From positions 1 through 35,113 of IMG/VR virus record IMGVR_UViG_3300045971_000016: DNA of 35,113 nt. One strand, written 5' to 3'. The notes beneath the pieces are model-generated. The model made no database searches, was not told the DNA's origin, and saw only the letters and a list, made by a program, of their open reading frames with translations. The translations under genes were made by a program, and so were the position numbers. Origin of the DNA: a virus. Below, piece after piece: positions 1 to 35,113 of the stretch; the stretch's first letter is position 1, and every line of letters begins with the position of its first letter.

Positions 1-187
1 GTTGATGTTAACGGCATACGTGGTTGCAGCGACGTCGGTCGCATCACCTTGAGTGGAGGCATTAGGATTACTTAACATACTAATAGGTGACCAAGAAATT
101 CCATCAGTCGAAGTTAACAATGCAGCACCACCTTGATTTGAATAACGATTACCTATGATGTATTTTGATCCATCCCAGATTACACAA
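1..187. repeat. Terminal direct repeat, left copy
   Basis: Identical to 34927-35113 except at base 60 (C here, A at 34986). The exact stretch after the mismatch (61-187) is 127 bases, a common maximum k-mer of de Bruijn assemblers. The overlap therefore looks like the signature of a circular assembly graph rather than a physical terminal repeat. The tail-tip reading frame passes through the joined ends without a shift, which supports circular closure at 34,926 bp. Confidence 0.9.
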
Positions 188-3100
188 CTTGGTCCAGTGC
201 CATTGAATGCCAATGGCAATACTACTGCATCCCAAGTAATGCCGTCCGTTGATGACTGAACACCGTCTGGGCTAACTGCCAAATAATGACCATCTGTCAC
301 ACATACCTGCGATGTTAGATCAGCAAGTCCAGTTGTGCCAATGTGCTCTACCCAAATTTTACCCTCTGTTGATGTAGCAACTCGTTTACCCATATTGTAG
401 GCAAGGAACTTACTACCATCCCATCCAACAAACTTAAATGCTGGTGTTGGGTCCCAATCTGGATCAGTAGTAACCGCAGTGTTGAGTTTAACTCGTGTCC
501 AATCTTTGCCGTCATCACTCCAATACACAAAATCGTTTGCTGAGTTGATCGCAACAAAACGTGATCCGTTATTGCAGATTTGTCTAATCGCAATCGCATC
601 ACGGTATGTATTGATGAAGTGAGGGCCAACGTGACCGAATACGGTATTATTGCTGAACGGTGTAGCGTTAGGGTTATTGTAAACTGATACACCAAAGATG
701 ATTAATTCTGTAGAACCACCGCCGAATGGAATGGTATTCCCAACCGTGCCTGTCGCAACATCCAATACTTTGGCTTTATTGTTTGATGTTGTAGAAACAG
801 TATGCTCAGGTGTTACCAGAACTACCTTTGTTGAAGTAGGTTTGAACGGATCAAATCCAGAGAATGGATCAGTCTCACCAGCAGCCCAGGTGCTTGTTAC
901 AGATGTGTTGCCACTACCATTGCACGGGCGAGGATCTTCAACTCTATAATCAGCATCACTAATAGTAGATCCGCCTGGAATAGGGTTAACCACTACGTTA
1001 GCATACACTGCTGGAACCACTGTGTTTACCGTGCCATTAAAGCCAGAAACACCATTATTTTCATTGATTCTATGCCAGACGGACCACGATTGTGCGTCTA
1101 AATTGCCACCTGTGTAAGTGGCAGTGGCATAGTATGCTGAAATCTGTGTATTTGCATCAAACTTATCAGTCTTTGATTCATCGTAGTAAGGCTTCTGAGA
1201 GAAACTACTTACTGTAGGGAATGTGTAGAAATTCTGTATGTGACCACGAACAGATGCAGTTAAGTTAGCCGCGTGATTGATAATGTTCGTAGACCGCATT
1301 TGTGAGTGAGTAGCACCAGAGAATACAAGATAATCGTGTGTAAAGATACCAGCACGTGAGCCGCTACCTTCGTTGGCAGTTGGTCCAAACAAGCAAGGGA
1401 ATACTTGACCATTCAACGTCACAGTATTTGTTATTGGGGTAACATTGGGTGTTGTGTTGGCTTTAATTTCCTGAGCATCAATAATGATTGTATTTGTGCC
1501 AGGATCAGCACCTAAGATAATCTTCAAGTAACCATCACCTGTGTCCATACCAGGACCAGCCTTGAAGTTAATCGTTGACCCATTACTATTTGTTGCTGCT
1601 ACGTTACCCTCTGATTTAACAGTAGAGAAGCCAGGAGTGATGTTGGCTTGAGGACCGTCTGCCTTAACTGAATCAGTGATCGCTTTTGCTGTATTAGAAC
1701 TTAGCCCAAACACAGACATAATGTCAGCATTACCAGATAAGATACCACCACTACCAAACCAGTTTAGTTTAGATGCAAGGTAAGCAGCCATCAAACCAAG
1801 CGACATACCGCCAACCACTGCACCAGTGCTATCAGTTACAGGTGTTTGGTATGGGATAAGATTAGGAACTTGAGTATAAGTGTAAGGCGTTGCTGCGGAT
1901 GGTGGACTAAACTTACTTGATCCACTTGCGTTTGCTGCTCTTACCTTAAAGTAATAAGTGCCACTTGATAGCAATACAGTCTTAAAGACAGGTGTTGCTC
2001 CAATAGTGTATGGGCCACTGTTCTCTGCTCGCATTGTGCCAAGCATTGTGTATTTGCGATTGTTATCAACTGGGTCTGCATCTTTTGTATACCAGAACTC
2101 CATCTCTGTAACCACACCAGTAGGCACAACGCCAGTAATGGAAATACTTGGTTGTGACGAAATAGTTGTCGTATCAACACCAGGTGCTGCTGGTGTAGCA
2201 ATAGGACTCAGCGATGGTAACGAATGGCCAACGCCAGTGCTTGGTATAAAGGTGCTAATGTCGCTAACTGTAAACACGTCAGCATTGTATGATAAGCCCG
2301 TGATCTCTACAGTAAGTTGACCAGCATCTGACTCTGTTTTCTTAACACGGATTACCTTAAACAGTTTACTGGACCAACCGTAGACTGAGTTAGTTAAGCC
2401 AAACACATCACCAATCTGAACATTGTATTTGCTATAGTCAGTGTTGAAGGTAACGAGCAAGTCTTCACGAGACTGACGTAAGTCTAAGTTAGCAAGGACA
2501 GATGCTTGCACTAAATTGTTAGTCAACTCGTGTGTGAGTTGATACATATTAGGTGTTTCGTTCTGATTCAGATCAGCATCAGGTAAGTTAACGCGAACAT
2601 AGTTAAACTGATCCTTCAGCACAGCATAAGGGAACTGAACTTCAATTTGGTTGTAGTATGAATCTAAGTTACTTGAAGTAAGATTGATCTGGCCAATGAT
2701 GTTGCTATCGTTGAAGTCTAATGTCTTACTTGTTGGCTTGTTCATTAACACAGCCCACTTGCCAGTGCTTACATCGTAACTAATGTTAGATCCAGCAGTA
2801 GCAGCGATCTTTTCCATATTGGTTAAGACTGCTTCTGTAGTGCGAATTAAGCCATTGATTCTATAGCGTGGTTGTGCAGGGTTAGTGCCGTATGTTACTG
2901 ACTCATCGCTGTATGAGTTCAATGCAGCAATCGTTGATAGGTCAACCGCTGCTTCTGTTAACCCAGCACCATACATTTCGTTTGTTGCATAATCAATAAG
3001 CACGTCACCTGGCTTATTCATTGTATTACGAACGTGGAACTTGATTTGTGGTATTGTGTGAGCACCCTTACTTGGATCATAGTTCATCTTCACTACAGCA

Positions 3101-3729
3101 AAGATGTAATTCTCCATCGTATAAGTGTTGTCCCAACCAGGCAAATAAGAGTATGCTGCTGGTGGGACTGTTCCAGCGATAGGTGTAGTTGTGCCAGTGA
3201 CGCAAGGTAACATTGGTGAATTGCTATCACCTTGGTATAGGTAAATGCCTACTAAATTATGTAGGTTAGTGTCTTGCACACCAGTATCATCTGTGGTATA
3301 GTCAACGGTCGTGCCGTCTGCCATAAACGTTACTTTCTGATTGCTAATGTAGATGTCATCAATAGTGATGCTCGACATCGTGCGTGATGCAGGAGTGCTT
3401 GGATTGGTAGAGTAAATGTCACCAGTCTTTTCACATAGCGTAAGCACAGCAAACATTTCTTTATTTGCATTCGTTAACTGAACATCAGTAATGGTTCCAG
3501 CAAAGTAGGAATCACCGTATGCTACTGGTGTTTTGTTGTCAGTTGCGGGGCTGATTTGTTGGCGTGAGCCGCGTGGTGTTGACGATGACGATGATCCGGC
3601 CGCATTGTCCTGATTATTTTGAAGTAACTTACTAATGCCAAGACCAATTGCTATACGTGCTAATGCCGCACCAAAGCCTTCTCCACCGAGCCAACTAAAG
3701 ATTGAACCAACCGCTTCTAACCATCCCAT
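1..3729 (-). CDS. Tail tip attachment protein, J-like (runs off left edge)
   Basis: Probable central tail-tip and receptor-binding protein, last gene of the tail module after the tape measure and two minor tail proteins. The ATG at 3729 follows AAAGGA by nine bases. The frame is open to base 1 (1,243 codons) and, across the repeated ends, continues to TAA at 34899-34897, giving 1,252 residues. Residues 1-40 include a hydrophobic glycine-rich stretch. About 60-480 corresponds in position to the tip-forming part of J-type proteins. About 505-610 looks like a fibronectin type III domain. About 1060-1235 has four Asp-box-like turns (SDDGKDW, STEGKIW, STDGITW, STDGISW), as in sialidase-type propellers. 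Family membership rests on order, size and these domains; receptor binding by the C-terminus is inferred. Confidence 0.8.
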   Translation of the reverse strand, partial: MGWLEAVGSIFSWLGGEGFGAALARIAIGLGISKLLQNNQDNAAGSSSSSTPRGSRQQISPATDNKTPVAYGDSYFAGTITDVQLTNANKEMFAVLTLCEKTGDIYSTNPSTPASRTMSSITIDDIYISNQKVTFMADGTTVDYTTDDTGVQDTNLHNLVGIYLYQGDSNSPMLPCVTGTTTPIAGTVPPAAYSYLPGWDNTYTMENYIFAVVKMNYDPSKGAHTIPQIKFHVRNTMNKPGDVLIDYATNEMYGAGLTEAAVDLSTIAALNSYSDESVTYGTNPAQPRYRINGLIRTTEAVLTNMEKIAATAGSNISYDVSTGKWAVLMNKPTSKTLDFNDSNIIGQINLTSSNLDSYYNQIEVQFPYAVLKDQFNYVRVNLPDADLNQNETPNMYQLTHELTNNLVQASVLANLDLRQSREDLLVTFNTDYSKYNVQIGDVFGLTNSVYGWSSKLFKVIRVKKTESDAGQLTVEITGLSYNADVFTVSDISTFIPSTGVGHSLPSLSPIATPAAPGVDTTTISSQPSISITGVVPTGVVTEMEFWYTKDADPVDNNRKYTMLGTMRAENSGPYTIGATPVFKTVLLSSGTYYFKVRAANASGSSKFSPPSAATPYTYTQVPNLIPYQTPVTDSTGAVVGGMSLGLMAAYLASKLNWFGSGGILSGNADIMSVFGLSSNTAKAITDSVKADGPQANITPGFSTVKSEGNVAATNSNGSTINFKAGPGMDTGDGYLKIILGADPGTNTIIIDAQEIKANTTPNVTPITNTVTLNGQVFPCLFGPTANEGSGSRAGIFTHDYLVFSGATHSQMRSTNIINHAANLTASVRGHIQNFYTFPTVSSFSQKPYYDESKTDKFDANTQISAYYATATYTGGNLDAQSWSVWHRINENNGVSGFNGTVNTVVPAVYANVVVNPIPGGSTISDADYRVEDPRPCNGSGNTSVTSTWAAGETDPFSGFDPFKPTSTKVVLVTPEHTVSTTSNNKAKVLDVATGTVGNTIPFGGGSTELIIFGVSVYNNPNATPFSNNTVFGHVGPHFINTYRDAIAIRQICNNGSRFVAINSANDFVYWSDDGKDWTRVKLNTAVTTDPDWDPTPAFKFVGWDGSKFLAYNMGKRVATSTEGKIWVEHIGTTGLADLTSQVCVTDGHYLAVSPDGVQSSTDGITWDAVVLPLAFNGTGPSCVIWDGSKYIIGNRYSNQGGAALLTSTDGISWSPISMLSNPNASTQGDATDVAATTYAVNIN

Positions 3730-3742
3730 AATCTATTATCCT

Positions 3743-4408
3743 TTATTTTGTGACTGTATTGATCGCAGTCTGTCCAGGTGTTGCTGATGTTGCTGAACTT
3801 GGAGTAGTTCCGCCAAAGTCAAAGATTGTATCAGCAATAACGCCAACTCTATCCATACTATGATCACCTGGAAACCAATAATTCTGATCTGCTTGGTTAG
3901 TTCTACGTCCTGATACTTTGTGCTTGAGCACCGACATAATAGAACTACAAACTAACGATGCAGTCATAGTTACTGATTGTTTTGCACCATCTGCCCAATC
4001 TTCATTGAACGTAAAGTTATTTACGACACCCGTAAATTCATTTACTGGGTTGCCAGAGGTAGCGATAAATTGCCCATTGGTATCAAAGAATGCTCTGCGA
4101 ATTTCAACAGGGCTTCCTTTGACTGGGTTAGCGACAATGTCTGCAATGTAGTTATTACCAATGCCAGACAAGGTAATGGTAACATCTCCGTTAGATGCTT
4201 TAACGTCTTGTGCAATCTGCGATACACCAAGTAAGTTACCAACTGCTGGGTATGTATAAGACACACCGTCAGACTCAGTGATAGCGAAAGGCACTTGGTG
4301 CGAACTCATACGGATTATCACAGGTGCACCAGACTCCATTACAGTCATCTTCACAAACGTAGATTGTTGGACGGCTGTCTTGGTTGTAAGATCCAATGCT
4401 GTTGACAT
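3743..4408 (-). CDS. Minor tail protein (tail tip region)
   Basis: A 221-residue protein between another minor tail protein and the tail-tip gene. It is rich in beta-forming residues with no membrane segment. In lambda-like and related siphoviruses the two or three genes between tape measure and tip encode distal-tail and tip-collar proteins, and the size fits that role. Its ATG overlaps the last base region of the upstream gene, so translation is probably coupled. The C-terminus is low in complexity and rich in Ser, Thr and Ala. The exact role (distal tail, hub or collar) cannot be decided from motifs I can see. Confidence 0.65.
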   Translation of the reverse strand: MSTALDLTTKTAVQQSTFVKMTVMESGAPVIIRMSSHQVPFAITESDGVSYTYPAVGNLLGVSQIAQDVKASNGDVTITLSGIGNNYIADIVANPVKGSPVEIRRAFFDTNGQFIATSGNPVNEFTGVVNNFTFNEDWADGAKQSVTMTASLVCSSIMSVLKHKVSGRRTNQADQNYWFPGDHSMDRVGVIADTIFDFGGTTPSSATSATPGQTAINTVTK

Positions 4409-4995
4409 TATGCTAATTCCTCAAAGAATACGAACGACCCAGACCACTTAACGCAACGGTCGTATGGATCAATCTTCCATTCAGGAAACTGTGTGCAAAC
4501 AATCTTGAATGCACAATTAGACCCAACTATTACTGCCCCTGATCCTGATGCATCAAGCACTGGACGATTTAATGTAATAGACGATCCTGTGGTTGCTGCT
4601 GAGTAAACTCTTGCGTTGGCACCAAACTGAATCAAGTCACCTGATGTTAGTGTGCCACCGCTAAGTGTTAATGCATCTGACCCTAATGTCCAAGTCGCTG
4701 ATGTTGGTGGTGTAGTTGATTGAGTCCCAAACAAATAAGCAAGCCCAGCATTATTACCAAACGTTATAGTTCCTGTTGTGAACCTATCTGCTTTGTCCAA
4801 TGCTTCTATGTATGGGCGTGCCTTCTCCCAAGTTATACCTTGCGATGGAGTAACAGTAAATCTCCAAATTTGACCGCCACGTGATACTGAACGAACAGTC
4901 TGGTCACGGGCTACTGTTTGTGCTACTACTGCACGTTTATTGATTGATAGATCAACTGCGTTGTCTATAACCCATTGAAATACTGATGCTGTCAT
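4408..4995 (-). CDS. Minor tail protein, possible distal tail protein
   Basis: A 195-residue protein directly after the tape measure gene, only three bases downstream of its stop, with GGAG just before the ATG. The N-terminal third (WRFTVTPSQGITW, RPYIEALDKADRF) followed by a repetitive Gly/Thr/Ser beta-rich middle and a Trp/Tyr-rich C-terminus (FPEWKIDPYDRCVKW) suits a distal tail or tail-tube-capping protein. The placement between tape measure and tip is the main evidence. No catalytic motif is seen. The middle (about 95-150), with LGSDALTLSGGTLTSGD, could be a small inserted beta domain. Confidence 0.6.
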   Translation of the reverse strand: MTASVFQWVIDNAVDLSINKRAVVAQTVARDQTVRSVSRGGQIWRFTVTPSQGITWEKARPYIEALDKADRFTTGTITFGNNAGLAYLFGTQSTTPPTSATWTLGSDALTLSGGTLTSGDLIQFGANARVYSAATTGSSITLNRPVLDASGSGAVIVGSNCAFKIVCTQFPEWKIDPYDRCVKWSGSFVFFEELA

Positions 4996-4998
4996 TTA

Positions 4999-7686
4999 TT
5001 ATGCTCCTCCAGGCAACATTCTTTGCCCACGTTGTGATACTGCGTAGATGAAACTTGGGTCAGCAGCGATCATAGCCTGGAATGATTTGGCATCTACTGC
5101 GTTTATGTTGTAAGTCACATTAGTCGCTGCACTACCATTGCTTGGACCAACCCTTGCTGGACCTTGCACTAACTCAGGACGAACTTCACCTACTACACCT
5201 ACTTGGCCTGCAGGAATGTCACCACCTGATGCGTGGAATAAACTTCCAATCTGACCCCAAATACTTCCGCCTCCACCGCCACTACCTGATGTAATGTTGG
5301 CAAATAGACGTTGCACATCTGACTTCATAAGAGCAACAACCATATCTTGTAATAGGCTGTTCCAGTTTACTTTACCAGTGCGGACCATTTGTTCAAATAC
5401 TGACTCGAAACTCTTCTCGAATGTGTTAAACATTTCTGATGCACGAGTTGCTTCGTTAGATGCGTTGTCAGCAAAGTCCTTCCACGCCTTAGTCCAACCA
5501 GTATCAAACTGACGTGACTTATCAATCAAGTCTTGTGTTGCTTGTTTTGCAGGTTCCCAATCTGCTGTGATGGTAGCCTTCATTGGTGCAATTTCTTCGT
5601 CTGTAAGTTTGCGACCTAACTGTGCTTCCTTGATCTTAATAAGTCCATCAAGTTGAGCATTAACTTGCTTCTTGATGTTGTTTAACTTCTTCTCGTCGTT
5701 AGTCATTGTTAGTTCGTCCATCGCCAGTCTTATGTCGTTGACTTCCTTAGATACCTTCAACTGATCTTCCATAATGTAGCGACGTGCTTTTTCACTATTC
5801 TCTGCACCAACTAATTCACCCTTCAACTTAGCCATCTCTGATGTTTGGTCAATGATGAGTTGTTTTTGTTTTGTTAACTCTGCTATCTGAGTAGAGTTCT
5901 TACCCTTCTCACGCGAGTTTGCTGCCTCAACTTGTAGGCGTTTAATTTCACCTTCAATGCGAAGCACTTCTGTTTTCTTCTTAACGTCTGTGTCAAACTC
6001 TTGTAACTTAGCAGCACGAACTTCATCGCTTGCACTAACTAAACTAAGTTCAAGTTTTAATCTCTCAGCAGCAAGAGTATTGTTTTGCTGCATCTGTGCT
6101 GTCTGATTTCTAATGCTTTGTGCGGCCGCAGCACTTGGGTTAAGATCGTGTTCGCCTGGGTTAAGAACAGTAGTCTTTGGCTTACCTGTTTCACCCTTCA
6201 ATGATGCTTCCAATTTCTTTTGCATCTCTTGCTGATCTTTAATCATCTTATCAGTCATCTCTTTAGTCTTGGCTTCTGCTTCGCCTGCTGTAGAGTCTGT
6301 AATGCCAAAGAAGTCGCTGATAAAGTTTGCTCCAGAGTGATCTGATTTATCACCACCCCAAATACCGTGCTTCTCACCAAATGTTGCTTGGTAGACTGCC
6401 CATAGTGAACCTGCCGCTGCGATGAATGCCCCGATTGGGCCTACTGCCGCTACTACTGCGGTTCTTACACCAAGCATTGCACCAGCAAATCCTGTAGCGG
6501 CGACTGATGCACCACCCATAACAGGGACTGACGCGGCGGTAATGCCTGTTGCCACGCCTGTTGCTTCTGCTAATGCACCCTTAGCAACTACTAAACGCCA
6601 GGTTGTTCTTTCCAATGTAGCAGTAGCAATAGATGCTTCTGCTTCTGTGGTTGCGTATGTTAAGTTGGCTCTTGCTTCAGCGACCGATGCTTCATAACTT
6701 GCTACCTTAGCAGTCAACGCCCGCATTTTAACCGCAGCATTTTCCATAACTGCGGCGGAGTTAACCTCTAACGAACCCGCTTCAAGTTTAGCACCTGCTG
6801 ATCCTAACCCAAACGCACCCGCTAATCCAACAACCGCATCCTTGATAGAGTTGATTGCGACTAATGTTCCAGCACCAGCAAACAATGCCATAATAGCAAG
6901 TAAGCCCATTGCTGTGCGTTTTGCACCGTCTGTCCCTTCAATGAATGGTTGTATCCACTCAAGAGCAGGTTTAAGCAATAGTAGGAACTCGTTCCTTACC
7001 AGTTGAGTCTTTGCAGCAAGTTCGTCTAAGATAATTTTAGCAGACTCTGTTGCGGTTGCTGCTTCCTTTTGTGAACCAGCAAACCTATCAATGTTACCTG
7101 CTAAGTCTCCCCAGTCAGTCATCTTTGCTGCTTTGCCCATTAACTCTGATGCAAGTTGAGCACGGCGAGCAGGATCTTCCATTGCTGCTAATGAGTGAGC
7201 AATTTTACTGAATGCTTCGTCAGGTGACATCTTGCGTAAGTCGTTCATAGATATACCAAGCCTGCTAAACGAATCACGAAGTGTTGTATTGCCATCACTT
7301 GCATCTTGTGCAGCAACGTTCATCTTCTGAATCATACCAGCAACGTCTTGTGCTGATTTACCAGCCAAAGCACCTGCTAATTGTAACTCCATCATTGACT
7401 GAGTGGTGATACCGATCGAGTTGCCCAACTCAACCATCATAGCACCACCTTCCATTGTTGACTTAAGAAATTCTAATAAGCCAATGCCAACTATAGCAGC
7501 ACCAAGACTTTCCATCTTGGATTTAACTTGCTCTGCTGCCTTTGCTAAATTCTCAAACATTTCTTTATTGTGTTTGAGTCCAGCATCAACCTTCTGCGAG
7601 AAATCTACAGCCTTTTTCTGTGCTGCATCTAACTTGCCTGTGTATTGTGAGTCGTCTAAGACCAGTGCTACGCCAATGTCTGCCAT
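4999..7686 (-). CDS. Tape measure protein
   Basis: An 895-residue protein, the longest in the head-tail block, that sets tail length and is thought to pass into the cell envelope during DNA ejection. The N-terminus (about 1-230) is helical, with alternating hydrophobic and charged residues (AQKKAVDFSQKVDAGLK). Two hydrophobic stretches lie at about 258-280 and 390-435. A Lys/Glu/Gln-rich coiled coil spans about 470-720. The C-terminus contains SGGDIPAGQVGVVGE, a sequence type common at the end of lambda gpH-like tape measures. AAAGGA precedes the ATG. At the usual ratio of about 0.15 nm per residue the tail would be roughly 130 nm (inference). Confidence 0.93.
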   Translation of the reverse strand: MADIGVALVLDDSQYTGKLDAAQKKAVDFSQKVDAGLKHNKEMFENLAKAAEQVKSKMESLGAAIVGIGLLEFLKSTMEGGAMMVELGNSIGITTQSMMELQLAGALAGKSAQDVAGMIQKMNVAAQDASDGNTTLRDSFSRLGISMNDLRKMSPDEAFSKIAHSLAAMEDPARRAQLASELMGKAAKMTDWGDLAGNIDRFAGSQKEAATATESAKIILDELAAKTQLVRNEFLLLLKPALEWIQPFIEGTDGAKRTAMGLLAIMALFAGAGTLVAINSIKDAVVGLAGAFGLGSAGAKLEAGSLEVNSAAVMENAAVKMRALTAKVASYEASVAEARANLTYATTEAEASIATATLERTTWRLVVAKGALAEATGVATGITAASVPVMGGASVAATGFAGAMLGVRTAVVAAVGPIGAFIAAAGSLWAVYQATFGEKHGIWGGDKSDHSGANFISDFFGITDSTAGEAEAKTKEMTDKMIKDQQEMQKKLEASLKGETGKPKTTVLNPGEHDLNPSAAAAQSIRNQTAQMQQNNTLAAERLKLELSLVSASDEVRAAKLQEFDTDVKKKTEVLRIEGEIKRLQVEAANSREKGKNSTQIAELTKQKQLIIDQTSEMAKLKGELVGAENSEKARRYIMEDQLKVSKEVNDIRLAMDELTMTNDEKKLNNIKKQVNAQLDGLIKIKEAQLGRKLTDEEIAPMKATITADWEPAKQATQDLIDKSRQFDTGWTKAWKDFADNASNEATRASEMFNTFEKSFESVFEQMVRTGKVNWNSLLQDMVVALMKSDVQRLFANITSGSGGGGGSIWGQIGSLFHASGGDIPAGQVGVVGEVRPELVQGPARVGPSNGSAATNVTYNINAVDAKSFQAMIAADPSFIYAVSQRGQRMLPGGA

Positions 7687-7690
7687 AAGT

Positions 7691-8026
7691 TTATCCTTTT
7701 TTACCCCAACGTTTAATGTAATCTGCCACTAACTTGTTGATATAGTTTATCGTTGGTTGTGACATACCGTTAGGTGCTTGATCTGATCCACGCATCTGTC
7801 CGTCGCGAAATCCCCTTCCAGCATCCAATACAGGAGCATAAGGGTAATGAGCGTTAATGACAGATGTGTAGTTGTTATTTTCAAGATCAGTATTTGCTCG
7901 GGCGTTACCAGTGCGGATAGGCGTGATGTCGCGGAAGTAACGATAGGCTGGCTCCATTACTTCTCGTTTTAGTTGCTTCGCTTTTTTGAACTTAGCAAAT
8001 AATCCTGACATATCGACTTGCGTCAT
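7691..8026 (-). CDS. HK97 gp10-like tail completion / minor tail protein
   Basis: A 111-residue basic protein between the tail assembly chaperones and the tape measure. The segments RDITPIRTGNARANTDLE and INAHYPYAPVLDAGRGF follow the pattern of HK97 gp10-type proteins, where a T.P..TG motif is followed by a Y...ld.G motif. Those proteins act in head-tail joining or tail completion. Its ATG overlaps the stop of the upstream chaperone gene as ATGA, so the two are translationally coupled. The position after the chaperones is unusual, since gp10-like genes more often sit before the major tail protein. The family call is from motif memory, not a search. Confidence 0.6.
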   Translation of the reverse strand: MTQVDMSGLFAKFKKAKQLKREVMEPAYRYFRDITPIRTGNARANTDLENNNYTSVINAHYPYAPVLDAGRGFRDGQMRGSDQAPNGMSQPTINYINKLVADYIKRWGKKG

Positions 8027-8235
8027 TTGTTTTTAACCTTATCCATCATAGCCTGCATCTGGTCTATACTTAACTTAGGGGGAGGAGGACGACCTGTCTC
8101 CGCAATGGTTCTCTGATAATTCAGGTAACTATCTGCAACATCCATTATCCTGAAGTCTAATACTGTTGCTCTTTCAAGCACTTCGCTTGGTAACTTACCG
8201 TAGCGTTGTGCCATCCTATCAAGAGTAACGGCCAT
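8023..8235 (-). CDS. Tail assembly chaperone, second frame (T-like)
   Basis: A 70-residue reading frame just downstream of the 102-residue chaperone gene. In lambda, G and GT chaperones bind the tape measure while tail protein polymerises around it, and GT arises by -1 frameshifting. Here this frame is open upstream of its ATG back to the heptamer GGGAAAA at 8283-8277, so a -1 slip would give a fusion of about 181 residues (97 + 14 linker + 70). The ATG at 8235 has only a weak ribosome binding site, so frameshifting is the more likely way it is made. It ends by overlapping the next gene as ATGA. Confidence 0.75.
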   Translation of the reverse strand: MAVTLDRMAQRYGKLPSEVLERATVLDFRIMDVADSYLNYQRTIAETGRPPPPKLSIDQMQAMMDKVKNK

Positions 8236-8258
8236 CCCGACTTCATTAGACTCTGGAC

Positions 8259-8567
8259 TTAATTCCTCCCCTGTGATTTTCCCAATTCAATTACTATCTT
8301 ATTTACTACCTGCATCAAAAGTGTTGGCGGCATAGTCATACCGTCACGTAACACCTTCTTGCCATCTTCATCCAGGATAACGTCTTTAAGAACGCTAACC
8401 ATATTGTCTTTGCCGTCCGTTGACAACTGGAATTGCATAAACACGTCAAGAGGCATCGGGAGCATTGTATAGAAATCCAATGGCTCTCCGTATTCTTTTA
8501 CGGTTGTTTCGTCGTCAAGGGTGAGTTTTGTTAGTGCTGGTTTGCTAACTAAGTCTGTGAGTTTCAT
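8259..8567 (-). CDS. Tail assembly chaperone, first frame (G-like)
   Basis: A 102-residue protein between the major tail protein and the tape measure, the fixed place of the G/GT-type chaperones. It is acidic and helical, starts MKLTDLVSKPALTKLTLDD and ends shortly after codons 96-97 (GGA AAA), which form the slippery heptamer with the preceding G. AAGGAG lies just before the ATG. Like other G proteins it would be the major product and the frameshifted G-T fusion the minor one. Identity is inferred from position, length and the slippery site rather than sequence similarity. Confidence 0.75.
   Translation of the reverse strand: MKLTDLVSKPALTKLTLDDETTVKEYGEPLDFYTMLPMPLDVFMQFQLSTDGKDNMVSVLKDVILDEDGKKVLRDGMTMPPTLLMQVVNKIVIELGKSQGRN
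8277..8283 (-). promoter_or_regulatory. Programmed -1 ribosomal frameshift heptamer GGGAAAA
   Basis: On the minus strand the heptamer is phased G GGA AAA in the 102-codon frame, the X XXY YYZ arrangement required for -1 slippage; lambda uses GGGAAAG at the equivalent place. After the slip, reading continues without a stop into the 70-codon frame. A GGGGAGG stretch six bases downstream could pair with 16S rRNA, but it lies downstream of the heptamer instead of the usual upstream place. I did not find a strong downstream stem by eye. Confidence 0.75.
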
Positions 8568-8598
8568 CTGTAAATCTCCTTATCTGTTGAACTCGATG

Positions 8599-8775
8599 CT
8601 ACCTATCCAATGCTTTTTGCTTTAAGTCGTTTATTAGGACTAATGCAAAAGATAGTCTGTTTTGAATCTTGTGTATGTCTTGCTGAGCACACCGTATCTC
8701 ATTACTCGACTTAGCCATCTCGGCAAGTAGCGAGTCGAGAATCTCTGCGTCAGTCTTGTTGTTGAGAACTTCCAT
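8599..8775 (-). CDS. Small helical protein of unknown function
   Basis: A 58-residue frame starting MEVLNNKTDAEILDSLLAEM, in the gap between the major tail protein and the chaperone genes. A strong GGAGG sits 10 bases before the ATG, and a TATAAATAC element lies just upstream, so expression is well supported. The protein is predicted helical throughout, with heptad-like hydrophobic spacing (LDSLLAEM, IHKIQNRLSFALVLINDL), and could be a short coiled coil. I do not recognise it. Its position suggests a tail assembly or regulatory role, which is a guess. Confidence 0.65.
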   Translation of the reverse strand: MEVLNNKTDAEILDSLLAEMAKSSNEIRCAQQDIHKIQNRLSFALVLINDLKQKALDR

Positions 8776-8794
8776 ATCTTCAAACCTCCATATA

Positions 8795-8804
8795 GTATTT
8801 ATAC
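8795..8804 (-). promoter_or_regulatory. Late-type promoter element GTATAAATAC
   Basis: This is the closest match in the window to the T4 late promoter core TATAAATA. It lies 20 bases before the ATG at 8775 and just after the hairpin that ends the major tail protein gene. No TTGACA-like -35 box is visible at the right distance. Confidence 0.5.
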
Positions 8805-8812
8805 ATAGAAAG

Positions 8813-8834
8813 ACAGGGCCACTAAGGACCCTGT
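8813..8834 (-). terminator. Hairpin terminator after major tail protein gene
   Basis: On the minus strand ACAGGGTC pairs with GGCCCTGT (8 bp including one G-U) around a six-base loop, followed by CTTTCT. It stands 21 bases after the stop of the major tail protein gene. The T-run is short, so it may attenuate transcription or stabilise the 3' end more than stop it fully. Confidence 0.5.
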
Positions 8835-8855
8835 TTCCAATTGCTTTAGGTTAAA

Positions 8856-9374
8856 TTAAAGCGTGTCACCAGTCTTGATTACGAACTCGCCGTCTACAAC
8901 TAATGTAAGCGGAGTCGACCATACTGGTTGTTCAGCAGCGATTGTAGGGGCCAACTGAGTAATGTAACCAACGCCACTGATAGTGTCGCCTTGTCCATCG
9001 CCTGTTGGGCTATCCATACGAACCTTGAACGCCAAGTAAGACTTGTTGCTCTGAGCAGATAAGATACCTGCTTTTGCTAATGAACCTGCTGTAGCAGCCG
9101 AATCACCAAAGAATGTAGTGCGGTCTACAACAACATCTGTTACCAGGCTGTTTGTCGAAACCGTTGCCACAACCTTCTTAGCACGACTGTCTAATTGGGC
9201 CCACTCGTAAGTGCCGTTGCTTGTATTTACAGTTAACTTCTGAATTGCTGGGATGCTGATCTTGCCAGCAGATAGAACTACGCTACCTGTTGTGATCGTA
9301 GCATTTGCTTGAAAGTCGAGTTCAACTACGACTTGAGCATTCGCTACTCCCGGTGTTGGATTTAAGTATGCCAT
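8856..9374 (-). CDS. Major tail tube protein
   Basis: A 172-residue, beta-rich, Ser/Thr/Val/Ala-rich protein without membrane segments, placed after the head-tail joining proteins and before the tail chaperones, as expected for the tail tube subunit. AAAAGGA precedes the ATG. It is the only gene in the block followed directly by a hairpin (8813-8834), which fits a highly expressed product with a protected transcript end. The sequence YITQLAPTIAAEQPVWSTP and the C-terminal VVDGEFVIKTGD look like edge strands of the tube fold, but the call rests mainly on position and composition. Confidence 0.75.
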   Translation of the reverse strand: MAYLNPTPGVANAQVVVELDFQANATITTGSVVLSAGKISIPAIQKLTVNTSNGTYEWAQLDSRAKKVVATVSTNSLVTDVVVDRTTFFGDSAATAGSLAKAGILSAQSNKSYLAFKVRMDSPTGDGQGDTISGVGYITQLAPTIAAEQPVWSTPLTLVVDGEFVIKTGDTL

Positions 9375-9388
9375 CTTGAATTTTCCTT

Positions 9389-9793
9389 TTAAGTTAAGAT
9401 TTGCAGTCTGGTTAGACTAAAGATTATGCGGTAACTCTCATTGTTTTTTCTGTATAACTGCTCTACCGTGTATTCCCTCTTAAAGTATCCCACGAATATT
9501 GCGTTGTCCACAAACTCTGAAACTGCATTCAAGAACTTGTCAACGTTGTAGTTAAGTTGTCCTTGAATAAGATACATTTCCAGTCTGTCGGTTACATCGT
9601 ATGTGCTGCCACTTGTTGCTAAGGTAACGCCGTTTGCCCTGCGATCTTCTTGGTAGAATCTCGCAACATACAGTCCTTCTGACGTGCCGAGTTCATCAGT
9701 TGGAAATTCAGTAAAGACTTCCAAATCCAATCCTGCTTTCGCAAATTGGCTTACTAATGTTGACGCAACAACGTCTGTCTGAACTAAAGGCAT
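9389..9793 (-). CDS. Tail terminator / head-tail joining protein
   Basis: A 134-residue protein immediately before the major tail gene. Size and order match lambda gpU-like tail terminators, which cap the tube and meet the head connector. It begins MPLVQTDVVASTLVSQFAKA, with an acidic beta-alpha pattern after it. The start ATG shares one base with the stop of the preceding gene (TAATG), indicating coupled translation. No diagnostic motif is visible and a neck or stopper role is also possible. Confidence 0.55.
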   Translation of the reverse strand: MPLVQTDVVASTLVSQFAKAGLDLEVFTEFPTDELGTSEGLYVARFYQEDRRANGVTLATSGSTYDVTDRLEMYLIQGQLNYNVDKFLNAVSEFVDNAIFVGYFKREYTVEQLYRKNNESYRIIFSLTRLQILT

Positions 9794-10362
9794 TAGAAGT
9801 ATCTCCTATCTTCGCTGTAATAATTGATGTCCATATCGTTATTCTCTTCAATCTTGCTGATCATACCGTCGCTGTTCACATCATAGAAATGTGAAGCCTG
9901 CATACAGTCGTTCCAGCGTGATTGAAATCTTTCACGAGCGATTTCCCAATTAAACTTATCCTTCTCATTAATGTTAGCATTATCGTTTACCAATGTTTCG
10001 TAGAACTTGGCTACAACAAGGTAGGTCTCAAGTTCAATCATCCATTGATTGGTTTTCACTAAATTCTCTGGTTTGAAACCAGTAATAAGTTGCCCATTTG
10101 CACCAACTGACCACAACGTTGTTCTCGCTGCTTTAGTAATGTATGTAGGCCACCACGCTTCTTCTAACATCAACAAAATCTCAATCGTTGCTTTTGGAAG
10201 CATTACGTTTTGAAGTTGTGAGTCTTGATCACCTTTGAACACTTGTTCCATACGACGATAACCCGCAGGGCTGTAGTATTGCACTTCTGCAACATCAGCC
10301 GTAGACACACGTAGATTTAGATCAATTATGTCTTGAGGTTTTAAGAATGATGCTATCGCCAT
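9793..10362 (-). CDS. Head-tail connector protein with EF-hand-like loop
   Basis: A 189-residue helical protein directly after the major capsid gene, the place of connector or adaptor proteins that extend the portal. It is rich in Trp, Tyr and acidic residues. Residues 161-172 read DVNSDGMISKIE, a canonical 12-residue EF-hand or dockerin calcium loop (D1, N3, D5, G6, I8, E12). I know of no connector family for which this loop is standard. The C-terminus (DINYYSEDRRYF) is acidic and aromatic. GGAG lies 9 bases before the ATG. The connector role is inferred from position; the loop is seen directly. Confidence 0.55.
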   Translation of the reverse strand: MAIASFLKPQDIIDLNLRVSTADVAEVQYYSPAGYRRMEQVFKGDQDSQLQNVMLPKATIEILLMLEEAWWPTYITKAARTTLWSVGANGQLITGFKPENLVKTNQWMIELETYLVVAKFYETLVNDNANINEKDKFNWEIARERFQSRWNDCMQASHFYDVNSDGMISKIEENNDMDINYYSEDRRYF

Positions 10363-10379
10363 TTGTTAGTCTCCAAATT

Positions 10380-10413
10380 GCAGGGAAGTATTTAGTTTCC
10401 CTGCTTCTTTTTT
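10380..10413 (+). terminator. Perfect hairpin with T-tract on the plus strand, between capsid and connector genes
   Basis: GCAGGGAA (10380-10387) and TTCCCTGC (10397-10404) form a perfect 8-bp stem with a 9-base loop, followed on the plus strand by TTCTTTTTT. As an intrinsic terminator it points against the flanking genes. On the minus strand it is only a hairpin after the major capsid gene, and its loop contains ACTAAATAC, a late-type promoter core. It may end antisense transcripts and protect the capsid mRNA. Confidence 0.6.
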
Positions 10414-10414
10414 A

Positions 10415-11434
10415 TTACGCAATGTTGATTGCTAAACCACGAGCCTTGCTACCAACGCCAGAACCAAGTAAACCTGTTCCTGTCAATGAGTAGAATGCTG
10501 GGTTAGGCATTTCACGTAACTTCATAGTTAAGCCTGCAACCATAACCGTGTAAAGTGCTTGAGGACCAAATGCACCACCAACCTTCACTGCGGCAGCAGA
10601 TCCACCAAGAGTAGCACGACTGTCGCTCGACAAGAATGTCGTGAACTTGATCGTTGCACCATTGAAGTTGCGGATCATACCAGTTGTCTGCAATTCGTTA
10701 CCTGCTGCTGACAATGCACCAACGCCCATTGCACCCGATGCACCAACTGAAGCGACGTTAGTCAACTCAGCAAGCAAACGGCTTTCTTCCACTGGGGAAA
10801 GAACGATCAATGGAGCACCTGAGTTACGAGACAGACGCCATTTCTTGATTACCAAGTTAATGAGGCCAACCACTGTGTTAGCGGAAGTTGCTTCGTGACC
10901 AGTTAGCGTTGCACCAGCGGCTGCTAATTCAACAGCACCGATTTCTTTAACGCGGTCAAAACCGTCACCGTAGTTAACGGTAACTGAACCAACTGTGTTA
11001 CCAACAGTATAGTTCGTGTCGCCAGTCGTAGCCTTGAAGCCTTGGAAAGCCTTCAATACACGTTGGTCAACCTTCTCAGCATAAGCCTTAGCCATATCTG
11101 AACCTAAGCCAGCAGCAAAGTCGAAACTCGTAACTTCATCATAGAATGAAGAGAACGTAGTTTGTGCCAAGCAAGGCGTAGCAGTAATAGATGCGGAATC
11201 CATAACTGGGTTTTGTGATAACAAAGTCATACCGTCGCCAGTAGAGTCATCATAGTCACCGAAACTTACAGGAGCAAGTTGTGGGACGCGGAAAGTAACA
11301 CCTTGTTGAGGCGTTACGATGTTGGTATCTTGAACGATACCTAAATTTTCGTGCAATACTTCGATTGCGAAGTTGGCAATAGTTTTTTCAAACGCACTTG
11401 CTTCTCCATTAGAACCACCGATTACATAAGACAT
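10415..11434 (-). CDS. Major capsid protein
   Basis: A 339-residue protein after portal and scaffold genes and before connector genes, the standard place of an HK97-fold capsid subunit. The N-terminus (FEKTIANFAIEVLHENLGIV) is a helical arm, followed by VTFRVPQLAPVSFGDYDDSTGDG, which resembles the extended loop region. FSSFYDEVTSFDFAAGLGSDM, a long spine helix and a Gly/Ala-rich A-domain follow. AAAGGAG lies 8 bases before the ATG, among the strongest sites in the block. Assignment combines order, size and composition. No protease gene is nearby, so maturation cleavage is not indicated. Confidence 0.85.
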   Translation of the reverse strand: MSYVIGGSNGEASAFEKTIANFAIEVLHENLGIVQDTNIVTPQQGVTFRVPQLAPVSFGDYDDSTGDGMTLLSQNPVMDSASITATPCLAQTTFSSFYDEVTSFDFAAGLGSDMAKAYAEKVDQRVLKAFQGFKATTGDTNYTVGNTVGSVTVNYGDGFDRVKEIGAVELAAAGATLTGHEATSANTVVGLINLVIKKWRLSRNSGAPLIVLSPVEESRLLAELTNVASVGASGAMGVGALSAAGNELQTTGMIRNFNGATIKFTTFLSSDSRATLGGSAAAVKVGGAFGPQALYTVMVAGLTMKLREMPNPAFYSLTGTGLLGSGVGSKARGLAINIA

Positions 11435-11466
11435 TGAAATTCTCCTTTAATAGATTGTGTTTGTCT

Positions 11467-12219
11467 TTACCCAAGAGTCCGTCTAACTACACTAACGCCG
11501 ATCCCTTTCGATCCTTTGGCACCGTGCCCGTTTGCTGTCTTCCACGCTTTCCAGCCTTCTGGATCTGTGGCAGCATCGGGCATATCGCCACCTGGAGCAG
11601 TGCTGCTGAACCCAAACTTTGTTCCTGTTCCGGTTCGAGGTTGTTCAACCGCTAATTTAGGACGACTCTTTAATATCTCTTGTGCAAGTTTGTCCAGTGT
11701 ATAAGCATCACCATTATTGTCAAGTTTAACACTTCCATCCTTGCCCTTCACGTAGAAACTACCATCAGTATCAAATGCGATCTGTTGCTCGAATAAATTT
11801 GATGCTAAGTCCAGGTATTGCGGATCGAAACCCGATTTAACTGCCGCATCTTTTATCTGGCTCTGAAGTGATGTCTTACGAACAATCGTATCCTTCTCTT
11901 CAAGTTTAGAGTTTAACGCCTGAATCATCTGACGTAATTCTGCCATCTCGCTATTTGCTTTGTTGCTGGTTGCTTCTTTCTTTGGTTGTTCGTTACCACC
12001 GTTTTGTCCTGTTGACTGTGCTTTAAGCAATGTTTCAACAAACGAAGCAGCATCTCGAGTGCTACCAAATTGTTGACCTGTTACTTTCGCTAATACATCA
12101 AGAACTTCTTTTTGCCCTGCCTTACGAACTGCTCCGAGATTGGGCGTTTGCTGACCTTCACCATTATTGGTTGTGTCTGCTGCTTGGTTATCGGAACCAC
12201 CGGTGTTTTCATCTGACAT
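11467..12219 (-). CDS. Scaffolding protein
   Basis: A 250-residue acidic protein between portal and major capsid genes. The first 75 residues are disordered and rich in Asn, Gly, Gln and Thr. A coiled coil at about 88-125 (SEMAELRQMIQALNSKLEEK) is followed by a helical region and a basic C-terminal tail (GSKGIGVSVVRRTLG), the layout of internal scaffolds whose charged tail docks on capsid subunits. AAAGGAG precedes the ATG. An ATAAATAAC element and a small GGGG/CCCC hairpin lie in its leader. Confidence 0.8.
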   Translation of the reverse strand: MSDENTGGSDNQAADTTNNGEGQQTPNLGAVRKAGQKEVLDVLAKVTGQQFGSTRDAASFVETLLKAQSTGQNGGNEQPKKEATSNKANSEMAELRQMIQALNSKLEEKDTIVRKTSLQSQIKDAAVKSGFDPQYLDLASNLFEQQIAFDTDGSFYVKGKDGSVKLDNNGDAYTLDKLAQEILKSRPKLAVEQPRTGTGTKFGFSSTAPGGDMPDAATDPEGWKAWKTANGHGAKGSKGIGVSVVRRTLG

Positions 12220-12260
12220 TTAAGTCTCCTTTAGTTGTTAGGGGCACAACCCCAGTTATA

Positions 12261-12270
12261 GTTATTTATG
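12261..12270 (-). promoter_or_regulatory. Late-type promoter element CATAAATAAC
   Basis: It lies in the gap between portal and scaffold genes, 42 bases before the scaffold ATG. The same ten bases occur at 18325-18334 and, on the plus strand, at 24646-24655. No -35 box is apparent. Confidence 0.45.
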
Positions 12271-12272
12271 CG

Positions 12273-13823
12273 TTACAGGGAACCAGTAACTGCCTTATTC
12301 ATATTGTTAGTCTGTGCATAGGTTGCATTCACTTGAACGGCATCAGAACTCATCGCACCTGACATTGGTTGTTTGGAATCACCCTCACTACCATCGTCAT
12401 TATCGTTTATTTCATCGTCTGCTGGAGCGACATCATTGACCGCTAACTTTGCTGCACCAACTAACTCTAAGTATTTTGTAAGCATATCAGGTGGAGCAAT
12501 AAGTCTAATAACTTCTTGGTCGATGATACCTTGGATGACAGGATTCATTGACAATGCTTTTGCTTGTTGAAGCAATGCTAACTTGAATTGTGTATCACGT
12601 GCTTCATAGTCGCTATTGTATTCAACATCACCACACCACTCTATGCCCATCATATAGCATACGAGAGTAAGAATGTTTTGCTCAACCTTCTCTAATGCTC
12701 TTGCTCGCGTTTGGGCTTTCTTGTGTAGAGATTTGCGTTCTTCAACGATGCTGATTCCGCTCTGGACTTGTTCAGCAACTGCACGAGTGCCTCCTCTACC
12801 CGTGTATCCATCGAAGGAGGTAATGAGCGAGGCTTGTTGTTCACGGATTTGCTGAACATCCATAACTGGAATAGCGTGAACTTCCATACAGTCTTTAGCA
12901 CCGTGAACGATACCGCCACCGCCAGCAGGAACTTTAATACCACTATCCACACGGATAATAGGCTTGCTGAAACGAATTGAGTCATATGCTTCTGCCTCTA
13001 AGCGTAACCATTCGCGTTGCATATCTGCCACGTCGGTAAGATCACTGATTCCGATAATGTTGTTTTGAATGTCCTTAACAGGCATAACTTGCACTGCTGG
13101 GATTGGATAGTCTGCTGGGAACTCATACACTTCTTCTGGTTCAACAGTAGCAACTGATGCAGTTCCACCTACAGTAGGCACAACGTATAATGTTGCAGTA
13201 GTAGGAATTGTTGGGATAGTTTCACCTTCATCTGTGACTCCACCAACTGTTCCACGCTCCCAAACTTTAATACGCTTGCATTGATCATCTTGATACTCTA
13301 CTACCTTAAGGTAGGTTAAAGTGGAGATGCCATCTTCGTTAAACACCTTCCAGTCTAATACGTGCTGAGCAGGTATAAGAGTAAGGTAAGGACGGTTGTT
13401 AACATTTACTTCCTCAGGTAGATCAACAAATACCCAAGCCCATCCTTCAACTGCCGCAACAGTTGCGGTATGTTCCATAAAGTCTGAGAACTCGTTGTCT
13501 TGTAAGTCTGCGTTTTCAAGGAAGTCTTCAAACCAAGGTGGTGCAGCAAGTGATTGCCCGTTTTGAGTAACGAATGCTAATTCACGATTTGGCTTTTGGT
13601 CAAAGATAATGTCAATGAGTTCTGTGATCATTGACTTGCAGATTGGGAGTGATGCTACATTGTTTAGTTTGTCTTGGTAAAGTGCTGGGCTTTCGCTTGG
13701 CTTCTTTAACAATACAATCCGCTTAAATTGTGTGCCACCTTCATATGCATTACGCATTAGATTGAGTTGGTTCATAATAGTCGCCATTAGCGGACTTGGC
13801 TTTAATAGGTCGTTGACGATCAT
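12273..13823 (-). CDS. Portal protein
   Basis: A 516-residue protein between TerL and scaffold genes, forming the dodecameric DNA gate at one capsid vertex. The start (MRNAYEGGTQFKRIVLLKKP at about 23-42) and LNNVASLPICKSMITELIDIIF match the layout of SPP1/DUF4055-type portals, with an acidic mid-domain and a long helix at about 330-400. The C-terminal 70 residues are disordered and acidic (NDVAPADDEINDNDDGSEGD). AAGGA lies 8 bases before the ATG, and a CATAAATAAAC element lies upstream. Family assignment is from recall of the pattern and is strongly supported by order. Confidence 0.85.
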   Translation of the reverse strand: MIVNDLLKPSPLMATIMNQLNLMRNAYEGGTQFKRIVLLKKPSESPALYQDKLNNVASLPICKSMITELIDIIFDQKPNRELAFVTQNGQSLAAPPWFEDFLENADLQDNEFSDFMEHTATVAAVEGWAWVFVDLPEEVNVNNRPYLTLIPAQHVLDWKVFNEDGISTLTYLKVVEYQDDQCKRIKVWERGTVGGVTDEGETIPTIPTTATLYVVPTVGGTASVATVEPEEVYEFPADYPIPAVQVMPVKDIQNNIIGISDLTDVADMQREWLRLEAEAYDSIRFSKPIIRVDSGIKVPAGGGGIVHGAKDCMEVHAIPVMDVQQIREQQASLITSFDGYTGRGGTRAVAEQVQSGISIVEERKSLHKKAQTRARALEKVEQNILTLVCYMMGIEWCGDVEYNSDYEARDTQFKLALLQQAKALSMNPVIQGIIDQEVIRLIAPPDMLTKYLELVGAAKLAVNDVAPADDEINDNDDGSEGDSKQPMSGAMSSDAVQVNATYAQTNNMNKAVTGSL

Positions 13824-13844
13824 CTTAATTTCCTTGGTGTCATT

Positions 13845-13855
13845 GTTTATTTATG
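13845..13855 (-). promoter_or_regulatory. Late-type promoter element CATAAATAAAC
   Basis: It sits in the 41-base gap between TerL and portal genes, 22 bases before the portal ATG and just upstream of the AAGGA site. There is no -35-like hexamer. Confidence 0.45.
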
Positions 13856-13864
13856 TGTTTTCTG

Positions 13865-15307
13865 TTAGACCCAATACTCATCTTCAGGTTGCACTTGACT
13901 CATCATCTCTTCAACGATAGATTGTGCGGTTGGTAGACCAGTTTTAGTATCATACTCGTAATTGTCAATGTATTCTTGTCCAGGCATCTTATAGTGCCTA
14001 CTATCGCTATCAATATACATTGACTGCTCTTGTTGTTCGTGCATCATTGGGAACAGATAATGAATGCCGTAACGCAAACAGTCACCTAAGCCGTCGATGT
14101 GCATAAACTTTGCCTCTTTATACTTCACTAATGCTTTGCGAGCACCATCTTCATAGTGATAGGTCTCAATAGCATCTATAAGTTTTTGCTCTCCATAAGG
14201 AACAGACAATCTTCCTTGTGCTATAAAGGCATTGGAACTGTTGTCTGAGTCGCTGATGAGTGGATTGGACTTTGCATTGTTGATGATACGGAATCCGTAA
14301 CTCTCAAGTAATGTTCTGTCTGTAATACCAAACGCCGATGTAGTATCGCGGTTAAGTTGAGAACCTGATACGTCCATAATAGAATTGATTTTACGTTTAG
14401 AGAAATCTTTGCGGATGATTTGTGCTAACTGTTCTGTTGAGCAATCCTGTATGGCATAACTCTTGAGAACTTCAATCTTACCTTGCTTGGTTCGTATGTC
14501 ACCAATAACTTGAGCAACAATTGCCGTCATACACTTCTTGTTAAAGTCGTGGAAGGAATAGAGATCACGTTTGCGGTCAAGTATATCTAACTTGATGTAA
14601 TCCTTTTTCCAGGTGTAGTAGAACTGATCCTCAACTGATCCCCAATCGCACTCTAAGTCCTTCTTAAACTTGAGTGGTGATAACAAATACTTTTGTTCGT
14701 CGATCCACTTCTTAGATTGCACACGCATCTGTTTATAGTTCTTGTGTATAACTACCCAGCGATCAGGATTGAGTGCTGCAACTTCGTAGATACTGTGAAA
14801 TGCATTCTTACCCTCTGGTGTAGAGATAAGGATCATTCGTCCTTGAGAGTCTGCTTCTCCAGGGACAGGGCGAATTCGGTTAGACAACTCTTGTAGAGAT
14901 TCCTCACTAAATTCGGCTGCTTCATCAGCCATAATAAGACCTGCGTTAATTCCCTTGAGTCCAGTTTCTGCAGAGACACAATGGATTCTGATACCAGATC
15001 TAAACGTGATGATCTTCTTCGAGTTGTTGATGTCTTTTTCATCTTCTAATCCCCAATCCTCTATACAGGCTTTCTTTAGTGGTGCCCAAATGATACGCTC
15101 AAGCATTGGGTAGGTTGGTGCAACATACAGTATGTCACGACCCTTATGCATTGCTGGTGATGTTGCTGCGATAGGCAATAGTAAACAAGCAAGGAAACTC
15201 TTTCCAGAGCCAACAGGTAGGACTGCAATCACGTTTTTATCCGTGTTATACATTGCATCCCAAACTTCTGTTTGAGCACCAAATAGAGTTATGTTCTTGC
15301 TAATCAA
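13865..15307 (-). CDS. terL: Terminase large subunit
   Basis: A 480-residue DNA packaging motor. The ATPase domain has Walker A VLPVGSGKS (residues 29-37) and Walker B LIMADEAAE (about 129-137). The C-terminal RNase H-like nuclease shows acidic candidates in FHDFNKK (about 252), IMDVSGSQ (about 316) and HIDGLGDCLRYG (about 408-419). The start is a TTG at 15307 that overlaps the stop of the methyltransferase gene; an in-frame stop sits immediately before it, and the first ATG (15253) would cut close to Walker A, so TTG is preferred. GAGG lies 11 bases upstream. Confidence 0.93.
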   Translation of the reverse strand: MISKNITLFGAQTEVWDAMYNTDKNVIAVLPVGSGKSFLACLLLPIAATSPAMHKGRDILYVAPTYPMLERIIWAPLKKACIEDWGLEDEKDINNSKKIITFRSGIRIHCVSAETGLKGINAGLIMADEAAEFSEESLQELSNRIRPVPGEADSQGRMILISTPEGKNAFHSIYEVAALNPDRWVVIHKNYKQMRVQSKKWIDEQKYLLSPLKFKKDLECDWGSVEDQFYYTWKKDYIKLDILDRKRDLYSFHDFNKKCMTAIVAQVIGDIRTKQGKIEVLKSYAIQDCSTEQLAQIIRKDFSKRKINSIMDVSGSQLNRDTTSAFGITDRTLLESYGFRIINNAKSNPLISDSDNSSNAFIAQGRLSVPYGEQKLIDAIETYHYEDGARKALVKYKEAKFMHIDGLGDCLRYGIHYLFPMMHEQQEQSMYIDSDSRHYKMPGQEYIDNYEYDTKTGLPTAQSIVEEMMSQVQPEDEYWV

Positions 15308-15987
15308 TTAAAGATTACCTCGTGTGTTGATGGTGATAAATGTTTAACTCTCATACCATACTTTTCAAATAAACGGTCAAGACTCTGATACGAGTGCATT
15401 GCTATATGTCCATTACGTGGTGATAGATACCAACAGTCTTTGGGTTGATCGTTGTTTACTAATGTTGATATTAGGATCTTACCGCCTGGGACTAACCAGT
15501 TGATACATTCAACTGCAATTTTGTGTGGCTCTATTGTATGCTCAAAGACTTCAAACGAAGTAACTAAGTCAAACCTACCCGGGAAGTCTTTACCAATGCC
15601 ATACTTAGAGAATGGATCGTAACTTGTAATCGCTTGATAACCCTTCTCACGCATAGATTTTTCTAAGTGACCTAACCCTGATCCGTAATCAAGTATTGAT
15701 ATGTTGACGTCGTGTTTTAAGTAATGATCCAGCCAATGTGCATCACGCTTTGCTCTTGTGCCATCATACTCTGGATCAGACAATCCATACTCATCGTTGT
15801 AGATGAACTCTAAGTAGTCCTCTGGTGTCCAGTCATCATACTGGATTGTTTGCAGGAAACCGCAGGATGTGCATTTATAGTAGTGAATAGGAACCTGTCC
15901 AAGAATAAGAGTCGCATTGTTGCACGACTTATTACTGTCAACAGTGGTCCACAATTCAGTGGATGAATTGCATACTTTACACTTCAT
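15304..15987 (-). CDS. SAM-dependent methyltransferase with zinc-binding N-terminus
   Basis: About 227 residues from the ATG at 15987, which follows GAGGA by six bases; the frame is open 16 codons further upstream but without a better site. The N-terminus carries CKVC and CTSCGF pairs that could bind one zinc. Motif I of class I methyltransferases is ILDYGSGLGHLE, followed by acidic D in SYDPF and FDLVTSFEVFEHTIEP (motif IV/post-motif region), then VPGGKILISTL. This is the layout of small-molecule or sugar O-methyltransferases (Methyltransf_23 type), not a DNA base methyltransferase, since no PPY motif is seen. It overlaps TerL by four bases and the upstream 79-residue gene by eleven. Substrate is unknown. 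Confidence 0.8.
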   Translation of the reverse strand: MKCKVCNSSTELWTTVDSNKSCNNATLILGQVPIHYYKCTSCGFLQTIQYDDWTPEDYLEFIYNDEYGLSDPEYDGTRAKRDAHWLDHYLKHDVNISILDYGSGLGHLEKSMREKGYQAITSYDPFSKYGIGKDFPGRFDLVTSFEVFEHTIEPHKIAVECINWLVPGGKILISTLVNNDQPKDCWYLSPRNGHIAMHSYQSLDRLFEKYGMRVKHLSPSTHEVIFN

Positions 15988-16216
15988 TTGATTCCTCGCT
16001 GTATCCTGTTGGCCATTCAATCTCGTAAATTTCATACCGTTGACCAGGCACTTTTAATTTTTCTATGAGCACTTGCTGCTCTGCTAACTGTCTCGTTGAC
16101 CACAGTCCGGTGCTTTGTAGGTCCAGACTGTTTTGCATAAACTGAAACTTATTACCTATAATCGTTAGCAAAGCATACTGAGTTAGATACTTAGGCTTAG
16201 GTAGTGGCTTAGCCAT
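15977..16216 (-). CDS. Hypothetical 79-residue protein
   Basis: Not recognised. It is basic at the N-terminus (MAKPLPKPKYLTQ), with no membrane segment or cysteine pair. It starts at a TAATG overlap with the stop of the endonuclease I gene and runs eleven bases into the methyltransferase gene, so all three are probably translated as one coupled unit. The C-terminal half (PGQRYEIYEIEWPTGYSEES) looks like two beta strands with an acidic tail. Confidence 0.65.
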   Translation of the reverse strand: MAKPLPKPKYLTQYALLTIIGNKFQFMQNSLDLQSTGLWSTRQLAEQQVLIEKLKVPGQRYEIYEIEWPTGYSEESNEV

Positions 16217-16587
16217 TACTTTGTTTCTTTATACTGTGCCATAAATGCAGAGATACCTGCTTTGTCTTTGAAATCAAACCAGGTAATACCATTCTTATCG
16301 CACCAGTCTCCATTCGTTGACTTAGCACCCTTATACAGTAAATCACTTGGACGCATAAAGACAATTGCTAATGTGACGTCAGGATGTTGCCTGACTATAG
16401 CGAGAGTCTTTGTTCTATCTTGTGAATAGAACCTGCCCTTTGTTTCAATGTAGACTTTGTGTGCTACTTTGAAATCAGGTGTATAAGTGTGCGGTAGATT
16501 GTAACTAATCTTGTCGCATTCATACCCCTGAATGTCCTGTTGATACTGTTTGTAGAAATCTGTCTCCAACTTGCTTCTGAACTTCAT
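16216..16587 (-). CDS. T7-type endonuclease I (Holliday junction resolvase)
   Basis: A 123-residue protein matching T7 gp3, which cuts branched DNA before packaging and degrades host DNA. Visible motifs are FRSKLETDFYKQ with the first catalytic Glu (about residue 8), YTPDF with catalytic Asp (about 38), YIETKGRF with the E-x-K pair (about 49-51), and the C-terminal KSTNGDWCDKNGITWFDFKD typical of the family. AAAGGAG lies seven bases before the ATG. Its place just before TerL fits a role in clearing branches from replicating concatemers. The first 68 bases overlap the end of the 64-residue gene upstream. Confidence 0.9.
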   Translation of the reverse strand: MKFRSKLETDFYKQYQQDIQGYECDKISYNLPHTYTPDFKVAHKVYIETKGRFYSQDRTKTLAIVRQHPDVTLAIVFMRPSDLLYKGAKSTNGDWCDKNGITWFDFKDKAGISAFMAQYKETK

Positions 16588-16714
16588 CTCTGTTCTCCTT
16601 TAGATCTGTTTGTTTAACACGCTTGCCGAATATCTTTTCCCAGTTATCGGCATACTGGTTTGTTACGGGCTTAGATTGTATTCTATCCCCTGTAATGTCA
16701 TTGGTCGCTGTCAT
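16520..16714 (-). CDS. Small hypothetical protein upstream of endonuclease I
   Basis: A 64-residue frame starting MTATNDITGDRIQSKP, with YADNWEKIFGKR in the middle. A short N-terminal NDITGD followed by Y-DNW-IFGK is a pattern I associate with small uncharacterised phage proteins encoded beside nucleases, but I cannot name a family. It overlaps the TerS-like gene by 17 bases and endonuclease I by 68 bases. The ribosome binding site is weak (GAG). The long overlap lowers confidence, while the motif supports it. Confidence 0.55.
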   Translation of the reverse strand: MTATNDITGDRIQSKPVTNQYADNWEKIFGKRVKQTDLKENRDEVQKQVGDRFLQTVSTGHSGV

Positions 16715-17066
16715 TGTCCCACTCAGGTAACTCTTTACTTGTGAAGATAATTGTTGGTGCTTGCACTTGTTGACCTTTGCTTGTTACGTCAACATTCTGA
16801 TCTGGCTTGCCAACAAGTCTATCGTGAACTGTTGCTAATGCTTGTGCATCACCTTCTAAGATTGCTCTATTCAATACTGCATCAAATGCGTTATTGATTT
16901 TTGCTAACCACGCTTCTTGTTGCGATTCGATTACTAACTTGAATGCTTCTTTCATAGATTTGCGAGCCTTGCGTTCAGCCATATGTTGCTCACGCTCTTC
17001 CTCAGTAAGTGTTTTTAAGAACTCACCGTAAGCAGATTTTCCAGGTTCCCAAATTGGTGTAGGCAT
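16698..17066 (-). CDS. Putative terminase small subunit
   Basis: A 122-residue protein upstream of TerL. It has a helical, highly charged N-terminal half (TEEEREQHMAERKARKSMKE) and a second half with AILEGDAQALATVHDRLVGKP, a pattern found in small DNA-binding packaging proteins where a GD-A-A...DR-.GKP stretch follows the helix-turn-helix. The C-terminal VDVTSKGQQVQAPTIIF would be the oligomerisation or TerL-contact part. No clear Shine-Dalgarno sequence precedes the ATG, but ACTAAATAAG lies 45 bases upstream. Four genes separate it from TerL, which is unusual, so the call is tentative. Confidence 0.5.
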   Translation of the reverse strand: MPTPIWEPGKSAYGEFLKTLTEEEREQHMAERKARKSMKEAFKLVIESQQEAWLAKINNAFDAVLNRAILEGDAQALATVHDRLVGKPDQNVDVTSKGQQVQAPTIIFTSKELPEWDNDSDQ

Positions 17067-17074
17067 AGTAAAGT

Positions 17075-17242
17075 TTAGTAATTCGAATGTAATATTTCTT
17101 GCACTCTAAACTTATTTAGTGTGAGTGAAGTATTTTCATAAAGCATTTCTTGTATAGGTGTATCGCCTTCTTGTGCTTCTGCTTTTGTAGGAGCCATCAA
17201 GTTAAACAATTCCTCTAACATTGGGACATTTACATCTTTCAT
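17075..17242 (-). CDS. Hypothetical 55-residue protein
   Basis: Starts MKDVNVPMLEELFNLMAPTK, at an ATGA overlap with the preceding 51-residue gene, with AAGGA ten bases upstream. It is acidic and helical with no membrane segment. Not recognised. Supported as real by its ribosome binding site and by the unbroken chain of four-base overlaps linking it to three upstream genes. Its 3' part contains the ACTAAATAAG element that may serve the TerS-like gene. Confidence 0.6.
   Translation of the reverse strand: MKDVNVPMLEELFNLMAPTKAEAQEGDTPIQEMLYENTSLTLNKFRVQEILHSNY
17111..17120 (-). promoter_or_regulatory. Late-type promoter element ACTAAATAAG
   Basis: It lies inside the end of the 55-residue gene, 45 bases before the TerS-like ATG at 17066. 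It is a weaker match than the intergenic copies. Confidence 0.3.
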
Positions 17243-17394
17243 TGTGCATTATCCTTAGGTTGAGGATTATATGTGTAGAGTTCAAGGACTCGCTCTGGAG
17301 TCTCGTGAAGTTCCATTGGCTCAACATTATCCCAGTTACCTGGACCATACTCAGCATCAGCGAGTTCTACGTATTTGCTCCATTCTACTCTCAT
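17239..17394 (-). CDS. Hypothetical 51-residue protein
   Basis: Starts MRVEWSKYVELADAEYGPGN. AAAGG lies seven bases before the ATG, which overlaps the stop of the preceding gene as ATGA. It is acidic and rich in Trp, Tyr and Glu, with no visible motif. Together with its neighbours it forms a string of five very small genes each joined by a four-base overlap, so it is most likely translated in a coupled series. Function unknown. Confidence 0.6.
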   Translation of the reverse strand: MRVEWSKYVELADAEYGPGNWDNVEPMELHETPERVLELYTYNPQPKDNAQ

Positions 17395-17795
17395 TTTGGC
17401 ACCTTTAATTGAACGTATTGTGTTGGGTTGCGAAGAGCAATACTCTCTTCGGTTTCAAGCATTGTCAGTTTGTGAATCCAGATTTCTCTAAGTTCTTCTG
17501 GTTTGTTATGTGACGAGATCATACCTTGGTTGTCTAAGATCCATAGGTTACGCAACATATCGTATCTATCTGAACCAAGCGATTGTTTGAAGAAGTCTAT
17601 GCAATCGCCCATTGTCCAATTGCCTTCAAGTTTGGACTTTGTTCTTACTTCCATATCAGCGAGTAACTTATCTACTTCCTCAAATGTTAAGTAGACTGCA
17701 AGTTGGTTCATCATCTTATCAACTAATGCAAACTTGTTAGTGAATGCAATGGATCTGTTTAAGAACGGATTATGGTCTAATGTTCGTGTAATCAT
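17391..17795 (-). CDS. Hypothetical 134-residue protein
   Basis: Not recognised. Helical, with MMNQLAVYLTFEEVDKLLAD and DCIDFFKQSLGSDRYDMLRN as amphipathic stretches, no cysteine motif and no membrane segment. GGAG lies six bases before the ATG, which overlaps the stop of the 58-residue gene upstream. Largest member of the small-gene string between the lysis region and the packaging genes. Proteins encoded here in other phages are often host-takeover factors, but nothing in the sequence shows that. Confidence 0.7.
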   Translation of the reverse strand: MITRTLDHNPFLNRSIAFTNKFALVDKMMNQLAVYLTFEEVDKLLADMEVRTKSKLEGNWTMGDCIDFFKQSLGSDRYDMLRNLWILDNQGMISSHNKPEELREIWIHKLTMLETEESIALRNPTQYVQLKVPK

Positions 17796-17968
17796 ACATA
17801 ACTCCGCTCAAACTTATCAACGTTGATTGTCCAAATACCCTTGCTTACTGTATAGGTTGGTTTATCCCCAAGTGCAAAAGTAACTGTCTTTTCTGGTTGC
17901 TTGTCAGTAAGTATGTCCCAGGTCCGTTGCTCGTCCTTAGTTAATACTCTTTCTTCTGTATCTTGCAT
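17792..17968 (-). CDS. Hypothetical 58-residue protein
   Basis: Starts MQDTEERVLTKDEQRTWDIL. AAGGA lies ten bases before the ATG, four bases after the stop of the preceding gene. The N-terminal half is a charged helix. The C-terminal half (TVTFALGDKPTYTVSKGIW) looks like a beta hairpin. It ends at an ATGA overlap with the 134-residue gene. Not recognised. Confidence 0.6.
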   Translation of the reverse strand: MQDTEERVLTKDEQRTWDILTDKQPEKTVTFALGDKPTYTVSKGIWTINVDKFERSYV

Positions 17969-17971
17969 CTG

Positions 17972-18304
17972 TTAATCTTCCTTGTAATCAAATGATACTA
18001 TTCTTGCTCTTTGCGTTTCTTTGTAATGAAGCCGCCCAAAAGTGCAATCAATAGTAAGAGTATCACCAGGTGTCATTTTTAGTGGGCTATACATATTAGG
18101 AGGAAATAGTTTATGCAGTTCAACGAATGCTTTAAGATCATCGTAGTTTGCATAATGAATGTCCTCGTCTCTTTTGCACAGTGCAGACCACATTACAATG
18201 TGCTCAGCATTTGTTAACCCAACTTCCTCAATCAGCACAACCACATTCTCTGTTGCGTCAAAGTAATCGCCAAATGTAGTTTTACCACCGTCGAATGTCG
18301 TCAT
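17972..18304 (-). CDS. Hypothetical 110-residue protein
   Basis: First gene of the small-gene string. AAGGAG lies nine bases before the ATG, and the palindromic CATAAATAAC element (18325-18350) lies 21 bases upstream, so it probably starts a transcript that continues into the packaging and head genes. The sequence is acidic, with VVVLIEEVGLTNAEHIVMW as a central helix and MTPGDTLTIDCTFGRLHY as strands. No recognised domain. Confidence 0.7.
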   Translation of the reverse strand: MTTFDGGKTTFGDYFDATENVVVLIEEVGLTNAEHIVMWSALCKRDEDIHYANYDDLKAFVELHKLFPPNMYSPLKMTPGDTLTIDCTFGRLHYKETQRARIVSFDYKED

Positions 18305-18324
18305 AACACCGTTAACTCCTTACT

Positions 18325-18350
18325 GTTATTTATGCCTTTGCGTAAATAAC
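18325..18350. promoter_or_regulatory. Palindrome GTTATTTA-N10-TAAATAAC (copy 1)
   Basis: Left arm 18325-18332, right arm 18343-18350, perfect 8-bp inverted repeat with a ten-base spacer. An identical arrangement with a different spacer is at 24630-24655. Read on the minus strand the left arm is an ATAAATAAC promoter-like element 21 bases before the ATG at 18304. The site may be two outward-facing late promoters or a dimer operator. Confidence 0.5.
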
Positions 18351-18351
18351 T

Positions 18352-18699
18352 CTACCTTTCAGGGTCAGTTTGCTGTATTGGCATTGGTTTGGGTCTGTAT
18401 GGTGGCGGTGTTGGAGGCACATAGGGTTGCTGGTAAGGAGGTTGATCCTGAAACGATCCCTTAATACGCTCTTGGCTCTTTGCCCAGGATGTTACCCCAC
18501 AAATTGCACCCATCGCAATGTGGTAAAGTCCACCACTTTGCAGTGTCAACGAAACCCAAGCCTGATACGTTGAATGAGTATAGATTGAATACCAACCAAG
18601 CAGTATTGGGAAGATAATGAAGTCAAAGATGCATACGACAAGGTATTGCATTGCCATCAAACTTCGCCAATTGTCTTTCATCCATTTAGAAGTATTCAC
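18352..18699 (-). CDS. Holin-like membrane protein
   Basis: Up to 115 residues. Two or three hydrophobic segments at about 16-40 (YLVVCIFDFIIFPILLGW) and 50-72 (LQSGGLYHIAMGAICGVTSW) are followed by a Pro/Gln-rich cytoplasmic tail (about 88-108). KDNWRSLMAMQYL before an acidic-phenylalanine transmembrane segment resembles a holin type common in phages of Gram-negative hosts. The start could be GTG at 18699, inside the end of the glycosyltransferase gene, or ATG at 18681, which follows the glycosyltransferase stop directly (TAAATG). Spanin genes two genes upstream support a lysis role. Confidence 0.65.
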   Translation of the reverse strand: MNTSKWMKDNWRSLMAMQYLVVCIFDFIIFPILLGWYSIYTHSTYQAWVSLTLQSGGLYHIAMGAICGVTSWAKSQERIKGSFQDQPPYQQPYVPPTPPPYRPKPMPIQQTDPER

Positions 18700-19474
18700 A
18701 ATTCGTTCGTGGGAAATAGCATTCGTTTAGTTGTAATGGGACTTGCTTCATTGTCTCTAAGATTGATGGCGTATTGGTTCCCATTGCTAACGAGTAAGCA
18801 AAGGTTTGATTCCCTATAAACAAGTCTGCTCCTGCAATGACGTTAGTCATATGTAGGAAGTCTCTTACTGGGTAATACTTGATGTCGCAGTTAGCAAACT
18901 CGCAGTAGTCTTGATGCTCCTTTGGCGAGCCAATAAAGATTCCATTCTCTTTTAAGTTCTTACCCTTAGCAAGTTCTTTGTGCCAGTTGATACCGTCTTT
19001 GAATCCTCCGTGGTAACGTGATGTGCGAGATACAACAATAGGTGCTACTCGTTCTGGATCACACGCCAGCCAAGGACGCATCATACATTCTTTGTCGAAT
19101 GGGAGTTGAAATGTTCTATGGTATGCTTCAATATAATTGCCACGAAATCCACGGAACAGTATTGCTCTAAAGTCGTCTAAGTCTACATCTGGATTTGGGT
19201 CGCCCTTATACCACTTACCTACTTCCTCAATGTATGGTTGACGTTCAAGTAATGGTTTAAGCCACTCGTAGTCTTGCTCTGTATAACGACCAACGTGTGC
19301 TGGATCGATAACTGCATACCCAAATTTAGAAATGCAGACATCAATGTTGTTGATCGCCACTAAGAACTTTCCCCTTGCTACAATGGGGAGGATGGCTAAT
19401 GCATAGATTGTATCGCCAAGTGTTCCACTATGACGATAAGTTATCAATTTAATTTGCCCTGTTTGCTTATCCAT
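18686..19474 (-). CDS. Glycosyltransferase family 9-like protein
   Basis: A 262-residue GT-B-type protein similar in pattern to heptosyltransferase-like enzymes. The N-terminus has HSGTLGDTIYALAILPI, the GD-I loop typical of family 9. The C-terminal half has GIFIGSPKEH, then YYPVRDFLHMTNVIAGADLF and IGNQTFAYSLAMGTNTP, the nucleotide-sugar-binding end. It overlaps the spanin gene at its start and the holin-like gene at its end, so it is embedded in the lysis region. It could modify host lipopolysaccharide to block superinfection, or glycosylate virion parts; the sequence does not decide between these. Confidence 0.75.
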   Translation of the reverse strand: MDKQTGQIKLITYRHSGTLGDTIYALAILPIVARGKFLVAINNIDVCISKFGYAVIDPAHVGRYTEQDYEWLKPLLERQPYIEEVGKWYKGDPNPDVDLDDFRAILFRGFRGNYIEAYHRTFQLPFDKECMMRPWLACDPERVAPIVVSRTSRYHGGFKDGINWHKELAKGKNLKENGIFIGSPKEHQDYCEFANCDIKYYPVRDFLHMTNVIAGADLFIGNQTFAYSLAMGTNTPSILETMKQVPLQLNECYFPRTNCEYF

Positions 19475-19938
19475 TCCTGTAGACCCTTTACTTGCTCGCG
19501 GAGTTGATTACAGGTTGAGTAGTTGGTTGCGACTGTGTGTTCGACTTCAGCAAGACTAACTCCGCTGGGGGTTGCATCAGTTGCTGAGGTGGGGTCGGGA
19601 ATGTCGTTTTTAACGGCTGCGTTGTGCAGGCTGACAAAGTTATTAGGGATAGTGCAAGCAGCATTTTCTGCAGGCGTGATGTATTTGTCGACGTATTGAA
19701 CAATTGTTTCTCCTTTAAGTTGAACTGTTTTTACGCGATCTACGTATTGAGTAACTACTTGGGTTGTGACTTCTGCTTGCTTGGATTGTAGCAGTGTAAT
19801 CTCTTGCTTCATCTTTTCCTTCTCAAGATCCCACTTTGCTTTTTCGCTGGAGTATCCCCAGTAATAAAGACCTCCGATTATGGATAGTGTCAGAAGTGCG
19901 GTAACGGCAAGTTTAAGAAGGGGGCTGAGAGGTGACAT
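19444..19938 (-). CDS. Rz: Inner-membrane spanin, Rz-like
   Basis: A 164-residue protein with one N-terminal transmembrane segment (about 7-29, LKLAVTALLTLSIIGGLYYW) in N-in C-out orientation, then a coiled coil at about 32-75 (SEKAKWDLEKEKMKQEITLL) and a Cys-containing periplasmic domain, as in i-spanins that fuse inner and outer membranes at the end of lysis. The Rz1-like lipoprotein gene lies wholly inside it in another frame. A TATAAATAC element is 26 bases before the ATG, inside the end of the upstream gene. Confidence 0.87.
   Translation of the reverse strand: MSPLSPLLKLAVTALLTLSIIGGLYYWGYSSEKAKWDLEKEKMKQEITLLQSKQAEVTTQVVTQYVDRVKTVQLKGETIVQYVDKYITPAENAACTIPNNFVSLHNAAVKNDIPDPTSATDATPSGVSLAEVEHTVATNYSTCNQLREQVKGLQEWISKQGKLN
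19488..19703 (-). CDS. Rz1: Outer-membrane spanin lipoprotein, Rz1-like (nested in Rz)
   Basis: A 71-residue frame inside the Rz gene. It has a signal peptide with lipobox LSAC (LALSLITLSAC) and a mature part rich in Pro, Gln and Thr (PTPPQQLMQPPAEL), the hallmark of o-spanins. A strong AAAGGAG lies six bases before the TTG at 19703; the first ATG (19664) lacks a site and would leave the signal peptide without a basic or polar n-region. TTG initiation is therefore preferred. Nested Rz1 is typical of proteobacterial phages and implies a Gram-negative host. Confidence 0.87.
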   Translation of the reverse strand: MFNTSTNTSRLQKMLLALSLITLSACTTQPLKTTFPTPPQQLMQPPAELVLLKSNTQSQPTTQPVINSASK

Positions 19939-20125
19939 AGTTTATCTGTAGATCTTCGTTAAAGTATTTATAGTCTTTTAATTTCAAGGGAACAGTTCTT
20001 TTTCGACACTCCATTACTTTACCTATCTTGGGACCAGATTTCTTTATTTCGTAATCTGTATAGACTACACCCTTAACAGTATCAAGAATGTTTTCAATGT
20101 GGTTGACGTATTCAAACTGGTTCAT
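19913..20125 (-). CDS. Hypothetical 70-residue protein
   Basis: Basic protein (KKSGPKIGKVMECRKRTVPLKLKD cut into two basic patches around one Cys), without membrane segment. It starts at an ATGA overlap with the 150-residue gene and runs 26 bases into the Rz gene. Not recognised. Coupling with the spanin genes suggests co-expression at the time of lysis, but nothing shows a lytic activity. Confidence 0.6.
   Translation of the reverse strand: MNQFEYVNHIENILDTVKGVVYTDYEIKKSGPKIGKVMECRKRTVPLKLKDYKYFNEDLQINYVTSQPPS
19964..19972 (-). promoter_or_regulatory. Late-type promoter element TATAAATAC
   Basis: It lies 26 bases before the Rz ATG, within the end of the 70-residue gene. With 8795-8804 it is one of the two best matches to TATAAATA. 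It would allow the spanin-holin genes to be expressed late, independently of the genes upstream. Confidence 0.45.
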
Positions 20126-20574
20126 AAGTCTAAGAATTCCTTTGGTCCGTGGTATGCTACAAGTAGCAAATTTAATTTGGGTATTTGATGATCAAGCATT
20201 TCAGTATCAACTAATGTAGTCAAGGCAAACGCAGTGGTTTTACTAATGTCGTAGTCTAACCGTCTGCGTTTTAAGTTGATGCATTGGATGATGTAACCCA
20301 TATGATCTAGTGAACAATAATCTGTGTCGTATCCAATGATTATGTTTTGTGTGGGCTTGATTTGAAATCGTGTAAGTGATGCCTTTATGTCTCTACGAAT
20401 GGCAACCTCTGGTGTCGCTCCGTGAGCAGAAATGTAGAACTCAAATGTATCTATGTAGTTATAGGTTAAGGGTGATGTATTAAGATTCACCATCAAGTTG
20501 TATGTCCATTGATCAAACACTTTTGGAAATCGCACGTCAGCAATTGGTATTAAGTAGTCTGGGTATAATGACAT
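20122..20574 (-). CDS. Hypothetical 150-residue protein
   Basis: Not recognised. Mixed alpha/beta, Tyr- and Leu-rich, with no membrane segment and no visible lysozyme, amidase or peptidase motif, although its position before the spanin genes would suit an endolysin. GYDTDYCSLDHMGYIIQCIN in the middle contains two Asp, one His and two Cys that could form a site. It begins after the 1-kb non-coding region. GGAG of its ribosome binding site lies in the loop of a small hairpin (20578-20596), and GTTAAATAC lies 23 bases upstream. Confidence 0.65.
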   Translation of the reverse strand: MSLYPDYLIPIADVRFPKVFDQWTYNLMVNLNTSPLTYNYIDTFEFYISAHGATPEVAIRRDIKASLTRFQIKPTQNIIIGYDTDYCSLDHMGYIIQCINLKRRRLDYDISKTTAFALTTLVDTEMLDHQIPKLNLLLVAYHGPKEFLDL

Positions 20575-20577
20575 TGC

Positions 20578-20596
20578 TTGAGATCACTCCTCTCAA
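20578..20596 (-). promoter_or_regulatory. Leader hairpin with Shine-Dalgarno in the loop
   Basis: On the minus strand TTGAGA (20596-20591) pairs with TCTCAA (20583-20578), leaving a 7-base loop that holds GGAG, three bases before the ATG at 20574. The linear distance from GGAG to ATG (about 12) is long, and folding would shorten the effective spacing, so the hairpin may tune translation. Confidence 0.4.
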
Positions 20597-20605
20597 GTAT
20601 TTAAC
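20597..20605 (-). promoter_or_regulatory. Late-type promoter element GTTAAATAC
   Basis: It lies 23 bases before the ATG at 20574, next to the leader hairpin. It is the same nine bases as at 22172-22180. Confidence 0.4.
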
Positions 20606-20654
20606 TGATCTGCGACAATAGTATGATTTAAGAGCGATTTTGCGTAGTCGTGAC

Positions 20655-20720
20655 GATAGCAATCATAAAGCAATTTTGTATTCGTGTATTCAAATACTGT
20701 ATTGGTTTATGATTGCTATC
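20655..20720. repeat. Long inverted repeat
   Basis: gatagcaatcataaa (20655-20669) is perfectly complementary to tttatgattgctatc (20706-20720). The stem extends to 20 bp with one G-G mismatch, leaving a 26-base loop that itself contains gtatt/aatac. It is the longest stem in the window and lies between the unknown 150-residue gene and the rest of the hairpin cluster. Confidence 0.85.
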
Positions 20721-20757
20721 TTGACTTATTAATGTGGTATCTTATTCTGGCATTTAA

Positions 20758-20809
20758 CGAACACCTACGGTGTTCGGATTTAGGTTTACGCTTCGCTACA
20801 ACCTAAATC
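20758..20809. repeat. Two abutting perfect hairpins
   Basis: First: cgaacacc/ggtgttcg, 8 bp with a 3-base loop (20758-20776). Second begins on the next base: gatttaggtt/aacctaaatc, 10 bp with a 13-base loop (20777-20809). The second loop contains cgcttcgcta (20789-20798), the exact complement of the loop of the hairpin at 20925-20951. On the plus strand a T-rich stretch follows, so the pair could also act as a plus-strand terminator. Confidence 0.85.
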
Positions 20810-20896
20810 ACTTTTTCTTTCTTTAGTTCTATTTCACTTGGTATCCGGTATTTGGTTTGCTTTCCAACTCATCAACGAAGTAACTAATAGGTCCAA

Positions 20897-20951
20897 GTAT
20901 TTGCGATGAGCAAATACGCAGGACGCATCAAGTAGCGAAGCGGCTTGATGC
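20897..20951. repeat. Two perfect hairpins, the second with a kissing loop
   Basis: gtatttgc/gcaaatac, 8 bp with a 5-base loop (20897-20917), then gcatcaag/cttgatgc, 8 bp with an 11-base loop (20925-20951). The second loop contains tagcgaagcg (20933-20942), which pairs base for base with the loop at 20789-20798. Confidence 0.85.
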
Positions 20952-21138
20952 ATTGACGATCTAACTACCACAACTCATTGATTGAAATACATACAACACA
21001 CATCAACTTTAATAATGAACTTATCATTGCGTTGCATTTTTCAAATGGTATCAGAAGGCCCATTTTGGAGGACATTTTATTCTTTAAGCAATCGTTTATC
21101 ACTTTCGTGTTTATGACCTTGGCCGCTTATGCCTTGCA

Positions 21139-21246
21139 GTTGTAAATGTTATACCTTGCGATTCTTCTATGTCTTTCGACTGCCTCTTCGTGGCTTCCGC
21201 AATTTAGTGCCTTAGTTACGCCTAACTTAGCACGGCATTTTACAAC
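21139..21246. repeat. Long-range helix enclosing two stem-loops
   Basis: gttgtaaatg (21139-21148) pairs with cattttacaac (21236-21246) with one bulged base. Inside are ttgcg/cgcaa (21156-21160 with 21198-21202) around a gcc/ggc hairpin, and a second hairpin at 21207-21233 with gtgc/gcac and agtta/taact stems. The nested, multi-branched layout suggests an RNA fold. Confidence 0.5.
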
Positions 21247-21421
21247 TATCATCTTTACTAACACATCCTCGTTATTTCGCAAGTGAGTGCTTTCTGACGG
21301 TCGGGACCTTCGTTTATCCCCGGGTTTGAAACTGTTAAAGCAAAGAAACGGACACGGTTTTTGGTAACCTCTGCTGGAGACGCGGGAAACGGTATTTCGC
21401 TTGAGTTGGTTTGCTTGTATA

Positions 21422-21442
21422 GTTATTTATCCCAGTATAACA
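21422..21442 (-). promoter_or_regulatory. Promoter-like element before the structured region
   Basis: On the minus strand TGTTATACT (21442-21434) fits an extended -10 box (TG-N-TATACT), followed by ATAAATAAC (21430-21422), a late-type element. No good -35 box is present. Transcription from here would run into the hairpin-rich region. Confidence 0.4.
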
Positions 21443-21479
21443 TAAAGCGAATATTTATTTTGGAGTAGTTTACTCAAAG

Positions 21480-21506
21480 AAATAGGGAGACGAAGACTCC
21501 CTATTT
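21480..21506 (-). terminator. Strong hairpin downstream of the early block
   Basis: aaatagggag pairs perfectly with ctccctattt (10 bp) around a 7-base loop that reads TCTTCGT on the minus strand. It lies about 120 bases after the stop of the 158-residue gene. The minus strand continues CTTTG, so the T-run is poor, but the stem is strong and may end or stabilise the early transcript. Confidence 0.5.
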
Positions 21507-21563
21507 CAGTGTGCAAAATCAAGCAATCTCACACTTTTTCATTTCTTAGGAGAAATGGTTGCG

Positions 21564-21592
21564 TATTGTGCCAGCGTTGCACCAGCACAATA
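21564..21592. repeat. Inverted repeat after the early block
   Basis: tattgtgc (21564-21571) and gcacaata (21585-21592) form a perfect 8-bp stem with a 13-base loop. On the minus strand it directly follows an ATAAATAAT late-type element (21600-21592). It may be a terminator stem without T-run or part of the structured leader. Confidence 0.5.
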
Positions 21593-21627
21593 TTATTTAT
21601 GCCAATCCTCCTAAATAGACAGTATTT

Positions 21628-22104
21628 TTACCCTTTTCCTTTAAGAATCTCTGCTGCTTTGGCTACCGTTGCTGGGTTAGATTTACGAACAGGATTTGGG
21701 TCAATGCTGTAGATTTGCTTGTCAAAGCCAATGCTTGTTGGAGCATCTTCTTCATTACTGTAATAGTTGGCAATAATGTCAAACATCGCTTCAACTGAAT
21801 CCAGTTGTGGTGTAGACAAGTTCTTGTTTGGTTGAGTCAACTTAGCAGAGCAAATACCACCAATAATGGATGCGTGACTGTTTGGTCCAGACTTACCTTT
21901 TGGGTAAAGGCCAGGACGACGTTTGAACCATTCACGACGCATTTCCTCGTCGTGTGTGCAGAGTTCAGACATATCACAGATTAAACGATACAACCATTTG
22001 TAAATGTATGCTTCGTCGTCTGCAGAGTCAATGTCCCAATACTGGGTGCCTGCTGATGTGTTTTTGGGGGTGATTGCGACTTTTCGCGACTTGATGATTT
22101 TCAT
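21628..22104 (-). CDS. Hypothetical 158-residue early protein
   Basis: Last gene of the early block, with AAAGGAG nine bases before the ATG. Not recognised. The N-terminus is basic (MKIIKSRKVAITPKN); the middle is helical with Cys and His (LICDMSELCTHDEEMRREW); the rest carries RRPGLYPKGKSGPNSHASI, possibly a nucleic-acid-binding loop; the C-terminus is a Lys-rich helix. About 60 bases upstream is GTTAAATAC, so it may be expressed separately from the genes before it. No membrane segment. Confidence 0.7.
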   Translation of the reverse strand: MKIIKSRKVAITPKNTSAGTQYWDIDSADDEAYIYKWLYRLICDMSELCTHDEEMRREWFKRRPGLYPKGKSGPNSHASIIGGICSAKLTQPNKNLSTPQLDSVEAMFDIIANYYSNEEDAPTSIGFDKQIYSIDPNPVRKSNPATVAKAAEILKGKG

Positions 22105-22165
22105 TTGAAATACTCCTTTAGTAACAGTTATCCTCCACTGTCAGGTTAAGCAAGGACCATCCCTG

Positions 22166-22336
22166 CTATATGTATTTAACTGGTGTTGACGAAATCAGCA
22201 CATTAGCAACAAAATTCGACGTCTTTCTCAACTCGTCTTGTTTTGATAGCCATTCAGTAAATCGCTGATTTCGTTCTTCAGCAGTCAGTTCTTTTGATAG
22301 TGACTTTAAGAAGTCATCGTATGCACTATTCCTCAT
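22166..22336 (-). CDS. Small hypothetical protein coupled to the DNA-binding protein gene
   Basis: A 56-residue frame starting MRNSAYDDFLKSLSKELTAE. Its ATG overlaps the stop of the 216-residue gene as ATGA, so it is likely translated by coupling. It is a charged helical protein (EERNQRFTEWLSKQDELRK) ending in a short hydrophobic stretch. Not recognised. It fills a gap that would otherwise be unexplained. Confidence 0.55.
   Translation of the reverse strand: MRNSAYDDFLKSLSKELTAEERNQRFTEWLSKQDELRKTSNFVANVLISSTPVKYI
22172..22180 (-). promoter_or_regulatory. Late-type promoter element GTTAAATAC
   Basis: It lies in the end of the 56-residue gene, 68 bases before the ATG at 22104. It is followed by a GCAGGG/CCTTGC hairpin (with one G-U pair) and by a second hairpin carrying GGAGG in its loop (22124-22141). 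Confidence 0.35.
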
Positions 22337-22983
22337 TTTGGTGTTACGGTAAACACTGTGCGTTGTTTGCAGTTGTCAAAATGGTATCTAATCATATTAT
22401 GACTCTTACCACTAAGTCCGCAATGTGGGCAAACAAGAAGTGGTCTTGCCGCATTACCTGCACGGCGAGCATCACTGATCTTTTGACGAACTTCATCACT
22501 TGCCATTGCGGCTGCAAGTTTTAACCTGTATTCAGATCCTTCAGCGTATTGCTCTTGGCGTCGACGGACTGATTCCTCAGTATTCTTTGCTGCTTTAACA
22601 GACGCTGCACGTTTAGCACGAACCTCGGGTGTGTTTGATGCCTTTTGTGCTGCTGACTTCTTTTCAAAGTATTCAGGTGACGCTAATGTAGCAGCACGTT
22701 TTGCCTTTGACTCAGGTGTAGCAAGAGTGGCAGCACGTTTTGCTCGCACAGTAGGATCAGCAGAAACTTTTTTCATCGCTTCTTTGCGATGCTTAATAGT
22801 CTCAGGATTGGCATTAGCCCTTGCTACTCCAGCACGTCTGCGTTCTTTAGTCTCAGGCCGTGCATTTGTTTCGCGTAATGATTCAATACGCTTCTTGTTT
22901 GCTTCTTCTTTCTTGCGAGCCTTGAAGTAAACCTCAAGTTCTTCAATACTCATTTTTGTGACATCAGGTGTAGGTGTAGACAT
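22333..22983 (-). CDS. DNA-binding protein resembling the tail of homing endonucleases
   Basis: A 216-residue, very basic protein. Residues about 40-150 contain six or so degenerate helical units of 13-17 residues (for example PTVRAKRAATLATPE, SPEYFEKKSAAQKASN), similar to the repeated DNA-contacting modules of phage GIY-YIG and HNH homing endonucleases. The C-terminus has a probable zinc motif C185-x2-C188-x12-H201-x3-C205 (CPHCGLSGKSHNMIRYHFDN), a sequence type I associate with the ends of such endonucleases. No nuclease domain is visible, so it may be a domesticated DNA-binding remnant. GGAAG precedes the ATG, three bases after the AAA+ gene stop. Confidence 0.7.
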   Translation of the reverse strand: MSTPTPDVTKMSIEELEVYFKARKKEEANKKRIESLRETNARPETKERRRAGVARANANPETIKHRKEAMKKVSADPTVRAKRAATLATPESKAKRAATLASPEYFEKKSAAQKASNTPEVRAKRAASVKAAKNTEESVRRRQEQYAEGSEYRLKLAAAMASDEVRQKISDARRAGNAARPLLVCPHCGLSGKSHNMIRYHFDNCKQRTVFTVTPK

Positions 22984-22986
22984 AAC

Positions 22987-23796
22987 TTACTTCCAGAGTT
23001 GACGAAGCATACGATCACGCAAGATTGGATCACTATTGTGGTGCAGTGTATCCGCGATCTTAATCGCTTGACGCGGTGTAATCTCAATAAGTTGACGATA
23101 GTGTTCAGTCATATAGTCAAGTGTCTCTTCAATGATTGGCGTTGGGTATCCAACCGTTCCATCTTTGTCAATAAACGCAAGGCAGTTATGGCTCAGCATA
23201 CCGTGATTTTCAATCAAGTGCAAGGTATACATAAACTTTTGGTCGTCAGTGAAATAGCAAGACGCAAAGTTAAAGCGACTGTTCAATGCGTGTTTCCATT
23301 GCGGCAATGCTTTGGAGATACTGTCACGCGAATCGTTAGTGATCCAGATAATGTTGCCTTGAAAGTTAAACTGTGTAGGAACATTGAGTTCAGTCATCAT
23401 TGGATTCTTCTGTGCTACTTCCCAAGCAACATCACCCTTTTGCCCTAACTCGCAAGCACCAAGTAACAGTGGCACAATAACTGCTTTTTCCTTATGGTGA
23501 ACTAAGTCACAGTCATCAAGGATAAGGATCTTGCCTTTAGCACGAGAGATCCAAAGTTTGACATAGAAACTTGCTGCTGTAATCTTGCCACCCTTAATCA
23601 CTTCAACATTATGCTCGTGACCTTGATCTCTAATGGCTTTTGACACAGTGTAAGATTTACCAGTTCCTGCGTCGCCGCTTACAATCATACCGTTGACTGC
23701 TGAGCCAGGGTTGATGATGAACGACTTGGTTTGTTCGTAAATCGCATCAAAAGTTTCTTGAACCTCTGCTGCGATTGGATTTATACGTTTCTTCAT
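22987..23796 (-). CDS. AAA+ ATPase, possible replication factor
   Basis: A 269-residue single-domain AAA+ protein. Walker A is GDAGTGKS (41-48), Walker B ILILDD (90-95), sensor 1 Asn in WITND (N154), and a probable arginine finger in LNSRFNF (R174). The C-terminal lid ends ITPRQAIKIADTLHHN (about 238-253). AAGGAG lies 7 bases before the ATG. It is the only recognisable nucleic-acid-related ATPase outside TerL, so it is the best candidate for a helicase loader, initiator or recruitment factor. Dynein-related or protein-remodelling roles are possible alternatives. Confidence 0.85.
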   Translation of the reverse strand: MKKRINPIAAEVQETFDAIYEQTKSFIINPGSAVNGMIVSGDAGTGKSYTVSKAIRDQGHEHNVEVIKGGKITAASFYVKLWISRAKGKILILDDCDLVHHKEKAVIVPLLLGACELGQKGDVAWEVAQKNPMMTELNVPTQFNFQGNIIWITNDSRDSISKALPQWKHALNSRFNFASCYFTDDQKFMYTLHLIENHGMLSHNCLAFIDKDGTVGYPTPIIEETLDYMTEHYRQLIEITPRQAIKIADTLHHNSDPILRDRMLRQLWK

Positions 23797-23809
23797 TTGC
23801 AGTTACTCC

Positions 23810-24499
23810 TTAATCCAACCAACGGTAAGCATTTGTCATACGGAATGCATCAAGAGCAATCTTTGCTTCGTTGTGCCAAAGTGCTGCTTCACCACCACGC
23901 ACACCAGACATACCTGAAGTGCGAACAAAGTCATACGGGCCTTCGCCGCGTTGAAACGCATACCCAGCAATGTGGGAACCTACTAAGCAAAGCCGTGCCA
24001 AACCAAACTCTAATGCTGACATTGTAATTGTGTCATCGTATGCTGGGCGGCTAACTGTCTTTGACTTGTTATCATAATCAACACGGAAACCGTAAGCGTA
24101 ATCTTTACCATCACGGGTAATCACAAGGATGTGGTCACGCCAACTTCCTGGCAGCAAGTGATCAATCTCTGGCTCAGTTTCAAACATTTGACCCATCATC
24201 ATATCGTTGATACGCAAGCCAAGGTGTTCAGCGTGTTCAACTTCATACGGCAGTTTACCAGTGGCCAACTTGTAGTTATCAAGTCCCAACTGGTTAGCAC
24301 GGAACACACGAACGGTTGAACCATCACAACCAACGGCTTGCTTCACTAACTTACCATAGTTGGTGGTTTGCGATTGTTCTGGGAGATGCTGCTTACGAAC
24401 TTTACCGTGAACAACTTGTGGAGTTGTTTGCGAAGCAGAAGCCTTTTCTGCTTGTTTACGAGCCTTTGCACGGGCTTGCATTTCTTTAGTTGAGGCCAT
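23810..24499 (-). CDS. Hypothetical 229-residue early protein
   Basis: First gene behind the consensus sigma-70 promoter, and so probably the earliest and strongest expressed. The first 45 residues are basic and disordered (MASTKEMQARAKARKQAEKA). The rest is alpha/beta with VITRDGKDYAYGFRVDYDN (two strands), then a helical half ending AYRWLD. No family recognised. Conserved-looking His, Asp and Glu (EIDHLLPGSWRDH) might form an active site. It lies 13 bases before the AAA+ gene and may be its partner. Confidence 0.7.
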   Translation of the reverse strand: MASTKEMQARAKARKQAEKASASQTTPQVVHGKVRKQHLPEQSQTTNYGKLVKQAVGCDGSTVRVFRANQLGLDNYKLATGKLPYEVEHAEHLGLRINDMMMGQMFETEPEIDHLLPGSWRDHILVITRDGKDYAYGFRVDYDNKSKTVSRPAYDDTITMSALEFGLARLCLVGSHIAGYAFQRGEGPYDFVRTSGMSGVRGGEAALWHNEAKIALDAFRMTNAYRWLD

Positions 24500-24543
24500 T
24501 TTGAACTACTTTCTGAGCGTGTGCTCTTTATTGCGATGTGTGA

Positions 24544-24572
24544 ATTATAGCGTAAAGCGAGCCTTTTGTCAA
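24544..24572 (-). promoter_or_regulatory. Consensus sigma-70 promoter for the early block
   Basis: On the minus strand TTGACA (24572-24567), a 17-base spacer and TATAAT (24549-24544): both hexamers and the spacing are perfect consensus. The start would be about 24537, some 38 bases before the ATG at 24499. A TTGTTG/CAACAA inverted repeat (24581-24600) lies directly upstream of the -35 box. Confidence 0.92.
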
Positions 24573-24629
24573 CCATTATTTTGTTGTATTTTCGCAACAA
24601 GATAGCCACTTTTTGGGACAAAAAAGAGC

Positions 24630-24655
24630 GTTATTTACTTGTTCACATAAATAAC
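24630..24655. promoter_or_regulatory. Palindrome GTTATTTA-N10-TAAATAAC (copy 2)
   Basis: Left arm 24630-24637, right arm 24648-24655, in the divergent gap between the early promoter and the HNH-like gene. The right arm, read on the plus strand, is CATAAATAAC 17 bases before the ATG at 24672. It may be an operator for the HNH-like protein or a pair of outward-facing late-type promoters. Confidence 0.5.
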
Positions 24656-24671
24656 TGTATGAGAGGGCATT

Positions 24672-25370
24672 ATGTCACGAAAACCACTACCAACCACTTA
24701 CAAGAAGGCTGAAGTAAGATCCATTTACGGAGCCACCACAGAAAAAGTAATCATCACTAACGGGGACATCACGTGGGAGTATGTTGAACAGGCGTGGGCA
24801 GATCGTGAAGTGAAGAAAAGTGATACTGAATGCTGGGATTGGAAAGGATCTTGGCACCGTCAAGGTTACGGATTGTTTCACGTTAGGCGTTCTGGTGACA
24901 AGGCAAAGTCTGGTCAGATGAATATTCAACGATTTGCCAAAGCAAGAGAATTGGGCCGCCCGTTATTGACAAGTGAGCAAGTGTATTCAACGTGCCATAG
25001 CAAGAGTTGCACTAACCCAGCACATTTGAAGATTGGTGACCGTGAGGCAGTGATCAACAATTCACCAGACTTTCCTAAGAGGTCGCAGTATGCTGATGAT
25101 TACATCACGAACAATCTGTCGTTCTTGTTAAACTCAAGTAGGCCAAAAGTAGCCAAAGCGTTAGGTGTGACTGATAATCAGGCAACTCACTTAAAGTTTC
25201 TTGCGAGAAATAAGAAACGTGTCAACGATGCGATTGCTTTGTTACCTGAAAAGTTTAGGAATAAGTTACTTAAACCAGGATGCGATAGTATCCTTGAAGA
25301 AGGTGGCGACGGTAATAACCACGGTGAACAAAGATCCAATGAACCCGATAACACTCTTATATCGGGTTAA
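24672..25370 (+). CDS. Degenerate HNH-fold protein with C-terminal helix-turn-helix-like region
   Basis: The only plus-strand gene, 232 residues, with GAGAGG five bases before the ATG. CWDWKGSWHRQGYGLF (about 55-70) and TCHSKSCTNPAHLKIGD (about 107-123) match the zinc-binding frame of phage HNH_3 endonucleases (C-W-W-G....GYG and C-x4-C-NP-HL). However, the His normally found two residues before the first Cys of the second motif is Ser (VYSTC), and the HRLAYE-type His is replaced in QRFAKA. The nuclease is therefore probably inactive. SRPKVAKALGVTDNQATHLK (about 155-174) looks like a helix-turn-helix. Being divergent from the early promoter suggests a regulator. The last 35 codons overlap the end of the convergent gene. 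Confidence 0.7.
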   Translation: MSRKPLPTTYKKAEVRSIYGATTEKVIITNGDITWEYVEQAWADREVKKSDTECWDWKGSWHRQGYGLFHVRRSGDKAKSGQMNIQRFAKARELGRPLLTSEQVYSTCHSKSCTNPAHLKIGDREAVINNSPDFPKRSQYADDYITNNLSFLLNSSRPKVAKALGVTDNQATHLKFLARNKKRVNDAIALLPEKFRNKLLKPGCDSILEEGGDGNNHGEQRSNEPDNTLISG

Positions 25371-25601
25371 GTCTGCTTTGAGAGGCTCTATTGCAGAAGT
25401 AATTTTGCCCTCAATAGTCTCTTTGAACTCGTGCAGTGAATCGTGGATACCTCGAAGCAGTGACTCTTCTTCTTTGGCGTGAAGCGATAGCATTTCCTCA
25501 ATACGGTCTAACTGTTTTTGACCGTTCACAGATCGCTCCTCTAACATTGCGACTTTTGCAGCCAATTCTGCACGTCGTTCAACTTCATCTATTGCTGCCA
25601 T
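25266..25601 (-). CDS. Coiled-coil protein with C-terminal transmembrane segment (XhlA-like)
   Basis: A 111-residue protein. Residues about 1-80 form a charged coiled coil (QKQLDRIEEMLSLHAKEEES); about 86-105 is one transmembrane segment (SVIGFIGSLFTVVITVATFF), followed by a short tail. This layout is that of XhlA-type holin-associated proteins. It is clearly related to the 83-residue gene before it (DRIE, H..., E..LL, KIT.A), which lacks the membrane segment. It is the last gene of the long late region and overlaps the HNH-like gene tail-to-tail by 105 bases. Confidence 0.65.
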   Translation of the reverse strand: MAAIDEVERRAELAAKVAMLEERSVNGQKQLDRIEEMLSLHAKEEESLLRGIHDSLHEFKETIEGKITSAIEPLKADLTRYKSVIGFIGSLFTVVITVATFFKDTIASWFK

Positions 25602-25603
25602 TA

Positions 25604-25855
25604 CTACCCCTTACGAGTTATCGTTGTTAATGCTACAGTAATTTTGTCATCAATGCCAGATGTAAAGTCCCCAAACGCGGTATCAATTTTTTTAAGAAGT
25701 TCTGATTCACGACTCATATGCTCTCTAAAGGAGTGTTCAATACGATCCATTTGAAGCAAATGCTCATCGGCTATCCGAGTTAATTCATCAACTTTTTGTT
25801 CTAACATCATACCCCGTCCCCTCGGAGGTGTAGTTAAATTATAGTCAAATGACAC
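25604..25855 (-). CDS. Coiled-coil protein, soluble paralogue of the XhlA-like protein
   Basis: Up to 83 residues from a GTG at 25855 that overlaps the stop of the large fibre gene; an ATG pair about 15 codons further in (behind GAGGGGACGGGG) is an alternative start. The core LLQMDRIEHSFREHMSRESE and KKIDTAFGDF aligns residue by residue with the following gene but has no membrane segment. A soluble and a membrane-bound form side by side recall holin-antiholin pairs, or fibre-associated chaperones. Function is inferred only. Confidence 0.6.
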   Translation of the reverse strand: MSFDYNLTTPPRGRGMMLEQKVDELTRIADEHLLQMDRIEHSFREHMSRESELLKKIDTAFGDFTSGIDDKITVALTTITRKG

Positions 25856-28763
25856 TTGGTGGCTCCTGATAGTCGTCTATTCTTACTACAGTATGTTCAA
25901 CAGTTGGCATTCTAACCAATGTATGTTCTACTGGGTCGCTTAATTTTACTGCGTTGTTCTCGGTTACAACTACCTTCTCTCTTACTACCGCTCCTTTGAT
26001 TGACACAAAGTAGGATATTAAGATTGTAACAATTGATAGATATCTTGTTACTGCTGCACCAATATTTATTGCCACTGCAACTTTAGTAGTGCTGATGGCT
26101 TTACTTATTATAGCAGACGTGTCAGATAATACCCCTCGTATAATTGCGAAGGCCTTAGTAAATCTAACTGACGATGTTGATGTTGCTGCCCTTACTACAT
26201 TGATCAATTTGGATAGATTAGTAGTAACCGCAGACATCGCAGAGAACGATAACGCCGCAATCTTATTTAACTGTGCAGTCGCGGATACAGTTACTGATTT
26301 AGTAGTTGCGATTGCTCTGTGAATTGTCGCAAAAGTATAAACCGATACTTCCAATACTAACTCTGTAAGTTCACTCTTGTATGCAGTAGTAGTTGAGATT
26401 GCTGACCTGATTAAGTTGGCAACCTTGCTCATTGATGCCTGCGTTACAGAGATAACTGATTTCGTTGTAGACACCTTTTTGCTTATTGTTGCAGACGATG
26501 TATAACTTGCGTTCCAAACTTTGCTGATTGATTTTGTTAGCGATGCAGACACATTGGAAGTAGCAGCCGCAACAATGTAAAGCATACCTGAAATAAACGA
26601 GTATGTGAACGTTGATGCTGATGTTGCTGTTGACGCAAATTTCTTCAATGCAGACTTAACGATGTTAGCAACAGATGTAGACACAACTGAGTAAGATAGT
26701 TTAGCCTGCTTAGTGATAGCAGAAGTTGAAGCGACAGTAAGATTCTTAATGATGAATCCTGTCTTAATCAGTGTTGGGCTATTGTTGACGATAACACTTC
26801 TGTTCAACAATGCTGCTTTGCTTGTATTTGCCGTTGAACCAACCGCTGTTGATTTAACAGATTGAACCGCACGTTGAATAGTAGAGGTAACTGCTGAGTA
26901 AGCAGCCACAGTTAGCAATGCTGCACGGCGAGCAAGAGCATTTGCAGATGCAATAACTGATGCAGTCTTCGTCATCTGTGTTTGCTTAAACAAAGCAGGC
27001 ACTGATGTTGAGTTAACGCTCTTTGTAGACGAAATGTTCCAACCTGGACGAGTTACAGTTGAAGTTGGTGTTGCTTTTCTAATTGCACCAATGTTCCAAC
27101 TTGGCCGTGTTGCAGAAGAACTTGACGATGCTAATGCAGATTGGTTGTAAGTTGTGCCAGTAGATGCATAGTAAGAGATTACTACAATACCATTACCACC
27201 ACCACCAACACCCCACCCTGATGTTCCTGAATTCCAGGAACCAGCACCACCACCACCGCCACCGTATGCACTACCAGCCACACCAGATACACCACCAACA
27301 TAACATCCACCACCACCATTTCCAGGTGCAGCACTGTTAAGTAAATTACCAGTTCCGTGGCTACCTGCACCTAAACTTGCTAATGTTGCTATAGAACCTG
27401 CAGAACCATTACCAGCACTACCTGCCGCACCACCACCTGCACCACCTGCATATCGGTCAGCCGCGTCGCCTGAACCCATTGTTGTAGAACCAGCCGTAGA
27501 AGGACCACCAGTATATGTAGTAGTTCCGATCGATGTGCTTCCATTTGCTGCTGCTACCATACCCGTAGTTGCTACAGACGGAGCAGAATTGGTATTAAGG
27601 TTTGCCCAAGAATTTGTTCCGTTAACGGTTGAATAAACAATGTATGATGCGGTGCCAGCACCACCTTGACCAACGTTAAGATAAATTGTATCGCCAGGAG
27701 TAACTGAAAGCGTAGTTTTAGCATAACCGCCACCCCAACCACCAGTTCCGCCTTGACCAGCAATAGCATTACCAGATTGACCACCGCCTATACCTTCAAC
27801 AATAATTGCTGATACACCAGCAGGAACTGTCCAAGATGTTGCTCCAGGTGTAGTAAACGGAACGAATGTTGGTGCAGTAAGTTTTATGCTCGAGAAAGAA
27901 GCAGAACTTGTTGCAGATGCAACACCTGTTTGCTGGTATGTATGAACAGATAGAGTTGACGCACTACCGTATGTTGATACAATAGCAGAACATACCTGAG
28001 TATAAACTGTGCCTAACGCAGCAGATTCAATAGGATAGTTTGCTGATTGAAATAAACCTAATTTGTTTTGGTGTATGTCTTGAACTTCAGCCGCACTTAA
28101 CACACGATTGTAAAGACGAATATCCTCCATTGCACCGTTTAATGGGCGGATGGTTCCTTCAGTAGCACCTATTGTAAATAACGAGCCAGGGCCGCGTATT
28201 GATGTAGCAGCAAGAGTGCCCGTGGCATCTAATCTGCCGTTAACATAAACACAACCAGTTTGTGTCGCTAAGTTGTATGTTACAGTAAGAGTATACCAAA
28301 CACCGGTGGTTAATGCTCGTGTGCCTGTTAACGATACAGCGGCTGGTGCTTGGTTAACGATGTATAAACGTAAATTAGATCCGTTAAGTAATGCTTGGAA
28401 ACCCCAAGATGACGCATCTGTATCTCGCTGACACAAGTTTGAGTTGTCGCCAGTGCCTATTGCATTGAACTTAACACGAGACGAGAATGATACTGATCCT
28501 AAACCAAATTGGCCAGCAACACCGGTAGCCGTTAATTTTGTATTCGACCCATTGAATAGAAGAGCAGATCCGCTGTCACAACTAATTTTCTTAGGTGAGT
28601 TTAATGCGACGGCATTTACCCCGTTTGTCCCAAGGTTCTTTATCCTAAGTCCATCAGACTGTAAGATAGGGTAATAAGCGACTAAACCTTTCGCCTGAGG
28701 ACTATTTCCGTTTATAGGAGTTGGCGATGTTGGTTTTCTATTCCTGGGTAAGAATACTGACAT
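25845..28763 (-). CDS. Large tail fibre/adhesin: LamG + glycine-rich + Ser/Lys repeats
   Basis: A 972-residue protein. Residues about 27-235 form a LamG/concanavalin-like lectin domain (GLVAYYPILQSDG at the start, MEDIRLYNRVLSAAEV at the end). About 300-535 is a glycine-rich domain starting WTVPAGVSAIIVEGIGGGQ, of the type that forms polyglycine-helix sandwiches at fibre tips. About 540-920 consists of some twenty degenerate units of 16-21 residues (for example SSATISKKVSTTKSVISV), which also occur in three other fibre genes. The acidic tail ends VEHTVVRIDDYQEPPSVI. There is no clear ribosome binding site; it starts four bases after the preceding stop. It probably binds host surface sugars. 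Confidence 0.75.
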   Translation of the reverse strand: MSVFLPRNRKPTSPTPINGNSPQAKGLVAYYPILQSDGLRIKNLGTNGVNAVALNSPKKISCDSGSALLFNGSNTKLTATGVAGQFGLGSVSFSSRVKFNAIGTGDNSNLCQRDTDASSWGFQALLNGSNLRLYIVNQAPAAVSLTGTRALTTGVWYTLTVTYNLATQTGCVYVNGRLDATGTLAATSIRGPGSLFTIGATEGTIRPLNGAMEDIRLYNRVLSAAEVQDIHQNKLGLFQSANYPIESAALGTVYTQVCSAIVSTYGSASTLSVHTYQQTGVASATSSASFSSIKLTAPTFVPFTTPGATSWTVPAGVSAIIVEGIGGGQSGNAIAGQGGTGGWGGGYAKTTLSVTPGDTIYLNVGQGGAGTASYIVYSTVNGTNSWANLNTNSAPSVATTGMVAAANGSTSIGTTTYTGGPSTAGSTTMGSGDAADRYAGGAGGGAAGSAGNGSAGSIATLASLGAGSHGTGNLLNSAAPGNGGGGCYVGGVSGVAGSAYGGGGGGAGSWNSGTSGWGVGGGGNGIVVISYYASTGTTYNQSALASSSSSATRPSWNIGAIRKATPTSTVTRPGWNISSTKSVNSTSVPALFKQTQMTKTASVIASANALARRAALLTVAAYSAVTSTIQRAVQSVKSTAVGSTANTSKAALLNRSVIVNNSPTLIKTGFIIKNLTVASTSAITKQAKLSYSVVSTSVANIVKSALKKFASTATSASTFTYSFISGMLYIVAAATSNVSASLTKSISKVWNASYTSSATISKKVSTTKSVISVTQASMSKVANLIRSAISTTTAYKSELTELVLEVSVYTFATIHRAIATTKSVTVSATAQLNKIAALSFSAMSAVTTNLSKLINVVRAATSTSSVRFTKAFAIIRGVLSDTSAIISKAISTTKVAVAINIGAAVTRYLSIVTILISYFVSIKGAVVREKVVVTENNAVKLSDPVEHTLVRMPTVEHTVVRIDDYQEPPSVI

Positions 28764-28767
28764 AGTA

Positions 28768-29268
28768 TTATACCACTGTAAATGTTATTGGAGTAACTTG
28801 AATTTTTGCACCTGATGCTGCCATTGCTGCACCAGTGTAATTGACCACTATTAATGAAAAGCCTTGTGGCATTGAAGACCCAAGTGCTTGTGATAGATTG
28901 ACAGTTCCTTGAACTGTCTGTCCAGTTGCAGTATAAGTCCAAGACTTCAGTAACATAAGATTGTTCGATGCTCCGATTGTGTAAGCACTGTTAGATCCAG
29001 ATGGGAGAGTTGTTGTTCCGCCATCAGAGTAATACCAAGTAGTGCCGTCGTAGTAAGCAGGGCAAGCATACAGGTATACTGTTTTATCATTGGCAGCCGC
29101 AGTTGACGCCATTGGGAAAGTGCATTCGATCAAATAGTCAATTGCCTTTGTTGATGTGTTATCAATCTTGTCTGATTGCCAACCGACAGTAGCACTATTT
29201 GCTAAACTGGCAAGACCAGTAACCGTAAGACTGGTGCTTGATCCGTATGCGATGTTTGTAGATGCCAT
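28768..29268 (-). CDS. Hypothetical virion/fibre protein
   Basis: A 166-residue beta-rich protein, Ser/Thr/Ala/Gly-rich, with no signal peptide or membrane segment. WYYSDGGTTTLPSGSNSAY and a C-terminal VTPITFTVV suggest a jelly-roll or Ig-like fold. AAGGA lies 7 bases before the ATG and a hairpin (29288-29315) separates it from the gene before. Position among fibre genes points to a structural role; no family recognised. Confidence 0.65.
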   Translation of the reverse strand: MASTNIAYGSSTSLTVTGLASLANSATVGWQSDKIDNTSTKAIDYLIECTFPMASTAAANDKTVYLYACPAYYDGTTWYYSDGGTTTLPSGSNSAYTIGASNNLMLLKSWTYTATGQTVQGTVNLSQALGSSMPQGFSLIVVNYTGAAMAASGAKIQVTPITFTVV

Positions 29269-29287
29269 AATTGTTCCTTAAAGTTGA

Positions 29288-29315
29288 AAGCCCGCCCTGT
29301 TGCCAAGACGGGCTT
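29288..29315 (-). terminator. Hairpin with GCAA tetraloop between fibre genes
   Basis: On the minus strand AAGCCCG pairs with CGGGCTT and the stem extends to 12 bp with G-U pairs, closed by a GCAA tetraloop; TTTCAACTTT follows. It resembles an intrinsic terminator with an interrupted T-tract, 22 bases after the preceding stop, and may only partly stop transcription. Confidence 0.6.
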
Positions 29316-29337
29316 ATGTCACGATGTTAGTCTACGA

Positions 29338-29727
29338 TTAAGAGTATTGAACTTTTAACGTTGCTTGAATCGAATCGCCTGTGCTCAAAGATACAACTGG
29401 GAAAGTTGCACTTAGATACATATTGCCTGCTGACGCTGCATCAAACAAACCTGCTTCATCAACTGAACGTGATGCTGTAGCAGTCACGGTTCCGACAACT
29501 TGATAAGTGTCGTTTGTAGATGTAGTTGTTTGCTGAGTAGAAGTGCCTGCTACACGAGACTCAACTGCCGTTGAGAGTGCTGTGTCTGCTGCCACTGCTG
29601 TGCGAGCCGCACCTGTTGCACCAACGCCTACACCAACGTATGAAGGCTCAGTGCCTGCACCTTTGATGCGGTTTGTTGTGATTGCTCGTCCTGCGGACGT
29701 TAATACTGTTGCTGTTCCGAATGCCAT
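29338..29727 (-). CDS. Conserved phage tail fibre accessory protein
   Basis: A 129-residue protein with TTNRIKGAGTEPSYVGVGVG at the start, then TSTQQTTTSTNDTYQVVGTV and VDEAGLFDAASAGNMYLSAT. I recognise the order RI-GAGTEP, TND-YQVVGT and EAGLFDA as a small conserved structural protein found beside fibre genes of many tailed phages, but have no name for it. AGGAG lies 7-8 bases before the ATG. Followed by a hairpin terminator. Confidence 0.7.
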   Translation of the reverse strand: MAFGTATVLTSAGRAITTNRIKGAGTEPSYVGVGVGATGAARTAVAADTALSTAVESRVAGTSTQQTTTSTNDTYQVVGTVTATASRSVDEAGLFDAASAGNMYLSATFPVVSLSTGDSIQATLKVQYS

Positions 29728-29740
29728 AATATGACTCCTT

Positions 29741-29923
29741 TTATTTTAATGTGCTTGAAATTTTGATACCAAGCATTTGTTTGATCTTAAAGATCGCTCT
29801 TTTGATAGGATTTTTGCTGTAGTAAGAAACCACACCTAAATCTTCTCGTGTTCCGTTAGCACGAACTACCACCATTGATACTTCTGCTGACTTTGCGTTG
29901 CCGATTCCTGAAATTGTGCTCAT
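29741..29923 (-). CDS. Hypothetical 60-residue protein
   Basis: Begins MSTISGIGNAKSAEVSMVVV and ends with a basic stretch (KNPIKRAIFKIKQMLGIKI) that could be an amphipathic helix. Its ATG overlaps the stop of the preceding 134-residue gene as ATGA. Not recognised. The coupling suggests a partner of the preceding fibre protein. Confidence 0.6.
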   Translation of the reverse strand: MSTISGIGNAKSAEVSMVVVRANGTREDLGVVSYYSKNPIKRAIFKIKQMLGIKISSTLK

Positions 29924-30324
29924 ACAATCCTCGTTACTTCACGTTCAACAATAAAGTTGCCTGCTGCTACCTTCAACGCATTGTTAGTAGTGAACTTCAC
30001 AATGATATCATAAAGGAACGATTTTTGCTCTGTATTGAATGACGCTAATGAAGTGTCACCAGGAAATACAGTTAGGGTGAATACCCCGTGAGTAGGGTCT
30101 GTTTTGGTAAACCTACCATTCTGGTCTGTCGCTGTTAAGATAACAGTCGACGAGTTGTATGTGGGACGGACCTGCATTTGAATTGCAGCCGATGAGATAT
30201 CCAACGGGATATAAGGGTTTGTGACTATGTCGTAAGGTGCCGTCGGATCAGTAAGCACTTCTATAGTGAATACTTCGACGTGGGTTGCCCCTTGAGCCAC
30301 GGTAATGTCTTTTGTTACTGCCAT
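29920..30324 (-). CDS. Fibre/baseplate protein with Ig-like fold (BppU-like)
   Basis: A 134-residue protein starting DITVAQGATHVEVFTIEV, with PLDISSAAIQMQVRP in the middle and FLYDIIVKFTTNN, then GNFIVEREVTRIV. The order QG-T...PLDLSGA..AMQVR...YDI......G.....VT is typical of small Ig-like domains at the N-terminus of baseplate upper proteins and phage fibre anchors. AAGGA lies 8 bases before the ATG. A GATAAATAAA element lies 54 bases upstream and probably begins this group. Confidence 0.7.
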   Translation of the reverse strand: MAVTKDITVAQGATHVEVFTIEVLTDPTAPYDIVTNPYIPLDISSAAIQMQVRPTYNSSTVILTATDQNGRFTKTDPTHGVFTLTVFPGDTSLASFNTEQKSFLYDIIVKFTTNNALKVAAGNFIVEREVTRIV

Positions 30325-30377
30325 AAGTTAATCCTTTTTAATCGATGTGCTTCTAACACAATCTTTTAATCTACAAC

Positions 30378-30388
30378 TTTATTTATCC
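30378..30388 (-). promoter_or_regulatory. Late-type promoter element GGATAAATAAA
   Basis: It lies in the 75-base gap before the 134-residue fibre gene, 54 bases before its ATG. There is no -35 box. This gap is the largest between fibre genes. Confidence 0.4.
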
Positions 30389-30399
30389 TTGTAAATTAC

Positions 30400-31131
30400 C
30401 TAAGTTGTCCAAGTAATTGTGTATTCTGGACAACCAGTCAGACCGTAGTATCCTTCTTCACCAGCATCTACTGTGTGCCACGATGATGGAACTGTATCTC
30501 CGTTTGGAACTGCATTTGCATACTGAACCTGTGACCCAGATGCACCTGGGAAGGTATAGGTGGTAATCATATGGCCAGTTGCTAACTGTGTTGCTTGTCC
30601 AACATTATGCTTGGTCCAATCGTCAGATGTCCAAGTGCCTGTAGTTCCGATAGACGCAGCAACCAATACTGGGCCTTTGTTTAATGAATCAGCAGGTGCT
30701 TTTGTTAGGGTCGTGTAGGTTGCTGATGTAGACGATAAACCACCTGTTGCTGTTGGTGATGCATAGTTAAAGTCAGATGCAATAACACCCTGACCAGTTG
30801 CGATAATCCACTTACCGCCGTCATACGCAACACCTTCGTTTCTAATAGGAGGCAACGATCCAGCAGGAGTAATAGTCCAGTTACCACCAGAGTATTTCCA
30901 GGCAAGATCTTGGTTACCACCGCGAGCATCTATACCATAGCCAACGCCAAGAAGGTCTGACCCGCTTTGGTATAATGCAGCCACTTGAGTAGTTGGCCAA
31001 TTTGATTGTTGTGTGCCTATTGCTTCTGAATTGGCAGACAAGATTGATGTGTTATTCTCTTTAGTAAGCAGCATAACATTGTTGCCGCTGGCATCTTGGC
31101 CTACTAAAGGAAGTGTCGTAAATCCTACCAT
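30400..31131 (-). CDS. Fibre protein with propeller-like repeats
   Basis: A 243-residue beta-rich protein. GGNWTITPAGS, DGGKWIIATGQ and TWTSDDWTKHN recur at regular intervals, each a strand-turn with Trp, like blades of a small propeller. It overlaps the 176-residue gene at its start. The C-terminus (YYGLTGCPEYTITWTT) has one Cys and no repeat. It is part of a run of related fibre genes that includes the tail tip. Receptor binding is inferred. Confidence 0.6.
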   Translation of the reverse strand: MVGFTTLPLVGQDASGNNVMLLTKENNTSILSANSEAIGTQQSNWPTTQVAALYQSGSDLLGVGYGIDARGGNQDLAWKYSGGNWTITPAGSLPPIRNEGVAYDGGKWIIATGQGVIASDFNYASPTATGGLSSTSATYTTLTKAPADSLNKGPVLVAASIGTTGTWTSDDWTKHNVGQATQLATGHMITTYTFPGASGSQVQYANAVPNGDTVPSSWHTVDAGEEGYYGLTGCPEYTITWTT

Positions 31132-31655
31132 ACTGAGTTCCCCTTAATTGTTGCTTTACCACCAGATCTACTTAATGCAGATGCTACTACTAACTTCAAG
31201 TTAGATACGAATCTGGATGCGGATGTTGTTGATACTACAGATAGAACTAAGTTCTTCATTCTTGGTGAGAACGAAAGGTCAGATGTTGATGTTACTGTAG
31301 CAGCACAAGTCTGGTAGTAATGATTAACTGGTTTAACTATCGCAAAATTCCTACCATCAAATGACGAGTAAATGTAATCGCTGCTACGTGCAATCGCCAC
31401 AATACAAGGTTGGTTTGATGGGATAGGCAATAGCCCACTCTTCCAATTTGCACTATCAGTAATAGAGTAAACCTTTTGCACTTTAGGCGTCGTATCATCG
31501 TATGCTGCATACGCAAACTTATTACTCGTTCCAGCAATAAACCTCCAGGATTGTTGTGGTGGTAAATGCTTGTTAGTAAAGTTAGTGCCGTCGTAAGAGA
31601 CCGCAGACTCTTGCGTCCCTCTTGCGATTACTATTAGATTATTTGTTTTAGACAT
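31125..31655 (-). CDS. Short fibre protein with one Asp-box and Ser/Lys repeats
   Basis: A 176-residue protein beginning MSKTNNLIVIARGTQESAVS with an Asp-box-like SYDGTNF, then a propeller-like stretch (about 30-110) and, at about 115-168, three units of the Ser/Lys repeat (ATVTSTSDLSFSPRMKNLVL). Its start overlaps the stop of the gene before by eight bases and its end overlaps the gene after. It looks like a short or trimmed relative of the 650- and 414-residue genes upstream. Confidence 0.6.
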   Translation of the reverse strand: MSKTNNLIVIARGTQESAVSYDGTNFTNKHLPPQQSWRFIAGTSNKFAYAAYDDTTPKVQKVYSITDSANWKSGLLPIPSNQPCIVAIARSSDYIYSSFDGRNFAIVKPVNHYYQTCAATVTSTSDLSFSPRMKNLVLSVVSTTSASRFVSNLKLVVASALSRSGGKATIKGNSVW

Positions 31656-32892
31656 TTGGAACTCCTACTCCGGGACCAACCGCAGTCCAATCTGCTGTTG
31701 CTGGCATTACCAGTTGATGCCAAGTCGCACCATCATCTGACCAAGCAGCCAGGTTAGTTGGACCAGTTGCGACCGCAGTAAATTGTCCCAATGCCCAGGA
31801 AATGCTGTTATAGTTTATGCTATCTGGCATTGTATGTTGTGCCCAGGTTTGCCCGTCTGTTGAGGTTGCACAAATGTTTGAAGTAGAGATAGCACAAAAG
31901 ACAGTTCCGTTCCAAGAGATGGAACACCAGTTTTGTTCAGATGGCATACTATACTCAGTCCAGTTTATACCGTCTGTTGATGTAGCACATTTGTCAGATT
32001 TAAGTGCAACCACCACGAATGTAGATCCACCTGCTACTATGCTTTTCCATAGTCGTTGTGATGGTAGTATTGCTGATGACCAGGTATTACCTGTGGTTGT
32101 GTAGGCAATCTGATTTGTATCTAAAGCAATACCTACCGACACAGAACCATTGTTTGCTAACCCTGACCATAATTCTATAGCAGGTAGTTGAATAGCAGTC
32201 CAGTGAGTTCCGTCTGTTGATACTGCGGCTGTGCTTGAGTTTGTCTTAACACCTATCCACTTAGCACCAGCATACACATACGACCATAGAAAACCAAATA
32301 TAGAAAATTTACTAAATGAAGATACGGCCGTTGATACAACTGACCTATTTGCGGAAACTAATTTTGTTATTGATGATGTTGCTGATGATACGGCTGCACA
32401 TAGTCTGAGTCTAAGAATGCTTCGTATGCCTGCTGATAATGCAGATGCTAACCCAGAGACTGTTGCTGCTCCGCCCGCACCTGCACCGTATATAGGTATC
32501 ACTAAAGATGGTATAGCCGTTGGATATGCCCCGCTCATTGATCTAACATAACTGCCAGTATTGCTAATAACTAATACTGACGAATATGAATCAAATGCGT
32601 AGAATTGAGATGTCGCTGGGTCCCAGAGAATTGTTGGCGACCCAACATTATTTGAATATAGTCCAATGCCAGCCCCGTTAAACAAATAACTTGTAGATAC
32701 TGGATCATAACCCAAGTAATCGCCGTTACTATTATGGTTGTTAAGAGTGGTTTGCGTCCATCCATTTAGCGTAGATAATCCAGGAAACATTCCGAAGACA
32801 TTTGGCCAAGTATTACCCCATTTAGAAACCTGGTTAGTGACATACTTCAATGCACCGTTGTTATAGTAAATCTGAAATTTTAAGTCAGCCAT
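31648..32892 (-). CDS. Tail fibre protein with Asp-box repeats (paralogue of the 650-residue gene)
   Basis: About 414 residues from the ATG at 32892, which has AAGGA ten bases upstream; a TTG three codons further up is in frame but too close to the site. The N-terminus is unique (about 1-135). About 140-200 has Ser/Lys repeat units, and about 205-400 has Asp-box turns (VSTDGTHW, TSTDGINW, TSTDGQTW, WSDDGATW). It ends GPGVGVPNV, nearly the same as the upstream gene (APGIGDPNV), and the two share DNA identity of 20 or more bases around the third blade. Probably a recent duplicate with a changed N-terminus. Confidence 0.7.
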   Translation of the reverse strand: MADLKFQIYYNNGALKYVTNQVSKWGNTWPNVFGMFPGLSTLNGWTQTTLNNHNSNGDYLGYDPVSTSYLFNGAGIGLYSNNVGSPTILWDPATSQFYAFDSYSSVLVISNTGSYVRSMSGAYPTAIPSLVIPIYGAGAGGAATVSGLASALSAGIRSILRLRLCAAVSSATSSITKLVSANRSVVSTAVSSFSKFSIFGFLWSYVYAGAKWIGVKTNSSTAAVSTDGTHWTAIQLPAIELWSGLANNGSVSVGIALDTNQIAYTTTGNTWSSAILPSQRLWKSIVAGGSTFVVVALKSDKCATSTDGINWTEYSMPSEQNWCSISWNGTVFCAISTSNICATSTDGQTWAQHTMPDSINYNSISWALGQFTAVATGPTNLAAWSDDGATWHQLVMPATADWTAVGPGVGVPNV

Positions 32893-32914
32893 TGTCTGCA
32901 AATCCTTTACTTAT

Positions 32915-32923
32915 GTATTTATT
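32915..32923 (-). promoter_or_regulatory. Late-type promoter element AATAAATAC
   Basis: It overlaps the stop codon of the 650-residue gene and lies 23 bases before the ATG at 32892. Confidence 0.4.
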
Positions 32924-34874
32924 AGACATTTGGATCACCAATTCCAGGTGCAATATCTGACCAATCAGCATCTGCTCCTAAATTAATCTGGGTCCAAGTA
33001 ATACCATCAGCAGATTTAGCACCATAACGACCTGGACCAATGGCAGTGAACTGACTTAGCCCCCAAGTAATACATTTGAATGATACTGTTGACCCAGTTG
33101 AGTGTTCTGACCAAGTAGTTCCATCCGTTGATGTAGCACATACACCTTGATTAGAAATAGCACAAAAAATAGTTCCGTTCCAGGCAATAGACGTCCATTG
33201 ATTTTTAGACGGCATACTATACTCAGTCCAGGTAACCCCGTGATCAGTGGAGACTACGCACTTGTCAGATTGTAATGCAACACCTACTAAGATAGATCCG
33301 CCAGCAGCAATTGCTGACCACATTCTTGATGATGGTAATGTTCTCTGTGTCCAGGTTGAACCATCTGTTGTTGAAGCAGCGTATTGCGAATTTAATGCAA
33401 GTGCTACTGAAGCAGTTCCGTCGTTAGCAATAGCAGTCCATTGTCTACTTGCTGGTAATGTGGTAGCAGTCCAGGTTTGACCAGTGGTTGTAACTGCACC
33501 TGATGTAGTATTTGACTTAACACCAACCCATTTTGTTCCAGTGTAAGCAAGTGACCAAACTCTGCTTAAGAAAGACACCACTGAATTACCACCGGTTGAA
33601 GAGGATATCGTAGAACAGATTTGAGATAGAGATAGGGTCTTACCATAAACTGCTGTTGCGATCGACAATGCTATTGCCACAACTGGCTTAACGTGGGAGA
33701 AAATCGCAGAAGTTATTGAGGACGATGTTGCTAATGCAAATACAGATTTAACTTTAGATGTCAAATACGATGCTACAGATGTCACGGTAGCCGCAGACAC
33801 TAACAATTTAACACGAGCAATAAGAACACTTGCCGCTGATGTTACGGTTGCTGATTTAATAATCCATTCTGACGAAGCAACTGGAGCAGCATAGTTACTA
33901 CTTGGTAAAGTAGATGATGTAGACCAGGCAGGAGTTGACGCTGATGTAAGATATGCGACTGTTGAATCTGATTGATTTACTGCGACCGCCAGCCCCCCAG
34001 CAGTTGGCACTACGCGACGCCAATTCTTTGATGATGGCATAGTTGCAGTAGACCAGGATGATAATGGTGTGCTTGAATAGTAATAAGTTGAATTTAGAAA
34101 TGAGTTAGTAGAATTACCACTACATAACACTATTACGAGTGAATTAGGTAGAGCACACACACTCTGTGGTATTAATGCCGCAGTTGATGTAAATGGGCCA
34201 AGAGTAACTTTAGACCAGGTAAGACCATCAGTAGATCTAAACAATAATGGATAATACGTTGTTCCTGTATATGCATAAGCAGTAACAAAATAATTTCCTG
34301 AATTTGGATCGTAGCAAATAGAAGTGGCAGCACCTGATAGTTGAGGGAATCCAGCAGTATAGATAGTGCCTTTGGTCCAAGTGATGCCGTCCGTAGAAGT
34401 TGCTGTCTGAATTCCCGCTTGTGTGCTTACGAAACCAGATGCTAATGCACAAAATGTTGAGCCATTATTGCATAAGCCAGATACGAATGGCGAGGTAATA
34501 GTAAATCCAACTGCTGAACGAGAGGTCCAGGAAGCGGCTGATGCCGCTGTGGTAGACGTAGCACTATAATTGTTACTACCATCCAGATTTAAGTAAATGG
34601 TTCCATTATGTGCAAGCCACCTACCATCAAGTCCATTGATACCAGCACGTGAATATGTAGTCCAATTTATCCCGTCAAAAGATCGTGCGACATTGTTAGT
34701 AGAGTTTCCAATAAGCAAAATGTTTCCGCCAACTGATAGTGGAACACTACCACTATAGTTTTCCATTGTGCCAACTAATGTTGTTCCACTATAACCAGTA
34801 GTCCAGGTCGCACCACCATTAGACGAGTATGACGTTGAAGTCGTTGCGTTATTAACTATTACAAGTTTTGCCAT
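32922..34874 (-). CDS. Tail fibre protein with Asp-box repeats and Ser/Lys repeats
   Basis: A 650-residue protein, the first fibre gene after the tail tip. Asp-box-like turns (RSFDGINW, TSTDGITW, RSTDGLTW) fill about 15-330. About 336-440 holds four units of 21 residues (for example ATVTSVASYLTSKVKSVFAL). A second set of turns (TTDGSTW, STDHGVTW, TSTDGTTW, KSADGITW) fills about 445-645, which aligns with the C-terminus of the next gene. This looks like two propeller-like domains joined by the repeat module. AGAGGA lies 8 bases before the ATG. Sialidase activity is not implied, since Asp-boxes are structural and no catalytic Arg triad was seen. Confidence 0.72.
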   Translation of the reverse strand: MAKLVIVNNATTSTSYSSNGGATWTTGYSGTTLVGTMENYSGSVPLSVGGNILLIGNSTNNVARSFDGINWTTYSRAGINGLDGRWLAHNGTIYLNLDGSNNYSATSTTAASAASWTSRSAVGFTITSPFVSGLCNNGSTFCALASGFVSTQAGIQTATSTDGITWTKGTIYTAGFPQLSGAATSICYDPNSGNYFVTAYAYTGTTYYPLLFRSTDGLTWSKVTLGPFTSTAALIPQSVCALPNSLVIVLCSGNSTNSFLNSTYYYSSTPLSSWSTATMPSSKNWRRVVPTAGGLAVAVNQSDSTVAYLTSASTPAWSTSSTLPSSNYAAPVASSEWIIKSATVTSAASVLIARVKLLVSAATVTSVASYLTSKVKSVFALATSSSITSAIFSHVKPVVAIALSIATAVYGKTLSLSQICSTISSSTGGNSVVSFLSRVWSLAYTGTKWVGVKSNTTSGAVTTTGQTWTATTLPASRQWTAIANDGTASVALALNSQYAASTTDGSTWTQRTLPSSRMWSAIAAGGSILVGVALQSDKCVVSTDHGVTWTEYSMPSKNQWTSIAWNGTIFCAISNQGVCATSTDGTTWSEHSTGSTVSFKCITWGLSQFTAIGPGRYGAKSADGITWTQINLGADADWSDIAPGIGDPNV

Positions 34875-34892
34875 CTATAAATCCTCTATATA

Positions 34893-34900
34893 CTATTTAA
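34893..34900 (-). promoter_or_regulatory. Late-type promoter element TTAAATAG
   Basis: It overlaps the stop codon of the tail-tip gene and lies 19 bases before the ATG of the 650-residue fibre gene. Confidence 0.35.
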
Positions 34901-35113
34901 GGCATCTCAAACTCTTGTATCCCGCTGTTGATGTTAACGGCATACGTGGTTGCAGCGACGTCGGTCGCATCACCTTGAGTGGAGGAATTAGGATTACTTA
35001 ACATACTAATAGGTGACCAAGAAATTCCATCAGTCGAAGTTAACAATGCAGCACCACCTTGATTTGAATAACGATTACCTATGATGTATTTTGATCCATC
35101 CCAGATTACACAA
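34897..35113 (-). CDS. C-terminal end of the tail tip protein (same gene as 1-3729)
   Basis: This stretch repeats the last codons seen at 1-187 and carries them nine codons further to the stop TAA at 34899-34897 (new residues SGIQEFEMP). It is not a second gene. One codon differs from the left copy: GCC (Ala) at 60-58 against TCC (Ser) at 34986-34984, corresponding to residue 1224. Confidence 0.85.
   Translation of the reverse strand, partial: CVIWDGSKYIIGNRYSNQGGAALLTSTDGISWSPISMLSNPNSSTQGDATDVAATTYAVNINSGIQEFEMP
34927..35113. repeat. Terminal direct repeat, right copy
   Basis: Copy of 1-187 with a single change (A at 34986). See the left copy for its meaning. Removing it leaves a 34,926-bp circular map. 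Confidence 0.9.

Follow-up and report, generated by a model that had tools for sequence, protein, structure and literature searches.

Hairpins with complementary loops in a gene-free slot of an uncultivated tailed phage: a possible segment of a late minus-strand RNA

Two perfect hairpins whose loops are complementary to each other lie in a gene-free part of a phage genome, which raises the question of whether they belong to a folded RNA, act in the DNA or are remnants with no present function. The window, i.e. the whole stretch of DNA that was analysed, comprises 35,113 bases; it is an entire IMG/VR virus record and possibly a fragment. Judging by family matches, it represents an uncultivated tailed phage. 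The following genes were recognised by such matches:

4999-7686, minus: tape measure
10415-11434, minus: probable major head protein
11467-12219, minus: scaffold
12273-13823, minus: portal
13865-15307, minus: terminase large subunit
18352-18699, minus: probable holin
19444-19938, minus: Rz-like spanin
22333-22983, minus: homing endonuclease
24672-25370, plus: HNH endonuclease

All recognised genes were located on the minus strand, with the HNH gene as the sole exception, and no tRNA genes were found in the whole window. The original prediction placed the hairpins in a region with no gene; no ORF of at least 60 aa was present in the gap at 20575-21627, apart from a 67-aa frame (21509-21712, plus strand) that overlaps the gap edge opposite a longer gene. 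No open stretch within 20600-21480 exceeded the length expected from shuffles, and a 39-aa ORF running across hairpin 2 (20834-20953, minus strand) gained no support. Every hairpin coordinate in the original prediction proved right when the sequence was rechecked, and the two further perfect hairpins that it mentioned lie at 20758-20776 and 20897-20917. The gap contains the following elements:

20777-20786 with 20800-20809, minus (strand suggested by promoter-like motifs): hairpin 1, perfect 10-bp stem, 13-nt loop
20925-20932 with 20944-20951, minus: hairpin 2, perfect 8-bp stem, 11-nt loop
20758-20776, minus: hairpin 3, perfect 8-bp stem with a 3-nt loop, immediately next to hairpin 1
20891-20924, minus: hairpin 4, perfect 8-bp stem at 20897-20917, 5-nt loop, adjoining hairpin 2
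20650-20725, minus: long imperfect hairpin, an inverted repeat with 33-nt arms

The loop of hairpin 1 reads TACGCTTCGCTAC on the strand as given and GUAGCGAAGCGUA on the minus strand, and that of hairpin 2 reads TAGCGAAGCGG and CCGCUUCGCUA, respectively. The claimed complementarity was confirmed: CGCTTCGCTA (20789-20798) is the exact reverse complement of TAGCGAAGCG (20933-20942), a match of 10 nt, or of 11 nt (20789-20799 and 20932-20942) if the stem base G20932 is included. In their stems, by contrast, hairpins 1 and 2 have no sequence in common. The stem of hairpin 4 is lengthened by an outer GTCC/GGAC stem, and the long imperfect hairpin has a perfect 15-bp core (20655-20669/20706-20720, GATAGCAATCATAAA/TTTATGATTGCTATC). 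The loop 10-mer has no further occurrence anywhere in the window; nor do the stems recur there as hairpins, whereas a repetitive hairpin element would show many copies with a conserved stem.

The gap contained six perfect hairpins with stems of 8 bp or more, compared with a mean of 0.24 and a maximum of 3 in 500 dinucleotide shuffles. The best loop-loop complementarity reached 10 nt, against at most 5 nt in the 500 shuffles, a match beyond chance as expected of kissing loops. In 579 kb of phage loci, where hairpins of at least 7 bp were paired within 1 kb, no other pair had loops complementary over at least 7 nt. The hairpins and their loop complementarity are therefore real and not due to chance, as had been argued from the sequence. 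The claim of a folded RNA was partly supported, and the folding itself found support. The minus strand of 20575-21000 had a folding z-score of −5.4, and its best 150-nt window reached −7.0, compared with a background of −0.66 ± 1.17 in the window. The best windows ranged from about −5 to −7 on the minus strand, and the plus strand also gave values of −3 to −5. Because both strands fold nearly equally well, the fold cannot decide between the RNA and DNA readings. The computed duplex of the two loops amounts to −17 kcal/mol, a figure that ignores geometry. Kissing complexes usually comprise about 2-7 bp. A full 10-bp kiss between loops of 11 and 13 nt would be sterically strained and is doubtful, and pairing of the central 6-8 bp is probably more realistic.

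The preference of the original prediction for the minus strand was supported by a strand-biased ATAAATA motif and by a conserved leader. ATAAATA was found 11 times on the gene strand of the window and once on the opposite strand (4.3 expected per strand). The bias was the same in most relatives, with 40 versus 2 occurrences summed over nine of them, motif-bearing or not. Many minus-strand ORFs are preceded by ATAAATA or TTAAATA at a distance of 21 to 75 nt, and the sole plus-strand ATAAATA (24647) precedes the plus-strand HNH gene by 25 nt.

32922, 30386, 22179, 21600, 21458, 21430, 20604, 19971, 18333, 13854, 12269 and 8802, minus: ATAAATA/TTAAATA motifs
21424-21458, minus: two ATAAATA motifs in the gap, starting at 21458 and 21430
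20597-20604, minus: promoter-like motif TTAAATAC, just upstream of ORF 20122-20574

The TTAAATA at 20604 lies 30 nt before ORF 20122-20574. As motifs rather than measured start sites, these elements favour a putative minus-strand transcript across the gap. The T4-type late promoter TATAAATA is comparable in that the ATAAATA of the window also lies shortly upstream of many coding-strand ORFs, but the first T is mostly unconserved in the window motif, and no gp55-like sigma factor was noticed. A T4-late-like promoter system would here be found in a phage whose structural genes are otherwise non-T4.

Directly behind the motif at 21600, a candidate structured leader was identified:

21540-21600, minus: ATAAATA motif and leader RNA candidate, two hairpins with loops UGCAAYG and CCUA
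21475-21539, minus: leader hairpins three and four, the fourth (21479-21507) a perfect 11-bp hairpin with no U-tract

The segment at 21540-21600 is homologous to L011:661-720 and L007:4901-4950 in two related phages. The entire element, consisting of the motif, the UGCAAYG-loop hairpin, the CCUA-loop hairpin and hairpins three and four, is present in L011 (661-800) and L007 (4901-5050). The folding z-score of the minus strand at 21450-21599, immediately after the motif, was −7.8. For the first two leader helices, 97% of cells were paired across the three phages and 6 of the 11 pairs were changed on both sides, while sliding the partner as a control lowered pairing to 39-52%; this covariation is suggestive rather than stronger, because it comes from three sequences and the structure was read from those same sequences. 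When a covariance model built from L007 and L011 only was run over 422 kb, its top-ranked match was the site in the window (E about 0.007). A search with a loose DNA pattern of the leader returned mostly chance matches and was abandoned, and the leader candidate had no Rfam match. The segments 21475-21600 (minus), L011:661-800 and L007:4901-5050 may represent a new four-hairpin structured leader RNA common to three related phages.

The flagged hairpins lie downstream of this leader on the minus strand, in a slot whose content varies among relatives:

20605-21474, minus: gene-free slot of about 870 bases between the leader and ORF 20122-20574

The same slot bears genes in L007 (ORF 5039-6064) and L011 (ORFs 819-1079 and 1083-2183), where the order is leader, slot genes, homologue of ORF 20122-20574 and then the spanin gene. 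The slot gene of L007 contains an exact 24-nt palindrome, GACACGAGAACTACTTCTCGTGTC, twice (L007:5233-5301), with related copies further on. In the case of L011:1083-2183, visual inspection of the encoded 366-aa protein showed motifs (YDIECCAPTLL ... HDGW) reminiscent of a polymerase palm, and no family match of known function was obtained. The closest relative by terminase, L005 (90% identity), is like the window across the structural genes and has unrelated sequence at the hairpin region; it lacks the leader as well as the ORFs flanking the gap. It carries a gene-free array of 565 bases (L005:5325-5889) with about six palindromic repeats, AGTTACTTCTTTT / AAAAGAAGTAACT, with CCC/GGG variants. 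A DUF5906 / P4-family primase-helicase gene lies directly upstream of the array, and the spanin gene is situated just downstream, with one small ORF between. The array has the appearance of an origin. G-U pairs, inspected by eye as a marker of the RNA strand in this array, fell on either strand and were discarded as such. This part of the genome thus repeatedly contains gene-free, hairpin-rich DNA, although the sequences are unrelated. The proteins flanking the gap of the window matched no phage records and no viral contigs; their weak homologues were confined to terminase-linked relatives, and extending the search via the 20122 protein family added nothing new.

Homologues of the hairpins were not found in viral_contigs (17-mer search) or in phage records, in searches from which the nearest records may have been excluded, or in the sister phage L005. 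No Rfam family matched at the gathering score over the whole window, and no ROOL, GOLLD or pRNA-type family appeared in 20100-22400 up to E 10; a group I intron, considered on sequence grounds, was discarded for lack of an Rfam match. A 17-mer of hairpin 1 matched two viral_contigs entries, neither of them similar to the hairpin region, and both were treated as chance; the one in L003 falls within overlapping ORFs of a phage that is unrelated. For hairpin 3, the core 17-mer occurred in 53 genome contigs, including several Ignavibacteria, one Bacteroidetes genome and marine archaea; because its flanks there were unrelated, it was not accepted as a repeat family of this phage's host. Separately, one Bacteroidetes genome and Ignavibacteria contain recurrent GAACACCTACGGTGTTC hairpins (L178, L211, L215, L223, L225; Ignavibacteria loci such as L190, L194, L212, L217) with similar flanks and often with CTACAAATATT shortly downstream; these hairpins are apparently a bacterial palindromic repeat family.

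Structured RNAs keep their loops more conserved than their helices, and the repetitive hairpin elements of sponge mitochondria show the opposite pattern of conserved stems and varying loops (PMC2800124). In hairpins 1 and 2 the stems are unrelated and the loops match, which is the pattern of structured RNAs and argues against two copies of one palindromic element, whose stems would be alike. Unrelated stems with matching loops leave two readings that involve selection: pairing of the loops in RNA, or a shared opposite-strand motif that is recognised in DNA. The promoter-like motifs and the leader favour the former, and the arrangement in L005 favours an origin.

Our preferred, still tentative reading, with a probability of roughly 0.4, is that the flagged hairpins are the hairpin segment of a noncoding RNA, or of a long leader, that is transcribed late from the minus strand. 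RNA synthesis would begin at the minus-strand motifs of ATAAATA type (21600, 21458 and 21430) and continue through the structured leader. The transcript would be either a noncoding RNA some 0.8-1 kb long or a very long, structured 5' region belonging to ORF 20122-20574. Such an RNA would fold into a series of strong local hairpins, and the loops of hairpins 1 and 2 would pair, probably through their central 6-8 bases and not all 10. Pairing within one RNA would turn the 175-nt segment into a compact domain; it might also take place between two RNA copies. As to function, an RNA fold with a regulatory or protective role is likeliest, acting in stability, in processing or as a decoy; it would lie immediately upstream of the lysis genes. 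A bolder version, which we regard as quite improbable, is a new late phage noncoding RNA arising from the variable slot that follows a conserved promoter and a structured leader, with loop pairing of up to 10 bp that would yield a compact or self-assembling particle, perhaps a lysis-time decoy or scaffold.

An element of DNA replication, which the original prediction named as an alternative in the form of a cruciform-forming origin, is an unlikely yet credible explanation of the same hairpins. The ssiA and ssiB sites of RSF1010 are two inverted hairpins that carry a common motif on opposite strands and prime the two strands. By analogy, the two oppositely oriented hairpins of the window would expose the loop motif CGCTTCGCTAC, one per strand, and serve as recognition sites for a phage primase or initiator in single-stranded or cruciform DNA. 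The motif is indeed identical on opposite strands, as in an inverted ssi pair, and reaches the 3' loop edge in both hairpins; the gap is AT-richer (38.7% versus 42.5% GC); and 20691-20917 contains the heptamer CAAATAC four times, as many as were seen in 2 of 300 shuffles. The position of the comparable L005 array beside a primase-helicase gene and near the spanin gene points the same way, but that array differs in design, and both the leader and the gap-flanking ORFs are missing from L005. Moreover, no replication gene was recognised adjoining the gap in the window, which is possibly a fragment, classical iterons were absent and the GC skew showed no clear switch.

The slot might also be a decayed one, from which a gene kept by relatives has been lost and in which small palindromes or template-switch inverted duplications have accumulated with no present function; we consider this unlikely yet credible, to the same degree as the replication element. 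It would fit the presence of slot genes in L007 and L011 and their absence from the window, as well as the repeated palindromes of L005 in a similar place and of the L007 slot gene. The longest one-stop minus-strand frame, of 153 codons, is compatible with a weak coding relic; as evidence of a decayed gene it was rejected, for its length was reached in 33 of 500 shuffles and was not significant, and it had no family match. The stems differ and do not recur as hairpins, which argues against copies of one element, and several perfect stems together with an exact loop match would, if unselected, require a recent origin.

That the hairpins merely terminate transcription or serve mRNA-end processing between late transcription units is very unlikely: strong hairpins do stand between the leader and a gene that has a promoter-like motif of its own, and plus-strand hairpin 1 is followed by ACTTTTTCTTTC, but 20100-22200 held one terminator-like site only (shuffle mean 1.3), on the strand opposite the genes, the minus-strand hairpins lack the U-tracts of intrinsic terminators, and the complementary loops are left unexplained.

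If the loops pair in RNA, the locus would encode a phage noncoding RNA with a loop-loop helix longer than usual, in a slot where relatives swap genes. If they act at the DNA level, it would point to an origin element in a phage lineage without a characterised replication system. Under either reading, the slot and the leader are defined well enough to be looked for in more genomes.

Among known systems, kissing loops occur in the ROOL and GOLLD assemblies encoded by phages and prophages (PMC12286853). Together with the phi29 packaging RNA, ROOL and GOLLD resemble the window element in being phage-encoded and gene-free, with many hairpins and complementary loops, whereas the window element has no Rfam match and no conservation and its loop match is longer than usual kisses. 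ROOL and GOLLD are also often found near tRNA genes, unlike the present locus, which has no tRNA island. The likeness to RSF1010 ssiA/ssiB concerns the hairpin arrangement alone, motif sequences aside, and no RepB'-like primase was found next to the site in the window. The repetitive or double hairpin elements of mitochondria likewise consist of adjacent hairpins in intergenic DNA, but their stems are conserved and their loops vary (PMC2800124), while in the window the reverse is seen: the loops match and the stems differ.
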